This document shows, one piece after another, positions 1 through 64,000 of a stretch of 64,000 nucleotides of DNA. Each line of letters opens with the position of its first letter. Positions within the stretch are counted from its first letter, which is position 1. The stretch is from Chloroflexota bacterium (GTDB taxonomy: Bacteria; Chloroflexota; Dormibacteria; Dormibacterales; Dormibacteraceae): the NCBI GenBank assembly GCA_005889135.1, contig VBEK01000123.1:1-64000 (forward strand). The letters are read 5' to 3'. The notes beneath the pieces were generated by a model. That model did not search any database and had not been told where the DNA came from. It was given only the letters and a program-made list of their open reading frames with translations. A program made the translations under genes and the position numbers.

Positions 1-1689
1 GAGCCGCTTGAACAGCGGAGCGGGTGCGGGCAGGTTGCGTCCCGGCTCAAGCGTCGAAGGCTTCCAGCGGTCCATCGCCTCGTAGTCGCCCGTGATGACC
101 CGATGCGTCCCCAGGTCTTTGACCTCAGGTTGGGGAGCGATCACGTCCTCGTAGCCGAGCATCGCGTGCAAACGCTGGCACGAGAACGGCAGGAAGGGTG
201 TGAGCATGGTCTTCAGGTTGTCCACGCAGCGCAGGGCGACGTAGAGCACGGTCCCGGCCAGCTCTCGGTTGGTCTTGATGCTGTGCCACGGCTGCTCGGT
301 GCCCAGGTAGACGTTGACCTTGGCCGCCGTGGCCATCGCGTGCTTCAGCGCGTTCTGAAACCGCGCCTGCTCGAGCTGCTGCGCGACATAGTCCAGAGCG
401 GCCTCGACCTCCTCGAGCAAACCCTTGTCGCGATCGGTCAGCGCGCCCGGTTTGGGGACGGCCCCGAAGTTGCGGTGCGCGTTGACCAGCGTGCGGTGGA
501 CGAGGTTGCCCCACGTCGCCACGAGCTCGTCGTTGTTGCGGCGCACGAACTCGCTCCAGGTGAAGTCTGTGTCCTGGTTCTCGGGCCCCGCGATCATCAG
601 GTAGTAACGCAGCGCGTCCGGGTCGTAGCGGTCGAGCACGTCCTTGACGTAGATCACCTGGCCACGGCTGGTCGAGAACTTGCGGCCCTCCATGTGCAGG
701 AACTCGCTGGCGACGATTTCGTCCGGCAGGTGCAGCTTGCCCGCGCCCATGAGGATCGCCGGCCACATGACCGTGTGAAAGGTGATGTTGTCCTTGCCCA
801 TCGTGTAGTAGTGGCGCGATTCCGGGTTCTCCCACCACTCCTTCCAGGCTTCGGGCTCGCCCTGGTTCGCCGCCCACTCGATCGAGGCCGACAGGTAGCC
901 GATCACCGCGTCGAACCAGACGTAGATCTTCTTGCTCGGGTTGTCCTCCCATCCCGGCAGCGGCACCGGCACCCCCCAGTCGAGGTCGCGCGTGATCGCG
1001 CGCGGCTTCAGGTTGCGCACGAACTCGAGAGAGTATTTGCGCACGTTCGGCCGCCAGTCCTCGTGCGACTCGATCCACAGCTTGAGCTGCTCGCCCAGCG
1101 CGGGGAGGTCGAAGAAGAAATGCTCCGTCTCCCGAAACTCCACCGGTGCGTCGCTGCCGCGCTGGTGCGGGTTGATGAGGTCGATGGGGTCCAGCTGGTT
1201 GCCGCAGTTGTCGCACTGATCGCCGCGCGCCTCCGTGTAGCCGCAGATCGGGCACTTGCCCTCGATATAGCGGTCCGGCAGCGTGCGGCCCGTGGTCGGG
1301 TCGAACGCGCCCATCTGCTTGCGCTTGACGAGGTAGCCCTTCTCGTAGAGCTTGAGGAAGAGGTCCTGCGTGACCGTGTAGTGGTTGGCGGTGGTCGTGC
1401 GCGTGAAGATGTCGTAGCTCATGCCCAACCGGACCAGGTCGTCGACGATCACCGCGCTGTTCTGGTCGACGAACGTCTTGGGGTCGATGCCCAATCTGTC
1501 CGCCTCGTAGGTGATGGGCGTGCCGTGCTCGTCCGTCCCGCTCGCCATCAGCACCTTCGAGCCGCGCAGACGCTCGAACCGCGCGATCACGTCGCCGGGC
1601 ACGGCGAACCCGACCACATGGCCTATGTGCCGCGGGCCGTTCGCGTACGGCCACGCGGGAGCGACGAGGACGTTTCTGCGGCTAGCCAC
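1..1689 (-). CDS. metG: Methionyl-tRNA synthetase (3' end cut off by the window edge)
   Basis: Class I aminoacyl-tRNA synthetase that charges tRNA-Met in the cytoplasm. The reading frame runs without a stop from a GTG at 1687-1689 to the left edge (563 codons), so the C-terminus lies outside the window. Visible features: the HIGH signature as HIGH at residues 21-24 after WPYANGPR, a zinc knuckle with two CxxC pairs (CPIC and CDNC), and a KMSKS-equivalent KFSTSR. The GTG lies just upstream of the rsmI stop codon, so the two genes overlap by 8 bases and metG is the downstream, probably coupled, member of dinG-rsmI-metG. A long open frame on the opposite strand is a shadow caused by high GC. Confidence 0.96.
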
Positions 1690-2344
1690 CTGAGATGACA
1701 AGGGTAAACTCGCCGCGAGCGCGGTCACCAAGGGCCGCCAGCACCTCCGATGCGGTGCCGCGCAGCACCTCCTCGTGCACCTTGGTCAGCTCCCGCGTCA
1801 CCGTGAGGCCGCGCTCGGGGAGCGTCTCGGCGATCAGGGCCAGAGAGCGTCTCACCCGGTACGGCGACTCGAACGCAACGGCCGGTCGTGGATCTTCGCG
1901 CAGCGAGCCCAGCAGCCGGCGCATCTCGCCCGGCTTGCGCGGAAGGTAGCCGAGGAACGTGAAACCTGGGCCGCCGTAGCCCGCGACCGAAAGGGCGGCG
2001 GTGACCGAGCTCGGGCCAGGGACGGGCACGACCGTGTGCCCCGCCGCCCACGCTGCCGTCACGAGCGCCTGTCCCGGGTCGGACAGCGTCGGCGTGCCGG
2101 CATCGCTCACGAGCGCGACATCGCCTTCGTGCAGCGCCTCCATCACGCGCGGCAGGCTTCGCTTCTCGACCGGAGCGCGGTAGCTGAGCATCGGTTTGCG
2201 CAGGCCGTGGCGCGCCAGCAGCCGGGAGGTGACGCGCGTGTCCTCGGCGGCGATGGCGGTCACCTCGCTCAGGACGCGGATGGCTCGGGAGCTCAAGTCT
2301 TCGAGATTGCCGATCGGCGTGGCCACGACGTAGAGCTTGCTCAA
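1682..2344 (-). CDS. rsmI: 16S rRNA (cytidine-1402 2'-O)-methyltransferase RsmI
   Basis: Tetrapyrrole-methylase-fold SAM-dependent enzyme that 2'-O-methylates C1402 of 16S rRNA. It starts at TTG 2342-2344, which overlaps the dinG stop as TTGA. Family motifs: [12 protein letters not shown] at the N-terminus, [17 protein letters not shown] and [14 protein letters not shown]. The protein is 220 residues and ends at [10 protein letters not shown]; many family members carry roughly 50 more C-terminal residues, so the small helical tail seems absent here. The longer open frame upstream is the shadow of dinG. Confidence 0.95.
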
Positions 2345-5052
2345 GCTCCTTCGAGCCAGGCCCCGACCCGATCCGCGACCTGGTCCGCCGGACCGACGTA
2401 GCGCGACGCCGGCGGGAGCACGTCGAGGAACGCCTTGCCGTAGTCGCGGCCGAGGATGCGGTTGTCCAGGATGACCACCGCGCCGCGGTCGGTCGAGCGG
2501 CGGATCAGCCGCCCGAACCCCTGCTTGAGGCGAAGCGCAGCCTGGGGCAGGGCGAGATGGGAGAACGGGTCGCGCACCTGCTCGGCCCGCGCCGCGTAGA
2601 CGGGGTCGGTCGGGACCGGGAACGGGAGCCGGACCACGATCACGCAGCTCAGGCGCTCGCCCGGGATGTCGATCCCTTCCCAGAACGTCGACGTTCCCAG
2701 GAGCAGCGGCCGGTCCGCCTCCTCGAACGTCTTCAACAGCTGACGGCGCTGGCCGTCGATGCCCTGGCCGAGGATCAACACCTCGTCGAGGTCGATGCGC
2801 TGCTTGAGGGCGGCGTGGACGTCGCGCAGCTGGCGGTGCGAGGTGAAAAGGGCGAGCGTGCGGCCGCCGGCGCGGCGAGCCACCGTGGCGATCAGCTCTT
2901 CGACCGCGCCGTCGAACATCTCGTCCTCGGGCAGCGGCGTGTCGGTCGGCAGGCACACGAGCGCCTGGTGATAGAAGTCGAACGGTGAGGGCAGGATCAG
3001 CTCCTCGATCTCGGGCCCAAGGCCGACCCGCGAGCTGAAGTAGTCGAACGTCCCGCCGACGGCGAGCGTCGCCGAGGTGAAGACGGTCGAGCGGCGCTCG
3101 GCGTAGACGCGGGCCCTCAGCAGCGAGCCGACGTTGATGGGCGCCGCGCGCAGGAGGAGGTTCTCCGCCCGCGAGACCTGGCTGAACCAGTAGACGCGGT
3201 TGTGGTCTGGCTTGACCAGCGCCTCCTCGAGCACGGCCAGAGCCGCCTCGAGGCGGCCGCGGATCATCTCCAGCTCGCGGATCCCCTGGTCGGGCTCCTC
3301 GCCGCCGAGCCACTCGCGCACGCCCCCGACACCCTTGCGCAGCGACGCGTCGAGGGCGGCGAGCGCTGTCACCGCGTTCTCGCCTGCCAGCCGGATCTGG
3401 GCCCAACCCTCGTCGTCCCGCAGGACCGGCGTGATGCGCAGCGACTCCTCGCGCCTCTCTGCCTCGCCCAGCCGGGCCGCGACCCACCAGTCGGCGATCC
3501 GGAACAGCTCGCGCACGCGCTCGGCCGCGGCGACCGCCTGCGGCCCGGCGCCGGCGAACGCGTCGCCCGAAGCGCCAAGGTGTGGCTGTCGGCGAAGGTC
3601 CTCCAGGAGGCCGCCCGACAACCTCTCCAGCAGGGCGACCACGCCAGGCCCGTCGACCTCCTGGCGCAGTCCGCGGGTCGCCGCCTCCTCGAGGTGGTGC
3701 GCCTCGTCGATGACCAGGTGGTCATACTCGGGCAGCAGGCCGCCGCCTACCTCCGCATCCGCAAGCAGGAGCGCGTGATTGATCACCACCAGGTCGGCGG
3801 TCTCCGCCTCGGCGCGGGCGCGGTGGACGTAGCAGTCCTCCTTGGTGCAGTTGATGCCCACGCAGTCGAGGGGGTCGCTGGCCACGTTCGTCCACCAGAC
3901 CTCCTCCCGGCCGTACAGGCGGAGCTCGGAGCGGTCGCCGCTCTCCGTGGTGTGGAGCCAGGTGAGGAGCTTGAGCTTGAACATCAGCTCCTCGGCGTCC
4001 CGGCACGGCTCGACCAGATACCGCCGCCAGCGCCGGAGCGAGATGTAGTTCGACCGGCCTTTCAGAAGGCAGGCTTTGAAGTCCCAGGGCAGCCACTCGC
4101 GCAGGCCGGGCAGGTCCTTGCCCATGAGCTGCTCCTGCAACGTGTGGGTGTTGGTGGAGACGATGACGCGCTCGCGGTGGCCGACCGCCCGCGCCAGGGA
4201 TGGGACCAGGTAGGCGAGGCTCTTCCCCGTCCCGGTGCCGGCCTCGACCACCAGCATTCCTCCGCGGGCCTGGATCTGGGCCACGGCGAGCAGCATCTGC
4301 AGCTGCGACTCGCGGTGCTCGTAGCCGGGCAGCAGGTCGGCCAGCGGTCCCTCTGGGCCGAGCAGGCCGGCGAGCGCTGCGGCGTCCTGGGGCGGCCTCT
4401 CCGCCGAGCGTCCGCGGCCCGCCGACTCGACGCGGACGGCGGCAGCCGGCTCGGGGTTCGGGTTGGAGGCGGTCAGGGCCTCGGCGAAAAAGAGCGCCAC
4501 CGGCCAGGTGTACGGTGCGACCAGAGCCAGCATCGCCTCCTTGAGCCCTTCGTCCAGGGCCAGCGCCTCCTCGCGCAGGCGGAGCAGGAGCTGGCGGGTG
4601 GCGTCGGCGTCGTCCAGCGCCCGGTGCGGCCGGGGCTGGCTGAACCCCATCTCGGACGACAGCAGAGGCAGGCTGTGGCTGCCCGCGGCCGGGAGCAGGA
4701 TGCGGGCGATGTCCAGGGTGTCAAGGATCTGGACCGACCGGTCCCACAGGCCGGCGGTCTCGAGAAACTCGACGTCCAGGCGGGCGCCATGGCCGACGGG
4801 CTGGCGGCCGCGTAGGAAGTCGCTCAGGTCGCGGAGGGCGTCCTCGGGCCGGGCCGCTCCCCGCAGGTCCTCCTGCTTGATGCCGGTAAGGCGGAGGACG
4901 GTGTCGGGGACGGCGCGGCCAGGGTCGACCAGCTGCTCCAGTGTCGAGGTGACCTGATCAGGGGTGAAGGCGACGGCGCCGATCTCGATGACTCTGTCTC
5001 GGGCCGGATCCAGACCGGTCGTCTCTAGGTCCAGGGCTACGTATTCCGGCAA
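2341..5052 (-). CDS. dinG: DinG-type helicase with N-terminal DnaQ-like exonuclease
   Basis: 903-residue fusion of a DEDD 3'-5' exonuclease and an XPD-like superfamily 2 helicase, as in the DinG of many Gram-positives. Exonuclease domain about 1-165 (DLETTG at 8-13); helicase with Walker A AGTGTGKS at 271-278 and DEAH at 449-452. Between the helicase motifs lie Cys397, Cys402 and Cys407 (C-x4-C-x4-C), plus Cys328 and Cys350; this resembles the 4Fe-4S patch of XPD/DinG, although the residue after KGRSNYI, often Cys, is Ser. Likely acts in DNA repair or R-loop removal. Starts at TTG 5050-5052, about 12 bases below a TAGAAT -10 box. First gene of dinG-rsmI-metG; divergent from the AAA+ gene. Confidence 0.93.
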   Translation of the reverse strand: MPEYVALDLETTGLDPARDRVIEIGAVAFTPDQVTSTLEQLVDPGRAVPDTVLRLTGIKQEDLRGAARPEDALRDLSDFLRGRQPVGHGARLDVEFLETAGLWDRSVQILDTLDIARILLPAAGSHSLPLLSSEMGFSQPRPHRALDDADATRQLLLRLREEALALDEGLKEAMLALVAPYTWPVALFFAEALTASNPNPEPAAAVRVESAGRGRSAERPPQDAAALAGLLGPEGPLADLLPGYEHRESQLQMLLAVAQIQARGGMLVVEAGTGTGKSLAYLVPSLARAVGHRERVIVSTNTHTLQEQLMGKDLPGLREWLPWDFKACLLKGRSNYISLRRWRRYLVEPCRDAEELMFKLKLLTWLHTTESGDRSELRLYGREEVWWTNVASDPLDCVGINCTKEDCYVHRARAEAETADLVVINHALLLADAEVGGGLLPEYDHLVIDEAHHLEEAATRGLRQEVDGPGVVALLERLSGGLLEDLRRQPHLGASGDAFAGAGPQAVAAAERVRELFRIADWWVAARLGEAERREESLRITPVLRDDEGWAQIRLAGENAVTALAALDASLRKGVGGVREWLGGEEPDQGIRELEMIRGRLEAALAVLEEALVKPDHNRVYWFSQVSRAENLLLRAAPINVGSLLRARVYAERRSTVFTSATLAVGGTFDYFSSRVGLGPEIEELILPSPFDFYHQALVCLPTDTPLPEDEMFDGAVEELIATVARRAGGRTLALFTSHRQLRDVHAALKQRIDLDEVLILGQGIDGQRRQLLKTFEEADRPLLLGTSTFWEGIDIPGERLSCVIVVRLPFPVPTDPVYAARAEQVRDPFSHLALPQAALRLKQGFGRLIRRSTDRGAVVILDNRILGRDYGKAFLDVLPPASRYVGPADQVADRVGAWLEGA

Positions 5053-5064
5053 GGTGTTTTCCCG

Positions 5065-5070
5065 ATTCTA
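5065..5070 (-). promoter_or_regulatory. -10 box (TAGAAT) of dinG
   Basis: TAGAAT on the minus strand matches the bacterial -10 consensus TANAAT. Its downstream edge is 12 bases from the TTG start, so the transcript would have a leader of only a few bases. No good -35 box is visible 17 bases upstream. Confidence 0.5.
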
Positions 5071-5136
5071 GTAACCGCTCGACGGCCGGCCGCCAAAGCG
5101 ACGTGGTAATGCCCGAAATGGCGAGCGCCCGAAATG

Positions 5137-5142
5137 TAATAT
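5137..5142 (+). promoter_or_regulatory. -10 box (TAATAT) of the AAA+ ATPase gene
   Basis: TAATAT is an AT-rich island in a GC-rich divergent region. It ends 9 bases before the ATG at 5152, which would put the transcription start at or within about 3 bases of the start codon. No Shine-Dalgarno sequence is present, so leaderless translation is the natural reading. Confidence 0.5.
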
Positions 5143-5151
5143 GTCGGCCCG

Positions 5152-6462
5152 ATGGTAACCGGGACGATCGATACCCCCAAGCGGCTCGAAGACCTGCACG
5201 TCCGCCGCGACCTCGTCGCCAGCCTGCTCCTCCGCACCCTGGCCTTCGCCGACCAGCTGACCGGCTCCGCTCTCGAGCAGCGCCTGGGCCTTCCGTTCGA
5301 AACGTTCTCGATCCTGATCGACGAGTTCGAGAAGAACCAGCTCATGGACACCCGGGGCGTGTCCAACGACCCGACCCTCGAGGGCCGCCCCTACCCGGTG
5401 AAGATGAACTACGCGATCTCCGTCGCCGGCCGCGCCCGAGCCGCGGAGATGTCTACCGTGCAGACGCGATACCTGGGCCCCTGCCCGATCAGCTTCGAGG
5501 ACTACCTCGACTTGATCCGCTCCCAGGTCACCGGCAAGTCGCCGGTCACCGACGCCCAGCTGAAGAAAGCGCTCGGCGAGCTCGAGCTCGAGCAGCACGT
5601 CATCGACCAGATCGGCGGCGCCATGGTGTCGCGGGCCTCGCTGTTCATCTTCGGCGCCCCGGGCAACGGCAAGAGCACCATCACCGAGCGCATGGCGCTG
5701 CTGATGGGCGCCCCGATCGAGATCCCGCACGCGGTCGCGATCGGCGACGAGATCGTCCGCGTCATCGACCCCGTCTACCACAAGCGCGCCGACGGAGACC
5801 AGCCTGTGGACCGCCGGCTGGTCAAGGTCGAGCGCCCGGTGGTGACCGCGGGCGGTGAGCTCAAGCTTCAGCAGCTCGACCTCACCTACGACCCGCAGAA
5901 CCGCTACTACGAGGCGCCCCTGCAGTGGAAGGCGAACGCCGGTGTGCTGGTGATCGACGACTTCGGCCGCCAGGAGGTTCCCCCGATGCGCCTCCTGAAC
6001 CGATTCATCGTGCCGATGGAGAAGAAGATCGACTACATCGACCTCTCGGCATCCGGGCGCAAGATCGAGCTGCCCTTCCTGTGCCAGGTCGTCTTCTCCA
6101 CGAACCTGTCCCCGACCGAGCTCGTCGACGAGGCCTTCCTCCGCCGCATGGCGTACAAGATCGGCGTCGGCAACCCGTCGCCGGAGGCCTTCGGCCGCAT
6201 CCTCCGCTACGAGTGCGACCGCCAGGGCGTGCCCTGGGATGAGAAGGCCGTCGGGTATCTGCTCAACAACCTCTACGGCAAAAAGCCGCTTCGCGGCTCG
6301 CACCCGCGCGCGCTGGTGGCGCGCCTGGTCGACCTGGCGAACTACCGGCAGCAGCCGCCGCGTCTCACTCCGCAGACCCTGAAGGAGGCGTTCGACGCCT
6401 GCTTCAACCCCGCGCTCGGAAGCCTCGTCGAGGACGACTGGGCCCGACCGGCGATCGGCTAG
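5152..6462 (+). CDS. AAA+ ATPase, MoxR/chaperone-like, function unknown
   Basis: 436 residues. An N-terminal helical region of about 150 residues precedes one AAA+ module: Walker A GAPGNGKS at 168-175, Walker B VLVIDD at 265-270, sensor-1 STN at 316-318, then FLRRMAYKIG, where R331/R332 are arginine-finger candidates. The predicted role is ATP-driven remodelling of an unknown partner. The gene stands alone: it is divergent from dinG and convergent with plsC, with a palindromic array directly after its stop codon. Similar single ATPases occur in Chloroflexota and Actinobacteria, some near Tad loci; any link to the Tad locus 30 kb away is conjecture. The start is the ATG 9 bases after a TAATAT box. 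Confidence 0.85.
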   Translation: MVTGTIDTPKRLEDLHVRRDLVASLLLRTLAFADQLTGSALEQRLGLPFETFSILIDEFEKNQLMDTRGVSNDPTLEGRPYPVKMNYAISVAGRARAAEMSTVQTRYLGPCPISFEDYLDLIRSQVTGKSPVTDAQLKKALGELELEQHVIDQIGGAMVSRASLFIFGAPGNGKSTITERMALLMGAPIEIPHAVAIGDEIVRVIDPVYHKRADGDQPVDRRLVKVERPVVTAGGELKLQQLDLTYDPQNRYYEAPLQWKANAGVLVIDDFGRQEVPPMRLLNRFIVPMEKKIDYIDLSASGRKIELPFLCQVVFSTNLSPTELVDEAFLRRMAYKIGVGNPSPEAFGRILRYECDRQGVPWDEKAVGYLLNNLYGKKPLRGSHPRALVARLVDLANYRQQPPRLTPQTLKEAFDACFNPALGSLVEDDWARPAIG

Positions 6463-6604
6463 TTCAGTCGCAGGGGAAACCCTGCCGATAGCGCGGGAAT
6501 GCCCGTTAGTCCGGACTATCCCCTCATTTGGGTCGCGGGAATGCGCGTTAGTCGCGACTATCGCTTCATTTCGGTCGCGGGAATGACCGTTAGTCGCGAC
6601 TATC
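6463..6604. repeat. Palindromic array A: three 42-bp units
   Basis: Three copies of GTTAGTC(G/C)(C/G)GACTATC at 6505-6520, 6547-6562 and 6589-6604, exactly 42 bases apart. The first copy has the CCGG core, the other two CGCG. The 26-base spacers are similar to each other (share TCATTT and GTCGCGGGAATG). A degenerate fourth half-site (TTCAGTCGC) lies at 6463-6471, on the same 42-base grid. The array fills the gap between the convergent AAA+ ATPase and plsC genes. There is no T-tract, so a simple terminator role is unlikely. Confidence 0.95.
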
Positions 6605-6622
6605 CGATAAGGCCCGCCGAGT

Positions 6623-7303
6623 TCAGAGCGCTTTGATCACTCCGCTCAACCGAGCGCGCAGCGAATCCAGGTCGCTGTACGCGCCCCGTTTGTCCGCCGG
6701 CAGCAGCTCGGCGATCTTCAGCATGATCGCGTCGGCCGCCTCCTCGTGCGAGACGCGGTCGCCGCTGGCACGCCGCTGGCGGACCATGAACGGCTTGCCG
6801 AACCGAACCGTGACGGGCACCCGACGCGGCCAGAGCTTGCCCTTGGGCAGGCACTCGCGGGTGCCGGTCACGGCCACCGGCAGCACCGGGCAGTCGGCCT
6901 TCTGGGCGATGAAGCCCGCGCCTGGCTCAGGTTTGGAGAGGACCCCGGCTTCGACGCGTGTCCCCTCCGGATACATGATCAGGACCTGCCCGGCCTTCAA
7001 GAGGTCGAAGGAACGGCGCAGCGCCACCCTGTCGGCGGTGTGACGGACCACGGGAAACGCCCGGTAGGCGGTGAAGAGCCACCGCATCCACGCCTTCTTG
7101 AAGTACTCGGACTTGGCCATGTTCCACGTGTCCCCACGCGGGAGAAACGCGGGCACCATCGGGGGGTCGAGTGTGCCGAAGTGGTTCGGGCAGACGATCA
7201 TGGCACCGGTGCGCGGCACGTTCTCCATACCCTCGACGCGGAACAGACCGACCAGGTAGACGCGCGTGAGGGTGCGCATCACCCAGCGCAGGAACGCGTA
7301 CAT
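6623..7303 (-). CDS. plsC: 1-acyl-sn-glycerol-3-phosphate acyltransferase (PlsC family)
   Basis: 226-residue membrane-associated lysophosphatidic acid acyltransferase that makes phosphatidic acid from lysophosphatidic acid and an acyl donor. The acyltransferase block I motif HX4D is H41-F-G-T-L-D46, and the PEGTR block is at about 112-116 (EGTR 113-116). Starts at ATG 7301-7303 (or the adjacent GTG 7304-7306), overlapping the cmk stop. The cmk-plsC pairing is common in Terrabacteria. The long upstream extension of this open frame is the shadow of cmk. Last gene of the rluB-cmk-plsC group; transcription runs into palindromic array A. Confidence 0.93.
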   Translation of the reverse strand: MYAFLRWVMRTLTRVYLVGLFRVEGMENVPRTGAMIVCPNHFGTLDPPMVPAFLPRGDTWNMAKSEYFKKAWMRWLFTAYRAFPVVRHTADRVALRRSFDLLKAGQVLIMYPEGTRVEAGVLSKPEPGAGFIAQKADCPVLPVAVTGTRECLPKGKLWPRRVPVTVRFGKPFMVRQRRASGDRVSHEEAADAIMLKIAELLPADKRGAYSDLDSLRARLSGVIKAL

Positions 7304-7941
7304 CACGAGCGGACGCGGCTCACGATGCGCTCGACGACCTCGTCGAGCTCCAGGTTGTCGGTGTCGATGATCATGGCGTCGGGCGCGGGTCGCAGCGGCG
7401 CGACTGGACGGTTCGTGTCGACGCGGTCGCGCAGCTCGACCTCCTTGCGCATCGCCTCTTCGTCGGCCTGCTCGCCGCGCCTCTCGTACTGCGCGGCCCG
7501 CCGCCGCACCTTCTCGTCCAGGCTGGCGACGAGGAAGAACTTGTAGTCGGCGTCGGGAAAGACCACGGTCCCGATGTCGCGGCCGGCCATGACCCCACCC
7601 GCCCGCGCCATCTTGCGTTGTCGCTCGACCAGCTCGTGGCGCACACCGGGGATCGCCGAGACGACCGGCAGCGCATCCGCGTAGTCGGCGTCGTAGATAC
7701 CCTCTGTCAGCTCGACGCCGTCCGCCCACACGCGCTCGCCGTCGATGCGGATCTCCGTGGCCTCCGCCAGCGCCGTGACCGCTGAGCTGTCGTGGGGGTC
7801 GATGCCGCGCTGGGCGGCAAGGCGCGTGATGGCGCGGTACATCAGGCCGCTGTCGATGAACGGAAGGCCCAGCTTTTGCGCGACGCGCCTGCCGACCGCC
7901 GACTTGCCCGAGGCCACCCCGCCGTCGATCGCGATGATCAC
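7303..7941 (-). CDS. cmk: Cytidylate kinase
   Basis: 212-residue kinase that phosphorylates CMP/dCMP with ATP. P-loop GGVASGKS at residues 7-14, then the conserved DSGLMYRAIT CMP-binding region and AGRDIGTVVFPDADYKFFL. The start is GTG 7939-7941, which overlaps the rluB stop as GTGA and places VIIAIDGG at the N-terminus as in the family; the upstream ATG at 8001 would lie inside rluB. Stop overlaps plsC. Confidence 0.96.
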   Translation of the reverse strand: MIIAIDGGVASGKSAVGRRVAQKLGLPFIDSGLMYRAITRLAAQRGIDPHDSSAVTALAEATEIRIDGERVWADGVELTEGIYDADYADALPVVSAIPGVRHELVERQRKMARAGGVMAGRDIGTVVFPDADYKFFLVASLDEKVRRRAAQYERRGEQADEEAMRKEVELRDRVDTNRPVAPLRPAPDAMIIDTDNLELDEVVERIVSRVRS

Positions 7942-8651
7942 CGCTCGAGCCCCGTGGCCCGACCCAGCGCCGCAACCTCCCGCGGGGTGAGCACTCGCCA
8001 CTCGCCTCTCCGCAGCCGGCCCATCCGCAGAGGCCCAAAGCCGCTCCTCTCCAACGCGGCGACCCTTTGGCCGACCGCCTGGAGCATGCGCCGCACCTGC
8101 CGGTGGCGGCCCTCGTGGATGACGACTCGCAGCGTCGTGCGGCCCGAGTCGCGGTCCCGGCCGGCGGCCCGGATCACATCGACCTCGGCCGGCGCGGTCA
8201 TGCCGTCGTCGAGCCTCACGCCGCGGCGCAGGCGATCCAGCGCGCGCGCGTCGAGCACGCCCGCGACCCTGACCACGTACTCCTTCGCGACCTTGTACCG
8301 CGGATGGGTCAGCCGGTAGGACAGGCCGCCGTCGTCGGTGAGCAGGAGCAGGCCTGTCGTGTCGCCGTCAAGGCGGCCCACGGGAAAGAGGCGATGTCCG
8401 CGCTGCCCTTGTTCGCCCAGGACGTCGAGCACCGTCTTGCGGTCGGCCTCGTCTCTTGCCGTGGAGATGACGCCGAGCGGCTTGTTGAGCATCACGTAGC
8501 GATGCGTAGTAGGCGGCCTGACGCGCCGTCCGTCAACGGTGACTATGTCGGCGTCGGGGTCGATGAGCGCACCCGAGGCGGGCGGTCGCCGTCCGTTGAC
8601 GAGAACCGAACCCGAGGTGATCAGCTCGTCGGCGGCGCGGCGGCTCGCCAC
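7938..8651 (-). CDS. rluB: Pseudouridine synthase RluB-like (5' end uncertain)
   Basis: RsuA/RluB-family rRNA pseudouridine synthase: N-terminal S4 RNA-binding domain, then the catalytic domain with GRLDGDTTGLLLLT, where the Asp is the catalytic residue, and EGRHRQVRRML near the C-terminus. The first usable canonical start is GTG 8649-8651, but the same frame continues upstream with ERLNRYLARSG, the typical beginning of the S4 domain, into the scpB stop. The true start therefore probably lies near 8678, where the frame reads TTA overlapping the scpB TAA. See the separate finding. Downstream cmk is coupled (GTGA). Confidence 0.88.
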   Translation of the reverse strand: MASRRAADELITSGSVLVNGRRPPASGALIDPDADIVTVDGRRVRPPTTHRYVMLNKPLGVISTARDEADRKTVLDVLGEQGQRGHRLFPVGRLDGDTTGLLLLTDDGGLSYRLTHPRYKVAKEYVVRVAGVLDARALDRLRRGVRLDDGMTAPAEVDVIRAAGRDRDSGRTTLRVVIHEGRHRQVRRMLQAVGQRVAALERSGFGPLRMGRLRRGEWRVLTPREVAALGRATGLER

Positions 8652-8674
8652 GCCGGACCGCGCCAGGTATCGGT

Positions 8675-9205
8675 TTAACCTCTCGCCCGTTCGACGAGCT
8701 CCGCGCCTTCGCTCGGGGTCGGCAGGTGGTCGAGCGACTCGAGGCCCATCACCTGGAGAAAGCGCATCGTCGTCCCGTAGAGCTTGGGCTGGCCGGGCCC
8801 CGACCCGCGCCCCACCTCGACGATCAGGTCGCGCAGCTCGAGGTTGCCCAGCACGCTCTCGCAGTTGACACCGCGCACCTCCTCGACCCTCGCGCGCGAA
8901 ACCGGCTGTTGGTAGGCGACGATCGCCAGCGTCTCGTAAGCCGCCTGTGACAGCCTGCCCGACACCTCGGGACGCAGCGCGCGCCGCACCGCGCCCGCGT
9001 ACTCCGGCCGCGTCGCCAGGTGGACCTCGTCGTGGTGGCGCATGAGCATCACGCCGCGACCGTCGAGGCTCTCGCGCAGCTTCTCCAGCGCGCCCTCGAC
9101 GCTGTTGCGGTCGGCATCGGTCGCCTGCTGCAGCTCGCGTACCTTCAGCGGCCGGTTCGAGCTGAACAGGATCGCCTCGAGCGCCGCGACGACGTCGGTC
9201 GTCAT
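8675..9205 (-). CDS. scpB: Segregation and condensation protein B
   Basis: 176-residue winged-helix kleisin-associated subunit of the Smc-ScpAB condensin, which organises and segregates the chromosome. Typical features are the N-terminal ALEAILFSSNRPL and the conserved YETLAIVAYQQPVSRARVEEVRGV block. Starts at ATG 9203-9205 overlapping the scpA stop (ATGA), so ScpA and ScpB are translationally coupled. Smc itself is not in the window. Confidence 0.95.
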   Translation of the reverse strand: MTTDVVAALEAILFSSNRPLKVRELQQATDADRNSVEGALEKLRESLDGRGVMLMRHHDEVHLATRPEYAGAVRRALRPEVSGRLSQAAYETLAIVAYQQPVSRARVEEVRGVNCESVLGNLELRDLIVEVGRGSGPGQPKLYGTTMRFLQVMGLESLDHLPTPSEGAELVERARG

Positions 9206-9921
9206 CCGGCGGGCTCGCGCATCTCGACGTGGATCGGGCCGAAGCGTTCCTTCTGCTTCACGCGCACGAGCGAGCGGCGGACCAGCTCGAGCAGGGCGAC
9301 GAACGTGACCACAGCCTCGAGGCGGTCCTCTGATTCGAGGATCAGCTCCACCAGCTCGATGGGTCCCTCGCGCAGCCGGCCGGTGATGACGTCGAGCTTC
9401 TCCTGCAGCGTCCACGTCCGGCCGGTGACGACCAGGGGTCGTGGCGGGATGCGGGCCAGCACGCGGTTGAAAGCCTCGACGAGAAAGTCGACGTCCAGCG
9501 GCTCCTCCTGGCCACCCGCTTCGACGGGCCGGGCCGGCGGAGGAAACGCGAAGGTCTCCTGCTGCGCGCGCTCCAACAGCTCGCCCGCGATCTCCTTGTA
9601 CGCCCGGTACTCCTCGAGCCGCTGCCTGACCTCGTCCTCCCAGCCGAGCAGCTCCGTCTCCTCATCGGTCGGTGTCTCGCCCGGCAAGAGCCGGACCGAC
9701 TTGAGCAGAAGCATGCGGGCCGCCATCCAGAGGAACTCGGCCATCTCCTTCGGGTCCGCGACCTCGCGCGCCGCGACCTCGGCGAGGTAGGCGTCCGTCA
9801 CCTTCGCGAGCGAGACCTTGAAGATGTCGACCTCCTCGCGCTCGACCAGAGCCAAGAGAAGCTCCAGGGGCCCTTCGAAGACCGGTGTGCTGACCGGGAG
9901 GCGGCTCGGCGCCGTTTCCAT
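9202..9921 (-). CDS. scpA: Segregation and condensation protein A (kleisin)
   Basis: 239-residue kleisin that bridges the Smc heads. Diagnostic N-terminal FEGPLELLLALVEREEVDIFKVSLAKVTDAYL, here beginning at residue 15 and followed by MAEFLWMAARMLLLKS, matches the ScpA Smc-neck-binding region; the C-terminal winged helix ends with ERFGPIHVEM. Lies 20 bases downstream of recN and overlaps scpB. Confidence 0.95.
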   Translation of the reverse strand: METAPSRLPVSTPVFEGPLELLLALVEREEVDIFKVSLAKVTDAYLAEVAAREVADPKEMAEFLWMAARMLLLKSVRLLPGETPTDEETELLGWEDEVRQRLEEYRAYKEIAGELLERAQQETFAFPPPARPVEAGGQEEPLDVDFLVEAFNRVLARIPPRPLVVTGRTWTLQEKLDVITGRLREGPIELVELILESEDRLEAVVTFVALLELVRRSLVRVKQKERFGPIHVEMREPAG

Positions 9922-9941
9922 TCGACCCGGAACTTTAACCG

Positions 9942-11525
9942 CTACCGCCGCGCCTCTTCCAGCAGCTCCTGGGCGCGGGCCACAGCCTTCGCGGTCACGC
10001 CACCGCTCATCATCCGTGCGAGCTCCGCCGCCTTCTCGCCTTCGCTCGACAGCTCGCGCACGGTGACGACGTTGCGCCCGTCGCGCCCGGGCGCCTTCTC
10101 GACCACGAGGTGGTGGTCGGCGAAGGACGCGATCTGGGCCAGGTGCGTGACCACCAGCACCTGGTGGCGGGCGCCGAGAGCCTTGAGCCGGAGCCCGACC
10201 TGGATCGCCGCTTCGCCGCCGATCCCGGCGTCGACCTCGTCGAACACCAGCGTCGGCATCCGGTCCGCGTCGGCACCGACCGTCTTGATGGCGAGCATGA
10301 CGCGAGCGAGCTCGCCCCCGGACGCGACCCTGGCGAGCGGCGCGAGCGGCTCGCCCGGGTTGGCGGAGAACATCATCTCGGCGGCCTCACCGCCCGAAGG
10401 CGCGATCTCGGAGAGCGACCGCAGCGCGACCTCGAAGCGGGCGCCCTCGAGGCGAAGGCCCTCGAGCTCGGCGGCCACTGCGCTCTCCATGCGTCGCGCG
10501 GCGCCAACCCGGGCCTTCGCAAGCCTGGACGCCGCCGCCTCGAGGTCGCCGCGCCGTCTCGTCCTCTCCGCCTCCGCCGCCGCCAGCGCCGACTCGAGAT
10601 CTTCGGTCGCGCCCAGCTGCATCTCGAGGCGCTGCCGCTCCTGGAGCGCAGCCTCGATCGAGCCGCCGTGCTTGCGCTTGATCGCCTCGAGCTCGGCGAG
10701 CCGCGACTCGATGGTTTCCAGCCGCGCCGGGTCGGCGTCCAGGACCTCGACGTAGCGCCTCAACTCGGCGGCGACCTCGGACGACTCTTCGGCCAGCGCC
10801 TGCAGGCGCGAGGCCTGGTCGGACAGGCGCGGGTCCAGTCCCGTGGCCGCGCTCAGCGCCGCCGCCGCTCGCGCAACGCCCTCCTCCCGCAGCGCGTCGA
10901 CGGCCTCCTGCCCGAGCTCGCCCAGGCGGGCCGCGTGGCGCGTCGCCACGCGCTCGGCGGCCAGGGCCTCGTCCTCCCCAGGATGCGGATCGGCACGGCG
11001 CAGCTCCTCCAGCTGCCAGCGGAGGTACTCCTGCTCGCGCGCGCCGCGCGAGCGCATCTGCTCGATGTCCCGAAATGCAGCCACGGATGCGAGCCATGCG
11101 GCGTGCGCGGTGGCCACGGCCGCGCGTGCGTCGAGCGCGCCCGCGTAGGCGTCGAGCAATTCGGTCTGGGTGTCGCTGTCGAGCAGCGCATGGTGTTCGA
11201 GCTGGCCGTGAGTCGCGACCAGCTTCGCGCCCAGCTCGCGCAGCTGCGACGGCGTCGCGGCGCGCCCGTCGATGCGCGCGGTCGAGCGCCTGCCCAGCTC
11301 CCGCTGCAGGGCGACGGCATCGAACGTCGCCTCGACCCTTGCCCGCTCGGCGCCATGCCGGACCTGGTCGGTGCCGCCGCGGGCGCCGAGGGCGAAGCTC
11401 AGCGCATCGATGATCAGCGACTTGCCGCTTCCGGTCTCGCCGGTGAGCAGGTTCAACCCCGGGCCGAAGCGGACCGTCGCCTCCGCGACCAGGGCGAGGT
11501 CGCGGACTTTGAGCTCCCTGAGCAC
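9942..11525 (-). CDS. recN: DNA repair protein RecN
   Basis: 527-residue SMC-like ATPase of double-strand-break repair. Walker A GETGSGKS at 29-36, a central coiled-coil region rich in Ala/Glu/Arg, a signature ASGGELARVMLAIK and Walker B LVFDEVDAGIGG near residue 430, as in the family (usual length about 550). Sits directly after nadK, three bases from its stop codon (11529), in the frequent Terrabacteria order tlyA-nadK-recN. Confidence 0.96.
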   Translation of the reverse strand: MLRELKVRDLALVAEATVRFGPGLNLLTGETGSGKSLIIDALSFALGARGGTDQVRHGAERARVEATFDAVALQRELGRRSTARIDGRAATPSQLRELGAKLVATHGQLEHHALLDSDTQTELLDAYAGALDARAAVATAHAAWLASVAAFRDIEQMRSRGAREQEYLRWQLEELRRADPHPGEDEALAAERVATRHAARLGELGQEAVDALREEGVARAAAALSAATGLDPRLSDQASRLQALAEESSEVAAELRRYVEVLDADPARLETIESRLAELEAIKRKHGGSIEAALQERQRLEMQLGATEDLESALAAAEAERTRRRGDLEAAASRLAKARVGAARRMESAVAAELEGLRLEGARFEVALRSLSEIAPSGGEAAEMMFSANPGEPLAPLARVASGGELARVMLAIKTVGADADRMPTLVFDEVDAGIGGEAAIQVGLRLKALGARHQVLVVTHLAQIASFADHHLVVEKAPGRDGRNVVTVRELSSEGEKAAELARMMSGGVTAKAVARAQELLEEARR

Positions 11526-11528
11526 GCC

Positions 11529-12356
11529 CTACTTCTTCGGCACCAGGGGCCGGCCCCACCCGAGCTTGTCTCCAAGCCGCTGGTAGAAGCTCTCCGGCGA
11601 GCTGAACCGCACGACCTTCAGGAGCCGCTCGTGCGCGCCGCAGCGGATCACGTCGCCGGTGGCGACGTCGACGCCTTGCCGGTCGCCGTCGACGCGCATC
11701 TCCGCGGGGCCGCGGACAACCTTGAGCGTCACGTCCTGGCCAGGCGCGAACACGATCGGCCGCACCGTGAGCGCGAACGGGCTCATCGGCACCAGGACGA
11801 GATCGCGCAGCGTCGGCTCGAGGATCGGCCCGCCGCTCGCGAGCGCGTACGCCGTGGACCCGGTGGCGGTGGCGACGATTGCGCCGTCGGCGTCGATCAC
11901 CCCCACCGCCTGGCCTGCCACGTCGATCTCCAGGCGCAGCAGACGCGCCTCCCCGGAGTGATCGACGACGACCTCGTTGAGCCCGATGGCCTGGACGAGC
12001 GTGCGGCCGGCCTGCATCAGCGTGACCTGGAGCATGGTCCGCTCCTCGATGCGGTAGTCGCCGGCTACGAAACGGCGGAGGCCGTCCTCCAGGTGATCGC
12101 GCTCCAGCTCGGTGAGAAATCCCAGGCGGCCGAGGTTCACCCCGAGGATCGGGATGCCATGCGGCGCGGCGAGGCGGGCCCCGCCGAGGAAGGTGCCGTC
12201 ACCTCCGAGCGTGAGCACGAGGTCGGCTCCCGCGAGCCGGGTGTCGGCGTCGCGGTGCATCTCGGCCGCCTCGACGCCCAGGTGCTCGAGTCTTTCGACC
12301 GCATGCGCCACGTCGCTCTCGTCGGCGCCTGGCGCGTGGACAACGTAGACCTTCAT
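11529..12356 (-). CDS. nadK: NAD kinase
   Basis: 275-residue ATP-NAD kinase that makes NADP. Signature GGDGT at 51-55, the NE/D motif in GLNEVVVDHSG and the TGSTAYALASGGP segment are present. Starts at ATG 12354-12356 overlapping the tlyA stop (ATGA). The in-frame extension upstream is the shadow of tlyA. Confidence 0.96.
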   Translation of the reverse strand: MKVYVVHAPGADESDVAHAVERLEHLGVEAAEMHRDADTRLAGADLVLTLGGDGTFLGGARLAAPHGIPILGVNLGRLGFLTELERDHLEDGLRRFVAGDYRIEERTMLQVTLMQAGRTLVQAIGLNEVVVDHSGEARLLRLEIDVAGQAVGVIDADGAIVATATGSTAYALASGGPILEPTLRDLVLVPMSPFALTVRPIVFAPGQDVTLKVVRGPAEMRVDGDRQGVDVATGDVIRCGAHERLLKVVRFSSPESFYQRLGDKLGWGRPLVPKK

Positions 12357-13072
12357 GGCTTGGCCGGCGCGAGGTGGACGAAGATCTCGCGGTTCCCCTC
12401 GGCGCCCGCGACCTCGGACGCGGCGGCTGCCCTCACCTCGTAACCGTTCGCCGCGCACCAATCGCGGAACCGCGCGAGCGCCGCGTCGACCGCGACGGTG
12501 CTGCGCACGATTCCTCCCTTCCCCACCTCCGCGCGTCCGACTTCGAACTGCGGCTTGAACAGGGCCACCACCTCCGCCGCCGAGGCCGCGCGACGGATCG
12601 CCGGCAGCACCTTCTCCAGGCTGATGAAGGACACGTCGACGACGACGAGGCTCACCGCCTCGGGGAACGACTCCAGGTCGCGCGCGTTGACGCGCTCGAT
12701 CACGACCACTCGCGGGTCCTGGCGCAGGCGCCAGTGCAGGAGCCCGCGACCCACGTCGAGGGCATAGACCCTGGCCGCACCCCGCCGCAGCAGGACGTCG
12801 GTGAAGCCGCCCGTCGAAGCGCCGATGTCGGCGCACACGCGCCCGGTCGGGTCGACGCCGAACCGGTCCAGCGCCGGGGCGATCTTCAGCGCGCCGCGGC
12901 TCGCGTACGAAGGCTCGGACTCGACGGCGATGGCAGCGTCCTCGCTGACGCTGCGCGAGGGGGCGCGAACCGTCTCGCCTCCGACGCGGACCTTGCCCGC
13001 CAGGATCAGCGCCTGCGCGCGCGCCCGAGACTCGGCGAGACCGCTCTTGGCGACGAGTACGTCGAGCCTCAG
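12353..13072 (-). CDS. tlyA: TlyA family S4-domain rRNA 2'-O-methyltransferase (probable CTG start)
   Basis: FtsJ-fold methyltransferase with an N-terminal S4 domain. TlyA methylates 16S C1409 and 23S C1920 in mycobacteria; some homologues act only on 16S rRNA. The S4 domain begins RLDVLVAKSGLAESRARAQ; the SAM site reads VCADIGASTGGFTDVLL and LVVVDVSFISL follows. The first canonical in-frame start (GTG 12836-12838) would remove the whole S4 domain and start inside the SAM site. A CTG at 13070-13072 overlaps the stop of the upstream gene as CTGA, the same geometry as the ATGA, GTGA and TTGA overlaps elsewhere here, and gives a 239-residue protein beginning (M)RLDVLV. I therefore take CTG as the start. 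Confidence 0.88.
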   Translation of the reverse strand: MRLDVLVAKSGLAESRARAQALILAGKVRVGGETVRAPSRSVSEDAAIAVESEPSYASRGALKIAPALDRFGVDPTGRVCADIGASTGGFTDVLLRRGAARVYALDVGRGLLHWRLRQDPRVVVIERVNARDLESFPEAVSLVVVDVSFISLEKVLPAIRRAASAAEVVALFKPQFEVGRAEVGKGGIVRSTVAVDAALARFRDWCAANGYEVRAAAASEVAGAEGNREIFVHLAPAKP

Positions 13073-13482
13073 AGGATCAATCCCACCGCGAGCCCGATGA
13101 CGGCGCCGGCCAGCACCTCCATCGGGGTGTGTCCGAGCAGCTCGCGCAGGTGCGCCTCCTGCACCCCGCGCATATGCACCAGGTCCTCGACGAGGCGGTT
13201 CAGGACCTCGGCCTGGCGCCCCGCCGCCCGGCGCAGGCCGGCCGCGTCGTACATGACCACGAACGTGAAGATAAGGGCGATCGCGAACGCGGCGGAACCC
13301 AGGCCCGCATATTTACCGACCGCCGTGGTCAGGCCCATCACGATCGCGCTGTGGCTGCTGGGCATGCCGCCGGTCTGGGCCAGGACTCGGAGGTTGAGGC
13401 GCCGCTGCCGGACCGACGTCAGCGTCAGCTTGGCCGCCTGGGCGATCGCCCAGGCGACGAGCGGCGCCAGGAGGAATCTCAA
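13069..13482 (-). CDS. Divergent PAP2-family membrane protein (YuiD/DUF212)
   Basis: 137-residue integral membrane protein. Contains the family motif GGMPSSHSA (about 38-46), related to the PAP2 phosphatase active-site His, and four or so hydrophobic segments; the C-terminal LLGHTPMEVLAGAVIGLAVG is also typical. Substrate unknown. Starts at TTG 13480-13482 overlapping the xseB stop (TTGA). Confidence 0.85.
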   Translation of the reverse strand: MRFLLAPLVAWAIAQAAKLTLTSVRQRRLNLRVLAQTGGMPSSHSAIVMGLTTAVGKYAGLGSAAFAIALIFTFVVMYDAAGLRRAAGRQAEVLNRLVEDLVHMRGVQEAHLRELLGHTPMEVLAGAVIGLAVGLIL

Positions 13483-13673
13483 TCCGTCAGCAATTGTGCG
13501 GTTTCGTCCGCCCGCGCCTTCAGTTCGGCGAGCCTGGCCTGGGCTTCAGCCAGGAGCCTGGATGCGCGTTGGTGCGCGGCCACGAGCTCCTCGAGCGGCG
13601 ACGAGCCCTCGGCCAGGACGGCGATCGTCTTCTCCAGCTCGGCCAGGATGACGTCGAACTCACGCCCGCTCAA
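13479..13673 (-). CDS. xseB: Exodeoxyribonuclease VII small subunit
   Basis: 64-residue, mostly helical protein (EFDVILAELEKTIAVLAEGSSPLEELVAAHQRA) matching the XseB family, which binds the large nuclease subunit XseA. XseA is normally adjacent but is not in this window. Starts at TTG 13671-13673, overlapping the nusB stop (TTGA). Confidence 0.88.
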   Translation of the reverse strand: MSGREFDVILAELEKTIAVLAEGSSPLEELVAAHQRASRLLAEAQARLAELKARADETAQLLTD

Positions 13674-14077
13674 CTCGCCGTGGCGGCCACGCGTCCAAGG
13701 ACGCCGTTGACGAACCTACCCGCGTCATCGCCCGAGAAGGTCTTGGCGAGCTCGATGGACTCGTTGATCGCGGCCTTGGTCGGCACCTTGCGGTCGATCG
13801 CGATCTCGTACACGGCGATGCGCAGGATGATGCGGTCGACCTTCGCCATCTGGTCGAGGCGCCAGTGCTCAGAGGTCGCGCTGAGGATCTCGTCCAGCCG
13901 CTCGCGGTTCGCGATCACGCCGTCGACGAGCTCGCGCGCGAACTTGGTCACGTCCTCGGGGGCCGCCCCCTCGGCCGCGTGATAGCGCAGAACCTCCTCC
14001 GCTTCGTCACCGGTGCCTTCGAGCTGGAAGAGGACCTTGAGCGCGAGCTCGCGCGCCTGGTGGCGCTTACCCGCCAC
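13670..14077 (-). CDS. nusB: Transcription antitermination factor NusB
   Basis: 135-residue all-helical RNA-binding protein of the rRNA antitermination complex. Family features: RHQARELALKVLFQLE at the N-terminus, ELVDGVIANRERLDEIL, and KVPTKAAINESIELAKTFSGDDAGRFVNGVLG at the C-terminus. Start chosen as GTG 14075-14077, six bases after the asp23 stop codon, with AGGTC-like purines just upstream; the upstream in-frame extension is the shadow of asp23. Confidence 0.93.
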   Translation of the reverse strand: MAGKRHQARELALKVLFQLEGTGDEAEEVLRYHAAEGAAPEDVTKFARELVDGVIANRERLDEILSATSEHWRLDQMAKVDRIILRIAVYEIAIDRKVPTKAAINESIELAKTFSGDDAGRFVNGVLGRVAATAS

Positions 14078-14082
14078 CTGAC

Positions 14083-14433
14083 CTACGTGGCGAAGGCGAC
14101 GCTCGAGACGAAGACGTTGACCTCGCCGACCTCCAGACCCAGCATGCGCTCGGTCGCCTCGACGACGTTTGCCTGGACCGCCGCGGCCACGTCCGCCAGC
14201 CTGGCCTCCGAGTCGACGGTGATGAAGACCTCGAGGTGGATGGAGCGATCGCCCTCGATGTGCACGCGCACCCCGCGGTGGGCTGCCTGGCGCCGCACCC
14301 AGTCGCCAAAGTGGCGAGCCGCGGCCTCGTCCATCCCCTCCACGCCTTCGACTTCGCACGCGGCCAGCGCGGCGATGCTCGCGATCACCTCGTTGGCCAC
14401 ACGGACCGCCCCCAACGAGCCGTTCTCACTCAT
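14083..14433 (-). CDS. Asp23/Gls24 family envelope-stress protein
   Basis: 116-residue Asp23/Gls24 (DUF322) protein. The family is linked to membrane anchoring and envelope stress, and a copy next to nusB is typical of Gram-positive-type genomes. Conserved pattern: GAVRVANEVIASIAALAACEVEGVEGM, then a beta-rich VRVHIEGDRSIHLEVFITV. The start at ATG 14431-14433 is preferred over the ATG at 14529 because family homology begins there and the upstream part lies in a GC-rich repeat. Confidence 0.88.
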   Translation of the reverse strand: MSENGSLGAVRVANEVIASIAALAACEVEGVEGMDEAAARHFGDWVRRQAAHRGVRVHIEGDRSIHLEVFITVDSEARLADVAAAVQANVVEATERMLGLEVGEVNVFVSSVAFAT

Positions 14434-14486
14434 GATCCGCCTGATCCTACGCCTTCGAGCCGGCGTGTCCAGGGCGAGAGGCATGT

Positions 14487-14526
14487 CCCCTCTCCACTCC
14501 AGGGGAGAGGGGTAAGGGGTGAGGGG
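14487..14526. repeat. REP-like hairpin between efp and asp23
   Basis: Inverted repeat CCCCTCTCC (14487-14495) / GGAGAGGGG (14504-14512) with an 8-base loop, followed by TAAGGGGTGAGGGG. The combination of a CCCTCTCC hairpin with a trailing GGGGTGAGGGG is a widespread bacterial intergenic repeat type. It could also act as a weak terminator or mRNA end, but there is no T-run. Confidence 0.6.
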
Positions 14527-14538
14527 CAAGAAAGAAGC

Positions 14539-15096
14539 CTATGCACGTTCGACGTAGGTTTGATCCCGCGTGTCCACCCGGATCACGTCTCCAGAGTGGA
14601 TGAACAGCGGCACCTGGATCGTCGCCCCCGTCTCCAGCTTGGCCGGCTTCGTGGCGCCCGACACCGTGTCGCCCTTGAACCCCGGGTCGGTCGACACCAC
14701 CTTCAGGTTCACGTTGATCGGCAGCTCGACCCCGATCAACCTGTCGTGGTAGCGCTGGAGAAAGACCGTGCTTCCTTCCTTGAGCAGCGGCAGCACGCCC
14801 TCGAGCATGTCCTCGTCGACCGCCACCTGGTCATAGGTCTTGCTGTCCATGAAGTGGTGGTGCGTCCCGTCCGAGTAGAGGTACGTCGCCTCGGTGCTGT
14901 CGATGCGCACCGCCCGGTACTTGTCCCCGCTGCGAAAGCTCTGCTCGAAGATCGAGCCCGTGAGCACGTTGCGCAGCTTGGCCTTGATCACCGCGCCGGC
15001 GCGGGCGAGCTTGATGTGCTCGACGCTGACGATGGACAGCAGCTGGCCGTCCATCTCGAACATCGTTCCGTTGCGAAAGTCGTTGGTGGAGATCAC
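14539..15096 (-). CDS. efp: Elongation factor P (arginine-type tip)
   Basis: 185-residue three-barrel translation factor that relieves ribosome stalling at polyproline stretches. The N-terminal KOW-like domain has the sequence EHIKLARAGAVIKAKLRNV, putting Arg32 at the tip position that is Lys34 in E. coli (PGK). Arg-tip EF-P proteins are rhamnosylated by EarP in some bacteria; no earP is visible here. The C-terminal EF-P signature KLETGATIQVPLFIHSGDVIRVDTRD is present. Starts at GTG 15094-15096, overlapping the aroQ stop (GTGA). Confidence 0.95.
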   Translation of the reverse strand: MISTNDFRNGTMFEMDGQLLSIVSVEHIKLARAGAVIKAKLRNVLTGSIFEQSFRSGDKYRAVRIDSTEATYLYSDGTHHHFMDSKTYDQVAVDEDMLEGVLPLLKEGSTVFLQRYHDRLIGVELPINVNLKVVSTDPGFKGDTVSGATKPAKLETGATIQVPLFIHSGDVIRVDTRDQTYVERA

Positions 15097-15527
15097 TTCA
15101 GTGTTGACAGGTACTCCAGGGCAAGCTCATATCCCGCGAAACCAAGACCGGTGATCACGCCTCGGGCGGCGCGCGCGGTGACGCTGCGGGAGCGGAACTC
15201 CTCGCGCGCGTGGATGTTCGACAGGTGGACCTCCACGACCGGGAGCGCGAGCGCCTGCAGGCAATCGTAGAGCGCAAGGGAGTAGTGAGAGAGCGCGCCG
15301 GGGTTGATGACGATCCCCACCGAGCCGGGGCCCTGCTGCTGGAGAAAATCGATGATCTCGCCCTCGTGGTTGCTCTGGTAGAGGCTCACGTCCCAGCCGA
15401 GCTGCTTCGCCTTTGCCTCAACGGTCTTGTTCAGGTCGTCGAGCGAGCGCGTGCCGTAGATCTCGGGTTCGCGCCGGCCGAGCAGGTTGAGGTTGGGGCC
15501 GTGGACGACTACGACGCGCCCGCTCAC
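15093..15527 (-). CDS. aroQ: 3-dehydroquinate dehydratase, type II
   Basis: 144-residue type II dehydroquinase, third step of the shikimate pathway. Active-site motifs HGPNLNLLGRREPEIYG and NPGALSHYS, and the histidine segment VEVHLSNIHAREEFR. Starts at GTG 15525-15527 overlapping the aroB stop (GTGA); the upstream extension of the frame is the shadow of aroB. With aroB, aroK and the nearby aroE this forms a shikimate block. Confidence 0.96.
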   Translation of the reverse strand: MSGRVVVVHGPNLNLLGRREPEIYGTRSLDDLNKTVEAKAKQLGWDVSLYQSNHEGEIIDFLQQQGPGSVGIVINPGALSHYSLALYDCLQALALPVVEVHLSNIHAREEFRSRSVTARAARGVITGLGFAGYELALEYLSTLK

Positions 15528-16600
15528 GCCAGCGACCTCGTCACCACGCGTCGCACGAGGGCGCCCGGAACCGCGTGGCCGATCTCGGCGTGGCCGATGC
15601 GGCGTGGCATGACCCATGCGACCTTGCCCCGGCGCGCCTTCTTGTCGAGCGCGATCGCGGCCAGGACCCTGTCAGGGTCGGCGCTGGGCGGACGGTCCGG
15701 CAGGCCGAAGCCGTCGAGGAGCTCGTCCTGCACTTCCACCAGGCGTTTGCTGCACAGGTCCATCGCCAGCGCGATCCTGGCCGACACCCGCATGCCGAAC
15801 GCGACCGCGCGCCCATGGCTGACCCGAAACCCGGTCGCCGCCTCCAGCGCGTGGCCGGCGGTGTGGCCGTAATTGAGGATCGCCCGCGGTCCGCGGTCAC
15901 GCTCGTCCTTGGCCACCACCAGCGCCTTCGCCGCCACGCAGCGGAAGACGACCCGCTCGAGCATCGAGGCGTCGCGGTCGACAAGCCGGGGCGCGTTGCG
16001 CTGCAGCAGGTCGAACAACCCTCGGTCCATGGCGACGGCGTACTTTACAACCTCGGCGAACGCGTCCCGGTAGCTCGCGGTGGGCAGCGTCTCGATGGCC
16101 GCGAGGTCGGACACGACCGCGGATGGCTGCCAGAACGCCCCGATCGCGTTCTTGGAGCGCCGGCCGTTGACGCCTGTCTTGCCGCCGATGCTCGAGTCCA
16201 CCATCGCCAGCAGCGTCGTCGGCACCGCGACCAGCCGGACCCCGCGCTGCCACATCGCCGCTGCGAGCCCGGCCACGTCTCCCACCGTGCCGCCGCCGAC
16301 GGCGATCACGCAGCCACCGCGGTCGATTCGCTGGCGCTCGAGAAACGTCAGGATCCGCTCCAGCTCGGCCATCGACTTGGACCGCTCGCCTTCGGGCAGG
16401 ACATGGATCGCGGTCTTCAACCCGGCTCGCTTGATCGCCTTGGCCACGCGCTGCGCCCACGGGCGCACGTTGGCGTCGGTGACGATCGCCGCGCCGGTCG
16501 GGTCCAGCCTCGTGACGACGTTCCGGAGCTCGCGGTGCAGGTTGGAGCCGATGAGGACGGGGTAACCGCCGGCCGCCGAGTCGAGGATCAGTCGGACCAA
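15524..16600 (-). CDS. aroB: 3-dehydroquinate synthase
   Basis: NAD- and metal-dependent enzyme that converts DAHP to 3-dehydroquinate. Motifs: AVGGGTVGDVAG (NAD site), PTTLLAMVDSSIGGKTGVN, EVVKYA and the metal-binding NYGHTAGHALE. Start chosen as TTG 16598-16600 (358 residues, MVRLILDS...). A CTG at 16589-16591 overlaps the aroK stop as CTGA and is an equally good alternative (355 residues). Everything further upstream in frame is the shadow of aroK. Confidence 0.94.
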   Translation of the reverse strand: MVRLILDSAAGGYPVLIGSNLHRELRNVVTRLDPTGAAIVTDANVRPWAQRVAKAIKRAGLKTAIHVLPEGERSKSMAELERILTFLERQRIDRGGCVIAVGGGTVGDVAGLAAAMWQRGVRLVAVPTTLLAMVDSSIGGKTGVNGRRSKNAIGAFWQPSAVVSDLAAIETLPTASYRDAFAEVVKYAVAMDRGLFDLLQRNAPRLVDRDASMLERVVFRCVAAKALVVAKDERDRGPRAILNYGHTAGHALEAATGFRVSHGRAVAFGMRVSARIALAMDLCSKRLVEVQDELLDGFGLPDRPPSADPDRVLAAIALDKKARRGKVAWVMPRRIGHAEIGHAVPGALVRRVVTRSLA

Positions 16601-17055
16601 TGCTTCATCACATCCGCGGCGACCGCGCTCGCGTCTCGGCCGGCGTCGACGCGATGCGCGGCCTGCTCGTAGCGCGGACGCCGGCTCTCGAACATCGCCT
16701 CCACCTCCTCCCGGGACCGCCTCGCGATCAGCGGCCGCCCGGGCAGGTGGCCGATCCTGTCCCACAGCGTCGGGAAGGACGCATCGAGGTACACGGTCAC
16801 CGCGCGCTTCGAGATCAATGCCCAGTTATCGTCGTCCATCACGACCCCGCCCCCGAGGGCGACCACCGTGCCGGGCTGGAGCGCCACCGGCAGCAGCTCC
16901 TTCTCCAGGGCTCGGAACGCGGCCTCGTTGTGGGTGGCGAAGATGTCCGCCACCGGCATCCCGGCCTTGTCCTCGACCATCAGGTCGAGGTCCGCAAACG
17001 GAGCGTGCGCTCGCTCGGCGACGAGAGCGCCGACGAGCGTCTTGCCCGACCCCAT
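16588..17055 (-). CDS. aroK: Shikimate kinase (5' end uncertain)
   Basis: ATP-dependent phosphorylation of shikimate. The P-loop GSGKT directly follows the first ATG (17053-17055). The same frame reads RRPLALLGF before that ATG, which is the expected first beta strand of the fold, so the natural start must be upstream; but no ATG, GTG or TTG exists in frame before the preceding gene. A CTG at 17065-17067 (LGFMGSGKT) is the best candidate. Other motifs: DLDLMVEDKAG, EAAFRALEKELL, ALGGGVV and GRPLIARR (lid). Confidence 0.92.
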   Translation of the reverse strand: MGSGKTLVGALVAERAHAPFADLDLMVEDKAGMPVADIFATHNEAAFRALEKELLPVALQPGTVVALGGGVVMDDDNWALISKRAVTVYLDASFPTLWDRIGHLPGRPLIARRSREEVEAMFESRRPRYEQAAHRVDAGRDASAVAADVMKHWSD

Positions 17056-17089
17056 GAAGCCGAGCAGGGCGAGCGGCCGGCGGCTAGGC

Positions 17090-17626
17090 TCAGACGCCGC
17101 TGGTATTCGCCGGCACCGGCGCGGACGCGGGCACCTGCGCTCCGCCGCGGCGCTTCTCCGACTGGACGAAGACCTGATCGCGGAAGTCGCCAGGCTGGGG
17201 CAGGTGGTCGAGTATCTCCGCGCCCTGGGCGCCGGCGGCGTCGACCTCGACGCGCCCGTAGCCGATGATCCGGCCGAGCAGTGACTGCCGCGTCGTGCAG
17301 TCCTGGACGCGGTCGATCGGGATGATCTTCTCCTGGCGGCTGAAAACCCCGGACTGGATCGTGATGCGCTGGTCGGTCAGGGTGTAGGTCACCGACCGCC
17401 AGCGGATCCAGACGACGATGGCCCACAGGAGCGCAAGCGCCACCACGCCGAGCGTCAGGAAGGTGCGCAGCTTCGGCACGTAGTACCACTCCGGGCCGAG
17501 CACGGTGAGGTCGGCGACGAGGACGGCGACGAGCAGGACCACCGGCACCACCAGGCTCTTGACGACGGTGATCCAGTGGGGATGGTCTTTAAGGACGAGG
17601 TTTTCGCCGGGGAGGAGCTTGCTCAT
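17090..17626 (-). CDS. Membrane protein with bacterial PH domain (bPH2/DUF304)
   Basis: 178 residues. Two transmembrane segments (about 22-40 and 55-74) are followed by a bPH2 domain with the family sequence YTLTDQRITIQSGVFSRQEKIIPIDRVQDCTTRQSLLGRIIGYGRVEVD, then a short low-complexity tail. Such YdbS/YdbT-like proteins are envelope-associated with no defined reaction. ATG start at 17624-17626. Lies between prepilin peptidase and aroK. Confidence 0.85.
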   Translation of the reverse strand: MSKLLPGENLVLKDHPHWITVVKSLVVPVVLLVAVLVADLTVLGPEWYYVPKLRTFLTLGVVALALLWAIVVWIRWRSVTYTLTDQRITIQSGVFSRQEKIIPIDRVQDCTTRQSLLGRIIGYGRVEVDAAGAQGAEILDHLPQPGDFRDQVFVQSEKRRGGAQVPASAPVPANTSGV

Positions 17627-17646
17627 GGCCGCGTATTGTGCCCCAC

Positions 17647-18327
17647 TTACGGCAACTGGAGAAGCAGCAGCATCGTCCCCAGCGCCAGGTAGGGACCGTA
17701 GGCGATCGTGCCTTTCATCGAGCGGTGGGAGACGATGAAGACGACCGCGCCAACCGCGGCCAGCACGACTCCGTAGAAGAGGGCGGTGAACGTGTAGGGC
17801 CAGCCGAGGAGGAGGCCGATGAAGAACGCGAGCTTGACGTCGCCGAAGCCCATGGCCTCCGACTTGAAGATCGCCGCGCCCACCAAGGCGATGATCAGGA
17901 ACAGCAAGCCGGCCGCGACGCCCATCGCAAGCGCGTCGAAGAGCGGCGTGCCGTCCACCAGCGGCCGGTTGAAGAAAAGTCCCCCCGCCCACCACGGCCT
18001 GCCGACCAGCGCCGCGACCAGCGCCAGGCCCATCGAAGGAAACATGACGCGGTCGAGGATCAGGTGGTGCTCGAAGTCGAAGAAGATCACCTGGACCAGG
18101 ATCAGGACGAAGATGCTGCGCACCACCAGGACCGGCAGGGACGCGATCTCGAACGCGTAGACCGCGAACGCAATCGCCGCCAGGATCGGCGGCCCGTAGA
18201 CCTGCCAGGGCCTGCTGCCCGACTCCAGGCCTTCCAGCCGCGCCAGCTTCAAAGAACCCCAACGGACCAGCCAGCCGCCGGCGGCGCCGACCACCGCCCA
18301 CAGGATCACGGTCAGTACCTGGGTCAC
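17647..18327 (-). CDS. Prepilin peptidase, A24 aspartic protease family
   Basis: 226-residue polytopic membrane protease that removes the leader of type IV/Tad prepilins. The two catalytic aspartates fit IFFDFEHHLILD and GFGDVKLAFFIG; the cysteine-containing methylase domain of classical PilD is absent. Probably processes the TadE-type pseudopilins encoded at 38-39 kb. Starts at GTG 18325-18327 overlapping the aroE stop (GTGA), inside a shikimate/housekeeping operon rather than the Tad locus. Confidence 0.88.
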   Translation of the reverse strand: MTQVLTVILWAVVGAAGGWLVRWGSLKLARLEGLESGSRPWQVYGPPILAAIAFAVYAFEIASLPVLVVRSIFVLILVQVIFFDFEHHLILDRVMFPSMGLALVAALVGRPWWAGGLFFNRPLVDGTPLFDALAMGVAAGLLFLIIALVGAAIFKSEAMGFGDVKLAFFIGLLLGWPYTFTALFYGVVLAAVGAVVFIVSHRSMKGTIAYGPYLALGTMLLLLQLP

Positions 18328-19103
18328 GGTTGCAGAGTTTGTCGCATAGCCTCGAGGGGGGCGGATTTTCCCGTCCACAGCTCGAACGCGACCGCGCCCT
18401 GGGACAGGAGGATGCCCCAGCCGTCGGCCGTGCGAAGGCCTAGCGAGCGGGCTTTGCGCACCAGAGGCGTGCCGCCGGTCACGTAGACGAGGTCGATCAC
18501 GGCGCCCCGCTGTGGAAGCGCAGCCGGGCGCAGCGGCATCTCGTCGCGACGGCCCAGCGGCGTGGCGTTGACGAGCAGGTCGGCGGAGCGCGCCAGCGAG
18601 GCGACCAAGGGATCGCTCCAGGCCACGATCCGGCCAGGCACGTCCGCCTCATCCGGGTGCCGGCACACGAACGTCAGGTGCGCGCCGGGCAGAGCCTGGG
18701 CGGTGGCACGTGCCGCGCCGCCGGCGCCGAAGATCACCACGTTGGCGCCCTGCGGCTGGACGCCCACCTGCTCGACCGAGGCGCGGATGGCGGCGATGTC
18801 GGTGTTGTAGCCGGCGAGGCGGCCGTCCTCGTTGACGATGGTGTTGACCGCGCGGGCGCGCAGCGCGTCGTCCGCGATGGTCTGGAGGTGCTCCATCACG
18901 GCCTGCTTGTGGGGGATGGTGACGTTGGCGCCGCCGACGTCCGGCGCCCGCAGCCGCTCGAGCGTGGCGCCGAGCTCTCGCCGCTCGACGTCCAGCAGCT
19001 CATACGTCCAGTCGAGGCCGAGGGCGCTAAAGGCGGCGGCGTGCATCGCCGGGCTGGAGGAGTAAGCGATTCCGTGGCCGAGCAGAAAGACCCGCTTCGT
19101 CAG
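18324..19103 (-). CDS. aroE: Shikimate dehydrogenase (probable CTG start)
   Basis: NADPH-dependent reduction of 3-dehydroshikimate. Motifs: YSSSPAMHAAAF (shikimate site), NVTIPHK with the catalytic Lys, the Rossmann GAGGAARA, NATPLG and GWGILLSQGAVAFELWTG. No ATG, GTG or TTG lies in frame near the family N-terminus. CTG 19101-19103 overlaps the mltG stop as CTGA and gives (M)TKRVFLLGHG, which matches the usual AroE beginning; 259 residues. Confidence 0.93.
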   Translation of the reverse strand: MTKRVFLLGHGIAYSSSPAMHAAAFSALGLDWTYELLDVERRELGATLERLRAPDVGGANVTIPHKQAVMEHLQTIADDALRARAVNTIVNEDGRLAGYNTDIAAIRASVEQVGVQPQGANVVIFGAGGAARATAQALPGAHLTFVCRHPDEADVPGRIVAWSDPLVASLARSADLLVNATPLGRRDEMPLRPAALPQRGAVIDLVYVTGGTPLVRKARSLGLRTADGWGILLSQGAVAFELWTGKSAPLEAMRQTLQP

Positions 19104-20149
19104 CTGCCGCTCAGTCCGTACTTCTGCTTGTCGGCCTCGAAGTCCGCCTCGTTGGTCTCGAAATGCGTCATTCCCTGCTTGTCGGTGAAGTAGAACAGGA
19201 AGCTGGTCGTCGGCGGGTTGATGCACGCGGCCAGCGCCGCCTTGCCTGGGTTGCTGATCGGCCCTGGCGGCAGGCCGGCGTGCTTGCGCGTGTTGTAGGG
19301 CGAGTCGAGGTCGAGCTCGGCCGCGGTCGGCTCGGGGGTCAGGCGGTGCAGGGCGTAGAGAAGCGTGGCGTCCACGCCGAGGGTCATGCCCTCGCGCAGG
19401 CGGTTGTAGTAGACGCTGCAAACGTTGCCCCGGTCGGTGGACGTCTTGTTGTTCGCCTCGCGGTCGACCATCGACGCGAGGATGACGATGGTGCGCATGT
19501 CCTCCTTGGGCCGCGCGGCCGTGGCCTGGGCGATCTGCGCGCGCCAGTCGGAGCCGAAGACGACGTCGAACTGATCGAGCTGGGCCCGCACCAGCCCGGC
19601 TGACCCCGCCGTGGGGTCGACGAGGTAGGTGTCTGGAAACAGGTACCCCTCGTAGGGGAAGTCGCCGCTCGCAGCCTGCGGGAGGAAGCTGTACTTCTGG
19701 GCCAGCGCCGGATCCCTGGCGGCCCGCAGGTAGTCGGCGCCCGTGACCTGGCGGAGATTCTTCTGGTCGACCTTCTGCGCCTGGTAGAACAGCGGGAAGC
19801 CTTCCGGGAAAGTGATGGTCTTCTCATCCGGCCGCCCGTGCTGGAGCGCGGTCACGATCTGGCTGAGTGACATGTTGGTGTTGAGCACGAAGGCGCCCGC
19901 CTGGAACTTCGGACCCGCGTCGTTCAGCCGCGTGTACAAGTCGAAGGCGATCGTGCTGCGGATGAGCCGCAGGTTGTAGAGGTCGTTGCCGATCTGGGTC
20001 GGCGTCTCTCCCGGATCGATGTGGAACGACACGCTGTGGCTGGTCGTCGTCATCGGGGTGTTGACGTTGAAGTTCCACCAATCGATGGCTCTCGACGTGC
20101 CGAAACCGAGCAGAGCGAGGATGACGACGACAGCGATCAGGCGCCTCAT
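19100..20149 (-). CDS. mltG: Endolytic murein transglycosylase MltG
   Basis: 349-residue membrane-anchored lytic transglycosylase that cuts nascent peptidoglycan. One N-terminal membrane segment (3-19), a LysM-like region (about 38-105), then the YceG domain with FPYEGYLFPDTY and SPYNTRKHAGLPPGPISNPG. The segment usually read as S-I-V-E-K-E is ASMVDRE at 226-231, so the usual catalytic Glu position holds Asp229. Starts at ATG 20147-20149 overlapping the DUF1292 stop. Confidence 0.93.
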   Translation of the reverse strand: MRRLIAVVVILALLGFGTSRAIDWWNFNVNTPMTTTSHSVSFHIDPGETPTQIGNDLYNLRLIRSTIAFDLYTRLNDAGPKFQAGAFVLNTNMSLSQIVTALQHGRPDEKTITFPEGFPLFYQAQKVDQKNLRQVTGADYLRAARDPALAQKYSFLPQAASGDFPYEGYLFPDTYLVDPTAGSAGLVRAQLDQFDVVFGSDWRAQIAQATAARPKEDMRTIVILASMVDREANNKTSTDRGNVCSVYYNRLREGMTLGVDATLLYALHRLTPEPTAAELDLDSPYNTRKHAGLPPGPISNPGKAALAACINPPTTSFLFYFTDKQGMTHFETNEADFEADKQKYGLSGS

Positions 20150-20367
20150 TCGATGCGATCCTCTTCCAGCGCTTTCATGACCCGGCTGAACTCTTCGCCG
20201 TCGACAGTCTCCAGGCCGGCGTCGGATTCGCGCAGCAGCATCACCTGCTCGGGCGCCGAGACGTCCTCGACGAGGTAGTAGGCGACACCGTCGAGGTCGA
20301 ACGCGTCGTGCAGCGAAAAGCGTCGCTCGACGCCGCTCTCGTCGACGAGAGTGACTTCGTCACTCAC
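20146..20367 (-). CDS. DUF1292 family small protein
   Basis: 73-residue acidic protein (EVTLVDESGVERRFSLHDAFDLDGVAYYLVE) of the DUF1292/YrzB type, conserved next to ruvX (yqgF) in Gram-positive-type bacteria; function unknown. GTG start at 20365-20367 overlaps the ruvX stop (GTGA); its own stop overlaps mltG (ATGA). Confidence 0.85.
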   Translation of the reverse strand: MSDEVTLVDESGVERRFSLHDAFDLDGVAYYLVEDVSAPEQVMLLRESDAGLETVDGEEFSRVMKALEEDRIE

Positions 20368-20777
20368 CGCTTCTTGGCGTCGAGGTGTGACTGAAGAAGA
20401 ATCCCCGCGGCCACGCGGTCAATGTTGGCGCGTCGCTTTTCGCGGCGCATGCCGGCCGCGAGCAGCGAGCGCTCCGCGGCAACCGTCGTCAGCCGCTCGT
20501 CGACCAGCTCGACGGCGAGCCTCGATGCCTTGCGCAGCTCTTCAGCCAGCTCGCGAGCTGCCTTGGCCTCGGGTCCGAACGAGCCGTCCATGCGGCGCGG
20601 CAGGCCGACCACGATCCTGGTGGCCTCCCGCTCGCGGGCCACGTCCGCGAGCCGCTCCGCCAGGGTCGCCCTCGGCTCGGCCGGGATCGTCGCCAGGGGC
20701 TGCGCGATGGTGCCGGTCGGGTCGCTGACCGCCAGGCCAACCCGCTTCGACCCGAGGTCGACCGCGAGCACCCTCAC
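20364..20777 (-). CDS. ruvX: Putative pre-16S rRNA nuclease / Holliday junction resolvase RuvX (YqgF)
   Basis: 137-residue RNase H-fold protein. Motifs: VLAVDLGSKRVGLAVSD (first acidic residue), VGLPRRMDGSFG and VELVDERLTTVAAERSLL. YqgF trims the 5' end of 16S rRNA in E. coli; Holliday-junction activity is the older annotation. GTG start 20775-20777. Heads ruvX-DUF1292-mltG-aroE. Confidence 0.93.
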   Translation of the reverse strand: MRVLAVDLGSKRVGLAVSDPTGTIAQPLATIPAEPRATLAERLADVAREREATRIVVGLPRRMDGSFGPEAKAARELAEELRKASRLAVELVDERLTTVAAERSLLAAGMRREKRRANIDRVAAGILLQSHLDAKKR

Positions 20778-20787
20778 GAAGACGGCG

Positions 20788-22380
20788 CTAGTGAGAGGGC
20801 GAGGGCGAAGGGCTTGGCGTGCCCTGCGCCGCGGCCTCGGCGGACGGCGCGTTGGACTCGACCACGTAGTGGAGCTCGATGCGCCGGTCCAGCAGCGGCA
20901 TGAGCGGCAGCGCCAACGGCGACTCTTTGATCGCCACCGAGCGGATGGGCAGAGTGCTGAGGTAGAAGCGAGCCTGCTGCACGGGCCGGCCCACGATCTG
21001 GGCGCGAATCTTCGCCTCGTCGAGCTTCGGCGCCACGTACGCGGACGCGCTGCCGACGAAAACGAGATAACCGCCCTTGGCCGCGCTCAGCAACCTGTAC
21101 TGGACCTGGATTGGGCTCTCGGTGAGCAGCTGCTGGTTGTTGGGCACCCGCTGCGCGAGGTACGTCTTGAACGCCTGGATGACTTCGGCGTCGACGTAGT
21201 AGTCGCCCTCGCCACTCACCGTCATCGTGCCGGTGAAGCTGGGCACCTTGTCCTGCGGCTGGTGGTCGGTCGAAAACTGAGGCGGGCCGAAGATCACGGT
21301 CTCGCTCAGCTTCTCGCCCTGCTGGGTCGCTGCGCCGAGCTCCTGCGCGATCGTCTGGTGCAGGGACTGCTCGAGCTGCGCCCGCGCGGCGTCGAAGTCG
21401 GAAACCGTCATCTGGGGCGTCGACGAGGGATCGGTGCCGCCGCCGGTGGCCTGGGGGTTCGTGACATGAATCTTGTTCGGGTCGAAAGGCCCACAGCAAT
21501 CCTCAATCCGCGTGATCGTGTGGTCTCCGACGTTGCCGACCGATCCAGGCGTCACAGCGATTACGTTCACCGTCTTCTGGCCGCCATTCCACGGGACGAC
21601 TGTGTCAGGCGATGTCTGTGCAAATTCGATGCCGTTGCTGTTCATCAAGCGCTGGCCGTACTTGAACACCAAACCAGGAGAATTGGTGAACGCGGAACTC
21701 TTCAGGTCGTTGCTGTACACGACCTGCCCAGTGGAGGGCGCGAGCGGGACTTCGATCGAGCCCGTCACCTTGAAGCCCTGGGAGGTCGACTTCGAGAGCG
21801 AGACCGTGCGCACCTTGATCGGCGGTTTGCCGGGCTGGGCCTGGATCTCCACATCCTTCTGCGTGAAGGGCTGCGCCTGGGCAACCAGCGTCACCGACGC
21901 CGACGGCACGAAGACCGCGGCGGCGAAGAAGCCGACCAGGATCAAGGTGATCGCGGTGACGTAGAGCAGGAAGCGTCCGGGCTTGATCTCGGTCGCCGTC
22001 TTGGTGAGGAGCTTGCGCGGCGCGCCGACCCCGACGTGCGTCGTCTCCGCTGCATGCTTGCGCTGCCACCACTTGCGGACCGGCGGCGCCGGGTCCGCCT
22101 CGGACGGAATCCCCTGCCCCTCCGGCCCGACGGCTCCGAAGACCGGGAACCCGGACTCGGAGGCCATCTTCTGCACAGCCGGGTCGTCGCACACGACGGT
22201 GACACGTTTGCCCAGCCTGGCCGAGTAGTTGCGCAGCAGCTGGAAGTTGAAGCGGCTCTGCCCGATGCGCGAACGCATGGGCAGGACGAGCATCGTGTCC
22301 TCGCCGTGGTAGCGACGAAGGCGCTCGACGAGCTCCGGAATCTCCTCCTCGGTTTCGACGTAGATCGGGTTCGTTGCCAT
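20788..22380 (-). CDS. Baseplate-J-like single-pass membrane protein, function unknown
   Basis: 530 residues: a cytosolic N-terminal region (1-136, with a Rossmann-like ERVTVVCDD-type segment around 57-66), one transmembrane helix (about 137-158), then a large beta-rich outer region starting VPSASVTLVAQAQPFTQKDVEI and including TGQVVYSNDL and a Pro/Ser-rich end. The outer part resembles the baseplate J/gp47-like proteins annotated in Chloroflexota and Patescibacteria chromosomes, which are not phage genes. It lies 28 bases after the PilM/FtsA-like gene, so the two probably form a functional pair. Confidence 0.65.
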   Translation of the reverse strand: MATNPIYVETEEEIPELVERLRRYHGEDTMLVLPMRSRIGQSRFNFQLLRNYSARLGKRVTVVCDDPAVQKMASESGFPVFGAVGPEGQGIPSEADPAPPVRKWWQRKHAAETTHVGVGAPRKLLTKTATEIKPGRFLLYVTAITLILVGFFAAAVFVPSASVTLVAQAQPFTQKDVEIQAQPGKPPIKVRTVSLSKSTSQGFKVTGSIEVPLAPSTGQVVYSNDLKSSAFTNSPGLVFKYGQRLMNSNGIEFAQTSPDTVVPWNGGQKTVNVIAVTPGSVGNVGDHTITRIEDCCGPFDPNKIHVTNPQATGGGTDPSSTPQMTVSDFDAARAQLEQSLHQTIAQELGAATQQGEKLSETVIFGPPQFSTDHQPQDKVPSFTGTMTVSGEGDYYVDAEVIQAFKTYLAQRVPNNQQLLTESPIQVQYRLLSAAKGGYLVFVGSASAYVAPKLDEAKIRAQIVGRPVQQARFYLSTLPIRSVAIKESPLALPLMPLLDRRIELHYVVESNAPSAEAAAQGTPSPSPSPSH

Positions 22381-22408
22381 GTCGTCTATCGGTCTCCTGG
22401 CGGTCTGG

Positions 22409-23668
22409 TCAAACCTTTATAGCGCTTAGGACCCGTCTCATGACGGTGTTCACTGTGTCGCGCTCCTCCGCTTCAGTTCGCAGGGCGTGGTTGGCGAGGC
22501 CCATCGGGGCTATGTCCTGGGGGCTCGCGAGCTGCCCCGTGGAGTCGGTCAGGTTGCGCACGTCGGCCGGCACCAGGTGCCTGACTCGTGGCTCGCGCGG
22601 GAACGGCAGCCCGGCCGCCCAGCTGTTCTTCACCATCTCGAGGGTCAGCTCGGGGAGCAGGCTCCCTCCGCCGCAGAGATAGATGCTGGACGGCAGGCGC
22701 TCGCCCCGCGAGAGCTCCTTGATGCTGAGCGCGAGGCCCTGGAGCAGCACCTCGGCGTCAGAGCTCAGCAGGTCTGACACCTGGCGGTGCTGGTCAGCCG
22801 AAAGCAGACCCTCCGAGTGCCGCAGCTTGCGCGCTTCCGCCTCCTCGTAGCTCAGGCCGAAGGCAAGCGCGAGACGGCGTGTGAAGGCGCGGCCGCCGAG
22901 GTTGAACATGCGCGTCCCCTCCACCCCGCCGTCGCGGATCAGCGCGACGTCGGTCGTGCCGCCGCCGACGTCGACGAAGATTCCGCCCTCGGCCCAGATC
23001 TCCTCGTTGGCACACGCGCGCGCCAGCGCGTAGGGCTGGGCCACCGCGGCGGCGAGCTCGAGGTCGAGCTCGCGGACCACAGTCTCCACAGCGTCGATAT
23101 GGGTCATCGGCGCGAAGGTATTGAAGACCGTGACCTCGAGGTTCTTGCCCGTGAAGCCGACCGGGTTGGTGACAGGGTAGCCGTCGACGCGCACGTTCGT
23201 GATCGCGGAGTGCACCAGCCGGGCCTCGAGCTGGCCGTAGCTGCGCTCCATCTCCAGCAGGTGCTGCGCCTCGCGGAGGGCGCGGCGCTGGACCATCTGC
23301 AGCATCGTCGACATCTCGGCGGAGCGCACGCGCGACTTGGAGTTCTCCCTCGGGTAGGCGATCGTCGACGAGAAGCCCTTGATCAGCTCGCCGGCGATCC
23401 CGACCACGACCTGGCCCGGCACCGTCCGCGCCATGTCCTCGGCCGCCTCGAGGGCCCGGTTGCAGCACCGGATCACGGCCTCGAGGTCGGCGATCGCCCC
23501 GCCGGACATCGCCGCCGGGGCCTGGGGTTCGCGACCGACCCCGAGGACCTCGCCGTCCGGGCCCTCGCGGCGAACGACCAGGACCTTGATCAGGTCGGTG
23601 CCGATGTCGAGCACGGTGAAGTGCCGGTAGTAATCGCTGCGCTTGCGCAGGAACTTGAACTTGGCCAT
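22409..23668 (-). CDS. PilM/FtsA-like actin-fold ATPase
   Basis: 419 residues of the actin/Hsp70 fold: phosphate-1 FTVLDIGTDLIKVLVV (17-32), an SHS2-like insert, phosphate-2 GGIFVDVGGGTTDVALI (about 230-246) and the adenosine motif IYLCGGGSLLPEL. FtsA and PilM are both candidates; a true FtsA would normally sit next to ftsZ and end in an amphipathic helix, neither of which is seen. The neighbour is a single-pass protein with a cytosolic N-terminal domain, the geometry of PilM-PilN. ATG start 23666-23668 overlaps the alaS stop (TGATG). Confidence 0.78.
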   Translation of the reverse strand: MAKFKFLRKRSDYYRHFTVLDIGTDLIKVLVVRREGPDGEVLGVGREPQAPAAMSGGAIADLEAVIRCCNRALEAAEDMARTVPGQVVVGIAGELIKGFSSTIAYPRENSKSRVRSAEMSTMLQMVQRRALREAQHLLEMERSYGQLEARLVHSAITNVRVDGYPVTNPVGFTGKNLEVTVFNTFAPMTHIDAVETVVRELDLELAAAVAQPYALARACANEEIWAEGGIFVDVGGGTTDVALIRDGGVEGTRMFNLGGRAFTRRLALAFGLSYEEAEARKLRHSEGLLSADQHRQVSDLLSSDAEVLLQGLALSIKELSRGERLPSSIYLCGGGSLLPELTLEMVKNSWAAGLPFPREPRVRHLVPADVRNLTDSTGQLASPQDIAPMGLANHALRTEAEERDTVNTVMRRVLSAIKV

Positions 23669-26229
23669 CAGGTTTTGAGCGCCTCGTCGAGCTGCCGGAA
23701 GGCTTCGTCCGCGGACACGCCGCTCAGGGTGCCCGTGACCAGATGCGCCGGACCGCCGCCCTTGCCTCCGAAGAAAGCCTTGAGGCGGTTGGCATCGTAC
23801 TGGTTGGTGAGGTCCCGGGACACCTTGATCACAAACTTGTCCCCGGCGACAAGGGTTACGATCCCCGACCTCACCTTCTCCAGGTAGCGGTCGGCGAACG
23901 ACTTCAGTTCCTCCACGCTCGAAGCGTCCACGGTTTCGGTCACGTAGTCGACCCGGCCGTGCTTGACGGACATCCCATCTCCCGCGATCCTCGCCTTGCG
24001 GAGACGGTCGCGGTCGCGCTCCGCCTCCTTGAGCTGGGTGCGCAGAGCCTCGATCCGCTGCGGCAGTTGATCAGGGGTGACGTTGAACGAGCGAGCCAGG
24101 TCCCCGAGCAGGGCCTGGTTGCGGCGGACAAGCTCGTCGGCGGCCTCGCCGACCACCATGTCGATGCGCCGCAAGCCGGAGCCGATGCTCGACTCGGAGA
24201 TGATCACCGCGGTGCCGATGTCGGCGGTGTTCTTGACGTGCGTGCCGCCGCAGAGCTCGCACGTCCAGTCGCCGAAGCACACGACGCGCACCACGTCGCC
24301 GTACTTCTCCTCGAAGAGGTGCATGGCGCCTTGCGCCACCGCCTCGCGATACGGCCTCTGGCTCTCCTTGAAGGGAAGGCCTTCGCGCACCTTCTCCATC
24401 ACGCGGCGATTAATGCGGTCGAGCTCGTCTCTCGTGACCGCGCGACCGAGCGGAATGTCGAAAGTCGTGTGGTCGGGGCCGACCCACGAGCCTTTCTGGA
24501 CGACGTTCTCGCCGAGCGTTTCACGCAGCGCCTTGTGCAGCAGGTGCGTGGCGGAGTGGTGGCGCATGATCTGGCGCCTGCGTTTCTCGTCGACCGCGGC
24601 CGTGGCCTTCTCGCCGGGCACTATCTCCCCTGTCACCACCGTGCCCAGGTGGGCGATCGCGCCCTCCGCCGGCTTCTGCGTGTCTTCGACGCGCACGCGT
24701 CCACTCGGGGTCGTGATGACGCCGGTGTCGCCGATCTGCCCGCCCGACTCGGCGTAGAAGGGCGTGCGCTCGAGGAAGACCTCGACCTGGTCGCCTTCCC
24801 CGGCGCTGTCGACGTTTACGCCCTCGCGACGCACGGCCTCGACCTTCGTCTCGGTGGTCAGCTCGCGATAGCCGGTGAACTCCGACATCGGGATGTCCTT
24901 GGCCAGCGCCCACTGGTTGGGGATAGCGCGTCGCGACCGCCCGCGCTGAAGCTCCATCTCGGAGCGAAAGCCCTGCTCGTCGACCTCCAGATTGCGCGCG
25001 GCGGCCAGCTCGCGCGTCAGCTCGACGGGAAAGCCGAAGGTGTCGTGGAGCCGGAAGGCGTCGGGCCCTGACAACATCTTCGCGCCGCGGGACGCGACCT
25101 TCTCGAACTGCTCCATGCCCTGCTCGAGGGTGCGCGCGAACCGCTCCGCCTCGGCATCGATCGTGTCGGTGATCAGTCGCTCGCGCTCGCCGAGCTCCGG
25201 GTAGTGGTCCTTGAACATCGCGACCGTGCGCTTCGCGCCGGCCGACAATTTGTCAGACATGCCGATGTTGCGCGCGTGCAGGGCCGCGCGACGCGTCAGG
25301 CGGCGGAGCACGTAGCCGCGACCTTCGTTCGAAGGCACGACGCCGTCGCAGACGCAGAACGTGATCGCACGCACGTGGTCGGCGATGATCCGCTCCGAGA
25401 GCTGCGCCGGCTTTTTGCTCGACTCCCGCGCCCACTCGACGAGGGGCGCCAGCACGTCGGCCTCGAAGACGTTGCTCTTGTCCTGGAGGATGAAGCTGAT
25501 CCGTTCCAGGCCCATGCCGGTGTCGATCGCGGGACGCGCGAGCGGCACCAGGGCGCCGTCGGCGATGCCGCGCTGGATCGACTCCGCCGTGGTCGGCGGC
25601 ATGGCGAGGTCGGCACGCTGGTCGTACTGCGGCAACACCAGGTTCCAGAACTCGGTGAAGCGCTCGCAGTGGTCGGGGTAGCAGTCAGGCTGTCCGCACC
25701 CGGCGTTGCGGCCGCGGTCCCACCAGATCTCGGTGTCGGGACCGCATGGTCCGCGACCCAGGCCCCACCAGTTGTCGCCGAGCCGCGTCACGTGCTCGGC
25801 GGGGATGGTCGTGTTGCTCGTCCAGATCTGGAACGCGTCATCGTCGGAAGGGTGCACCGTGACGCGGAGGCGGTCGACGGGCATGGCAAAACCTTTGGTC
25901 ACCAGCTCCCACGCCAGCGGAATGGCGGTCTCCTTGAAGTAGTCGCCTGTCGGCGCGAAGTTGCCGAGCATCTCGAAGAAGGTGTTGTGCCGGTCGGTCT
26001 TCCCCACCTCCTCGATGTCCCCCGTGCGCAGGCACTTCTGCGCGCTCGCCAGCCGGGGCGCGGGCGGCTTGCTCAAGCCCAGGTAGTAGGGCTGGAGCGG
26101 CTGCATTCCGGCCGAGATGAAGAGCGTGCTCGGGTCGCCGTGCGGCACCAGAGGCGCGCTGGGCAGGACCAGATGCTCCCGGCTCGCGAAATGCTCTAGA
26201 AATCGTCGGCGGATCTCGTTCCCGGTCAC
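23668..26229 (-). CDS. alaS: Alanyl-tRNA synthetase
   Basis: 853-residue class II synthetase. N-terminal EIRRRFLEHFASREHLVLPSAPL, aminoacylation core, editing domain with HHSATHLLHKALRE and CELCGGTHV (zinc ligands HxxxH and CxxxH-type), and a C-terminal DHHA1 region ending FFGGKGGGPAHLVTG. Starts at GTG 26227-26229, which fits the family N-terminus; a longer open frame runs back over pdxH but is a shadow. A TAAACT -10 box lies 11 bases upstream. Confidence 0.96.
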   Translation of the reverse strand: MTGNEIRRRFLEHFASREHLVLPSAPLVPHGDPSTLFISAGMQPLQPYYLGLSKPPAPRLASAQKCLRTGDIEEVGKTDRHNTFFEMLGNFAPTGDYFKETAIPLAWELVTKGFAMPVDRLRVTVHPSDDDAFQIWTSNTTIPAEHVTRLGDNWWGLGRGPCGPDTEIWWDRGRNAGCGQPDCYPDHCERFTEFWNLVLPQYDQRADLAMPPTTAESIQRGIADGALVPLARPAIDTGMGLERISFILQDKSNVFEADVLAPLVEWARESSKKPAQLSERIIADHVRAITFCVCDGVVPSNEGRGYVLRRLTRRAALHARNIGMSDKLSAGAKRTVAMFKDHYPELGERERLITDTIDAEAERFARTLEQGMEQFEKVASRGAKMLSGPDAFRLHDTFGFPVELTRELAAARNLEVDEQGFRSEMELQRGRSRRAIPNQWALAKDIPMSEFTGYRELTTETKVEAVRREGVNVDSAGEGDQVEVFLERTPFYAESGGQIGDTGVITTPSGRVRVEDTQKPAEGAIAHLGTVVTGEIVPGEKATAAVDEKRRRQIMRHHSATHLLHKALRETLGENVVQKGSWVGPDHTTFDIPLGRAVTRDELDRINRRVMEKVREGLPFKESQRPYREAVAQGAMHLFEEKYGDVVRVVCFGDWTCELCGGTHVKNTADIGTAVIISESSIGSGLRRIDMVVGEAADELVRRNQALLGDLARSFNVTPDQLPQRIEALRTQLKEAERDRDRLRKARIAGDGMSVKHGRVDYVTETVDASSVEELKSFADRYLEKVRSGIVTLVAGDKFVIKVSRDLTNQYDANRLKAFFGGKGGGPAHLVTGTLSGVSADEAFRQLDEALKT

Positions 26230-26240
26230 GGGGTTAGCTG

Positions 26241-26246
26241 AGTTTA
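26241..26246 (-). promoter_or_regulatory. -10 box (TAAACT) of alaS, overlapping the pdxH stop
   Basis: TAAACT on the minus strand ends 11 bases before the alaS GTG and contains the TAA stop codon of pdxH (26244-26246). This would start the transcript about 4 bases before the gene. Confidence 0.4.
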
Positions 26247-26840
26247 GGGGGCGAGCCGTTCGATGCGCCAAGCGCCGTTGCTGCGAAGGACGTAGCGCAG
26301 GCGGTCGTGGAGCCGGTCCTCGCGGCTCTCCCAGAACTCGATCCAGCGCGGTCGCAGGGCGTAGCCGCCCCACTCGCGGGGCAGGGGCACATCATCGGGG
26401 TAACGCTCGGCCAGCTCGCTGACGCGTTCCTCGAGGGCCTGGCGCGAGCGCAGGATCTTGCTCTGGCGCGAGGCCAGCGCGGACAGCTGCGCGCCACGGG
26501 GCCGCGTGGCGAAGTACTGCTCCGAAGCGGCACGGCCGAGCCGGCGCACCGCCCCCGCGACCCGCACCTGGTGGTGCGTGACGAACCAGTAGAAGACGAG
26601 CGCCGCGCGCCGGTCGTGCACCAGGTCGCGGCCCTTGAGGCTCGCGTAGTTGGAGTAGAAGAGAAAGGCGCCATCCTCCAGGCCCTTGAAGAGGACCATC
26701 CGCGCCGATGGGCCTTCCTCGCCGTAGGTCGCCAGCGCCATGGCGTCGGGCTGGGGCGCGCCCGCCTCCTGCGCCTCGCGATACCAGCGTTGGAAGAGGA
26801 TGAAGGGGTCCCGCGGGGCTTCTGCCTCGAGCAGCGGCAC
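26244..26840 (-). CDS. pdxH: Pyridoxamine 5'-phosphate oxidase
   Basis: 198-residue FMN enzyme that makes pyridoxal phosphate. Family features: PDAMALATYGEEGPSARMVLFKGLEDGAFLFYSNY (FMN site), RRAALVFYWFVTHHQVRVAGAVRRL, and C-terminal WGGYALRPRWIEFWESREDRLHDRLRY. GTG start 26838-26840, five bases after the sigF stop. Confidence 0.94.
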   Translation of the reverse strand: MPLLEAEAPRDPFILFQRWYREAQEAGAPQPDAMALATYGEEGPSARMVLFKGLEDGAFLFYSNYASLKGRDLVHDRRAALVFYWFVTHHQVRVAGAVRRLGRAASEQYFATRPRGAQLSALASRQSKILRSRQALEERVSELAERYPDDVPLPREWGGYALRPRWIEFWESREDRLHDRLRYVLRSNGAWRIERLAP

Positions 26841-26845
26841 GGCTG

Positions 26846-27628
26846 CTAGCCCGCGCTTTCTTGCGGCACGTACTTGCGCAGCTGCTCCAGCGCCGCGCGC
26901 TGCAGCCGCGATACGTGCATCTGGCTGATGCCCAGCCGGCGCGCGATCTCGGACTGCGACATTTGCTCGTAGAACCTCATGGCCATGATCGCGCGCTCAC
27001 GCGGCGTCAGGTGCTCCATCGCCCGGTCGAGCACGTCGCGCATCTCCACGCGCTCGAGCTCGGGATCCGCGCCGCCGATCTGCTCGGCCACCGAGCGGTT
27101 GTCCTGCCCGTCGCTGGCGACCGGCTGGTCGAGCGAGACCGGAACGTAGGCGGGCCCGATCTCCATCGCCTCCGTGACGTCGTCCGGCGACACTCCGAGG
27201 CGTTCCGCCAGCTCCCCCACCGTGGGCTCGCGGCCGAGCTCGTTCTTCATCTGCTCGTTCACGCGCACGACCGACTGGTGCAGCTCCTGCAGGCGCCGCG
27301 GGAAGCGGATCGCGGTGCCCTTGTCCCGGAAGTAGCGCTTGATCTCCCCCGCCACCGTCAGGGTGGCGAAGGTCGTGAACTCGTAGCCGAGGTCCGGGTC
27401 GAACCGCTCGATGGCCTTGATCAGGCCCAGGTAGCCGACCTGCACGATGTCGTCCAGCGGCTCGCCGCGGTTGGCGAACTTGCGCGCGAGGAAGTAGACG
27501 AAGTCGTGGTACGAGTCGACCAGCTGGGCGCGGACGCCGTCGCGCTCGGCGGGGTCGATGGTCTCCTTGTAGCGGCGATGGAGCTCCCGCAGCTCCTCGC
27601 GCGGAAGACGCGCGGACGAAGCGCTCAC
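26846..27628 (-). CDS. SigB/SigF-type RNA polymerase sigma factor
   Basis: 260-residue group 3 sigma factor. Region 2: DFVYFLARKFANRGEPLDDIVQVGYLGLIKAIERFDPDLGYEFTTFATLTVAGEIKRYFRDK; region 3 with LGREPTVGELAERLGVSPDDVTEA; region 4 with the helix-turn-helix MSQSEIARRLGISQMHVSRLQR. GTG start 27626-27628 with AGGT just upstream. The next gene upstream is a degenerate RsbW-like protein, so this looks like a general-stress or partner-switching module, here reduced. Confidence 0.93.
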   Translation of the reverse strand: MSASSARLPREELRELHRRYKETIDPAERDGVRAQLVDSYHDFVYFLARKFANRGEPLDDIVQVGYLGLIKAIERFDPDLGYEFTTFATLTVAGEIKRYFRDKGTAIRFPRRLQELHQSVVRVNEQMKNELGREPTVGELAERLGVSPDDVTEAMEIGPAYVPVSLDQPVASDGQDNRSVAEQIGGADPELERVEMRDVLDRAMEHLTPRERAIMAMRFYEQMSQSEIARRLGISQMHVSRLQRAALEQLRKYVPQESAG

Positions 27629-27657
27629 TACCTATTAGTTAAGCCGGAGCAGGAACT

Positions 27658-28083
27658 TCAGCCCGCCAGGTGCTTGACCATCCGGAAGCTCACGTGTCCG
27701 GTGCGCGGCTCGATGACCGGTCTGAAGTCATCGACGAAGCAGCGGATCATCTCGTAGGCAAGCCGCTGCAGCTCGGGGTCCACGTGCGTGGCGTGGGCGT
27801 GGGCAGGCACGGGCAAAGTGGCGCCCGTGGGCATCAGGTCGACGTCCACGACCAGAGCTCGGTTGGTCGCGAAGTAGGTGAGTTTGAGGTCGGCCGGCGT
27901 GCCCAGCTCCTCGGCCGCACCGATGGCGCTGTCGCAGGCCTGCGTGAGCGCGATCGAGAGCTCGTCCAGGTCCATGAGGCTGAGGCCGAGCTGGCCGCCC
28001 AGCGTCGTCGCCACGCGCTTGGCCACCGGGATGAACTCCGGCGACGCAGGGATCTTCAGCTCGGCCAGGTTGCGCTTCGCCAT
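27658..28083 (-). CDS. Degenerate RsbW/SpoIIAB-like anti-sigma protein
   Basis: 141 residues with the GHKL ATPase pattern of anti-sigma kinases (PASPEFIPVAKRVATTLGGQLGLSLMDLDELSIALTQACDSAIGAA). In active RsbW/SpoIIAB the N-box has Glu (general base) and Asn (Mg binding); the aligned residues here are Gln48 and Ser52, and no DxGxG G1 box is visible. It may therefore bind the sigma factor without phosphorylating an anti-anti-sigma factor. Lies 29 bases upstream of the sigma gene, same strand. Confidence 0.75.
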   Translation of the reverse strand: MAKRNLAELKIPASPEFIPVAKRVATTLGGQLGLSLMDLDELSIALTQACDSAIGAAEELGTPADLKLTYFATNRALVVDVDLMPTGATLPVPAHAHATHVDPELQRLAYEMIRCFVDDFRPVIEPRTGHVSFRMVKHLAG

Positions 28084-28094
28084 GTGTGGCCCGG

Positions 28095-28424
28095 CTACTC
28101 CTCCAGGTTGGTGCTCGCGCGCTGCATCCTGCGCGCGGCCGCCGTCTCCAGCTCTTCCCGCTTGCGCTTGGCGGCCGCGACGCCGTCCTGGATCGCCTTG
28201 CCGACCGGGTGCTCGGGGTCCGTCACCGCCGTCCGCGCGCGTGTCGCCGCCTCACGGGCACGCTGCACCGGCTCGCTGCCGCTGAGCTCGATGGTCTTCG
28301 TGCGCAGGCTCTCGATCTGTTCTCGGCCCGGCCCCGTCGCGATGTACGCGCCGACCGCCAGCCCGACGAGACCGCCGAGGATGAACCAGCCGAGACCGCC
28401 GCCGCCGTCCCTGTCGTCAGCCAT
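28095..28424 (-). CDS. YtxH-like small stress protein
   Basis: 109 residues: Gly-rich N-terminus, one membrane segment (about 11-29, LGWFILGGLVGLAVGAYIATGPGREQIE) and a charged Ala/Arg/Glu-rich helix. This is the YtxH layout; YtxG/YtxH are general-stress proteins in Bacillus. Two bases separate it from the DUF948 gene. Confidence 0.7.
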   Translation of the reverse strand: MADDRDGGGGLGWFILGGLVGLAVGAYIATGPGREQIESLRTKTIELSGSEPVQRAREAATRARTAVTDPEHPVGKAIQDGVAAAKRKREELETAAARRMQRASTNLEE

Positions 28425-28426
28425 GA

Positions 28427-28750
28427 CTAACCTCCTCTAACCGTCCGTACAAGGCTCTGTCCCGCCACCCTCACGCCGTACACGGCGGAGCTGATGCCCC
28501 GACCGAATGCGGCCACCCCGCGGCCGCCTGTGCGCAGCCCGACGTTCACACCAGATGTGATGTCGTTCACATTCTCGATGGTCTGGCGCACTTCGGGCAG
28601 TGTCTCTTTCATCTCTTCATTGGTGGTGTCGAGGAGCTCCTCGACCGCCCCCAGGGTTCCGCGCAGCCGGATCAGGACCGCCGCCAGGGCGAGGGCCACG
28701 ATGAGCGCGGCCGCCCCGAACGCGATCCACATGAAACCTTGGCTGCTCAA
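28427..28750 (-). CDS. DUF948 (YtxG-like) membrane protein
   Basis: 107 residues: a membrane helix (about 7-28) followed by a predicted coiled segment LGAVEELLDTTNEEMKETLPEVRQTIENVNDIT, the DUF948 signature. Start TTG 28748-28750 is the longest; an ATG at 28730-28732 preceded by AAGG is a good alternative. Forms an operon with the YtxH-like, RsbW-like and sigma genes. Confidence 0.75.
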   Translation of the reverse strand: MSSQGFMWIAFGAAALIVALALAAVLIRLRGTLGAVEELLDTTNEEMKETLPEVRQTIENVNDITSGVNVGLRTGGRGVAAFGRGISSAVYGVRVAGQSLVRTVRGG

Positions 28751-28795
28751 ACTGTGAATACCCCCGCTGCCCCGGCCGCAAACACACCCGCAATC

Positions 28796-29101
28796 TTAAA
28801 TGCGCGAGTTCGAGTCGCCTTCGGCAGGTTCCTTGGGCTCGCGATTCGGGAGTGGGACGAACCGCGCCAGGGGCTGGAGGAGGAGCGCGAAGGCTGCCGC
28901 GGGGAGGACATTCGCCTCGCCCATGCGGAGCGACGGGAGTCCGAGGAAGTCCCAACCCTGGCCGAGGCCGAATCCGATCGCGGTCACGACGAGGATCGGG
29001 ACGTACGAGCGCCGGCGGTAGGGCAGGAAGGCGTAGCAGAGCTGGGAGACGACGAGGATGAGGAGGACGGCGACGATCAAGCCGGGGGGGATGAGCCTCA
29101 C
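28796..29101 (-). CDS. Small membrane protein, unknown
   Basis: 101 residues with about three hydrophobic segments (6-26, 34-50, 62-82) and a charged, Glu/Pro-rich C-terminus. No family recognised. The GTG start (29099-29101) lies only 14 bases from the first copy of palindromic array B, so the array may sit in its promoter region. Confidence 0.6.
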   Translation of the reverse strand: MRLIPPGLIVAVLLILVVSQLCYAFLPYRRRSYVPILVVTAIGFGLGQGWDFLGLPSLRMGEANVLPAAAFALLLQPLARFVPLPNREPKEPAEGDSNSRI

Positions 29102-29449
29102 GTCGCCTTGACGGGATAGTCGCGACTAACGGGGGGTCTGGACCGCCAAGAACACGGATAGTCGCGACTAACGAGGGTCCCGCGCGCCGAGAACGCGTGA
29201 TAGTCGCGACTAACAAGAGTTGGCGACGTCGAGGAGCCGCGATAGTCGCGACTAACCATGCGTCCTGGATGCTCCCTCCGGGTCGTGGGGGTGGGTTGTC
29301 CTGAGCATGCTCAGGTGGGTCCCCTGCCTCGGCTCTCCAAGTCCCGTCGCGGCGGGCTTTTGGTCGGCCTTGCGGACTCCGGGGTCCCGATTGATGAACT
29401 GTTGGGCAACCCGCACATCACCCACAGCCCATCGGGAGCGACTCCAATA
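29102..29449. other. 348-base gap: array B plus about 190 bases without a gene
   Basis: The left part (29115-29256) is palindromic array B. The rest holds a perfect 14-base palindrome CTGAGCATGCTCAG (29301-29314) and a small hairpin CCCG/CGGG followed by CTTTT (29343-29361, plus strand), which looks like a weak intrinsic terminator without a matching plus-strand gene. I see no coding frame, tRNA, SRP or 6S-like signature. Confidence 0.6.
29115..29256. repeat. Palindromic array B: four 42-bp units
   Basis: Four identical copies of GATAGTCGCGACTAAC at 29115-29130, 29157-29172, 29199-29214 and 29241-29256, exactly 42 bases apart. The 26-base spacers vary but the first two share a GGGTC...GCC.AGAAC pattern. 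Unlike the other three arrays it does not lie between convergent genes but between aspS (ends 29450) and the start of the small membrane gene. Confidence 0.97.
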
Positions 29450-31186
29450 CTACGAGTCGGGTTTCTTGCGGGCGACGACTTTGACCTGCAGCTCGTCGAG
29501 CTGCGACTGGTCGACCTCCGAGGGCGCGCCCAGCATCAGGTCGGCCATGGACTGCGTCTTGGGAAACGCGATCACGTCGCGGATGTTGTCGGTGCCCCCC
29601 AGCATCATCACGATCCGGTCTATGCCTGGCGCGATGCCTCCGTGCGGGGGCACGCCGTAGGTGAATGCGGTCAGCAGAGTGCCAAACCGTTCTCGGATCA
29701 GGTCGAGCGGCATGCCGAGCAGCTGGAAGACGCGCTCCTGCATCGCCGGGTCGTAGATCCGCAGGCTTCCCCCGCCCAGCTCGTAGCCGTTGCACACGAT
29801 GTCGTACGCGTGCGCGCGCACGTCGTACGGCCGCTCCTCGACGAACGGCATGTCCTCGGCGAAGGGGCGCGTGAAGGGGTGGTGGGCGTAGGTCAGGTGG
29901 CCCTGGTCATCCTCCTCGAAGAGGTAGGTGGGATTGATCCACAGGAACCTCCACTCGCCCTCGCGGATGAGCTTGCGCCGCCGCGCTATCTCCTGCCGCA
30001 CCAGGCCCATCACGGTCTCGGCCTTGCGCCGCCGGTCGGCGGCGATGAGCACGAGGTCGGCCTCGCCCGCACCGGTCAGCCGCTTGATGGCCGCGACCTC
30101 GTCCGCGGCGAGGTGCTTGTCCAGCGTGCCTCCCGGCACCCACGCGAGGCCCTGGCCGCCCGCGCCCTTGGCGAGCGTGACCAGCTCGTCGAGCTCCCGC
30201 CGCGACATGTCGCGGCCGCCCGGCACGGCGAGACCGCGCACCACCCCACCCCCGTCGAGGACGCTGCGGAAGATCACGGCGCGCGTGTCCCCCAGCGCCT
30301 CACCGAGGTCCGCGATCTCGAGCGCGTAGCGGAGGTCCGGCTTGTCGGTGCCGTAACGCAGGAACGACTCCTTGATGTCGAGGCGCGGGAACGGTACGGC
30401 GATGTCGACGCCGATCGTCTCCTTCCAGAGCCTCGCGAAGAGTCCCTCGACGAGCGCGAAGACGTCCTCCTCGTCGCAGAACGACATCTCGAGGTCGAGC
30501 TGCGTGAACTCCGGCTGGCGGTCGGCGCGCAGGTTCTCGTCCCGGAAGCAGCGCGCGATCTGGTAGTAGCGCTGGATGCCGGAGACCATCAGCAGCTGCT
30601 TGAGCATCTGCGGCGCCTGGGGCAGCGCATAGAACTCGCCTGGGTGCAGGCGCGAAGGCACGAGGAAGTCGCGCGCGCCGGAAGGCGAGCTGCGCGTGAG
30701 GATCGGGGTCTCGACCTCGATGAACTCCCGCTCCTCCATGTAGTCGCGGATGACGCGGTTGACCCGGTTGCGCAGCTGGAGCATGCGCGTCATCCGCGGC
30801 CGCCGCAGGTCGAGGTAGCGGTACTCGAGGCGCGTCTTCTCATCGGCCTCCTCCGCGTCCTCGATCGGAAACGGAGGTGGCTCCGACTCGCTGATGACCT
30901 CGAGCTCCTCGGCGACGACCTCCACCTGGCCGGTCGCGATCTTCGGGTTCTCCGACCCCTTTGGCCGGAGCGACACTTTGCCGCGCACCCGCACCACGTA
31001 CTCGAGCCTGAGCTGCGCATCGGCGTGGCGGAGCACCACCTGGACCGCGCCCCAGCGGTCGCGGAGGTCGATGAACGTCACCCCTCCGTGGTCGCGCCGG
31101 CGGGCGACCCAACCGTACAGCTCGACCTCACGCCCATCGTCCGAGGCCCGCAGCGAACCGCAGTGGGGGGCGGTGTATCCGCTCAC
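29450..31186 (-). CDS. aspS: Aspartyl-tRNA synthetase
   Basis: 578-residue class IIb synthetase of the bacterial type: OB-fold anticodon domain (GWVARRRDHGGVTFIDLRDRWG), motif 2 with QIARCFRDENLRADRQPEFTQLD, a GAD insertion domain, and motif 3 GIAPGIDRIVMML. Starts at GTG 31184-31186 overlapping the hisS stop (GTGA). The in-frame extension upstream is a shadow of hisS. No gatCAB genes are in the window to indicate whether the enzyme is non-discriminating. Confidence 0.96.
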   Translation of the reverse strand: MSGYTAPHCGSLRASDDGREVELYGWVARRRDHGGVTFIDLRDRWGAVQVVLRHADAQLRLEYVVRVRGKVSLRPKGSENPKIATGQVEVVAEELEVISESEPPPFPIEDAEEADEKTRLEYRYLDLRRPRMTRMLQLRNRVNRVIRDYMEEREFIEVETPILTRSSPSGARDFLVPSRLHPGEFYALPQAPQMLKQLLMVSGIQRYYQIARCFRDENLRADRQPEFTQLDLEMSFCDEEDVFALVEGLFARLWKETIGVDIAVPFPRLDIKESFLRYGTDKPDLRYALEIADLGEALGDTRAVIFRSVLDGGGVVRGLAVPGGRDMSRRELDELVTLAKGAGGQGLAWVPGGTLDKHLAADEVAAIKRLTGAGEADLVLIAADRRRKAETVMGLVRQEIARRRKLIREGEWRFLWINPTYLFEEDDQGHLTYAHHPFTRPFAEDMPFVEERPYDVRAHAYDIVCNGYELGGGSLRIYDPAMQERVFQLLGMPLDLIRERFGTLLTAFTYGVPPHGGIAPGIDRIVMMLGGTDNIRDVIAFPKTQSMADLMLGAPSEVDQSQLDELQVKVVARKKPDS

Positions 31187-32439
31187 GCGAGGCGGCCCGG
31201 CAGTTCGACCCAGGACACCTCGGCCTGGTCGCCGCTCGTCATGTCGCGCAGCTGGGCAACCTGGCGCGCCGCGTCCTCGGCGCTCAGCAGCACGACCCAC
31301 TTCGCGCCCAGCTTGTTGGCCGACCGCATCTTGGCGCGCAGGCTCTTGGGTTCGTAGTCGACCGCGACCGAGCGGACGGCGCGGCAGCGGCGCGCGACGT
31401 CGGCCGCCTCGACCGCCAGGTCCCCATCGGGAAGGACGAGGACGTCCACCGCCCGCGTCGCGTCGAGCTCGTCGCCCCGCGCGGCCATCAGCTCGGTGAC
31501 GCGGTCGAGCCCACCCGCGAACCCGACGCCGGGCGTCGACGGCCAGTTCAAGTCCTCCGCCAGCCCGTCGTATCTGCCTCCGGACGCGACGGCGTCCTGC
31601 TGGCCGGTCGCTCCGCTCGGGTAGAACTCGAACACCGTGCGCGTGTAGTAATCGAGGCCGCGCACGAGATAGGGGTTGAGCACGTACTCGATTCCGGCCG
31701 CGTCAAGGAGCCGCCGGACCTCGGCCCAGTGCTCCCCGCACTCCTGGCAGAGGTGGTCGATGATCTTGGGCGCGCCGGCCTTGAACGGCTGGCACTGCGG
31801 CACCTTGCAGTCGAGCAGGCGCAGGGGGTTGCGCTCCAGACGCAGCTGGCAGTCGCCGTGCAGCTGCGACTTCAGCGGCCGGTAGTACTCCTTCAGGCGC
31901 TCGAGGTAGGCGGGGCGGCACTTGGAGTCGCCGATGGTGTTCAGCTCGAGCCGCGGGTCGTCGAGCCCGACCCTCCTCAGCCAACCGCCCGCGATCTCGA
32001 CGACCTCCGCATCGACGCCGGCCGCGGCGCTGCCTATCGCCTCGACGTCGAACTGGGAGAACTGGCGGTAGCGTCCCTTCTGGGGCCGGTCGTACCGGAA
32101 CATGGGCCCGAACAGATAGAGACGCGAGGGCTGCGGACCCTGGTTGAGCTGGCCTTCGAAGTAGGCGCGCACCACGCCCGCCGTGGCCTCTGGACGGAGG
32201 GCCACGTTGCGGCCACCTCGATCCTCGAAGCGATAGAGCTCCTTCGCGACGGCGTCCGTGTCCTCGCCGACCCGCTCGATCAGCTCCTCGAGCTCGATGA
32301 TCGGGGTCTCGATCTCCGCGTAGCCGAAGCTCTCCGCGACGGTGCGGCCGGCCTGCTGGGCGGCCCGCCACAGCGGGAGATCGGCGGGCAGGATGTCGCG
32401 GACCCCGCGGACAGACTTGATCGGCTCGCTTCGGGGCAT
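31183..32439 (-). CDS. hisS: Histidyl-tRNA synthetase
   Basis: 418-residue class II synthetase. Motif 1 region VRGVRDILPADLPLW, motif 2 ALRPEATAGVVRAYFEGQLNQGPQPSRLYLFGPMFRYDRPQKGRYRQF, HisRS signature LVRGLDYYTRTVFEF, and SGGRYDGLAEDL; C-terminal anticodon domain follows. ATG start 32437-32439, 10 bases after a TACAAT -10 box. First gene of hisS-aspS. Confidence 0.97.
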   Translation of the reverse strand: MPRSEPIKSVRGVRDILPADLPLWRAAQQAGRTVAESFGYAEIETPIIELEELIERVGEDTDAVAKELYRFEDRGGRNVALRPEATAGVVRAYFEGQLNQGPQPSRLYLFGPMFRYDRPQKGRYRQFSQFDVEAIGSAAAGVDAEVVEIAGGWLRRVGLDDPRLELNTIGDSKCRPAYLERLKEYYRPLKSQLHGDCQLRLERNPLRLLDCKVPQCQPFKAGAPKIIDHLCQECGEHWAEVRRLLDAAGIEYVLNPYLVRGLDYYTRTVFEFYPSGATGQQDAVASGGRYDGLAEDLNWPSTPGVGFAGGLDRVTELMAARGDELDATRAVDVLVLPDGDLAVEAADVARRCRAVRSVAVDYEPKSLRAKMRSANKLGAKWVVLLSAEDAARQVAQLRDMTSGDQAEVSWVELPGRLA

Positions 32440-32449
32440 TGAGTGATCG

Positions 32450-32455
32450 ATTGTA
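32450..32455 (-). promoter_or_regulatory. -10 box (TACAAT) of hisS
   Basis: TACAAT on the minus strand, 10 bases before the hisS ATG. The expected transcript start is within a few bases of the ATG. Lies in a 43-base divergent gap shared with the promoter of the small membrane gene on the plus strand. Confidence 0.5.
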
Positions 32456-32467
32456 AGAACCGCCGGT

Positions 32468-32473
32468 TAAACT
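32468..32473 (+). promoter_or_regulatory. -10 box (TAAACT) of the small membrane gene
   Basis: TAAACT ends 9 bases before the GTG at 32483. No Shine-Dalgarno sequence lies between, which suggests a leaderless transcript. Confidence 0.45.
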
Positions 32474-32482
32474 CACCCGCCG

Positions 32483-32818
32483 GTGACCACCGCCTACGTC
32501 CAGATCATCTCCCTCGCGCTCGCCGGCCTCGCGCTCGTCATGGGCGCGTACCTGCTGATCATCGGCAAGCGGCCGTGGCGAGGCGGCGAGCGCGCCGAGG
32601 TGGCGCCGAGGGTGCGGCTCCTCGGCGTGAGCTACATCCTGGTGTTCGGTTCGGCGATGGTGCAGGTGATCACGCAGCCGACAGGCATCGAGGCCGAGGC
32701 GCTTGGAGGGTTGATGGTGCTGGGCGGCATGATCGTGATCGTGGTCGTGTACCTCGAGGCGCGCGCCGGCCGGTTGGCGACGCACGAGGATCGCCTCGAC
32801 AACCGGCTGAGGGGCTAG
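32483..32818 (+). CDS. Small membrane protein, unknown
   Basis: 111 residues with three hydrophobic segments (about 5-26, 46-62, 70-92) and a charged C-terminus (THEDRLDNRLRG). No family recognised. GTG start by position after a -10 box. Its TAG stop shares a CTAG with the stop of the convergent hybrid kinase gene, so the two genes overlap by 4 bases tail to tail. Confidence 0.65.
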   Translation: MTTAYVQIISLALAGLALVMGAYLLIIGKRPWRGGERAEVAPRVRLLGVSYILVFGSAMVQVITQPTGIEAEALGGLMVLGGMIVIVVVYLEARAGRLATHEDRLDNRLRG

Positions 32819-34425
32819 AGGCCCACCCGCTCCGTGTAGGTGCGGTAGCCGACCGCCGCCCTGAGGGATTCGGCAAGCTCGTCGGTGCGGACCGGCTTGC
32901 TCAGGTAGTCGTCGTAGCCGGCGCGCAGGCACCGCTCCTGGTCGCCCGGGCCGGCCATCGCCGTGAGGGCGATGAGTCGGGGCCGGTTGCCTCGCGGCCA
33001 GCGGCGGCAGATCGCCTCGGCCGCGGCCAGACCGTCCATCTCCGGCATCATGACGTCCATCAGCACGGCGTCGTATGGCTGCTGCGCCACCGCCGCCACG
33101 GCCTCACGGCCGTTGGAGACGACGTCGACGATGTGGCCGAGCTTCGTCACGAGGCGACGCAGCAGGTTCTGATTGAGGGCGTTGTCGTCGGCGATCAGGA
33201 CGCGCAGCGCGCCCGGTTCGACCTCCTGCGCCGCCTGCGGCTGGGCGCCGCGCCCGCCGACCTGAATCATCACATCGTGCAGCGTGCGCGGCGGCACCGG
33301 CTTGGTGAGGGTCGCCTGGATGACGCCGCTGTCCGCGGCCTCCGCCTCGGCCTGGCCGGGCATGGCCGAGGCGATCAGGATGATGGGCATCTGATCCGCG
33401 CCGCGCGCGCTCCTCAGCGCCGTCGAGATCTCCAGGCCGTCGATCGCGGGCGGCCTGTGCTCGATGAGGGCGATGTCGAAGGGCTGGCCGGTCCGGACCG
33501 CGGCTTGCGCTTCCTCGGGCGTCGCCGGCACCACGCTCGTCCCCCACTGCTCCGCCTGCAGCGCGAGCACACGCTTCTCGGTCGGATCGGCGGCGACGAC
33601 CAGCACGCGCATCGCCTCCAGGGTGAGCAACGTGGTGGCGACCGCGCCGGGGAGCGCCTCGGCAAGCATGGTGAAGTCGAACGTGGTTCCCGCGTCCGGG
33701 CCCGCCTCCACCCCACCTTGCTCGACCCGCAGCTCGCCGTCCATCAGCTCCACCAGCTGCTTGGTCGTGCGAAGGCTCAGCACCGCGAGGCGGTCGCCTG
33801 GCAGCAGCTTGTCGTGGGGGCTGATGGCGCCGTCGATGGCGCCGCGCAGGATGCGGGCCGGAACGCCGCGGCCCGTGTCCCGGACCCTGAACCTCAGCTC
33901 GACCAGCGGCCCCCGGTCCTCTGCGGTCAGCTCCACGCCGATGCCTCCGCGGTAGGTGCGGTCGACCGCGCTGTGCAGGAGCGTCATCATGATCTGCTCG
34001 AGCCGGCGTGAGTCGCCGATGACGACGTTCGGCACGTCCGGTGCGGCGCTGAATGAGATGTCCAGGCTCTTAGCGCCCACCGCGTCGGAGACGGCGGCCA
34101 GACAGCTCTCAATCGTCGAGCGCACGTTGAAGGGGTGCAGCGCCAGCTCGAATGAGCCGCTCTCGATGGTGGCCGCGTCCAGCCACTCGTCGATGATTCG
34201 CGCGACGTGCTCGGCGCCGGACTCGACGATGCCGGCGAGCTCGCGCTCCTCGCTCGACTCGGCGCCGGTGGCCAGGAGGCCGGCGGCGCCGACGACGGCG
34301 TTCAGCTGGTTGCGCAGCTGGTGGCCGAGGTCAGCCAGGACGTCGGCGTCGACGTGGATGATGCGAGCGTGCCCGTCGGAGTTGTCGTCCCGCGGCGCTT
34401 CGCCGAACTCCCGGAACTCGTCCAT
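32815..34425 (-). CDS. Soluble hybrid histidine kinase with two receiver domains
   Basis: 536 residues, no membrane segment. HisKA-like H-box with His35 (LADLGHQLRNQLNAVVG), a HATPase region with G1 box RDTGRGVP (Asp183), then two receivers. In the ATPase N-box the usual Asn is Ser152 (TLLHSAVDRT). The first receiver (about 272-390) has Glu322 in place of the phospho-accepting Asp but keeps Lys375; the second (407-525) is intact with Asp457 (VLMDVMMPEMDG). It may thus be a signalling scaffold rather than a normal kinase. ATG start overlaps the cpaF stop (TGATG), so it is probably tied to Tad pilus control. Confidence 0.85.
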   Translation of the reverse strand: MDEFREFGEAPRDDNSDGHARIIHVDADVLADLGHQLRNQLNAVVGAAGLLATGAESSEERELAGIVESGAEHVARIIDEWLDAATIESGSFELALHPFNVRSTIESCLAAVSDAVGAKSLDISFSAAPDVPNVVIGDSRRLEQIMMTLLHSAVDRTYRGGIGVELTAEDRGPLVELRFRVRDTGRGVPARILRGAIDGAISPHDKLLPGDRLAVLSLRTTKQLVELMDGELRVEQGGVEAGPDAGTTFDFTMLAEALPGAVATTLLTLEAMRVLVVAADPTEKRVLALQAEQWGTSVVPATPEEAQAAVRTGQPFDIALIEHRPPAIDGLEISTALRSARGADQMPIILIASAMPGQAEAEAADSGVIQATLTKPVPPRTLHDVMIQVGGRGAQPQAAQEVEPGALRVLIADDNALNQNLLRRLVTKLGHIVDVVSNGREAVAAVAQQPYDAVLMDVMMPEMDGLAAAEAICRRWPRGNRPRLIALTAMAGPGDQERCLRAGYDDYLSKPVRTDELAESLRAAVGYRTYTERVGL

Positions 34426-35936
34426 CAGTAGAGCTCCTCCATAGCCGGCTGCTGCGTAGGCTCGAACATCGACTCGGGGAGCTCGGCGCCGTTGGCCTTG
34501 AAGTGGTCCTGGAAGGTGGACAGCGTCCCGGTCGCCGTGTGGTAGCCGACCGCGCGGCCGTCGGGCGTGACCGCGACCTGACGGAACGCGAACAGCTCGT
34601 TCAAGCCGATCTCCCCTTCCCTCAGCCCGAAGACCTCGGCGACGCCGACGATCTTGCGCCCGCCGCCCCGCAGCCGCTCCGTCTGGACGATGACGTTGAT
34701 GGCCGACGCGATCTGGCCCCGGATCGCGCGCGACGGCAGCTCGGTACCCGCCAGCAACACCAGTGTTTCCAAACGATTGATGACGTCGCGCGGGTTGTTC
34801 GCGTGCACGGTGCTCATCGAACCGTCATGGCCGGTGTTCATCGCCTGCAGCATGTCCAGCGCCTCGCCGCCCCGCACCTCGCCGACGATGATCCGGTCGG
34901 GGCGCATGCGCAGGGCGTTGCGGACCAGGTCGCGGATCGTGATCTGACCGCGTCCCTCGACGTTGGCGGGCTTCGACTCCAGGCTGATGACGTGCACCTG
35001 GCGCAGGCGCAGCTCGGCCGCGTCCTCGCAGGTGACGATGCGCTCGGTTGCCGGGATGAACCCCGAGAGCACGTTGAGGAGGGTCGTCTTGCCCGAACCG
35101 GTCCCGCCCGACACGATGATGTTGAGGCGTGTCTTCACCGCGGCGTCGAGGTACTCGAGGATCGCCTCGCTCGAGCCGCCGGTGGTGACGATGCGCTCGG
35201 GCGTCAGCACCTCGCGGCCGAACTTGCGGATGGTCAGGCACGGGCCGTAAATCGCGACCGGCGGGATGACGACGTTCACGCGCGATCCGTCCTTGAGGCG
35301 TGCGTCGCACATCGGCTCGGACTCGTCGACGCGGCGGCCGATGGTGGACACGATGCGGTCGATCACGCGGCGCAGGCTGGCCTCGTCCTCGAACGCGAGG
35401 TTTGTGAGCTCGATGCGCCCGCGCCGCTCGATGAAGATCTGCTCCGGGCGATTGACCATGATCTCGGTGATCTCGGTGTCGCGCAGCGGCGCCTCAAGCG
35501 GGCCGAGGCCGATGACCTCGTCGAACAGGATCTCGACCAGGCGCTCGCGATCGGCGGCAGTGACAAGCGCCGCGGGCGGCTTGTTGCGGAAATGGTCCTC
35601 GGTCAGCTGCGTCAGCAAGCGGCGGATGCCGGCGCGGTTGCTGATGTCGATGGCGGCGGCATGGCGGCGCAGGAGGTCGGCGTGGATCTCCGCCTTGGCG
35701 GCGGCGAGGCCCGGGCTCAGGACGGTGGGCGCTTCCGCGGGCTGGACCGGGGTCTCGATCATCACCTGCTGGGTGGCGGTCGTGCCCTCCCGCGGCACCG
35801 CCCGCCGCTCGACCGGGGCAATGCTCGGCGTGCCGTCCGCCGGCGTCGGTGCCGCCTCCGCGGGCGCGGCAGGAGCGGTTTGAGTGGCCACGGGCGCCTG
35901 CTGATAGCGGCGGTCGAAGCGCTCCGAGAGCTTCAC
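34425..35936 (-). CDS. cpaF: Tad pilus assembly ATPase CpaF/TadA
   Basis: 503-residue type II/IV secretion ATPase that powers Tad pilus assembly. A disordered Ala/Pro-rich N-terminus (1-75), an N-terminal helical domain, then the RecA-like motor with Walker A GGTGSGKT at 277-284, the Asp box TCEDAAELRL (302-311), a Walker B-like DRIIVGEVRGGEALDMLQAMNTGHDGSMSTVHAN with the His box. GTG start 35934-35936 overlaps the HEAT gene stop (GTGA). Confidence 0.94.
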   Translation of the reverse strand: MKLSERFDRRYQQAPVATQTAPAAPAEAAPTPADGTPSIAPVERRAVPREGTTATQQVMIETPVQPAEAPTVLSPGLAAAKAEIHADLLRRHAAAIDISNRAGIRRLLTQLTEDHFRNKPPAALVTAADRERLVEILFDEVIGLGPLEAPLRDTEITEIMVNRPEQIFIERRGRIELTNLAFEDEASLRRVIDRIVSTIGRRVDESEPMCDARLKDGSRVNVVIPPVAIYGPCLTIRKFGREVLTPERIVTTGGSSEAILEYLDAAVKTRLNIIVSGGTGSGKTTLLNVLSGFIPATERIVTCEDAAELRLRQVHVISLESKPANVEGRGQITIRDLVRNALRMRPDRIIVGEVRGGEALDMLQAMNTGHDGSMSTVHANNPRDVINRLETLVLLAGTELPSRAIRGQIASAINVIVQTERLRGGGRKIVGVAEVFGLREGEIGLNELFAFRQVAVTPDGRAVGYHTATGTLSTFQDHFKANGAELPESMFEPTQQPAMEELY

Positions 35937-36769
35937 CGCGCGACCGCCCGCCTGACCAGCCTGCGGTGGGCTCGCTCCGCCGCGGTCTTAACCTGCCCGT
36001 CAGGGTCGGACAGCGCGAGCCGCTTCAGCCCGTCGGCGGCGGCCCGGTCGCCGATGGAGGCCAGGGCCTTGCAGGCGGCCTTGCGCACCTGGGTCGGCCA
36101 GCGGCGGTCGTGGGCGATGCCGAGCAGGGGCGAGACCCGCAGCACGTCGCAGCGCAGCCCGCACGCCAGCACCGTGGCCACCGCGGTGCGCTCGCTCTCA
36201 GGCTGGCGCATGAGGGCCTCGATGTCCACGTCGGCGGCGGCTCGCGAGAGCGCGATCGCCAGGCGATAGAGGGGGATCCTGTCCGCCGACGCGATCAGGA
36301 CCTCGACAGCCCTCCCGCCTCCGAACTGGGCCAGGGCGCGGACGGCCGCGTCGCGCACGCGTGGGTTGGGATCGGCGACGAGGTCGCCGATCCAGATCGT
36401 GGCATCGGTCAGCCGGGCGGCGCCGCAGATTCGGGCTGCCGAAGCCCGGATCACCGGGTTCGGGCTGGTCAGCGAGTTCAGCAGCTCGTCGTGGAGGCCA
36501 GAGCGCTGGAACAGGTCGTGCAACATCCGGTGGCCCATGACGCCCACCCCTGGGCGGGTCAGCGCCGCCTGCAGGATCCCCGCCACAGCGCTGGGTTCGG
36601 CGAGGAGCTCGGTTGCCGTGGCGTTGAGCACGGCCGCCCGCTCGCCGTCGAGGGCCGTGTTGACCACCCGCTCGACGCGCCCGGCCACTCGGGACCGGCC
36701 GGTGGCGCGGGGCACCGCCTGGAGGGCCGGACGTGTATTCGAGCCATTGCTGCGATGCTGGGAGTCCAT
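35933..36769 (-). CDS. HEAT-repeat protein in the Tad locus
   Basis: 278 residues of repeated helical pairs (RASAARICGAARLTDATIWIGDLVADPNPRVRDAAVRALAQFGG, then PTQVRKAACKALASIGDRAAADGLKRLALSDPDGQVKTAAERA), the HEAT/armadillo pattern. No signal peptide or catalytic motif; a cytosolic scaffold is the simplest role. First gene of the minus arm of the Tad locus, directly coupled to cpaF. ATG start 36767-36769. Confidence 0.78.
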   Translation of the reverse strand: MDSQHRSNGSNTRPALQAVPRATGRSRVAGRVERVVNTALDGERAAVLNATATELLAEPSAVAGILQAALTRPGVGVMGHRMLHDLFQRSGLHDELLNSLTSPNPVIRASAARICGAARLTDATIWIGDLVADPNPRVRDAAVRALAQFGGGRAVEVLIASADRIPLYRLAIALSRAAADVDIEALMRQPESERTAVATVLACGLRCDVLRVSPLLGIAHDRRWPTQVRKAACKALASIGDRAAADGLKRLALSDPDGQVKTAAERAHRRLVRRAVAR

Positions 36770-36784
36770 CTGGGGGGCGCGCGC

Positions 36785-36791
36785 TACAGTA
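36785..36791. promoter_or_regulatory. Overlapping divergent -10 boxes of the Tad locus
   Basis: The 7-base TACAGTA gives TACAGT on the plus strand (36785-36790, toward the CpaE-like gene) and TACTGT on the minus strand (36786-36791, toward the HEAT gene); both fit TANNNT. If real, the two arms are transcribed from one overlapping bidirectional promoter and polymerases would compete. Confidence 0.4.
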
Positions 36792-36859
36792 TCCGCGTTT
36801 TGAACGCCCGCGAGGCCCCCGAAACGTTACAGCGGGCGCGGGAGGAAGAGGGAAAAAAC

Positions 36860-38101
36860 GTGGGCGCCAGCGGCGGCCGCACCGCCAACGACCAGGGCCC
36901 GTCCGCGCTGCAGATGCGGATGCGGATCCTGGAGATGTCGGCCGTTTTCTCAGAGCTCGGCGACGGCGTTTTGCGGGCCGTGGCCCGGCGGATGCGCCCC
37001 GTGGGCCTGAAGTCCCGCGACACCCTGCGCCTGGGCGGCCAGGGTGGAGACGTCGTCGTGTTCCTTGCTTCGGGCCAGGTGGAGGAGTCGATCACCGACT
37101 CGGCGGGCAAGGTCTTGCTTACCCGGCGACCGGCGCCCGGCGACCTGGTGATCCTCCCCGCCGCCCGCACGGGAGATCGGTACGTGACGAGCATCTTCGG
37201 GCTGACGGACGCCGTCCTCCTGACCCTGGACCGGGACGGCCTGCTCGAGGGCCTGGCGGCGGACGTGGAGAAGGTGGCGGTGACGCTGGACAAGCTGTGG
37301 GAGCAGGAGCTCGCAGCCGCGGCGGCGATGGCGGCCCAGACCGCCTCGGGGACCGCGGCGGCCATCGTCGCCATGTTCTCAGCCAAGGGGGGCGCCGGGA
37401 CGACGACGCTGGCCATCAACACCGCGGCGGCGCTGGCGCGCAAGTTCCCGCGACAGGTGCTCCTCATCGATCTCGCCGCCCCGTTCGGGCACGCAGCGCT
37501 GTTTGCCGACCTCATCGCCACCGGCTCGGTCGCGAGCGCTTCGAAGGCGGCGCCGCCAGACTTCGAGACAGTGCTCCGGGGGAACATCGTCAACCACCGG
37601 AGCGGCATGGGCGTCCTGCCGGGCACGCTGCGTCCAGAAGAGGTCGACACCCTGACCGGGGATCTGGTCGGCCGCGTTCTTGATGCGGTGGTCTCGTGGC
37701 AGAAGGTGATAGTCGTCGACGTCGGCACGTCGCTGGGGGAGGCGGCGCTGGCGGTGATCGAGCGCGCGGAGTCCCTCGTGATCGTGATCCCGCCGGAGAT
37801 CGCCGCCATGACCGACGCGCGGCGGTCGCTGGCGATCTTTCGCGACATCATGAACGTCCCCGACAACCGTGTTGAGCTGGTGCTCAACCAGCGCTCGCCC
37901 CACCCGCCCCTGGACAGGGCCGCGGTGGAGTCGATCCTCGGCCGCAGGATGTCGGTCGTCGTCGGCTTCGACGACTCTCGACCGGAGGACTCGACGCTGG
38001 CGGGGGGGCTGGTGATCCAGCACGACCCGTCCTCGATCGTGTCCCGGGGTGCGACCGAGGTCGCGCGCGTGATCCTCTCGAGCCTAAAGCTTGATGCGTG
38101 A
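36860..38101 (+). CDS. CpaE/TadZ-like ATPase with N-terminal cNMP-binding-like domain
   Basis: 413 residues. N-terminal region (about 21-150) has the cyclic-nucleotide-binding beta-barrel pattern (MSAVFSELGDGVLRAVARRMRP...GGDVVVFLASGQVEE...PAPGDLVILPAA), followed by a MinD/ParA fold with a deviant Walker A KGGAGTTT (176-183), typical of TadZ/CpaE where the signature Lys is lost, and LLIDLAAPFGHAALFADL. Likely localises the Tad machine. Start: GTG 36860-36862, with GAGGG seven bases upstream; a TTG at 36800 is possible. The long frame upstream is an antisense shadow of the HEAT gene and cpaF. Confidence 0.83.
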   Translation: MGASGGRTANDQGPSALQMRMRILEMSAVFSELGDGVLRAVARRMRPVGLKSRDTLRLGGQGGDVVVFLASGQVEESITDSAGKVLLTRRPAPGDLVILPAARTGDRYVTSIFGLTDAVLLTLDRDGLLEGLAADVEKVAVTLDKLWEQELAAAAAMAAQTASGTAAAIVAMFSAKGGAGTTTLAINTAAALARKFPRQVLLIDLAAPFGHAALFADLIATGSVASASKAAPPDFETVLRGNIVNHRSGMGVLPGTLRPEEVDTLTGDLVGRVLDAVVSWQKVIVVDVGTSLGEAALAVIERAESLVIVIPPEIAAMTDARRSLAIFRDIMNVPDNRVELVLNQRSPHPPLDRAAVESILGRRMSVVVGFDDSRPEDSTLAGGLVIQHDPSSIVSRGATEVARVILSSLKLDA

Positions 38102-38588
38102 GGGCTTGCGGGGCCGCGGCGGTCAGGCCCTCGTCGAGCTTGCGATCTCGCTCCCCATCCTCGTGATCCTGGTCGCCGGAGTCCTCGAGCTTGGCCGTGG
38201 CTACTCGTTCGCAATGGAAACGTCGGACGCGGCGCGCGATGCGGCCAGGTACGTGGCCGGAAAGACCGCGACCACGAACGGACCCGGCCTCGCGGCGATG
38301 TGCAGCCTCGTGACGGCAGACCTCGCGGTGGTCACCACCAGCGTCTCTTGTCCGACGCAGGTCAGTCACGCGCCGCCGTTCGTCGCGGGGGTCGACTACA
38401 CCAAGCCGGTCGCCGGGCAGGCCGTCGTGGCGGTCTACTGCGGGACAAGCCTGAACTGCACGGGGTCGATTCCGACGCTCTACCAGTCGGAGGTCGACGT
38501 CTACGTCTACTACGGGTTCAGCGACCTCAACATCCTGGGCGGCGGCATCACGATCACGGGGTCGAGCCGAGCCACCACGGCCTGGTAG
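38094..38588 (+). CDS. TadE-like pseudopilin 1
   Basis: 164 residues. Short basic N-terminus (REGLRGRGGQ) then ALVELAISLPILVILVAGVLELGRGYSFAMETSDAARDAARYVAG, the TadE motif with the conserved Glu near the start of the helix. Minor pseudopilin of the Tad pilus, inserted in the membrane and possibly cleaved by the A24 peptidase at 17.6 kb. ATG 38094-38096 overlaps the end of the CpaE-like gene. Confidence 0.88.
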   Translation: MREGLRGRGGQALVELAISLPILVILVAGVLELGRGYSFAMETSDAARDAARYVAGKTATTNGPGLAAMCSLVTADLAVVTTSVSCPTQVSHAPPFVAGVDYTKPVAGQAVVAVYCGTSLNCTGSIPTLYQSEVDVYVYYGFSDLNILGGGITITGSSRATTAW

Positions 38589-38592
38589 GGCA

Positions 38593-39210
38593 ATGAGATT
38601 CGGCAAGACCGGGCAGGCGCTCCTCGAGTTCGCTCTGATCGCGCCCGCCCTCTTCCTCCTGATCGGCGCGACGGTCGACCTCGGCCGCGGGATGCTCATC
38701 TACACGATGCTCCAGGGAGCGTCGCGCGATATGACGCGCCAGGCCGTGCTCGGCTACTACAGCGGCTCCAACACGCTCCCTCCGACCTGCACCGCCCTCG
38801 CCACCCCGTGCACGCTCGGCCCGCTGACCAATGGCCCCCACCAGCTGGACCCGCTCGGAATGTCGGTCGTCTACCAGGACTCGACCGCGATCAGCAGCGC
38901 ACCCGCATATGGCACCTTCACCGCCAACGTCAACCCGCTGCAGCCTGGGACCATCGCGCTGACGGGCGCCATCAACCCCGGCACGGTCTACGTATTCGTC
39001 TACGAGCTCGACGCGACACCGGGCAACCCGAACCCGCGGTGGAGCTGCCCTTCGTGCGCCGGCGTCAGCGGCGCCGCGGTGCGCACGTCGGGGCACCAGC
39101 TCGTCGTCGTCGACCTGAAGCTGCAGTGGAAGCCGGTCCTGAACACGCTGCTCGGCATCCCGAGCACGATCACGTTCGACTCGCAGTCCGTCGCCAGGCT
39201 CGAGTTCTGA
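38593..39210 (+). CDS. TadE/TadF-like pseudopilin 2
   Basis: 205 residues with the same layout: KTGQALLEFALIAPALFLLIGATVDLGRGMLIYTMLQGASRDMTRQAVLG, then an exported Cys-containing region (four Cys: TCTALATPC, SCPSC). Lies 4 bases after pseudopilin 1, and its stop overlaps the next ATG (TGATG). Confidence 0.87.
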   Translation: MRFGKTGQALLEFALIAPALFLLIGATVDLGRGMLIYTMLQGASRDMTRQAVLGYYSGSNTLPPTCTALATPCTLGPLTNGPHQLDPLGMSVVYQDSTAISSAPAYGTFTANVNPLQPGTIALTGAINPGTVYVFVYELDATPGNPNPRWSCPSCAGVSGAAVRTSGHQLVVVDLKLQWKPVLNTLLGIPSTITFDSQSVARLEF

Positions 39211-41543
39211 TGCGGACGGCACGACAGCAGTCCGGGCAGGTCCTGGTCATCGTCGCGGTGTGGCTGGTGGCGCTCATCGGTTCCGCGTCTTTGATCCTGC
39301 TGACCGGCTCGGTCGAATGGCAGCGCAACCAGCTCCAGCAGCTGGCCGACCAGACCGCGCTGGACGCGGCCATGAAGATCGCCGTGGGCTGCACTCCGGG
39401 CTCCGCGAGCACCGTCATCACCGAGGCGGACAACTTCCTCGCCACCCAGCGGACGCGCACCGGCTCCCTGAACATCGGCGCGGGCACCTGCGCGGGCGGC
39501 TACACGGGCACCGACACGTTCGCCACCGGGCTGACAGCGACTTACCACTACCCGTACCTGACCCACCAGCAGCAGGTCGAGGTCGTCCTCACGCTTGCGC
39601 TGCCCATCTCGTTTGGCAGCTACATGGGCGCGTCGAACACCAACGTCACGCGCCGGGCCGTGGCGCAGCAGCTGAGCGCGTCCGCGCCGACCGTCTCGGC
39701 GACGACGCTGTCGTGCACCGGCGGCCAGGTCAACGTCCGGGGCAGCGTGGTCGCCTCGAACACGATCAGCCTCAGCGGCTCATGCGCGCTCTACACGCAC
39801 GCGCGCCTCGACGCGTCCTCGAGCACCTACTCCGACCTCGGCAGCGTGTCGGTCTACAACGGCGGCCAGACGTGGGTCGGCGGGGGCGGCTCCTGCGTCG
39901 CCGGGTCGAACTCGGGATCCACCAACGCGGTGTGCGCCGACGGCTCCGAGCTGTCCGGCCACCTGGCAATGTCGTGCGGAGCGGGCGGCACGAGCGCCTT
40001 CCTCTCCGCTGGCGTGGCCGCGGTCCACCCGAACCCGTGCGCCGCGGGCACGGCCCCGCAGCCGGTGCCGGCGCTTGCGACGACGCTGCCCCCAGAGCCC
40101 AACACCGACCCTGCGGCGATCGCCACCCTGCAGAACAGCGCCGGCGGGCCGCTCGGCGCGGCGTGCACCGCAGGCGCCGTCTATCCCAACATCACCGCGG
40201 GGGGCACAGTCGTCGGCACCGGACTCGGACCTTCGCCCGCCAGCCGTGACGCGAGCGGTTTCTACCACTTCAAGCCGAGCTGCTACGGCTACCTGGACCT
40301 GACGTCGGTGGCGGGCGGCATCTCCGCCCGCCAGATCGGCGCCGAGAGCGCCCGCCAGCGGCACTTCGTCACGGCGACTCTTCCGGCCGTCAGCCAGGCG
40401 GGCACTCTGCTCGTCGCCACGGTGTCCGCGGAGACCACGCCCAACAAGTTCACCGCCTCCGCGGGCTGGGTCTCGGCGGCGGAGGCAAACCAGCCCGGCG
40501 AGGGGCGAAGCGAGATCTGGTACTACCCGAACAACCCCGGGGGCATCAGCAGCGTCACCTTCACCATGAACCCCGCGACGATCAACGGAAACGCACAGAT
40601 CAGCGAGTGGCTGGGCGTCACCACCGTTAACCCCCTCGACCAGTGGGGCGCGCTGCCCGTTGCGGTGCCCACGACGACGACGACCATCTCGACAAACGGC
40701 GCGTTGAGCCAGACCGGCGAGCTCGTGATCACGATCGACGGCTTTCAGAACCTTCCGGGCCAGACGTTCACCCGGGCCGCGGGGTGGACCGGCATGGTCA
40801 CCGACGTCACCAACGGCTACGGCTCCGAGTACCGCCTGGACCTGCCCGCGGCCGTCGCATCCGAGAACCTGACCGCGGGCATCGCCTCGCTCTGGGCGAA
40901 CGGGATCGCCGCGTTCAAGCCCGCGGGCAGCGGCGGCGGCGCGGTCCTGGACCCCGGTTTCTACCACTTCAACGGCTCGGGCTTTGCGGGAGGCGGAGGG
41001 ATCTGCCTCGACGGGGGTCAACTGCTGGCCCGCGACGTGACGATCGAGTTCGTCAACCAGGCCGGGTTCTCGACCGGCACCTGCGCCGTCGGCGGAGGGG
41101 CCAGCTGCACCGCCGCCACGTGCCAGTTCGGGTCCGTGCCCTGCTCGCTGTCGGCCTGCCCGCCCAACGCGGTGGCGGACTCGGCGGGCGGCGGGTACAC
41201 CTGGTTTGCCGCGCCGTGCAGCCAGGCCCCGGCGGGCGACGCCAGCTGCCCAGGCTCGGCGTGGTGCCCCGTGGGCGACCGCGCCTGCTGGAACCTGCTG
41301 GTCTGGGCGCCCGCCTCGAACACCGGTCAGATCGCGATCACGGGCACGGTGGCCGAGAACTGGCTTCTCGGCTCGGTCTACTGGCCGGGCACGTGCACCT
41401 ACGCCGACAACGGCCTCAGCGTCCTGGCGGGGACGATCTCGTGTGGGACGCTGAGCCTCTCCGCCGCCGCGGGGGCGGGGACCGCGATCGGGAGCGACTA
41501 CGGCATCAGCACGGCCGTGGTCGAGGCGGTGCTCATCGAGTGA
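39210..41543 (+). CDS. TadG-like exported protein with an adhesin-like insert
   Basis: 777 residues. N-terminal TadG pattern: QQSGQVLVIVAVWLVALIGSASLILLTGSVEWQRNQLQQLADQTALDAAM, then a long Gly/Ser/Thr- and Cys-rich outer region. Around residues 385-575 is a separate beta-sandwich-like stretch (TLPAVSQAGTLLVATVSAE, then SSVTFTMNPATINGNAQISEWLGV, then TTTTTISTNGALSQTGELVITIDG) resembling domains found in bacterial surface proteins. Two similar DPGFYHFNGSGF/ASGFYHFKPSCY segments flank it. ATG 39210-39212 overlaps the previous stop. Far longer than typical TadG; probably surface-exposed. Confidence 0.8.
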   Translation: MRTARQQSGQVLVIVAVWLVALIGSASLILLTGSVEWQRNQLQQLADQTALDAAMKIAVGCTPGSASTVITEADNFLATQRTRTGSLNIGAGTCAGGYTGTDTFATGLTATYHYPYLTHQQQVEVVLTLALPISFGSYMGASNTNVTRRAVAQQLSASAPTVSATTLSCTGGQVNVRGSVVASNTISLSGSCALYTHARLDASSSTYSDLGSVSVYNGGQTWVGGGGSCVAGSNSGSTNAVCADGSELSGHLAMSCGAGGTSAFLSAGVAAVHPNPCAAGTAPQPVPALATTLPPEPNTDPAAIATLQNSAGGPLGAACTAGAVYPNITAGGTVVGTGLGPSPASRDASGFYHFKPSCYGYLDLTSVAGGISARQIGAESARQRHFVTATLPAVSQAGTLLVATVSAETTPNKFTASAGWVSAAEANQPGEGRSEIWYYPNNPGGISSVTFTMNPATINGNAQISEWLGVTTVNPLDQWGALPVAVPTTTTTISTNGALSQTGELVITIDGFQNLPGQTFTRAAGWTGMVTDVTNGYGSEYRLDLPAAVASENLTAGIASLWANGIAAFKPAGSGGGAVLDPGFYHFNGSGFAGGGGICLDGGQLLARDVTIEFVNQAGFSTGTCAVGGGASCTAATCQFGSVPCSLSACPPNAVADSAGGGYTWFAAPCSQAPAGDASCPGSAWCPVGDRACWNLLVWAPASNTGQIAITGTVAENWLLGSVYWPGTCTYADNGLSVLAGTISCGTLSLSAAAGAGTAIGSDYGISTAVVEAVLIE

Positions 41544-41622
41544 CCAGGCCCCCAGAAGCGCCCTTGTTGCCTTATCTGTTGCACTCGGGCGTCCATTTTG
41601 TGAAGCTAGCGCGCGCAGTTAA

Positions 41623-42417
41623 GTGTCAATAGCCACCTCGGTCCTCGCCCGGCCCCGCCGGGGGCGCCTCTACATCGTCGTCGGCGCGGTGCTGGCGGTG
41701 CTTGCCTTTGCCCTCGCGGCCGGGATCGCAAGCCTGCCCTTGATCCAGGGCACCACAGGCGGCACCAGGATCGTCGTCGCCGGCCACGACATCAAGGCCA
41801 GGACCGTGATCACCGCCGCCGACCTCACGCTCGCCAGCTTCAACCCGGCTCCGCCAGAGGCGTTCACGGCCCTCAAGGACGTCGAGGGCAAAGGCGCGCG
41901 GGTCGACATCCCGGCCGGGCTTCCTATCACCGCCAACCTGGTCGGCCAGGCGGGAGGCCTCATCAACGAGAGCGACGTGGCCTACCTCCCCATCCCCAAG
42001 GGCTGGGTCGCGGTCACGGTGCCAACGGGCGAGCAGGTCGGCGTCGGCGGCTACGTCCAGGTCGGCGACCGGATCACGATGCTGGCCACCATCAACACGG
42101 CGGTCTTCGGCCAGAGTCCGGGCCGCAACGTCGTCCTCACCGTCTTCCGCGACGTCGACGTGCTGCGCGTCGGCCCCGCCAACGGGGGCACCACGACCGG
42201 CGTGGTGACCAGCAGCCTGACGGTGCTGATGACGAGCTGTGACTCGGAGTATCTCTTCTGGCTGCTGAACAACGCCTCCATGAAGTACGTCCTCGAGTCG
42301 TACACGGACTACGCGGGGGCGCCGACCCAGCCCGACGCCAAGTGTCCAGGCGTGTCTTCGGCGACGGGAGTCGGGCCGAAAGACATCGACAGCCGCTGGC
42401 ACTTCACGACCCACTAG
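41623..42417 (+). CDS. cpaB: Tad pilus assembly protein CpaB/RcpC
   Basis: 264 residues: one N-terminal membrane helix (about 16-37), then an SAF domain (TRIVVAGHDIKARTVITAADLTLASFNPAPPEAFTAL) and the RcpC/CpaB domain (VAVTVPTGEQVGVGGYVQVGDRITMLATI). Normally works with the secretin CpaC, which is absent here. GTG start 41623-41625; the 79 bases before it are AT-richer than average and could hold an internal promoter, but no clear boxes are seen. Confidence 0.88.
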   Translation: MSIATSVLARPRRGRLYIVVGAVLAVLAFALAAGIASLPLIQGTTGGTRIVVAGHDIKARTVITAADLTLASFNPAPPEAFTALKDVEGKGARVDIPAGLPITANLVGQAGGLINESDVAYLPIPKGWVAVTVPTGEQVGVGGYVQVGDRITMLATINTAVFGQSPGRNVVLTVFRDVDVLRVGPANGGTTTGVVTSSLTVLMTSCDSEYLFWLLNNASMKYVLESYTDYAGAPTQPDAKCPGVSSATGVGPKDIDSRWHFTTH

Positions 42418-42439
42418 CCAGGGTGGCGGGCCGCCTCCG

Positions 42440-43381
42440 ATGAGCACGGCGATCATCCTGGTCGCGGTGGCGGCGGCCTTCGGCGTGGGCCTGGTGGTCT
42501 TCGGCATCGTGCGCTCTCAGCAGACGTTCACCCCGCAGTCCTCGGTCCGCGCGTCCTACCGCACGCTGGCCGACGTGCGCGAGCAGCTGCGCAGGCGATT
42601 CGAGGCGACCGGCACGCCGGCCTGGATCGCGGGCGAAGAGCGCACCAGCCGCCTGCAGCGCGACCTTGTGAGCGCCGACCTCGAGCTGCGCCCATACGAG
42701 TTCCGGCTGATCCAGGGTGGCTTCTCCCTGCTGTTCGGCGTCATCGGACTGCTTCGCTTCGGCGTCGGACCCGAGTTCCTCGTCCTCGCCGTGATCGGCT
42801 ACGTCCTCCCTTCCATCTACCTCCGCAACCGGCGCGGCCACCGTCTGCGCCAGTTCGACGCCAACCTTCCCCGGGCCATGGAGCTGATCGCCAACTCGAT
42901 GAAGGCGGGCCAGTCGGTCGCGCAGTCGCTGGCAGCCGTCACCGACAACGCCGGTCCACCAGTCTCGGACGAGTTCGCGCTTGCGCGCCGGGAGATAGAG
43001 CTCGGCGCCTCGCTCGAGAGCGCCCTCAACAACATGGTCAAGCGAATCGGCAGCAACGACCTGCGCCTGATGGTGATGGTGATCACGATCCAGCGCTCGG
43101 TCGGCGGCGACCTGCCGGCGATCCTGATCACGCTCGCCGACACGATGCGCCAGCGCGAGGAGATGCGCTCGGAGATCATGGCCGCTACCGCCCAGTCTCG
43201 GGCCACGGCGCTGATCATCACGCTGCTGCCGATCGTGGCGGCGCTGCTTCTCTACTTCATCGTCCGCGACTACTTCCGGCCGATGCTGGTCAACCCGCTC
43301 GGCTGGGCGATGCTGATCCTCGCCGGGTTCCTCCTCTTTGTCGGCAATGTGATCATCCGGCGGCTGACGGCGATCGTATGA
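42440..43381 (+). CDS. tadB: Tad inner-membrane platform protein TadB
   Basis: 313-residue type II secretion F-domain protein: N-terminal helix (4-24), two central helices (about 93-130), the GspF domain PRAMELIANSMKAGQSVAQSLAAVTD...LGASLESALNNMVKRIGSNDLRLMVMVITIQRSVGGDLPAIL, and two C-terminal helices. Stop overlaps tadC (ATGA). Confidence 0.92.
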   Translation: MSTAIILVAVAAAFGVGLVVFGIVRSQQTFTPQSSVRASYRTLADVREQLRRRFEATGTPAWIAGEERTSRLQRDLVSADLELRPYEFRLIQGGFSLLFGVIGLLRFGVGPEFLVLAVIGYVLPSIYLRNRRGHRLRQFDANLPRAMELIANSMKAGQSVAQSLAAVTDNAGPPVSDEFALARREIELGASLESALNNMVKRIGSNDLRLMVMVITIQRSVGGDLPAILITLADTMRQREEMRSEIMAATAQSRATALIITLLPIVAALLLYFIVRDYFRPMLVNPLGWAMLILAGFLLFVGNVIIRRLTAIV

Positions 43382-44304
43382 ACGCTGTGCCCCTCGTCAT
43401 CGGCATCGGCGCGGCGATCGGCGCCTACCTGCTGACCATCGGCATCATCGCGTCGCGCACCGCTGACGCGACCGCGCTGGCCCGCGAGCGCCTCGCCCGG
43501 CAGGAGGTCGGGCTCGGACAGAGCGCGGTCGCTCTGCAGCTGGAGCGGCCGTTCACCGAGCGCCTCTTTGGCCCGATGCGGCGGTGGCTCGACCGGCAGA
43601 TGCTGCGCCTGACGCCGGAGGCTCAGGCCGCAAACTTCCGCCGCCAGCTCGACTTCGTGGGCAACCCGATGGGCCTGGACCCGGTGAGCCTGCAGACCCT
43701 GCGCATCGCCGCCGCGGCGGCGTTCGGCGCCATCGGCACCGCCATCGGCATGTTCTTCGGCACGCCGTTCGCGATCGGGATCGCGCTCGTGGCCGGCGTC
43801 GCGGTCGGGTTTTACCTTCCGGTGGTGTGGCTCGACCAGCTCGTCCGCGACCGGCGGACAGAGCTCGAGGCGTCGTTGCCCAACGCGCTCGACGTGGTGG
43901 CGATCAGCATGGAGGCGGGGCTGGGCCTGGACCGGGCGCTGGAGCAGCTCGTGCGCCACCAGGACGATTCCCTGACTCTGCTGGTCGCGCGCGCCCTGCG
44001 CGAGATTCAGCTGGGCCGCCCTCGCCCCGACGCGCTGGAGGAGATGGCCGAGGCCACCGGCATCGACGACTTCGCGTCCCTCGTGCGCGGCATCCTCTAC
44101 GCCGAGCGCACGGGCGTGCCGATCGCGCGCACAATCGCCGCCCACGCGGCGCAGATGCGGGTCAAGCGCCGGCTGAAGATCCGCACCGAGGCGGCGCGCG
44201 CGTCGCTGAAGATCCTTATCCCCACCGTGGGGTGCGTCTTCCCCACGCTCTGGCTGATCCTGCTCGGACCGGCGCTGCTCGTCGTCCTGACCCTGGGGCA
44301 CTGA
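43378..44304 (+). CDS. tadC: Tad inner-membrane platform protein TadC
   Basis: 308-residue partner of TadB with the same F-domain layout: N-terminal helix, paired helices around 110-150, the domain PNALDVVAISMEAGLGLDRALEQLVRHQDDSLTLLVARALREIQLGRPRPDALEEMAEATGIDDFASLVRGILYAERTGVPIARTI, and a C-terminal helix VGCVFPTLWLILLGPALLVVL. ATG 43378-43380. Last gene of the plus arm; palindromic array C starts 3 bases after its stop. Confidence 0.92.
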   Translation: MNAVPLVIGIGAAIGAYLLTIGIIASRTADATALARERLARQEVGLGQSAVALQLERPFTERLFGPMRRWLDRQMLRLTPEAQAANFRRQLDFVGNPMGLDPVSLQTLRIAAAAAFGAIGTAIGMFFGTPFAIGIALVAGVAVGFYLPVVWLDQLVRDRRTELEASLPNALDVVAISMEAGLGLDRALEQLVRHQDDSLTLLVARALREIQLGRPRPDALEEMAEATGIDDFASLVRGILYAERTGVPIARTIAAHAAQMRVKRRLKIRTEAARASLKILIPTVGCVFPTLWLILLGPALLVVLTLGH

Positions 44305-44306
44305 CG

Positions 44307-44406
44307 GATAGTCGCGACTAACGCGCGTCCTGGTGGCAGAAAGCCACGGATAGTCGCGACTAACGCGCGTCCTGGTGGCGGAAAGCCTCGGATAGTCGCG
44401 ACTAAC
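44307..44406. repeat. Palindromic array C: three 42-bp units
   Basis: Three identical GATAGTCGCGACTAAC copies at 44307-44322, 44349-44364 and 44391-44406, period exactly 42. The two spacers are nearly identical (GCGCGTCCTGGTGGC then AGAAAGCCACG or GGAAAGCCTCG), so this array expanded recently. Fills the gap between convergent tadC and the MBL-fold gene. Confidence 0.97.
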
Positions 44407-44428
44407 ACGGAGTAGGGATTAGGTCAGG

Positions 44429-45055
44429 TCAGCTGAGGAATGGATTCATCTTCCGTTCGCGGCCGATCGTGGTCGCGGGGCCGTGGCCGCTGTAGACGAT
44501 CGTGTCGTCGGCCAGCGCCAGCAGCTTCGACCTGATGCCCTCCACGAGGGCGCGTCCATCAGAGTTGGCGAAATCCGAGCGCCCGATCGAGCCGGCGAAC
44601 AGGGCATCTCCCGTGAAGACATAGCCGTCGATCTTCAAGGACACGCCACCCGGGCTGTGGCCCGGCGTGTGCAGGACCTCGAACTCGAGCGTGCCGGCCC
44701 TGTAGATCTCGCCCTCCGCCAGCCTCGTCACGTCGTCGAACTGGGTGGCGATCGGGCCGAACTCGCTGCGGAGCGGTTTGCCCTGCTCGACCACGTCGCG
44801 CTCGGCGTCGTGGACGGCGATCGGCACCTTGCCGAACGCGTCACGCAGCTCGTGCAGGCCGGCGATGTGGTCGAGGTCGGTGTGGGTCAGGAGGATCGCC
44901 CTGACGTCGGCGCCACGGCGCCTCGCCAGCTCGACGACAAGGTCGGGCTCGAGGTTGGAGTCGATGACCACGGCGTCGCGGGTCTCCTTGTCTTCGACGA
45001 GGTAGGAGTTGGTGCCGAACCGGCGGTCGGCGGTCACCTCTACGCGAAGGCGCAC
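44429..45055 (-). CDS. MBL-fold metallo-hydrolase (glyoxalase II-like)
   Basis: 208 residues. Metal-binding signature THTDLDHIAG (HxHxDH variant, first His replaced by the THTD arrangement), HTPGHSPGGVS, a FTGDALF aspartate and C-terminal YSGHGPATTIGRERKMNPFL. Closest in layout to hydroxyacylglutathione-hydrolase-like YcbL proteins; substrate unknown. Start: GTG 45053-45055, overlapping by one base the TAG of the upstream gene. Confidence 0.87.
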   Translation of the reverse strand: MRLRVEVTADRRFGTNSYLVEDKETRDAVVIDSNLEPDLVVELARRRGADVRAILLTHTDLDHIAGLHELRDAFGKVPIAVHDAERDVVEQGKPLRSEFGPIATQFDDVTRLAEGEIYRAGTLEFEVLHTPGHSPGGVSLKIDGYVFTGDALFAGSIGRSDFANSDGRALVEGIRSKLLALADDTIVYSGHGPATTIGRERKMNPFLS

Positions 45056-46059
45056 TAAAGAGTCTTGCGGACGATGATGTGCCGCTCCGTCTCGCGGTGC
45101 GGCTGGAACCCGGCCGCGAGGTACATGCTCAGCGGACCGCGGTAGTTCGACTGGGGCGACTTCAGCTCCTTGACCGGGTAGGCCTCGGCGACCTTCACGC
45201 CGCGCGAGCGCAGACGGTCGAGCGCTGAGTCCAGGAGCTGCGTCGCGACGCCGTGGCCGCGATACGGCGCCGCGATGACGAAGCACGCGACCGACCCGAC
45301 GCCCTGCTGCTCGGCGGCGTTGAGGCCGAAGCGATGCATCACGCCGTTGAGACGTGTGGTCTCGCCGTAGTTGCACCAGCCGACCGGCTTGCCGTCGACG
45401 TACGCGAGCAGCGCCGTGACCTGGCGGTCACCGATCGCCTTCGACATGTCGCGGCGATTGTCGGCGGCCGTGCGCACCGCCCACTCCTCGTCGGTCTGGG
45501 TGCGGTGGGTCTCCATGCAGTAGCACGACTGCCAGCCGGGGTAGTCGCGGAAGGCGTCGTGGTCGAAGAACGACTGGTAGTCGGCGACGCGGTCCGGGGT
45601 CACGTCGTGGACCTTGATCTCGCCGATCTCCGGCTTGCGTGCGATCTCCGCCTGCGCCGTCGGGTCGTGCTCGAGGCGCAGGCCGCGGAGGAAGTTGCCG
45701 GCTTCCGCCTCCAGCAAACCGGCGACGATCTCAGGCGCCTTCCAGGACATGCTGACCCGGGAGCCTTTCTTCGCTCGCGTCACGTCCCACGTGATCGTGT
45801 GCGGCGGCTGCTTCGCGAACGCCGGCGCAAACAGAAAGTTCGTCCGCAGCTCCAGGCGCTTCGGCGCCTCGACCGCGAGCACCTCGGAAACCTCGGCTGC
45901 GTTCCCGGCATCGTCCTCCCAGCGGATCGAGCCGCCCTTCACGAACTCGCCCTTCGCCGTCAGCCGGTAGTACCAGCGCCGGCGTTTGGGCGATACGAGA
46001 GCAGCCCAGGCGGCCTTGACGGGAACGTCGAGCTGGACGTCCCGGGATCCGGTCTTCAC
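45055..46059 (-). CDS. SRPBCC (AHSA1-like) and GNAT acetyltransferase fusion
   Basis: 334 residues joining two domains. Residues 1-140: START/SRPBCC lipid-binding-like fold (VQLDVPVKAAWAALVSPKRRRWYYRLTAKGEF...GGSIRWEDDAGNAAEVSEVLAVEAPKRLELRTNF). Residues about 160-334: GNAT acetyltransferase with the acetyl-CoA loop IAAPYRGHGVATQLLDSALDRLRSRGV (R/QxxGxG/A). A Cys-rich CYCMETHRTQ precedes it. Substrate unknown. GTG start 46057-46059 overlaps the rsh stop (GTGA); the upstream open frame is a shadow of rsh. Confidence 0.82.
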   Translation of the reverse strand: MKTGSRDVQLDVPVKAAWAALVSPKRRRWYYRLTAKGEFVKGGSIRWEDDAGNAAEVSEVLAVEAPKRLELRTNFLFAPAFAKQPPHTITWDVTRAKKGSRVSMSWKAPEIVAGLLEAEAGNFLRGLRLEHDPTAQAEIARKPEIGEIKVHDVTPDRVADYQSFFDHDAFRDYPGWQSCYCMETHRTQTDEEWAVRTAADNRRDMSKAIGDRQVTALLAYVDGKPVGWCNYGETTRLNGVMHRFGLNAAEQQGVGSVACFVIAAPYRGHGVATQLLDSALDRLRSRGVKVAEAYPVKELKSPQSNYRGPLSMYLAAGFQPHRETERHIIVRKTL

Positions 46060-48185
46060 GACGCTTCCCGCGCCACCGTGTGCACGTCCTTCACACCCTC
46101 GAGCTTCTCCATCAGGCGCGATAGCTGCGCCAGCGAGTCGATCTCCACCGTAGCCGACACGACAGCGGTCTTGTCGTCGTAGACGTGGACCTGGAGGGCC
46201 GACATGTTGACCCGGTTCTCCGCCACCACCGTGGCGATGTCGCGCATCAGGCCCTGGCGGTCGAACGCCTCGATCTTGATCGCGACCGGGTACAGGTGCG
46301 TGGCATCCGACTCCCAGTCGACGGGTACGACCCGCGACGCGTCCTGGGCGTTGACGGCGTTCATGCAGTCTGCGCGGTGGACCGTCACCCCCTTTCCCCG
46401 AGTCGTGTAGCCGACGATCGCGTCGCCGGGCACCGGCTGGCAGCAGGTGGCGATGGTGGTCAGGATCCCCTTCTCCCCACGCACCAGCACGCGGGGCGAA
46501 GGCTGGATCTGGGGGATGCTCGGGATGGTGCGCAGGTCGGCGCCGGGCGTGTCGAGGCTCAGCGCCATCCGCATCACCACCGCGTGTGGCGAGAGGTCGC
46601 CGTAGCCGATGGCGGCGAGAAAGTCGTCGATGGTCGCGAACTTCTGCAGGGACGCGATCTCCAGCAGCTTGGGCTCTGGCAGGTCGGCCAGGCTGACCCG
46701 GTGCATGCGGTGCAGCTCCTTGTCGAGCAGGTCGCGGCCCTTGGCGACGTTCTCCTCGCGGCGCTGGCTCTTGAACCACTTGCGGATGCGCTCCTTGGCC
46801 GAAGCGCTTTTGACGAAGTTCAGCCAGTCGCGGCTAGGACCGTGCGGTCCCTTGGAGGTCAGGATCTCCACGATCTCGCCGTTCTGGAGCGCGTAGTCGA
46901 GCGGCACCATGCGCCCGTTGACCTTGGCGCCGATGCAGTGGTGGCCGACCTCGGTGTGGATGCGATACGCGAAGTCGACGGGGGTGGAGTCGGCGGGAAG
47001 GTTGATCACGTCGCCGCGCGGCGTGAAGACGTAGACCTCGTCCTCGAACAGGTCGACCTTGACGGTGTTGAGGAACGACTCGGCGTCCCCCACCTCGTTC
47101 TGCCACTCGAGCAGGCTGCGCAGCCACGAGAGCTTCTGGTCGAAGCTCGCGTCCTTGCCGCCTTCCTTATATGTCCAGTGTGCCGCGACGCCGAACTCGG
47201 CCACGCGGTGCATCTCCTGGGTCCGGATCTGGATCTCGATCGGCTCGCCTGTGTGGGTGATGACCGTGGTGTGCAGCGACTGGTAGCCGTTGGACTTCGG
47301 CATGGCGACGTAGTCCTTGAACCGTCCGGGCATCGGCTTCCACAGCGAGTGCACGACGCCGAGTACGCCGTAGCAGTCGCGCACGCTGTCGACCAGGACG
47401 CGGATCGCCGACAGGTCGTAGATCTCGGAGAAGTCCTTGCCTTCGCGGGTCATCTTCTGCCAGACCGAGTAGATGTGCTTGGGCCGGCCGGTGATCTCGG
47501 CCTGGATGCCGACCTTCTCCAGCTCGCGGGCCAGGATCTCGCGCAGATCGGACACCAGCGACTCGCGGTCGGCGCGCTTGCGCGCGATCCGGCTGATGAC
47601 GTCCGTGTAGGCGTCGGGCTCGAGGTTGCGAAACGCCAGGTCCTCGAGCTCCCACTTGATCTGGCCGATGCCGAGCCGGTGAGCGAGTGGCGCGTAGATG
47701 TCCAGCGTCTCGCGCGAGATCTTGCGCCGCTTGGGCTCCGCCAGGGGTTCGAGGGTCCGCATGTTGTGCAGGCGGTCGGCGAGCTTGATGAGGACGACCC
47801 GCAGGTCTTCCGCCATCGCCACCATCATCTTGCGGATGTTCTCGGCCTGCTGCTGCTGGTCGGTCCGCAGGGAGATCCGGCCCAGCTTGGTGACGCCGTC
47901 GACCAGGCGCGCCACCTCTGGCCCGAACTCGCGCCTGACCTCTTCGGCGGTCAGGTTGGTGTCCTCGACCGTGTCGTGAAGCAGCGCGGCGGCGATGGTC
48001 TCGGCGTCCAGCTCCAGGTCGGCGAGGATGGCCGCCACCTCGAGGGGGTGGTTGACATAGTCCTCGCCCGACAAGCGGCGCTGGCCGTGGTGGGCGGTGG
48101 CGGCGCGCTCGTACGCCTTCCGGACCATGACCTGGCCCTTCGGATCGAGGTGATCGGCAACTCTGAGAAGCTCGGAAACTGTCAT
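46056..48185 (-). CDS. rsh: Bifunctional (p)ppGpp synthetase/hydrolase (RSH)
   Basis: 709 residues in standard order: HD hydrolase domain (GEDYVNHPLEVAAILADLELDAETIAAALLHDTVEDT, about 40-80), RelA/SpoT synthetase with RFKD in GRFKDYVAMPKSNGYQSLHTTV (the RXKD form found in bifunctional enzymes), TGS domain (VYVFTPRGDVINLPADSTPVDFAYRIHTEVGHHC), a Cys/His conserved region (ATCCQPVPGDAIVGYTTRGKGVTVHRADC) and C-terminal ACT domain. ATG start 48183-48185 with a TAAACT -10 box upstream. Governs the stringent response. Confidence 0.96.
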   Translation of the reverse strand: MTVSELLRVADHLDPKGQVMVRKAYERAATAHHGQRRLSGEDYVNHPLEVAAILADLELDAETIAAALLHDTVEDTNLTAEEVRREFGPEVARLVDGVTKLGRISLRTDQQQQAENIRKMMVAMAEDLRVVLIKLADRLHNMRTLEPLAEPKRRKISRETLDIYAPLAHRLGIGQIKWELEDLAFRNLEPDAYTDVISRIARKRADRESLVSDLREILARELEKVGIQAEITGRPKHIYSVWQKMTREGKDFSEIYDLSAIRVLVDSVRDCYGVLGVVHSLWKPMPGRFKDYVAMPKSNGYQSLHTTVITHTGEPIEIQIRTQEMHRVAEFGVAAHWTYKEGGKDASFDQKLSWLRSLLEWQNEVGDAESFLNTVKVDLFEDEVYVFTPRGDVINLPADSTPVDFAYRIHTEVGHHCIGAKVNGRMVPLDYALQNGEIVEILTSKGPHGPSRDWLNFVKSASAKERIRKWFKSQRREENVAKGRDLLDKELHRMHRVSLADLPEPKLLEIASLQKFATIDDFLAAIGYGDLSPHAVVMRMALSLDTPGADLRTIPSIPQIQPSPRVLVRGEKGILTTIATCCQPVPGDAIVGYTTRGKGVTVHRADCMNAVNAQDASRVVPVDWESDATHLYPVAIKIEAFDRQGLMRDIATVVAENRVNMSALQVHVYDDKTAVVSATVEIDSLAQLSRLMEKLEGVKDVHTVAREAS

Positions 48186-48201
48186 TTCGGGGTTGGGATG
48201 A

Positions 48202-48207
48202 AGTTTA
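48202..48207 (-). promoter_or_regulatory. -10 box (TAAACT) of rsh
   Basis: TAAACT on the minus strand ends 16 bases before the rsh ATG, giving a leader of about 10 bases. Sits in the 77-base divergent gap with the HD-GYP gene. Confidence 0.4.
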
Positions 48208-48243
48208 GATTCGCTATCTAGCTTCCCCCGCCGAACCCGAACC

Positions 48244-48249
48244 TAGACT
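48244..48249 (+). promoter_or_regulatory. -10 box (TAGACT) of the HD-GYP gene
   Basis: TAGACT ends 13 bases before the ATG at 48263; no Shine-Dalgarno sequence intervenes. Leader would be about 6 bases. Confidence 0.4.
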
Positions 48250-48262
48250 AACGAGCCGCGAC

Positions 48263-51241
48263 ATGAACTCGGGAAGGGCGCTCCTGGGGGTCCGGATCGG
48301 CTCCGCGGCGGCCGCGGGCGCCCTCATCCTGGCCGGCGCGACGCTGAACGCCATTGACCGGGACGAGCCTGGGATGGCGCTCGCCGCCGCCGCCGGGCTG
48401 CTCGCCGTCGCCGCCGGCGCGAACTTTCGCTCCTGGCGGTTGGCCGCGCCCCTGGGCGCGGGATCGCTGGTCCTGACCCTGGTGATCGCCCAGTTCAACG
48501 CGCGGGGAGGCGATGTGGCGTTCCAGGTAGGCGGGTTAGCCCTTCTTTTCGTCGGTGGTGTCTGCGCGCTCGTCGCCTACCGAAGCTTCGCCGGCGAGCT
48601 TCGCCGGCGAGCCGACGAGGTTGCGAGACTGACCGCCCAGCTGGGCCAGAAGCATCAGGCGTTCGTCGCCGCGACGTCGGACATGAACGGGACGAGGCCC
48701 GGCGACACGGCCGCGATCACGGCCGGCATCGCCGCCAACGTCCACGCCGACTTCGCATGCTGCTACCTGACCTCGGCGGACGGGCGGCGGTTCGTGCCGC
48801 AGCCGCCAGGCGTCGGGGTTGAACGCTTGCGGCCGCAGGCGGTCAACCGGCCGCACGGCGACGCAGGCCCACTGCTCGCGGCCATCGAGAGCAGGACCAC
48901 CTACGCGGCGCGTGATGAGAACGGACTCGTCGAGCTGGTCAGCTATTTGCCCGACGGTTTCCACCTGCAGAGCGTGCTGGCCGTGCCCATGCCGATGGAC
49001 GATCACATCGGCGGGTTCATCGTTCTCGGTCGCACCGGCGGACAGTTCTCGGAGGACGACCAGCGCCTCGCCGCCACCCTCGTGGCCCGCGCGGGGACGG
49101 AGTTCTCGAGCGCGCAGCTCGTCGCCCAGACCCGTCACGAGTCGGCGCGGTACTCGCTCATGAACGAGCTCGTGAAAGAGGCCTCGGGAAAGACCATGAA
49201 AGAGGTGCTCGAGCTCGTCATCAGGCGTGGCTCGGAGGTGATCCGCTACGACGCCGGGCGTGCACTGCTGTTCCAGCCGGACAACACCTATGGCTCGCTC
49301 GACGGCGATGCGCCCGCTTCCGAGGCCATCGACGGACCGCTCGCGCGGGTGCGGGATGGCGAGACCATGCTCCGTAACCTGGTCACGGAAGATGAGGGCA
49401 TCTACTGCGGACTCCAGCCGGAACGGCTCGGCGGAACGATCAACGAAGCGCTGACGCCGATCCGAGGCAAGGTCGGCGTCATCGGCGCCCTCTGTCTGGG
49501 ACGGCGCGGAACCTCCGGATTCAGCCAGCAAGACATCAGCGCGCTCGACGACCTCGGATCGATGTCCGGCGTGGCGGTCGAGAACTCTCGCATCCTCCAG
49601 GTGGTCACCGGTCAGGCGACGCGGTTGGACACGGCCCTGGACGCGCTCGGGGAGGTGTCCGCCGCGCTGACCACCGTGACTGAGGGCTCCAAGGTCCTCG
49701 AGCAGAAGACGCTGGAGGCGGCGATCCGCGTGGTCGACGGCACCGCCGGGATGCTCACGCGCACCACCTCGGAAGGACACCAGGTCGCCATCATGGCCGT
49801 CTGGCTGGCGGCGGACCCGAGCGGGACGGTCTTCCAGAACGGCCAGGGCGTCGTCGGGGCGACGATGCTGAGCGGCCGGGCGACCGTGGTGGGCGATCTG
49901 GCCTGGCAGGCCGAGCTCGCGTCGCCGCCAGATCTCGCGGGACTCGAGGCGGCGATCTGCACGCCGATGCTCGAGGAGGGACAGCTCTGGGGCACCCTCT
50001 CCGTCTTCGACGACAAGAAGCGGGAGTGGACTGCGGACGACCAGCGCGTCCTGGCCACGCTCGCCAACCAGGGCGTGGTGGCCGTGCGCAACGCAGAGCT
50101 GTACGAGAAGAACGAGCGCAGCATCTGGGAGCTCCGCAACCTGCAGGAGGCGTTGCAGGCGGCGACCTCCACTCTCGACTTGAGCCAGGTGCTGCAGCAG
50201 GTGCTCGCAGGGGCGGCAAAGGCGTCCTCCGCCCAGATCGGGTGCCTCGCACTCGACGACGGCGGGCGCCTCGCGCTGAAAGGTGGGTTTGGCACCGATC
50301 ACGCGACGGCCGAGAAGCTGGCGCTGGACATCGGCGGTGACATCTGCCGCCGCGTGATGGAGTCGGGAGAGGCGGTCATGGAGGCGCGGGCGCAGGAATC
50401 CAGAGCCGAGAGCCCTTTGAACCCGAGGGCGGTCCTGTGTGTGCCGATAACGCTGCGGGGCACACCTCTCGGGGTTCTCTTCCTGGCCAACTATCAGCTG
50501 GGTCACGCGTTTTCCGCGGATCACCGCAACCTGGTGACCGAGCTGGCGACTCAGGCTGCGGTGGCGATCGACAACGCGAGGCTGTTCAAGGACCGCGAGG
50601 ACGTCATCTTCCAGTCCCTGGTCGCGCTCGCGAACACCTCCGACGCCCGCGACCGCTACACCGCAGGTCACTCGCAGCGGGTCACGCAGTACGCGCTGAT
50701 GATCGCGCGCCAGATGAAGTACTCACCGAGCGATCAGAGCGCATGGGTGCGCCTCGAGCGTGGGGCGCGGCTGCACGACATCGGCAAGATCGGCGTCCCA
50801 GACGAGATCCTGCGCAAGCCGGGCAAGCTGACCGGGGAAGAGTTCGAGAAGATGAAGTCCCACACGACCGTGGGCTACAACATCCTGAGCGCGCTGAAGA
50901 TGCTCACCGACGAGCTGGTCATCGTGCGCTCGCACCACGAGCGGTACGACGGCAAGGGTTACCCGGACCGGAAGAAGGACGACGAGCTGCCGCTGTTCGC
51001 ATGGATCGTCTCGGCGGCCGACGCAATCGACGCGATGACATCGGACCGGCCGTATCGGAAGGGGATGTCGCTGGAGGTCGCGATCGATCAGGTGCGCGAG
51101 GGTGCGGGGACGCACTTCCACCCCGACGTGGCGGAGGCGGTCCTGGACGCGGCTCAGAACGGGACGCTGAAGCTCATCCCGCAGGAGTCTGTAAACCCCG
51201 ACGCGCCGGCGGTGGGAGCGTTCGAGAACCCGACGGGCTGA
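48263..51241 (+). CDS. Membrane GAF-domain protein with HD-GYP phosphodiesterase
   Basis: 992 residues. Four N-terminal membrane helices (about 7-110), a short coiled linker, several GAF-type sensor repeats (approximately 140-300, 305-465, 470-620 and 640-790), then HD-GYP: HDIGKIG with HD at 838-839 and HHERYDGKGYP at 891-901, all catalytic motifs intact. Predicted to hydrolyse cyclic di-GMP (or related dinucleotides) in response to signals sensed by the GAF domains. Divergent from rsh, so the two alarmone/second-messenger enzymes share a promoter region. Followed 8 bases later by palindromic array D. Confidence 0.92.
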   Translation: MNSGRALLGVRIGSAAAAGALILAGATLNAIDRDEPGMALAAAAGLLAVAAGANFRSWRLAAPLGAGSLVLTLVIAQFNARGGDVAFQVGGLALLFVGGVCALVAYRSFAGELRRRADEVARLTAQLGQKHQAFVAATSDMNGTRPGDTAAITAGIAANVHADFACCYLTSADGRRFVPQPPGVGVERLRPQAVNRPHGDAGPLLAAIESRTTYAARDENGLVELVSYLPDGFHLQSVLAVPMPMDDHIGGFIVLGRTGGQFSEDDQRLAATLVARAGTEFSSAQLVAQTRHESARYSLMNELVKEASGKTMKEVLELVIRRGSEVIRYDAGRALLFQPDNTYGSLDGDAPASEAIDGPLARVRDGETMLRNLVTEDEGIYCGLQPERLGGTINEALTPIRGKVGVIGALCLGRRGTSGFSQQDISALDDLGSMSGVAVENSRILQVVTGQATRLDTALDALGEVSAALTTVTEGSKVLEQKTLEAAIRVVDGTAGMLTRTTSEGHQVAIMAVWLAADPSGTVFQNGQGVVGATMLSGRATVVGDLAWQAELASPPDLAGLEAAICTPMLEEGQLWGTLSVFDDKKREWTADDQRVLATLANQGVVAVRNAELYEKNERSIWELRNLQEALQAATSTLDLSQVLQQVLAGAAKASSAQIGCLALDDGGRLALKGGFGTDHATAEKLALDIGGDICRRVMESGEAVMEARAQESRAESPLNPRAVLCVPITLRGTPLGVLFLANYQLGHAFSADHRNLVTELATQAAVAIDNARLFKDREDVIFQSLVALANTSDARDRYTAGHSQRVTQYALMIARQMKYSPSDQSAWVRLERGARLHDIGKIGVPDEILRKPGKLTGEEFEKMKSHTTVGYNILSALKMLTDELVIVRSHHERYDGKGYPDRKKDDELPLFAWIVSAADAIDAMTSDRPYRKGMSLEVAIDQVREGAGTHFHPDVAEAVLDAAQNGTLKLIPQESVNPDAPAVGAFENPTG

Positions 51242-51249
51242 ACGGCGTC

Positions 51250-51307
51250 GATAGTCCGGACTATCGACGGTTCCGGCCGCCAGGACGTGGCGTTAGTCCG
51301 GACTATC
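51250..51307. repeat. Palindromic array D: two 42-bp units with CCGG core
   Basis: GATAGTCCGGACTATC (51250-51265, a perfect 16-base palindrome) and GTTAGTCCGGACTATC (51292-51307), period exactly 42. On the complementary strand its spacer contains ACGTCCTGGCGGC, close to the CGTCCTGGTGGC of array C, so the spacers share ancestry. Fills the gap between convergent HD-GYP and proS. Confidence 0.95.
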
Positions 51308-51322
51308 GGATATCGGGACCGT

Positions 51323-52789
51323 TTAGTACGCCTTGGCCAGGGCCACCCGGAACTTCGCCGGCCTGCCGCACACCAGGCACCTCCCGGACGCCTTCGACTC
51401 CTCGTCGATGGTGCGGATCGTCACCCCGCCGGCCTCGGCCTTGATCCGGCCCTCCTCCTCGGTGTCACCGCACCACTGGGTCCACACGAACCCGCCCTTC
51501 TCCCGGAAGTGGGCGACCACCTCGTCCAGCGTGCCCAACTCGTAGGTGCGGTCACGCTGAAACTTCTGCGCGCGCTCGTAGAGCCGGCGCTGGAAGTCCT
51601 CTAGCTCCTTGCCCAGGCGGTCGGCCAGACCCGCCACCGGGACGGCGGCCTTCTGGCGCGTGAGCCGGTCGACTAGCTCGACCTGGCCCGCGTCCGCGTC
51701 CCGGGCGCCGACGTTCAGGCGCAGGGGAACACCCTTCAGCTCCCAGTGCGCGTACTTGTCGCCTGGCCGCTCGTCGCGCCAGTCGACGCGGTGGCGGATG
51801 CCCGCGCGCTTTAGCTCGCCAGACCAGCCGTCGATGAAGCGACGCACCTTCGCCTGGCCGTCGTCGTCGCGGAAGATCGGCACCACTACCACCTGGATCG
51901 GAGCGACCTTCGGGGGCACGATCAGGCCGGAGTCGTCGCCGTGCGCCATCACCAGCGCGCCGACCAGTCGCGTCGAGATGCCCCACGACGTCGAATGGCA
52001 GAGCTCGCGCTCGTTTTCCTTGTTCGAGAACGAGATGTCGTAAGCGCGTGCGAAGTTCTGTCCGAAGTAGTGCGACGTGCCCATCTGCAGCGCCAGCTCG
52101 TCGCGCATCAAGCCTTCAACCGTCAGCGTGTACACCGCGCCCGGAAACGTCTCCGCCGGTGACTTTTTCCCTACCAGCACGGGCACGGCGAGCCAGTCCT
52201 CGGCGATGGCGCGGTAGTAGCCGAGGATCAGGTCCGCCTCCTCCATGGCCTCCTGCGCGTAGGCGTGGAAGGTATGGCCCTCCTGCCACCAGAACTCGCG
52301 GCTGCGCAGGAACAGGCGCGAGCGCATCTCCCAGCGCACCACGCTGTTCCACTGGTTGGTCAGCTTGGGCAGGTCGCGGTGGCTCTGGATGTAGCGCTTG
52401 ATGAGCGGGCCGATGATCGTCTCCGACGTCGGCCTCACAGCCAGCGGCTCCTCGAGCTCTTCCATCGCGCCGCCCGCGCGGGTCACCCACGCGACCTCGG
52501 GCGCGAAGCCTTCGATGTGCTCGGCCTCCTTCATCAGGAACTCGCGAGGGATGAGCAGCGGAAACGCCCAGTTCTCGTGCCCGCTGTCCTTGATCATGTC
52601 GTCGAAGGCGCGCATGATCGCCTCCCACATCGCCCAGCCGTAGGGGCGTACGACCATCATGCCGCGCACGCCCGACCAGTCGGCCAGCTCGGCCTTGCGG
52701 ACGACGTCCGTGTACCAGCGGTCGAAGTCGACGGACATCTTGGTGACTTCTTTCACGAAGTCCTGCTGCTCCTCTGTCTGCTGTTTCAT
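51323..52789 (-). CDS. proS: Prolyl-tRNA synthetase, archaeal/eukaryote-type (ProS3)
   Basis: 488 residues, without the editing insertion of the E. coli type. Core: VRPYGWAMWEAIMRAFDDMIKDSGHENWAFPLLIP, VRPTSETIIGPLIKRYIQSHRDLPKLTNQWNSVVRWE (motif 2 region), ELCHSTSWGISTRLVGALVMAHGDDSGLIVPP (motif 3), then the anticodon domain and a C-terminal Cys-containing zinc-type tail ending KAY. ATG 52787-52789 with GGGAG (52798-52802) as ribosome-binding site, unlike the leaderless genes nearby. Confidence 0.96.
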   Translation of the reverse strand: MKQQTEEQQDFVKEVTKMSVDFDRWYTDVVRKAELADWSGVRGMMVVRPYGWAMWEAIMRAFDDMIKDSGHENWAFPLLIPREFLMKEAEHIEGFAPEVAWVTRAGGAMEELEEPLAVRPTSETIIGPLIKRYIQSHRDLPKLTNQWNSVVRWEMRSRLFLRSREFWWQEGHTFHAYAQEAMEEADLILGYYRAIAEDWLAVPVLVGKKSPAETFPGAVYTLTVEGLMRDELALQMGTSHYFGQNFARAYDISFSNKENERELCHSTSWGISTRLVGALVMAHGDDSGLIVPPKVAPIQVVVVPIFRDDDGQAKVRRFIDGWSGELKRAGIRHRVDWRDERPGDKYAHWELKGVPLRLNVGARDADAGQVELVDRLTRQKAAVPVAGLADRLGKELEDFQRRLYERAQKFQRDRTYELGTLDEVVAHFREKGGFVWTQWCGDTEEEGRIKAEAGGVTIRTIDEESKASGRCLVCGRPAKFRVALAKAY

Positions 52790-52819
52790 GCCGTTAGCTC
52801 CCAGGCATCAAATGATCTG

Positions 52820-52825
52820 AAGTTA
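52820..52825 (-). promoter_or_regulatory. -10 box (TAACTT) of proS
   Basis: TAACTT on the minus strand, about 30 bases before the proS ATG, giving a leader of about 24 bases that includes the GGGAG ribosome-binding site. Suggests proS also has its own promoter inside the ispG-proS gap. Confidence 0.35.
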
Positions 52826-52836
52826 GATTTGTGCGC

Positions 52837-52859
52837 GCCCGGACCGTGAGAGGCCGGGC
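52837..52859 (-). terminator. Hairpin at the ispG 3' end
   Basis: Stem GCCCGG/CCGGGC (52837-52842 and 52854-52859) with an 11-base loop, beginning in the ispG stop codon on the minus strand. No T-run follows, so it may be a weak terminator or an mRNA end-protecting hairpin. Confidence 0.35.
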
Positions 52860-54016
52860 TAGGACGGGAGCGGCGCCGCAGGGGCGTGCTCGGCCGCGAT
52901 CGCATCGATCTCGGCCAGCAGCACGGGAAGCAGTTCCTCCTGGGGCACGGTGCGGTACAGCTTACCTTTCTTGAAGATCACTCCCTTGCCGCGGCCGCCG
53001 GTGACGCCGATGTCGGCGTGCCGCGCCTCCGCGGGGCCGTTGACCACGCAGCCCATCACCGCGACCGTGATCGGCACCCGGAGCCTGGCGATGTAGGCCT
53101 CGACCGCATTCACCGTCGGCACCATGTCGTACTCCAGGCGCCCGCAGGTCGGGCAGGCGACCAGGGTCGGACTCTCGACCCGGAACGCGAGCGTCTTCAG
53201 GATCTCGTGCGCAACCCGCACCTCCTCGCGCGGGTCGGAGGTAGCCAACGAGACGCGGATCGTGTCGCCGATCCCTTCGCTCAGCAGGATGCCCATGCCG
53301 ACCGCGCTGCGGATGCTCCCCGCCTCGACCGGGCCCGACTCGGTGACGCCTAGGTGGATGGGGTACGGCCGCGCGGCCGCGAACTTGCGGTTGGCGAGGA
53401 CGTTCGTCCACACGTCGGTCGCTTTCAGCGAGACCTTGATGAAGCCAGGTCCGTAGTCCAGGTCCTCCAGGATCTTGCAGTGCCCGAGCGCCACCTCGAC
53501 CATGCGCTCGGCCGTGCGCTCGCGGTCGTCGCGGTCGATGTGGTGCTGCTCGCGCAGGCTCTTGTGCACCTCCTCGGGCAGCGACCCGGCGTTGACGCCG
53601 ATCCGGAACGGGATCTGCCGCTCCTTGGCCGCGTTCACCACCTTGACCACCTTGTCGCGGTCGGGGATGTTGCCTGGGTTGAGGCGCAGGCAGTGCACGC
53701 CGGCATCGATCGCCATCAGGGCCAGGGTGTGGTCGTAGTGGATGTCGGCGATCACGGGCAGCGGCGAGCCCCTGACGATCTCCTTCAGGGCCTCGGCGGC
53801 CTCGTGGTCGGGGACGGCGGGCCGGACGATCTCGCACCCCGCCTCCTTCAGCTCGTGGATCTGGCGCAGCGTCGCCCTGACGTCACGCGTGTCCGTCTTG
53901 GTCATCGTCTGCACCGCGATGGGGGCGGCGCCGCCGATGACGACGGGGCCGACCCTGTCGTCGCCGACCTTGACCGGGATCGACTTGCGCCGGTTGACGA
54001 GCGCGGGCGTCGTCAC
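52859..54016 (-). CDS. ispG: (E)-4-hydroxy-3-methylbut-2-enyl-diphosphate synthase (IspG/GcpE)
   Basis: 385-residue iron-sulfur enzyme of the MEP pathway. TIM-barrel start (IAVQTMTKTDTRDVRATLRQIHELKEAGCEIVRPAVPD), Fe-S ligands in ACPTCGR and GCVVNGP, then HADIGVTGGRGKG. GTG start 54014-54016 overlaps the rseP stop (GTGA). With dxr two genes upstream it supplies isoprenoid precursors used by UppS. Confidence 0.96.
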   Translation of the reverse strand: MTTPALVNRRKSIPVKVGDDRVGPVVIGGAAPIAVQTMTKTDTRDVRATLRQIHELKEAGCEIVRPAVPDHEAAEALKEIVRGSPLPVIADIHYDHTLALMAIDAGVHCLRLNPGNIPDRDKVVKVVNAAKERQIPFRIGVNAGSLPEEVHKSLREQHHIDRDDRERTAERMVEVALGHCKILEDLDYGPGFIKVSLKATDVWTNVLANRKFAAARPYPIHLGVTESGPVEAGSIRSAVGMGILLSEGIGDTIRVSLATSDPREEVRVAHEILKTLAFRVESPTLVACPTCGRLEYDMVPTVNAVEAYIARLRVPITVAVMGCVVNGPAEARHADIGVTGGRGKGVIFKKGKLYRTVPQEELLPVLLAEIDAIAAEHAPAAPLPS

Positions 54017-55074
54017 CTCAGCCCTGGAAACTGGCCGGTGGCGATGCGCTGGATGTCGAGGAAGCTGATCACGGCCGCCAGCGCCAGCAGCGCAACCAGG
54101 CCGAAGCGCTGGAAGTTGAGCTCAGCCATGCGGTCGAACGGCTTCCGGCGCACCGCCTCGAGCACGACCACGACCATGCGGCCCCCGTCGAGCGCCAGGA
54201 ACGGCAGCAGGTTGGTGAACCCGAGCGCGACCGACAGCAGCGCTGCGAAGAGGATGTACTCGTCGAACCCGCCGCCCACCGACTCGGCGGCCACGACGCT
54301 GATCCCGATCGGTCCCGTGAAGCCGTTCGGCCCGAGCAGGCCGCCGGGAATCTGCCCCGTGACCAGCTGGCTGAGGCCGAGCGCGATGTTCCGGACGGCG
54401 ACGAACGGGAAGGTCACACCGCTGACGACGGCGTCCCTGGGCGTCACCACCCCCCACCTCGCCGCGAGCCCGATCCGGCATAAGTTCGTCTTCTCGTCGC
54501 AGCCCGGCGTCACGATGACGCGGAACGGTTGCCCGCCGGCGTGGACTCCGCCGATGACGATGGCCGCGTTGGGCGCGCCGTTCTCGATCTTCTGCAGCTG
54601 GTCGGGAGCTGTGATCTGCACGCCGTCGACGGACTTCAGGACGTCGCCCTTCTGCAGCCCCGCCGCCGCGGCGGGCGTGTTGGGCAGCACCTCGACGACC
54701 CTTCCTGGCGTGTCGTTGAGCTGCGTCAGGTCGTAGCCGGTGATCAGGAGCATGGCGACGAGGAAGTTGGCCAGCGGTCCGCCGGCGAGGATCAGCAGGC
54801 GCTGCCAGGAGGGCCTGGTGTGGAACCCGTTGGGGTCGGTGAAGTCGCCCGCCTCCATGCCTCCCATGCGCACGTAGCCGAGGATCGGGAAGGCGCGGAT
54901 CGCGTACATCGTGCCGCCGCGCGTCGTCGACCAGAGCTTGGTGCCGGCGCCGATCGAAAACTCGATCACGCGCACCTTGAACAGCTTGGCGAACGCGAAG
55001 TGGCCTGCCTCGTGGGGCGCGATGAGGATGAGGAACATGCCGGCGATCCCGATCACGACCAGAAGGCTGCTCAT
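54013..55074 (-). CDS. rseP: Site-2 protease RseP, M50 family
   Basis: 353-residue intramembrane zinc metalloprotease. Zinc site HEAGH (21-25), a PDZ domain (about 120-185, RVVEVLPNTPAAAAGLQKGDVLKSVDG), and the third ligand motif NLLPFLALDGGR. Cleaves membrane proteins, typically anti-sigma factors, or clears signal peptides. ATG 55072-55074 overlaps the dxr stop (ATGA). Confidence 0.94.
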   Translation of the reverse strand: MSSLLVVIGIAGMFLILIAPHEAGHFAFAKLFKVRVIEFSIGAGTKLWSTTRGGTMYAIRAFPILGYVRMGGMEAGDFTDPNGFHTRPSWQRLLILAGGPLANFLVAMLLITGYDLTQLNDTPGRVVEVLPNTPAAAAGLQKGDVLKSVDGVQITAPDQLQKIENGAPNAAIVIGGVHAGGQPFRVIVTPGCDEKTNLCRIGLAARWGVVTPRDAVVSGVTFPFVAVRNIALGLSQLVTGQIPGGLLGPNGFTGPIGISVVAAESVGGGFDEYILFAALLSVALGFTNLLPFLALDGGRMVVVVLEAVRRKPFDRMAELNFQRFGLVALLALAAVISFLDIQRIATGQFPGLR

Positions 55075-56165
55075 GCGCGCCTCACACTACCGAACTTCTC
55101 CTTGACTTCAGCCCGCGCCCAGCGATCCGCCTCCAGGATCTCGGGAAGGCTGTTGCCGCAGCCTGCGAACGCGGCCAGGGTCCGCTCGACCGTCAGGACG
55201 ATGGCGCTGAACGGGATGTCCCGGGCCAGGAACGCGTTCACCGCCTCCTCGTTGGCGGCGTTCAAAACCGCCGGATGGCCCCCTCCCGTCGCGGCCGCCT
55301 CGCGCGCCAGGCGGACGCTGGGGAACCGCGCCTCGTCAAGGTCGTGGAACTCGAGGCCGCTGAGCTCGGCGAGGGGCGTCGGCGGGACCGCGTCCGGCAG
55401 GCGGTCCGGGTACGCGAGCGCCACCGCGATCGGCAGGCGCATGTCTGGCCTGCCCAGCTGGGCCTTGAACGAGCCGTCGACGAACTCGACCAGGGAGTGG
55501 ACGACGCTCTGCGGGTGGATGCAGACCGTGATCCTCTCCAGGGCGATGCCGTAGAGGTGATGCGCCTCGATCACCTCCAGGCCCTTGTTCATCAGGGTGG
55601 CCGAGTCGACGGTGACCTTGGGCCCCATCGACCAGCGGGGATGGTTGAGCGCCTGCTCGACCGTGACCTGGTCGAGGTCCATGTCGGGGTGGGCCCAGAA
55701 CGGGCCGCCGCTGGAGGTTATGACCAGCCGGCGGACGTTCGCCAGCTCCTCGCCCCACAGGCACTGCCACATGGCGCTGTGCTCGGAGTCGATGGGCCGG
55801 ATCCCCTTCTCGCCGGCGGTACGCATCACCAGCTCGCCCGCCATGACCAGGACCTCTTTGGTCGCGAGCGCCACCTCTTTGCCCGCGCGCAGCGCGGCCA
55901 GCGTCGGGGCGAGAGCTCGCGCCCCTGGGATCGCGATCACCACGAGGTCACAGCGCGGGTCGGTGACCATCGCCTCCACCCGCGCGTCGAAGTCGCCCTC
56001 GCCCGCGCGGCCGTTGACCACGTGCTCGGCCTGTCTGCCGGCCGGGTGCACGCCCTCGGTCAGGCCGAAGAGCTTGAAGCGCTGCGGGTTGCGGTCGATG
56101 ACGTCGAGCGTCTGGCGGCCGATGGAGCCGGTCGCACCGAGGACCGCGATGTTGAGGGCGCGCAT
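55071..56165 (-). CDS. dxr: 1-deoxy-D-xylulose 5-phosphate reductoisomerase
   Basis: 364-residue NADPH enzyme of the MEP pathway. Rossmann motif VLGATGSIGRQTLDVID at the N-terminus, VALATKEVLVMAGELV, PIDSEHSAMWQCLWGE (metal site), ITSSGGPFWA and HPRWSMGPKVTVDSATLMNKGLEVIEAHHLY. ATG 56163-56165 directly follows the cdsA stop. Confidence 0.96.
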   Translation of the reverse strand: MRALNIAVLGATGSIGRQTLDVIDRNPQRFKLFGLTEGVHPAGRQAEHVVNGRAGEGDFDARVEAMVTDPRCDLVVIAIPGARALAPTLAALRAGKEVALATKEVLVMAGELVMRTAGEKGIRPIDSEHSAMWQCLWGEELANVRRLVITSSGGPFWAHPDMDLDQVTVEQALNHPRWSMGPKVTVDSATLMNKGLEVIEAHHLYGIALERITVCIHPQSVVHSLVEFVDGSFKAQLGRPDMRLPIAVALAYPDRLPDAVPPTPLAELSGLEFHDLDEARFPSVRLAREAAATGGGHPAVLNAANEEAVNAFLARDIPFSAIVLTVERTLAAFAGCGNSLPEILEADRWARAEVKEKFGSVRRA

Positions 56166-57008
56166 CTACAGGATGTGGAACACCGTCACGTAGAAGTAGA
56201 CGAGGATCGGCGGGAAGAGGATCGAGTCGATGCGGTCTAGCACCCCGCCGTGGCCGGGTATCAGGTGGGACGAGTCTTTGACGTCGGCCAGGCGCTTCAT
56301 CTGCGACTCCACCAGGTCCCCCACCAGGGCGCTGGCGCCGACCAGGAATCCGAGGACGATGGCGTGCAGCGGGCTGATCCCGAGCACAGCGGAAACGCCG
56401 ATCGTCATCACGATCACCGCGCCCAGGACGCCTGCGATGGCTCCCTCGAGCGTCTTCTTGGGGCTGATGTTCGCGAAGAACGGGTGGCGGCCGATGCGGC
56501 TGCCCACGAGCAGCGCGGCGGCGTCGCTGACGACCACGGCGAAGATCGTGAACAGCGTCCAGACCAGGCCGTTGGGCTTCGACGTGTACAGCAGCAGGTA
56601 GAAGTTGAAGGGCATGCCGATGTACAGGGCGCCGGCCAGGCCCATCGCCCAGCGGCTGAGGCCCTGCCGACGGCCGGGCAGGAACAGGAACGCTCCAAGT
56701 CCACCGACGAGGGCGAGCGCCAGCACCAGCGTGACGTCGACCTCCTTGAGGACGGTGCCGCTGAACGCGAAGAAGGCGCCGAGCGGATAGAGCAGCCACG
56801 CGGGCGCGCGCGAGCCCATCTTGTCGGAGAGGCCGTGGTACTCGTACAGGGCGAAGCCGCCGAGCATGAGCACGAGCGCGTAGACCCCGTAGATGCCGGC
56901 CAGGACCAGGCCGATGACCAGACCGAGGATGACGAACGCGCTGAGGATGCGCACCATCAGCGGACTGGGCTTCCAGGCTCGCGCGAGAGGCGCGTTGCCA
57001 GTCGTCAA
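56166..57008 (-). CDS. cdsA: Phosphatidate cytidylyltransferase
   Basis: 280-residue polytopic membrane enzyme making CDP-diacylglycerol from CTP and phosphatidate. The CDS signature is complete near the C-terminus: SQMKRLADVKDSSHLIPGHGGVLDRIDS. Start: TTG 57006-57008 overlapping the uppS stop (TTGA), which gives a polar N-terminus before the first helix; the ATG for MVRILSAF is a possible shorter start. Upstream in-frame sequence is a shadow of uppS. Confidence 0.94.
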   Translation of the reverse strand: MTTGNAPLARAWKPSPLMVRILSAFVILGLVIGLVLAGIYGVYALVLMLGGFALYEYHGLSDKMGSRAPAWLLYPLGAFFAFSGTVLKEVDVTLVLALALVGGLGAFLFLPGRRQGLSRWAMGLAGALYIGMPFNFYLLLYTSKPNGLVWTLFTIFAVVVSDAAALLVGSRIGRHPFFANISPKKTLEGAIAGVLGAVIVMTIGVSAVLGISPLHAIVLGFLVGASALVGDLVESQMKRLADVKDSSHLIPGHGGVLDRIDSILFPPILVYFYVTVFHIL

Positions 57009-57721
57009 CTGACGGCTGCCTCCGCCGCGGGCCGGCCGCCGAACCGGCGCACGCGCGACGCGTACTCCGCGATCGCCGCCTTCAGCTCTTCCTCGCCGAA
57101 GTCTGGCCAGAGCGTCTCGCTGACCACGATCTCCGCGTAGGCGCCCTGCCACAGCAGGAAGTTGCTCACCCGATGCTCACCCGCGGTGCGGATGATCAGG
57201 TCGGGGTCCGGGAGATCCGGCTGGTACATGCGCGCCGATAGCGCCGCTTCGTCTACGTCCCGAGCCGCCAGACCGTCCTGGATGAGACTGCGCGCGGCGT
57301 CCACGATCTCCGCTCGACCTCCGTAATTGAGGCAAACGTTGAGCACGCCGTTCTTGTTACCCGCCGTGCGCGCCATCGCCTCGTCGATGCGATCGCGCAT
57401 CCTCGCCGAGAGCTCCTCGCGCCGGCCGCTGACGACGATGCGCACGCCGCGCCGGTGCATCTCGTCGATCTCGCGCTGCATCGTCTCGTGGAAGAGGCGC
57501 ATCAGCGCCCGCACCTCGGCTCGTGGCCGGGCCCAGTTCTCGGTCGAGAAGGCGTAGATGGAGAGCGCGTGCACTCCGAGGTCCTCGCATGCCTGGAGGA
57601 CGCGCTTGATCGCCCGCACGCCCTGGCGGTGGCCAAAGCTGACGGGGCGGCCGTGGCGGCGAGCCCAGCGGCCGTTGCCGTCCATGATGATCCCGATGTG
57701 GCGGGGGACCTGGGAGCTCAA
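57005..57721 (-). CDS. uppS: Isoprenyl transferase (UppS)
   Basis: 238-residue cis-prenyltransferase making the undecaprenyl-diphosphate carrier for cell wall synthesis. Motifs: GIIMDGNGRWARRHGRPVSFGHRQG (catalytic Asp and diphosphate loop), YAFSTENWARPRAEV, and DLIIRTAGEHRVSNFLLWQGAYAEI. TTG start 57719-57721. No purine-rich ribosome-binding site is seen; a 495-base structured repeat region lies upstream. Confidence 0.95.
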   Translation of the reverse strand: MSSQVPRHIGIIMDGNGRWARRHGRPVSFGHRQGVRAIKRVLQACEDLGVHALSIYAFSTENWARPRAEVRALMRLFHETMQREIDEMHRRGVRIVVSGRREELSARMRDRIDEAMARTAGNKNGVLNVCLNYGGRAEIVDAARSLIQDGLAARDVDEAALSARMYQPDLPDPDLIIRTAGEHRVSNFLLWQGAYAEIVVSETLWPDFGEEELKAAIAEYASRVRRFGGRPAAEAAVS

Positions 57722-58216
57722 GTAGGAGGAAAGCGTACCGAGCAGACCAAAACCCGGCTTACTCGGGTAGCGAGGGCGGCCGAGTTCACCTCGGCGAGGG
57801 TGAGCAGCCCTGGCGCGAAGCGCCCGGGCGATGAGCGGGAACCATCAGGGTTCCCGCTCATAACTCAGGTGGCCAGGGCGGCCGAGTTCACCTCGGCCGC
57901 GACACGCGTTCCTGTCTGTCTCCAGGCGGGTCTGGTGGAAGACAACTCAAACAATCGGAACCGTATACCGGAGGGTGAGCAGCCCCGGCGCGAGGCGCCC
58001 GGGCGATGAGCGGGAACCATCGGGGTTCCCGCTCATAACTCAGGTGGTCAGGGCGGCCGAGTTCACCTCGGCCGCGACACGCGTTCCTGTCTGTCTCCAG
58101 GCGGGTCTGGTGGAAGACTGCTAAGACAATCCGAACCGTATACCGGAAGGAGAGCAGCGCCCGCGGCGAAGCCGCACGCGCGATGAGAGGAAACCATCAG
58201 GGTTTCCTCTCATAAG
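57722..58216. repeat. 175-bp tandem repeat with conserved hairpins between frr and uppS
   Basis: Two full units plus partial ones: unit starts at 57796, 57971 and 58146 (period 175); an extra copy of hairpin 3 lies at 57779-57795. Each unit has a GGCGC/GCGCC hairpin; a 13-bp stem ATGAGCGGGAACC/GGTTCCCGCTCAT (57831-57861, 58006-58036, 58183-58213); and a 9-bp stem GCGGCCGAG/CTCGGCCGC (57878-57900, 58053-58075). Copy 3 of the 13-bp stem has two changes that are compensated on the other arm. The last stem abuts the frr stop codon. No coding frame seen; transcribed only as part of the frr-uppS mRNA unless it has its own promoter. Confidence 0.93.
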
Positions 58217-58774
58217 TCAGACTTCCATAACTTCGCGTTCCTTGCGGTTCGCCAGGCCGTCGATCTTCTCGATGTGGGCGTCGACAGTCTTTTGGAGGCG
58301 GGCCGACGCCCGCTTCGAATCGTCCTCCGCCACCTCGCCTTGCTTCTGCAGTTGCTCGATGCGGTGGAGCTCGTCGCGGCGCACGTTGCGAATCGCGACC
58401 CGCGCCTCCTCCGCCTTCTGCTTGACGAGCTTCACGTACTCGCGCCTGCGCTCCTCGGTGAGCGGCGGGATCGGGACCCGGATCACCTGGCCGTCGCTGG
58501 CCGGGTTGAGGCCCTGCTCGCTGGTGCGCAGCGCCTTCTCCACAGCGCCGATCTGGCTCTTGTCGTAGACCTGCACGACCAGGAGGCGCGGCTCGGGCGC
58601 GCTGATCTGCGCGAGCTGGTTGAGTGGCGTCGGCGTGCCGTAGTACGGAACCATGATCCTGTCGATGAGCGCCGCGTTGGCCCGGCCGGTGCGGATGTGG
58701 GTGAGCTCGGAGCCGAGGTGGTCGACCGACTTGCCCATCTTCGTCTCCGCCTCCCGGAGGATGGGATCGATCAC
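58217..58774 (-). CDS. frr: Ribosome recycling factor
   Basis: 185-residue factor that splits post-termination ribosomes with EF-G. Typical [46 protein letters not shown] and C-terminal [39 protein letters not shown] 58772-58774 overlaps the pyrH stop (GTGA). Its stop codon is 3 bases from the last hairpin of the 175-bp repeat. Confidence 0.96.
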
Positions 58775-59505
58775 GACGCCGACCCGACGAGCGTGCCGAC
58801 GTCCTCGCCCAGCACGACGCGCTCGATGTTGCCGGGAGTCAGGAGGTTGAAGACGACGATGGGCACGTCGTTGTCCATGCACAGCGTCAACGCGGTGTTG
58901 TCCATGACCTCGATGCCGCGGTTGAGGACCTCCATGTAGCCGAGGTGGTCGAACTTGGTCGCGGTCGGGTCGCGCTTCGGGTCGGCCGTGTAGACCCCGT
59001 CGACCTTGGTTGCCTTGAGGATGACGTCGGCCTCGATCTCCACCGCGCGCAGAGCCGCAGTCGTGTCGGTGGTGAAGTACGGGTTGCCTGTGCCCGCGGC
59101 GAGGATCACGACGCGACCCTTCTCGAGGTGGCGCACCGCGCGGCGGCGGATGTAGGGCTCCGCAACCTGCGGCATCTGGATCGCGGTCATGGTCCGGGCG
59201 GGGATCCCGGTGCGCTCGAGCGCGTCCTGGAGGGCGAGGGCGTTGATCACCGTCGCCAGCATGCCCATGTAGTCGCCCGTGGCGCGGTCGAAGCCACGCT
59301 CGGTGGCGGCGAGGCCGCGGAAGATGTTGCCACCACCGACGACCAGGGCGACCTGCACGCCCATCTGATGGACGCGCTTGACCTGGGTCGCGATCGTCTC
59401 CACGACCTCGAGATCCAGCCCGTAATCGCGCGAGCCGCCGAGCGCCTCACCGCTCAGCTTGAGCAGCACGCGGTTGTACTTGGGCGATCGATCTCCCACG
59501 CTCAC
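58771..59505 (-). CDS. pyrH: UMP kinase
   Basis: 244-residue amino-acid-kinase-fold UMP kinase. [13 protein letters not shown] at the N-terminus, [26 protein letters not shown] and [24 protein letters not shown] start 59503-59505 with AAGGGG just upstream; a second GTG two codons later is also possible. Confidence 0.96.
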
Positions 59506-59543
59506 CCCTTTCGACCGGGCGCCTGGCGCGCCCCCGCTCTGGC

Positions 59544-60164
59544 TCAGGACTCCCTGATGTTAAATCGCGCGAAGCGCCGGACCGTGATGTTCTCCTGCAG
59601 CTTGGAGATGTTCTCCGCGATCAGCTGCTGCACCGTGCGGCCCGGCTCGCGGAAGTACTCCTGCTCGAGCAGGCAGTTGTGCTTGAGGAAATCCTCGATC
59701 TGGCCCTCGACGATGCGGTTGATCACCTGCTCGGGCTTGCCGTCCTGGCGCGCCTTCGCCTCGTAGACCTCGCGCTCGGTGACGAGCACTTCGTCCGGCA
59801 CGTCCTCGCGGCTGACCCAGCGCGCCCCGAAGCCCGCGACCTGCAGCGCCAGCTCCTTCGCCAGCTTGCGGAAGTCGCTGCCCTTGGCGACGAAGTCGGT
59901 TTCGCAGTTGACCTCGATGAGCACGCCCAGCTGCGGGGGGTAGTCGGGGGAGGTCGAGTGGAGGTAGGCCTCGACGACGCCCTGCCCGGTCACGCGGTCA
60001 GCGCGCTTGGCGGCCTTGGCGATGCCCTTCTCGCGGAGGATGGTGAACGCCTTGTCGAGGTCCCAGCCGGCCTCCTCGAGAGCGTGCTTGCAGTCCATCA
60101 TCCCCGCGCCCGACATCTCCCTGAGCTTGCGGATGAGCTCGGTCCTGTCCATGCCCACGGCCAT
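59544..60164 (-). CDS. tsf: Elongation factor Ts
   Basis: 206-residue guanine exchange factor for EF-Tu, of the short type with one dimerisation core. N-terminal UBA-like [43 protein letters not shown], then [22 protein letters not shown] 60162-60164 overlaps the rpsB stop (TGATG) with GAGGAGG as ribosome-binding site inside the end of rpsB. Confidence 0.96.
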
Positions 60165-61012
60165 CAGCGGGCCTCCTCGTCGTCCGCGCCGTGGCCGATG
60201 AACTCCTCCTCGGAAACGGTCGGGAGGTAGTCCTCCTCGTCTTCGAGGTACTCCTCGATCTCCTCGTAGCGAGGCGTCTCGAGGAACTCGCGGTCCTCGA
60301 CCTCGGGCATGATCTCGCCGCGTGCGGCGGCCTCCTGCCGGCCCTCCTGGCACGCGTCGGCGATCTTCCCCGTGAGCAGCTTGACGGCGCGGATGGCGTC
60401 GTCGTTGCCTGGGATGACGTAGGTGATGAGGTCGGGGTCGCAGTTCGAGTCGGTGATGGCGACCACCGGGATCTTGAGCCGGTTCGCCTCGGTGACGGCG
60501 ATGTGCTCCTTGCGCGGGTCGACCACGTACAGGGCGCCAGGGAGCCGCTTCATGTCGGCGATGCCGTCGAAGTGGAACATCAGCCGGTCGAGCTCGTCCT
60601 GGAGTCGCTTGGCCTCCTTCTTCGGCATCTGCTCGAACTGGCCCTCCTGCTGCATCTTGCGCAGGTCCTGCAGGCGCTCGATTCGCTTCTTCACGGTGCT
60701 GAAGTTGGTCAGCATCCCGCCCATCCAGCGGCGGTTGACGAAGTACATGCCGCAGCGCGCGGCCTCGGTCTGGATCGTCTCCTGGGCCTGCTTTTTGGTG
60801 CCGACGAAGAGAACGGGCCGGCCGCTCGCCGCGACGTTGCGTGTGAACTCCCACGCATCGTCGAGGAGCCGCACTGTCTTCTGCAGGTCGATGATGTGGA
60901 TGCCGTTGCGGGCGGTGAAGATGTAGGTCTTCATCTTGGGGTTCCAGCGGCTGGTCTGGTGGCCGAAATGGACACCCGCCTCCAGCAGCTGCTTCAACGT
61001 CACTTGCGCCAC
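60164..61012 (-). CDS. rpsB: 30S ribosomal protein S2
   Basis: 282 residues. Conserved S2 sequence [44 protein letters not shown] and [35 protein letters not shown], followed by an acidic C-terminal extension of about 45 residues ([29 protein letters not shown]). GTG start 61010-61012 with a strong AGGAGG (61020-61025) seven bases upstream. First gene of rpsB-tsf-pyrH-frr. Confidence 0.97.
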
Positions 61013-61132
61013 GTAGATACCTCCTCCCTGTTCCTCTTCCGCCCGGTTCTGGCCTTCGGTCTGCGAAGGACAGGGGGTTTGCCCCGGACGTGCTAACTCA
61101 GTCGCTTGGGACTGGCTTTGCGATTGTACCCG
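61013..61132 (-). promoter_or_regulatory. rpsB leader: TACAAT -10 box, hairpin and ribosome-binding site
   Basis: Minus-strand TACAAT at 61123-61128, next to the stop codon of the upstream gene, would start a leader of about 100 bases. The leader contains a CCTTCG/CGAAGG hairpin (61053-61069) and AGGAGG at 61020-61025. The long leader and strong ribosome-binding site contrast with the short-leader genes and would allow S2 feedback, which is known for rpsB leaders elsewhere; I see no specific S2-motif match. Confidence 0.5.
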
Positions 61133-62302
61133 CTAGAGGGAACCGGGAAACCTGCCGGCGCAAGTGCTGCTCAGCGGTGTCGATGGGTCCGGGAGTGCGC
61201 TCTGCGGCAGCGCCTTGGCCGTCGCCGTCACGTGCACGTTGCCCGCCGTCTCGGCCGGAAATGTGATCACCGCGGAGGTCGCGAGCAGATGATCCTCATC
61301 GATCCAGCCGCAGGCGGCGTAGCTGTCCACCGTGGCGTACGGCCCTGGTCCCAGCTGGACGATCCGCGTGGCGGCGCCCTGGAAGTAGATGCTCTGCCCT
61401 GCCGGCGACAGGCCTGTGTCGGAGATCGTGAAGGCGATGCCCGGCCCGGTGTCTCCAACCACCTTGCCGGTCCAGTCGTAAAGGGTCGTCGGCCCCAACC
61501 CCTGCGCGCAGGCGACGCCTGCGGGCGAGGGCCAGACGCTCCTCTGGCAGTTGCTGCCCTTGATCGTGGCCACTCGGTTGGCCGTCACCGGGCTGGACAC
61601 ATGCCACTCCGTCGGTCCCTCACGCGGGCCAAAGATGCACGCGGGAACGACGGCGAGGACCAGGTTGCCCTGGTGCCAGCCCATCGGCCATAGGATCGTC
61701 GGCGTGCCCGACTTGGGCGTGGAAGTGGTGTAGATGTCGGCGTGATGGCCGCCACCGAGGAGGTCTTCGACATAAAGGCGGGTCGTTATGGTGGTCGGCG
61801 AGGAGGTGTCGACGACGACAACCGCGATCTTCTGGTCATCGGGCCGTACCGAGAACATGCTGATCACCGACGGACTGTCTGGAACCGTCGTGACGTCGAC
61901 CTTAGTGCTCGGAGCGACGACCATCCGGATGGCCGCGCCCTCACGGAAGTAGACGTGGCCGTCGCTTGCGCTCACTGGAGGAGGGATGTTCACGGCGTCG
62001 GTGCTGGCCCTGCAAGAGATGGATTGGCCGCCCCACAGCATGCTCACGCTGGCGGCCAGGGTCCCGTCAGCTTTGACGAGGTGCAGTAGGCCGCGCGGGT
62101 CGACGTTTGGTCGCGAGTAGAGCAGCCCATACGCTCCCGCCAGCTTCGGGAGTGAGGATGGATCCGGCCTCGCGGTCGGCGATGCGCTCGCGGAGGCCGT
62201 GGGAGAGGTGGTGGCGACCGGGCTCGGGCGCGACGCCGTCGGCCCGCTGCCGCAAGAGACCGTTACCAACATCGCGATGAGGATTGCGATTGTGCCGCGC
62301 AT
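61133..62302 (-). CDS. Putative lipoprotein with beta-propeller-like body
   Basis: 389 residues. Signal peptide MRGTIAILIAMLVTVSC with the lipobox Cys at 17, a Ser/Thr/Pro/Ala-rich linker (18-50), then a repetitive beta-rich domain (SMFSVRPDDQKIAVVVVD, DTGPGIAFTISDTGLSPAGQSIYFQG) that suggests a WD40/TolB-like propeller. Anchored on the outer face of the membrane; ligand unknown. ATG 62300-62302. Confidence 0.7.
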   Translation of the reverse strand: MRGTIAILIAMLVTVSCGSGPTASRPSPVATTSPTASASASPTARPDPSSLPKLAGAYGLLYSRPNVDPRGLLHLVKADGTLAASVSMLWGGQSISCRASTDAVNIPPPVSASDGHVYFREGAAIRMVVAPSTKVDVTTVPDSPSVISMFSVRPDDQKIAVVVVDTSSPTTITTRLYVEDLLGGGHHADIYTTSTPKSGTPTILWPMGWHQGNLVLAVVPACIFGPREGPTEWHVSSPVTANRVATIKGSNCQRSVWPSPAGVACAQGLGPTTLYDWTGKVVGDTGPGIAFTISDTGLSPAGQSIYFQGAATRIVQLGPGPYATVDSYAACGWIDEDHLLATSAVITFPAETAGNVHVTATAKALPQSALPDPSTPLSSTCAGRFPGSL

Positions 62303-62317
62303 GTCTGTTGCCGCTCT

Positions 62318-62340
62318 AACGCCCCCCTGGGGCCTTCGTT
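62318..62340 (-). terminator. Hairpin just after topA
   Basis: Imperfect stem AACG/CGTT (62318-62321 and 62337-62340) enclosing CCCC/GGGG, immediately after the topA TAA. A weak terminator or mRNA-end hairpin; no T-run. Confidence 0.3.
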
Positions 62341-64000
62341 ACGAGGCGGCTTCGAGTTTCTTGATGCCCTTCGGGCCGGGGCATTTCGGGTAGTCGGAGC
62401 ACGACTTGAACAGGCCGAACCGGCCCCGACGCTCGACGAGCGGCTTGCCGCAGATGGGGCACGGCTCGTCGAGGACCTTAGGTCCCTGCCGGGGCTTGCC
62501 GTCCTTGCCCATGTTCGCCCGGTAGTTGCAGTCCGGATAGCGCGAGCAGGCGACGAAAGGTCCGTACCGTCCGGTGCGCTCGACCAGGTCGCCCTCCCCG
62601 CACTGCGGGCACTTCTCGCCAGTCAGCTTGGACTCGCCCTGCGCGGCGTCACGCTTGATGTACTTGCACTCGGGGTAGCCCGAGCAGCCGACGAACTCGC
62701 CGTAGCGACCCGTGCGCAGCTGCAGCGGCCGGCCGCAGGTCGGACACGGTTCGTCGAGCAGCTTCGGCTGCTGCGCCTCGCCGTCCGGCGTGAGGGCGCG
62801 GCGGAACTTGCACTTGGGGTAGCGCGAGCAGCCCAGGAACGGACCGAAGCGGCTCGCCTTGCGGACGAGGTGGCCCTCGTGGCAGAGCGGGCAGACCTCG
62901 TCGGTGTCCGCGGGCGTTGCCTCCTCGGCGGCGCTGAGCATGCGCTGCAGCGGCCCGTAGAAGTCCTTGACCACGGGCACCCACTCCTGCTTTCCGCTCT
63001 CCACGTCGTCCAGCCGGGTCTCGAGCTTGGACGTGTACTCGTCGTCGGAGATGGGCTTGAAGTGGTCGACCATCAGCGAGTTGACGACCTCGCCCACCCG
63101 CGTCGGATAGAGGCGCCGGTCCTTGATCTCCACGTACCCGTGCGCCTTGGTGATCGTCTGCACGATGGGCGCGTACGTCGACGGACGGCCGATGCCGCGC
63201 TGCTCGAGCTCTTTGATCAGCGTCGCCTCGGTGTAGCGCGGTGGCGGCTGGCTGAAGTGCTGCTCGGGCTTGACGCCGTGGTAGTCGAGCTCATCGCTCT
63301 GCGCGAGCGTGGGCAGCTCGTTCTCGCCGTTCTCGTCGCGTCCCCAGACGCGGTAGAAACCGTCGAACGCGAGCACCGACCCGTTGGCTCGGAACACGTA
63401 TTCCCCGCCTTCAATCTCGACCTGCGTCTGGTCGTACTGCGCCGGCGCCATCCGGCTGGCGACGAACCGCCGCCAGATCAGGTCGTAGAGCCTGTACTGG
63501 TCGGGAGTCAGGTGCTGCCGGACCGAGTCCGGCGTGCGGCTGACGTCGGTCGGCCGGATCGCCTCGTGAGCGTCCTGCGCCCCGGGAGACGCCTTGGCGG
63601 CGCGGGAAGTGCCGAGGTAGCGCTCACCGTGCTGGCCCTTGACGTAGGCCTTCACCCTGGCATCGGCGTCGGCGGAGATGCGCGTCGAGTCGGTGCGCAT
63701 GTAGGTGATGAGGCCGACCGGGCCCTCGGCGCCGAGGTCGACGCCCTCGTAGAGCTGCTGGGCGATGCGCATCGCGACGTGCGGCCGCATGCGCAAGCGG
63801 CTGGACGCGTCCTGCTGCAGCGTCGAGGTGATGTAGGGCGGGTTTGAGCTCTTGCTCCGGCGCTTCTGCTCGACGCCGATGACGCGGTAGGCCGCGCCCT
63901 CCAGCCGGCGCAGGATCTCCTGCGCCTCGGCCTCGTTGTGGACCTCGAGCTTGTCCTCTCCACCTGAGTTGGGCCGGTGTAGTCGGGCGACGAAGTGGTT
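62339..64000 (-). CDS. topA: DNA topoisomerase I (5' end cut off by the window edge)
   Basis: Type IA topoisomerase that relaxes negative supercoils. The frame is open from the TAA at 62339-62341 to the right edge, so the N-terminal TOPRIM part lies outside. The active-site Tyr is in GLITYMRTDSTRIS, and RGIGRPSTYAPIVQTI follows. The C-terminus has four topo_C zinc ribbons of the form CPxC...CxxYPxC (starting CPLC, CPTC, CPQC and CPIC). Confidence 0.97.
   Translation of the reverse strand, partial: NHFVARLHRPNSGGEDKLEVHNEAEAQEILRRLEGAAYRVIGVEQKRRSKSSNPPYITSTLQQDASSRLRMRPHVAMRIAQQLYEGVDLGAEGPVGLITYMRTDSTRISADADARVKAYVKGQHGERYLGTSRAAKASPGAQDAHEAIRPTDVSRTPDSVRQHLTPDQYRLYDLIWRRFVASRMAPAQYDQTQVEIEGGEYVFRANGSVLAFDGFYRVWGRDENGENELPTLAQSDELDYHGVKPEQHFSQPPPRYTEATLIKELEQRGIGRPSTYAPIVQTITKAHGYVEIKDRRLYPTRVGEVVNSLMVDHFKPISDDEYTSKLETRLDDVESGKQEWVPVVKDFYGPLQRMLSAAEEATPADTDEVCPLCHEGHLVRKASRFGPFLGCSRYPKCKFRRALTPDGEAQQPKLLDEPCPTCGRPLQLRTGRYGEFVGCSGYPECKYIKRDAAQGESKLTGEKCPQCGEGDLVERTGRYGPFVACSRYPDCNYRANMGKDGKPRQGPKVLDEPCPICGKPLVERRGRFGLFKSCSDYPKCPGPKGIKKLEAAS

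Follow-up and report, generated by a model that had tools for sequence, protein, structure and literature searches.

A distinct FtsA-family ATPase and a baseplate-J-like membrane protein form a conserved gene pair in Chloroflexota and Patescibacteria

Results

Two genes between alaS and ruvX-mltG

The window, meaning the whole 64,000-nucleotide stretch of DNA that was analysed, comes from a soil Chloroflexota bacterium of the Dormibacteria. Between alaS and ruvX-mltG it carries two ORFs on the minus strand, each with an ATG start codon, and the two adjacent, co-oriented genes of the preliminary description were borne out at the coordinates below. The alaS stop overlaps the ATPase start by one base at position 23668, the gap between the ATPase and partner genes is 28 nt, and 10 nt separate the partner stop from the ruvX start. 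The features of the locus are as follows.

23668-26373, minus strand: alaS (alanyl-tRNA synthetase), directly upstream, linkage conserved; coordinates are those of the listed ORF, and the real start codon may be internal
22409-23668, minus strand: actin-like ATPase of the FtsA family, 419 aa, a second FtsA that belongs to a distinct family
20788-22380, minus strand: partner, a bitopic membrane protein of 530 aa with a cytosolic domain, a transmembrane segment and a baseplate-J-like outer region
22111-22380, minus strand: partner N-terminal domain (NTD), residues 1-90, a conserved cytosolic alpha/beta domain and proposed ATPase docking site
21910-21975, minus strand: partner residues 136-157, single transmembrane helix predicted from the structure model
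20851-21903, minus strand: partner residues 160-510, extracytoplasmic region, of which 208-321 match baseplate J/gp47 wedge proteins
20364-20777, minus strand: ruvX (YqgF), directly downstream of the partner, linkage conserved
19100-20149, minus strand: mltG (endolytic transglycosylase, YceG), conserved linkage with the pair
17647-18378: A24 prepilin-peptidase gene, four genes downstream

The ATPase is distinct from the ftsZ-linked FtsA

The ATPase exceeded the cut-offs of two Pfam families, PF14450 FtsA (49.7 bits, cut-off 31.8) and PF11104 PilM_2 (34.2 bits, cut-off 27), and matched PF02491 weakly, under its cut-off. Its AlphaFold2 model (pLDDT 90.2, pTM 0.89) has an actin-like fold with the FtsA-type subdomain 1C. 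The top solved structures were FtsA (7q6i, E 1.1e-30), matched over its full length with a TMt of about 0.80, and then PilM (5eou, E 1.0e-22), with the PilM structure 2ych also among the fold matches. The nucleotide motifs are kept (D21/G23, D233-G-G-G-T-T and G333-G334). An amphipathic C-terminal end is a property of FtsA, and the C-terminal end here is conserved, basic and amphipathic: over the last 16 residues of 104 family sequences the hydrophobic moment had a mean z of 2.0 (internal control, 0.08) and the net charge was +2.5. An N-terminal amphipathic signal was weak (z 0.72) and was not used.

By the preliminary description, ftsZ-linked synteny marking the ATPase as plain FtsA would have refuted it. 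We rejected plain FtsA because the protein scored 112.4 bits against the FtsA equivalog TIGR01174, under the cut-off of 175.85, because the ftsZ-linked FtsA of the same genome is another gene, adjoining FtsZ on a different contig, because canonical FtsA over the cut-off accompanies the ATPase family in 32 of the 35 Patescibacteria genomes that have it, and because the alaS-linked family formed a separate clade (support 98) from 20 canonical FtsA sequences, which grouped together (95). These supports are SH-aLRT values; the tree search was a quick one, and divergent members sit on long branches. Family-specific residues, D385 (59/60) and P388 (58/60), differ from those of canonical FtsA. Comparison shows the ATPase to be a distinct FtsA-family paralog with its nucleotide motifs kept.

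A paralog of this kind might still serve the divisome, by binding FtsZ or co-polymerising with canonical FtsA, with the partner as an FtsN-like septal activator. The nearest solved relatives are FtsA structures, including the FtsA-FtsN complex 7q6i, the C-terminal end is FtsA-like, and canonical FtsA is retained alongside the family, in this genome and in the Patescibacteria counted above, as a helper role predicts. Against this, ftsZ linkage is absent, the clade is separate, and D385 and P388 set the family apart; we consider a divisome role improbable.

The partner combines a cytosolic domain with a baseplate-J-like outer region

The model of the partner (pLDDT 82.8) placed a single membrane helix at residues 136-157, in agreement with the 136-residue cytosolic part and single membrane pass first proposed for it. 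The proposed baseplate-like outer domain also stood: residues 230-317 matched PF04865 Baseplate_J at 27.2 bits (cut-off 21.1), and in fold comparison residues 208-321, and more loosely up to about 505, matched phage baseplate J/gp47 chains. Searched by sequence against solved structures, the NTD gave no match; by fold it gave weak STAS/Rossmann-like matches with Z of about 5 to 7, a range that the tool calls common. Its conserved motifs include DEEIT and QSxVNLxLL. Comparison shows the partner to be bitopic, with one predicted membrane helix between a conserved cytosolic domain and an outer region of the baseplate J type.

The fold match with baseplate J/gp47 chains, together with a match to a PHROG baseplate wedge family (E 2e-6), could mean that the partner derives from a phage tail or contractile injection system, as a relic or as a domesticated component. 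However, tblastn against 50,697 phage records found no match, viral contigs held no relative of the ATPase, and the housekeeping locus, with alaS, ruvX and mltG as neighbours, is kept across two phyla. A phage remnant was rejected on these grounds and is, in our judgement, barely conceivable.

The resemblance to PilM raises another possibility, that the pair belongs to a secretion machine or to one resembling the type IV pilus. The ATPase would then act as PilM, and the partner would be the bridge, like PilN, with an outer part that aligns an extracytoplasmic assembly. The PilM-like fold and the PF11104 match agree with this, as do the A24 prepilin-peptidase gene and the PilM-like genes found after mltG at four loci of Patescibacteria (L105, L126, L136 and L138). 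Those genes, however, lie next to the pair and group in a clade of their own in the tree, so the pair itself is not PilM. The ATPase scored 37 bits against TIGR01175 (PilM), far under the cut-off of 133, which was passed nowhere in any of the 21 genomes of the window's class. No pilMNO cluster was found at the locus, where the ATPase is followed by the partner, ruvX and mltG, and the partner's outer part is baseplate-J-like rather than PilN-like. PilM membership was rejected on the score, the separate clade and the absence of a passing gene in the class, and we regard a pilus-like machine as unlikely.

The pair and its gene order are shared with Patescibacteria

The ATPase family was found in 41/151 sampled Chloroflexota-type genomes, including 18/18 of the window's class, and in about 90 of 145 Patescibacteria genomes. 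The latter count is approximate because one Patescibacteria genome (G302) had a match to the ATPase profile of 107.6 bits that lay apart from any partner and scored like canonical FtsA (81-120 bits); this match is probably FtsA, judging from its sequence. Among the best 80 of 525 relatives in a contig scan, the named ones were Chloroflexi, Dormibacterota or Patescibacteria-type.

Besides the window, the partner lies directly downstream of the ATPase in 40/40 Chloroflexota-type loci, in a few of which a contig end cuts the partner. In Patescibacteria it directly follows the ATPase in 84/91 genomes, with a median gap of 56 nt, among the matches listed (150 from 136 genomes, three more partner-bearing genomes lying outside them). 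The order alaS-ATPase-partner-ruvX-mltG is common to Chloroflexota-type and Patescibacteria loci, and at some loci (L049, L055) ATPase and partner remain adjacent although alaS is missing. Since the pair is conserved in two phyla, chance is excluded as its explanation. The partner is commoner than the ATPase, occurring in 114/151 Chloroflexota-type and 139/145 Patescibacteria genomes; neighbourhoods were fetched for 40 Chloroflexota-type genomes lacking a strong ATPase and for 60 Patescibacteria, a part of the genomes sampled. The co-occurrence expected at the outset thus holds from ATPase to partner but fails in reverse. Because the partner often occurs alone, the outer part, whatever its function, can do without the ATPase. 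Pairing of the ATPase with the partner is well supported. A description of the pair was not found in the available parts of the literature searched, supplements aside (including PMC10633639, PMC7613929, PMC10608941 and PMC12329446).

A probable link between the ATPase and the partner's cytosolic domain

Eight Patescibacteria partners, forming one clade (support 88), carry an N-terminal ATPase-family domain, a degenerate copy that stands in place of the partner's own cytosolic domain. In hhalign this fused domain matched the ATPase family with a probability of 98.2 (E 2.9e-14), against 31.5 for canonical FtsA, 1.7 for PilM and 0.1 for a reversed control. The initial comparison of the pair with PilM-PilN, or with FtsA and its membrane partner, is strengthened by this clade as an analogy; membership in PilM-PilN was not supported. 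There is a precedent in the available part of PMC7613929, where the IA-IC cleft is the site at which FtsA and PilM bind the tails of FtsN and PilN.

Among full-length Patescibacteria partners (those under 370 aa were dropped from the NTD counts), the NTD was present in 56/58 beside an ATPase versus 14/40 without one. An NTD-like region was still present in 30/38 ATPase-less Chloroflexota-type partners, which points to another use there or to slow decay, and the NTD match was missing in three partners beside a divergent ATPase (L186, L188 and L218). After correction for relatedness, co-occurrence of NTD and ATPase was not significant (11 independent pairs, median p 0.25), with 3.4 pairs on average changing the same way and 0.1 the opposite way; this test skipped sixteen named loci as duplicates or truncated, dropped rows with fewer than 250 outer residues and excluded the eight fused proteins. 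Given these 30/38 exceptions and this outcome, we rejected the strict rule that the NTD is present if and only if the ATPase is. Over the 37 loci left after thinning of near-identical ones, distance matrices of ATPase and NTD were correlated (partial r 0.59 given RuvX and MltG), versus -0.02 for ATPase-RuvX and 0.35 for ATPase-MltG.

The fusion, the co-occurrence and the matrix correlation bear indirectly on a possible FtsN/PilN-like docking, in which the partner's cytosolic part would bind the ATPase. These observations also bear on whether the two proteins work separately, as mere neighbours in a conserved housekeeping operon. Since alaS, ruvX and mltG are functionally unrelated, inertia can be enough to pass on the gene order at this locus. 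But the fusion clade, the NTD loss accompanying ATPase loss, the matrix correlation and the adjacency kept without alaS all speak against such independence, which we consider very improbable.

Partner occurrence follows MurG in Chloroflexota-type genomes

The partner was present in 2/18 MurG-lacking and 112/133 MurG-bearing Chloroflexota-type genomes and, when the same comparison was made by family code, in 0/8 versus 44/49. A further observation is that 21 MurG-bearing genomes of this type also lack the partner. This pattern may reflect one event, because Dehalococcoidales/SAR202 probably lost the dcw genes a single time, according to the available part of PMC10608941. Patescibacteria are uninformative here, with MurG in 143/145 genomes including all six that lack a partner match. 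The mltG linkage and the MurG pattern together suggest that the pair is linked to the wall.

Discussion

Many Patescibacteria carry this pair in an identical gene order, which makes it look like an old, undescribed cell-envelope device. The best reading, for which we find the balance of probability even, is that the pair couples the cytosol to the envelope in connection with the peptidoglycan wall; its build would be that of FtsA-FtsN and PilM-PilN, but it would belong to neither. The ATPase would use its basic amphipathic C-terminal end to sit against the inner side of the membrane and would dock on the partner NTD, and its ATP-dependent assembly or conformational change would gather partners together or set their position. 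Outside the membrane, the baseplate-like domains of several partners might in turn assemble into a scaffold or ring within the wall zone and so organise peptidoglycan remodelling or hold it in check, possibly that by MltG, whose gene is linked. After loss of the ATPase, the outer part would persist as a passive wall component, with the NTD decayed or missing. More tentatively, and with somewhat less confidence than we give the coupler, the pair could represent an unnamed ancestral envelope system of Chloroflexota and Patescibacteria, in which a second FtsA makes nucleotide-dependent filaments or rings at the inner membrane and arranges a wall-shaping baseplate-like ring via the docking domain. 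If so, the alaS-ATPase-partner-ruvX-mltG order would count as a rare genomic character that unites Patescibacteria and Chloroflexota, and would bear on the debated position of Patescibacteria beside Chloroflexota/Dormibacterota (PMC12329446, available part).

About 60% of sampled Patescibacteria, despite very small genomes, conserve this paralog of a protein central to cell division, together with a membrane partner dedicated to it. Many chromosomal 'baseplate J' annotations of this kind would be envelope proteins and not phage remains. The ATPase with partner residues 1-90 offers a concrete, testable target.

Comparison with known systems

The pair shares with FtsA-FtsN (7Q6I) an FtsA-family actin fold, an amphipathic ATPase C-terminal end, and a bitopic partner with an N-terminal cytosolic part, proposed to dock on the ATPase, and an outer domain. 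It differs in lying at an alaS-ruvX-mltG locus instead of beside ftsZ, in a separate ATPase clade with canonical FtsA alongside, in a cytosolic part that is a folded domain of about 90 aa where FtsN has a tail of about 32 aa, and in a baseplate-J-like outer region. With PilM-PilN (2YCH, 5EOU) it has in common a similar fold and the gene of an actin-like cytosolic protein upstream of, and adjoining, that of a bitopic partner; the ATPase, however, is under the PilM cut-off in a clade of its own, the partner's outer part is not PilN-like, and some Patescibacteria loci contain PilM-like genes as well as the pair. Partner residues 208-321, and loosely those up to about 505, share the fold of baseplate J/gp47-gp6 (PF04865), wedge proteins of phages and contractile injection systems, but the partner is membrane-anchored and chromosomal, with a cytosolic domain and housekeeping neighbours. 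The gene order around the wall lytic transglycosylase resembles the MltG locus (alaS-ruvX-mltG) of monoderm bacteria. In Firmicutes and Actinomycetota other genes occupy the alaS-ruvX gap, whereas here it is filled by the ATPase and its partner.

Organization of the locus

An FtsA-family actin-like protein (the ATPase, 419 aa) and a bitopic membrane protein with a baseplate-J-like outer region (the partner, 530 aa) are encoded side by side on the minus strand; both genes were present where the preliminary description had placed them.

17647-18378, minus strand: A24 prepilin peptidase gene (PF01478, 41.8 bits)
20788-22380, minus strand: partner gene
22409-23668, minus strand: ATPase gene
26846-28083, minus strand: sigma-factor-like gene and small anti-sigma-kinase-like gene (both assigned by eye)

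The minus strand reads hisS, aspS, a DUF948-type gene, the sigma-like gene, alaS, ATPase, partner, ruvX, mltG, aroE, the prepilin-peptidase-like gene, aroK and onward, with hisS, aspS, alaS, sigma, aroE and aroK assigned by eye. One base is shared between the alaS stop and the ATPase start, and gaps of 28 and 10 nt separate ATPase from partner and partner from ruvX. The sigma-factor-like and anti-sigma-kinase-like genes lie directly upstream of alaS, and the prepilin peptidase gene sits within the shikimate/mltG operon, as in related loci. The genome is a draft (2.95 Mb, 94.7% complete). Near-identical loci (95-98% identity) are labelled Chloroflexi or Candidatus Dormiibacterota among the matches listed, the best 80 of 525 relatives.

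Distribution of the pair

We surveyed an even sample of 151 genomes from the phylum of the window, taken as Chloroflexota in a broad sense (Chloroflexota-type) on the labels of the near-identical loci. Full-length ATPase matches of at least 100 bits were found in 41, including 18 of 18 from the window's class; the next-best match, 75 bits, was within the canonical FtsA range. The partner (or its start at a contig end) lay directly downstream of the ATPase in 40 of 40 other loci. alaS was upstream in 33 of these; five are cut before it by the end of the contig, and L049 and L055 lack it. Divergent ATPases adjoin the partner in five more genomes (loci L141, L146, L151, L160, L164). The partner profile matched in 114 of the 151 genomes, and in ATPase-less loci the partner often lies directly between alaS and ruvX.

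Of 145 Patescibacteria genomes, 139 matched the partner profile and 91 the ATPase profile at E up to 1e-30; the match in G302, counted among the 91, is probably FtsA. The partner followed the ATPase on the same strand within at most 3 kb in 84 of the 91 (median gap 56 nt). The order alaS-ATPase-partner-ruvX-mltG, small insertions allowed, is common to both groups, with exceptions in some Patescibacteria (e.g. L100-L104), where the pair lacks adjoining ruvX and mltG. Patescibacteria are treated as the sister group of Chloroflexota/Dormibacterota in a recent review (PMC12329446); common inheritance is therefore the simplest reading of this order, with transfer an alternative, in a survey covering these two groups.

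Several ATPase-less Patescibacteria loci (L202-L206, L210, L219) carry sugar-phosphate-isomerase-like genes, recognized by eye and of two unrelated types, between alaS and partner. In L218, alaS is followed by a very divergent FtsA/PilM-like protein (373 aa, 52 bits) and then by a partner whose stretch ahead of the membrane helix is only about 26 residues long, an architecture closer to PilM-PilN.

Distinction of the ATPase from FtsA and PilM

That the ATPase might be plain, ftsZ-linked FtsA did not hold: the FtsA-like gene adjoining FtsZ is a second gene, on another contig of the same genome (C14). Plain FtsA is ruled out by this separate gene, by an FtsA equivalog score of 112.4 bits, short of the cut-off of 175.85, and by a tree of 78 sequences in which canonical FtsA (n=20; 10 Chloroflexota-type and 10 Patescibacteria) forms one group and the alaS-linked family another. 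Within that family, Chloroflexota-type sequences (support 93) stand apart from 13 of 14 Patescibacteria sequences (95). These supports are SH-aLRT values of a quick tree search, with long branches in divergent members. FtsA above cut-off (338-422 bits) also occurs in 32 of 35 Patescibacteria genomes bearing the ATPase family, whose family members score 84-124 bits. On the PilM model (cut-off 133) the ATPase scored 37 bits.

The nucleotide-motif residues examined are conserved in 56-60 of 60 family members; D385 (59/60) and P388 (58/60) are unlike canonical FtsA. The C-terminal end is basic and amphipathic (mean z 2.0, net charge +2.5, 104 sequences; internal control 0.08).

Small, MurG-lacking genomes of family code f10 (e.g. 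G007, G030, G074) each show a pair of matches at FtsA level, with E from about 1e-14 to 1e-21, so that they may have a different second FtsA.

Architecture of the partner

An AlphaFold2 model gave an alpha/beta domain (1-85), a disordered linker, a single membrane helix (136-157) and an outer region (160-510). The outer part matches phage baseplate J/gp47 chains in fold. Residues 1-90, the conserved cytosolic domain (NTD), include the motifs DEEIT and QSxVNLxLL; no sequence relatives of the NTD were found among solved structures, and its fold matches were weak.

In Streptomyces GlxA, a beta-barrel region also matches the baseplate-J-like core (residues 213-314; Z 12.8, rmsd 1.9 over 93 residues), an unexpected likeness in fold; PF21110 matched weakly in L240. 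Large genomes of family code f19 (G059, G068, G050, G148 and others) mostly have 6 to 10 partner-profile matches each, often in long ORFs of 650-1170 aa and partly clustered; baseplate-J-like membrane proteins that stand alone have thus expanded in these genomes.

Comparative evidence for coupling of ATPase and partner

In eight Patescibacteria proteins, one clade by outer domain (support 88), about 360 N-terminal residues replace the NTD. Compared by hhalign, their profile matched that of the ATPase family with probability 98.2 (E 2.9e-14), versus 31.5 for canonical FtsA, 1.7 for PilM, 0.5 for the NTD and 0.1 for a reversed control. The fusion is a single evolutionary event. With no equivalent of subdomain 1C and a degenerate phosphate-2 loop, the copy in these proteins probably serves as a scaffold and not as an ATPase.

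Full-length Patescibacteria partners had the NTD in 56 of 58 cases beside the ATPase versus 14 of 40 without it, and fewer than 80 residues preceded the membrane helix in 0 of 58 versus 9 of 40. Chloroflexota-type partners had it in 70 of 72 versus 30 of 38; the two NTD-less among the 72 are short ORFs with no membrane helix detected. Corrected for relatedness, the trend kept its direction and was not significant (11 pairs, of which 3.4 agreed with the trend and 0.1 ran against it on average; median p 0.25). Pairwise distances over 37 loci gave an ATPase-NTD partial r of 0.59, beyond RuvX and MltG; the ATPase correlated at 0.47 with the outer part, 0.35 with MltG and -0.02 with RuvX. Comparison supports the proposed anatomy of the pair and its coupling.

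A possible wall function

mltG, the peptidoglycan lytic transglycosylase gene, is linked to the pair in both groups. MurG is missing from 18 of the 151 Chloroflexota-type genomes, and the partner is present in 2 of these versus 112 of 133 MurG-bearing genomes; the two are drafts with MurG-bearing relatives. By family code (tallied by hand), the figures are 0 of 8 versus 44 of 49. The partner is absent from 21 MurG-bearing genomes, and the lineages without MurG may all go back to a single loss (PMC10608941). MurG is present in 143 of 145 Patescibacteria genomes, and the comparison therefore says nothing there. The mltG linkage and the MurG pattern hint at a wall function.

Proposed mechanism and comparison with known systems

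In the mechanism that we propose, the C-terminal end would tether the ATPase to the membrane and the ATPase would dock on the NTD. ATP-bound and assembled, it would gather partners, whose outer domains would build a ring or scaffold within the wall zone that guides or limits wall remodelling. The later steps, from assembly and ring formation to the role in the wall, are inferred. The rival explanations, in descending order, are pilus-like assembly, an accessory of the divisome, two genes that merely adjoin, and a remnant of a phage.

The portions of the literature searched yielded no description of the pair; the words baseplate, FtsA and PilM are absent from the searched main text of a Saccharibacteria Tn-seq paper (PMC10633639), and baseplate and FtsA from the searched text of a Patescibacteria protein-family paper (PMC6744442). 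Coupling of this kind has a precedent in FtsA-FtsN and PilM-PilN, where the bitopic partner inserts its cytosolic tail into the IA-IC cleft of the actin-like protein (PMC7613929). The arrangement of an actin-like ATPase beside a bitopic protein is known; what appears new is the type of partner, the putative docking domain and the locus of its own.

Follow-up and report, generated by a model that had tools for sequence, protein, structure and literature searches.

Tandem Units of a Structured Repeat in the frr-uppS Gap

The window analyzed here, a 64,000-nucleotide stretch of a Chloroflexota contig, carries the operon rpsB-tsf-pyrH-frr-uppS-cdsA-dxr on its minus strand. The gap between frr and uppS spans 495 bp and holds three tandem units of a dispersed repeat (Table 1). 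An earlier account of this DNA, made without database searches (the sequence-only reading), had described a 175-bp tandem structured repeat with units from 57796, 57971, and 58146, and inspection of the sequence, find_repeats, and Tandem Repeats Finder all recover this array (score 685, period 175). Hairpin 1 of unit 3 is offset by 177 rather than by 175, because hairpin 2 of that unit is 2 nt longer. On the gene (minus) strand, the natural unit begins with hairpin 1, adjoining the frr stop codon, and the array comprises two full units and one that lacks the spacer (57776–57862). The gap is indeed unusually long, as had been claimed, since relatives that lack the element have 48–130 bp at this position, and gaps with a single unit measure about 220 bp.

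Table 1. Parts of the array and flanking genes, by position in the window
Feature	Position	Strand	Description
Unit 3 (frr-proximal) hairpin 1	58183..58213	-	13-bp stem ATGAGAGGAAACC / GGTTTCCTCTCAT, 5-nt loop; begins 3 nt past frr stop
Unit 3 hairpin 2	58157..58181	-	GCGC/GCGC outer pairs, then G.G mismatch and 6 inner bp; separates stem from third strand
Unit 3 third strand	58147..58156	-	TGCTCTCCTT; parallel Hoogsteen match 10/10 to purine arm ATGAGAGGAA
Unit 3 terminal hairpin (module A)	58053..58075	-	GCGGCCGAGGTGAACTCGGCCGC
Unit 2 hairpin 1	58006..58036	-	ATGAGCGGGAACC / GGTTCCCGCTCAT
Unit 2 hairpin 2	57982..58004	-	Outer stem GCCC/GGGC
Unit 2 third strand	57972..57981	-	TGCTCACCCT; 9/10 match to ATGAGCGGGA
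Unit 2 terminal hairpin (module A)	57878..57900	-	
Unit 1 (truncated) hairpin 1	57831..57861	-	
Unit 1 hairpin 2	57807..57829	-	
Unit 1 third strand	57797..57806	-	TGCTCACCCT
Unit 1 partial terminal hairpin	57776..57795	-	Joined straight to third strand; spacer lost
frr (upstream gene)	58217..58774	-	Stop codon 58217-58219 abuts hairpin 1
uppS (downstream gene)	57005..57721	-	

Folding of the array, compared with shuffled sequence, gives z scores of −8.4 and −8.1 for the two strands. An Rfam search of the array at gathering and relaxed thresholds returned chance-level matches only and no family, in agreement with the sequence-only reading. No T-run lies 3′ of hairpin 1, so an intrinsic terminator (a GC hairpin followed by a T-run) was rejected; the sole weak terminator-like site is at 58147–58130. 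A T-box or other riboswitch leader, prompted by AACTCAGGTGG in the window, was likewise discarded, as that stretch is missing from most copies and the element lies 3′ of genes. A conserved small ORF (GAGCAGCCCCGGCGC...) was also considered; its reading frame differs between copies.

Unit Anatomy and Compensated Stems

Read on the gene strand, the unit is about 175–190 bp long. The stop codon is followed by 2–4 nt, a T, hairpin 1 (13 bp, with the purine-rich 5′ arm ATGAGRGRAAACC), CG, and hairpin 2, and then by TGCTCNCNTT, CCGGTATACGG, ∼60 variable nucleotides, the hairpin GCGGCCGGG..CCCGGCCGC, and ∼15 nt. Hairpin 2 is built from 4 outer base pairs, a conserved G.G mismatch, and 5–6 inner base pairs. 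Hairpin 1 occurs in five main stem types and hairpin 2 in ∼12 compensated outer stems. A longer segment, CTCTGCGCGCAAAGCGGCGTTGAGGATGGGCCTTACTGAATGCATCG, replaces the lower part of hairpin 1 in the variant copies L095, L098, L099, L112, L029, and L140.

Both compensated changes that had been pointed out within the window are exact: the 13-bp stem changes from ATGAGCGGGAACC to ATGAGAGGAAACC with the opposite arm altered to match, and the paired change of GGCGC/GCGCC to GCGGC/GCCGC falls in the inner part of hairpin 2. The accompanying claim of constraint on folding is supported. Contrary to the refuting outcome named in that reading, the repeat recurs in other genomes, and its stems are compensated. 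Among 12 diverse copies, 100% of the pair cells are standard and 24 are double-changed, a result that 0 of 500 shuffles matched. Hairpin 1 comprises 1,495 pair cells, with 1,410 Watson-Crick, 8 G-T, and 8 A-C pairs; the corresponding counts are 358, 1, and 0 for hairpin 2 and 1,026, 5, and 3 for the module A hairpin. Selection at the RNA level would be expected to tolerate G-U far more often, and the scarcity of G-T pairs in the stems favors DNA over RNA.

A Third Segment that Covaries with the Hairpin 1 Stem

The 10-nt pyrimidine segment after hairpin 2 matches the purine arm of hairpin 1 as a parallel Hoogsteen partner, with T.A and C.G triples and a G facing the T-A inversion at position 2. 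G opposite a T-A inversion is a triplet familiar in DNA triplex chemistry. Across 124 copies, 84% of positions are compatible in parallel register 0, and no other parallel register exceeds 44%. The geometry fits this arrangement, in that a strand leaving the base of hairpin 1 by way of hairpin 2 can follow the major groove in the same direction as the 5′ arm. At position 6, A in the stem accompanies T in the third segment in 74 copies, G accompanies C in 34, and C accompanies A in 3. Within the window, units 2 and 3 differ at stem positions 6 and 9, and their third strands differ at those same positions, ATGAGCGGGA going with TGCTCACCCT in unit 2 and ATGAGAGGAA with TGCTCTCCTT in unit 3.

Stem type predicts the third strand when hairpin 2 type is held constant (I(stem;third | hairpin 2), z = 10, 0/1000), whereas the intervening hairpin 2 does not (I(hairpin 2;third | stem), z = 0.8). 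Between copies that are nearest by the rest of the unit, stem and third strand switched jointly 46 times, the stem alone 20 times (in part misread stems), and the third strand alone 9 times, although such counts are not independent events because the copies are related. Simple linkage as the source of the coupling is not supported by these switches or by the conditional scores; whole-module exchange between copies could account for part of it. An antiparallel Watson-Crick exchange between the third segment and the purine arm was also rejected, its best register reaching 73% with wobble pairs included and varying by subtype.

Other features speak against a triplex. In subtype B (AGAGGGA stem, 37 copies), the usual third strand CTCTCTTT fits only 3.4 of 5 variable positions, and the subtype A third strand would fit these stems better than their own. 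The poor pyrimidine-motif fits are A.A at position 8 and C.A at position 6. In addition, protonation is required for a pyrimidine triplex of 10 nt that contains several C+.

A scan for a hairpin plus third strand over 859 kb (the window and related contigs, most of which were chosen for carrying the element) yielded 88 matches, compared with 0 in first-order resampled sequence. The matches inside the window are the three units only. Twenty of the 88 are class II motifs of different sequence (CCTCCCC..GGGGAGG..GGAGGGG), several of them with a hairpin as the second loop.

Dispersal of the Repeat

The repeat occurs 3′ of ∼80 different genes. Further copies in the same genome lie behind glnB, accA, and a third gene (C122, glnB 3′ end; C183 and C184, accA 3′ end). 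A 101-base query detected it in every one of the 17 genomes sampled from the genus (its own and 16 others), often with 5–20 copies per genome. Four of 8 further genera in the family also carry it; in other families of the class it was absent but for one marginal match. When 85,000 species were scanned with an exact pattern, matches were almost confined to MAGs of soil Chloroflexi and Candidatus Dormiibacterota. Isolated matches in Peptococcaceae, Draconibacterium, and others were dismissed, their number being that expected by chance for a 17-base pattern. Nine exact-pattern matches fall in viral contigs. Tandem copies with a spacing of 170–180 are also present elsewhere.

Both ends of the unit lie within 150 nt of each other in 206 of 220 copies and farther apart in none, and no autonomous copy, with a gene between the ends, was found among the 220. 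The Y1 transposase domain PF01797 exceeded the cut-off in 0 of 25 genomes, including 16 from the genus, with positive controls, and a RAYT/Y1 transposase was accordingly set aside as the mover. Comparison of filled and empty glnB sites, the flanks of which are too diverged for close comparison, revealed no evident target-site duplication. Solo module A ends number eight or nine among the loci collected; one such hairpin, GCGGCCGGAGTGAATCCGGCCGC, lies without hairpin 1 around 1490–1530 of L030, in the same genome.

Site History and Placement at Stop Codons

Of 14 species-level frr-uppS gaps, 6 carry the element, with constant orientation, and the remaining ones hold different repeats or, at 48 bp, are almost empty. 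The convergent glnB-trxA gap contains it sense to glnB in nine genomes and antisense, facing the trxA stop, in two; one further genome retains only the module A end, and two lack the element. The history of the repeat at single sites is thus one of recurrent gain or replacement and not that of a fixed operon element. At the glnB 3′ end of genome G006 (L264), one stem subtype is represented by a truncated copy (TATGAGGGAAAACCCGGA), and 3 nt after it comes a complete copy of another subtype, an arrangement suggesting that an older copy was inserted into or replaced.

Placement was counted with one copy per upstream-gene cluster (80 clusters), using gene calls from a simple dicodon model that was trained on long ORFs of the loci and recovers the known operon. 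The gene reads into hairpin 1 in 62 of the 80 clusters, and in 43 of these 62 hairpin 1 starts at most 5 nt from the stop codon or overlaps it, often at the TGA of ATGAG. By gap type, the clusters divide into 34 convergent, 28 co-directional sense, 11 antisense, and 7 divergent. Such flush placement is not exclusive to this repeat, as the TAGTCGCGACTA arrays of the window likewise begin directly after a stop codon. In G022, a genome of another genus, several copies (L081–L099) directly follow a GC-rich terminator-like hairpin plus T, for example GGCGGGTCTTCGACCCGCCT and then TATGAG, and not a stop codon.

Unrelated Repeats with a Similar Layout or Location

Motifs that score as triplex capable (at least 7, where shuffles reach 6 at most) are found in 11 of the 14 species-level frr-uppS gaps, 6 of them being this element and 5 class II motifs. 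In all 11 the hairpin is the part nearer to frr. These motifs stem from at least two unrelated families.

Class II repeats with CCTCCCC-loop-GGGGAGG, a hairpin spacer, and GGAGGGG were noted at L149, L156, L167, L182, L220, L227, and L248 and in the frr-uppS gap of G010. They share with the unit the layout of hairpin, hairpin spacer, and third strand; sequence and motif class differ. A second dispersed family, with 42-bp units repeated in tandem and built around the palindrome GATAGTCGCGACTA(T/A), occurs at window positions 6462–6605, 29114–29256, and 44304–44406. This palindrome has nine exact copies in the window, compared with 0 expected. The array at 44304 begins 2 nt after the TGA of a gene, and the same family fills the frr-uppS gap of two relatives.

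Relationship to Known Repeats

The PIT, boxC, and TM_ECO elements are intrastrand-triplex repeats (Holder et al., 2015, PMC4666352), and that paper cites earlier work on them by Hoyne and Maher. Class III denotes purine, pyrimidine, and Hoogsteen domains in 5′ to 3′ order, and TM_ECO forms triplexes in vitro, but stable triplexes were not supported in vivo, and the motif shows no strand bias (PMC4666352). Like these elements, the unit is dispersed between genes, has a single strand that can be folded as a purine-pyrimidine hairpin plus Hoogsteen strand, varies between related genomes, and occurs in short tandem or inverted clusters. Its 13-bp stem, with the purine arm ATGAGRGRAA, exceeds the 6-bp minimum for a purine-pyrimidine stem. 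The ITxF search would have missed the 175–190 bp family because its loops were limited to 1–6 nt (PMC4666352); here loop 2 is a hairpin of 23–26 nt, in contrast to the 1–6 nt loop of PIT. The unit further departs from PIT in being a composite with extra hairpins and in having several stem types whose third strand varies with them. It differs from TM_ECO in sequence, in class (III on the gene strand or I on the complement, rather than II), and in its bias to the sense orientation at stop codons. The boxC/TM_ECO consensus CCCTCNCCCN3-6GGGNGAGGGN3GGGNGAGGG is absent from the window, and similar sequences occur in the frr-uppS gap of the relatives G005, G007, and G008. The unit is best read as a DNA intrastrand-triplex repeat and a new relative, in architecture, of PIT/boxC, which is the nearest known kind.

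Other repeat families share some of its properties. CGTC-tagged REPs (Di Nocera et al., 2013, PMC3733652) are palindromes without a dedicated transposase, and CGTC lies beside module A, on the complementary strand, in many copies; its presence is variable, however, the window copies have no clean CGTC, and module A forms no more than one end of the unit. REP/BIME elements with RAYT (GTAG families) are also palindromic and extragenic, are mostly downstream of genes near stops, and have perfect stems with subtypes, but they measure 20–40 bp and have a GTAG tag and a Y1 transposase, whereas no GTAG flanks the foot of hairpin 1. MITE-like structured repeats such as ERIC, BOX, and bcr1 are 100–200 bp long, non-coding, dispersed, and modular, with several hairpins, all of which recalls the unit. 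In contrast to them, the unit has no visible terminal inverted repeats or target duplication, nor was an autonomous partner seen. We know of no third-strand coupling described for MITE-like repeats. Our search of the open-access literature found no report of third-strand covariation in intrastrand-triplex repeats, which is limited evidence of novelty.

A Model for the Array and Its Alternatives

Dispersal, repeated gain and loss, stop-codon placement, exact complementarity, and stem-third coupling are direct observations. Considered together, they are consistent with a model, which we hold to be probable if only just, in which a DNA repeat spreads with an intrastrand triplex or hairpin fold as its selected property and is tolerated or used at gene ends. 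Each unit of the array would then be a copy of a non-coding, mobile-like DNA repeat belonging to one soil Chloroflexota/Dormibacterota family. Where the DNA becomes single stranded or strained, during replication or behind RNA polymerase, one strand would fold into hairpin 1, hairpin 2 would serve as the turn, and the third segment would occupy the major groove of hairpin 1, giving a triplex of class III (R-Y-H) on the gene strand or of class I on the complement. This fold may be the feature that selection or the copying machinery recognizes, as in PIT/boxC elements. A position just past a stop codon would do least harm to genes, and a repeat there could be used as a fork or transcription barrier or as a structured 3′ UTR. 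Triplex formation, the folding strand, the mover, and any host function are inferred.

The sequence-only reading had offered an RNA in the frr-uppS transcript, a separate small RNA, or a DNA cruciform, and is partly supported. A DNA structure comes closest, but the evidence favors a hairpin with a third strand over a plain cruciform. That the array serves the frr-uppS operon as a riboswitch, attenuator, or sRNA specific to this locus is scarcely credible: its position between two essential genes is kept in the six gaps noted above, but the same unit lies behind the ∼80 unrelated genes, which largely refutes such a role, occurs in both orientations at one site, and is replaced by unrelated repeats or an empty gap in other relatives; Rfam offers no match, and G-U wobbles are near-absent. 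A dispersed, REP-like RNA element is possible, if rather unlikely. Transcribed hairpin 1, perhaps with an RNA U.A-U/C.G-C third strand, would block 3′-5′ exonucleases or slow terminating ribosomes in the 3′ UTR and so tune the upstream gene. The close approach of hairpin 1 to stop codons and the 28:11 excess of sense over antisense copies in co-directional gaps agree with this proposal. In work cited by PMC12306157, E. coli REPs no more than 15 nt from a stop stall ribosomes, and class III pyrimidine triplexes are possible in RNA (PMC4666352). The proposal sits poorly with G-T counts no higher than those of A-C, with antisense insertions, and with the class II motifs that occupy the same gap in five relatives, as purine-motif triplexes do not form in RNA (PMC4666352).

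Two further explanations dispense with selection on a triplex. In an improbable one, the unit is a selfish element with no host function: some single-strand transposase would read hairpins 1 and 2 (with the G.G mismatch), and the third segment would act as a guide, as in IS200/IS605 and RAYT. Hairpins close to both ends, the conserved mismatch in hairpin 2, recurrent insertion, and the lack of G-T pairs all fit; PF01797 and copies with a gene between the ends were not recovered, however, and the coupling register is parallel, where guide pairing is expected to be antiparallel. Quasi-palindrome template switching, together with gene conversion, might instead keep the stems perfect and swap modules with no selection at all, which we consider quite improbable. 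Perfect complementarity with few intermediates, tandem copies, and mosaic or nested units are in line with this process, as is the finding that units 2 and 3 of the window differ jointly in hairpins 1 and 2 and in the third strand. Yet template switching yields inverted copies, so that a third strand in parallel register is beyond its reach, and the third strand tracks the stem even among copies with a common hairpin 2.

A stronger form of the DNA-fold model is conceivable, though we hold it only tentatively and short of probable. Third-strand covariation across a hairpin could mean that an intrastrand triplex is selected in living cells. In this one genus, gene 3′ ends, frr-uppS above all, would then repeatedly hold triplex-capable repeats of unrelated families and both chemistries, which may indicate a common function of triplexes at gene ends.

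Sequences of the PIT/boxC kind have been known for decades to be able to form intrastrand triplexes in vitro, but a fold or function in vivo has not been demonstrated (PMC4666352). The family described here adds what PIT/boxC do not offer: natural variants whose third strand changes alongside the stem, orthologous sites that are filled, antisense, or empty, and tight placement at stop codons. Selection on a triplex thereby becomes directly testable through third-strand swaps between natural subtypes, and the family gives a comparative basis for asking whether these triplexes are of importance to living bacteria.
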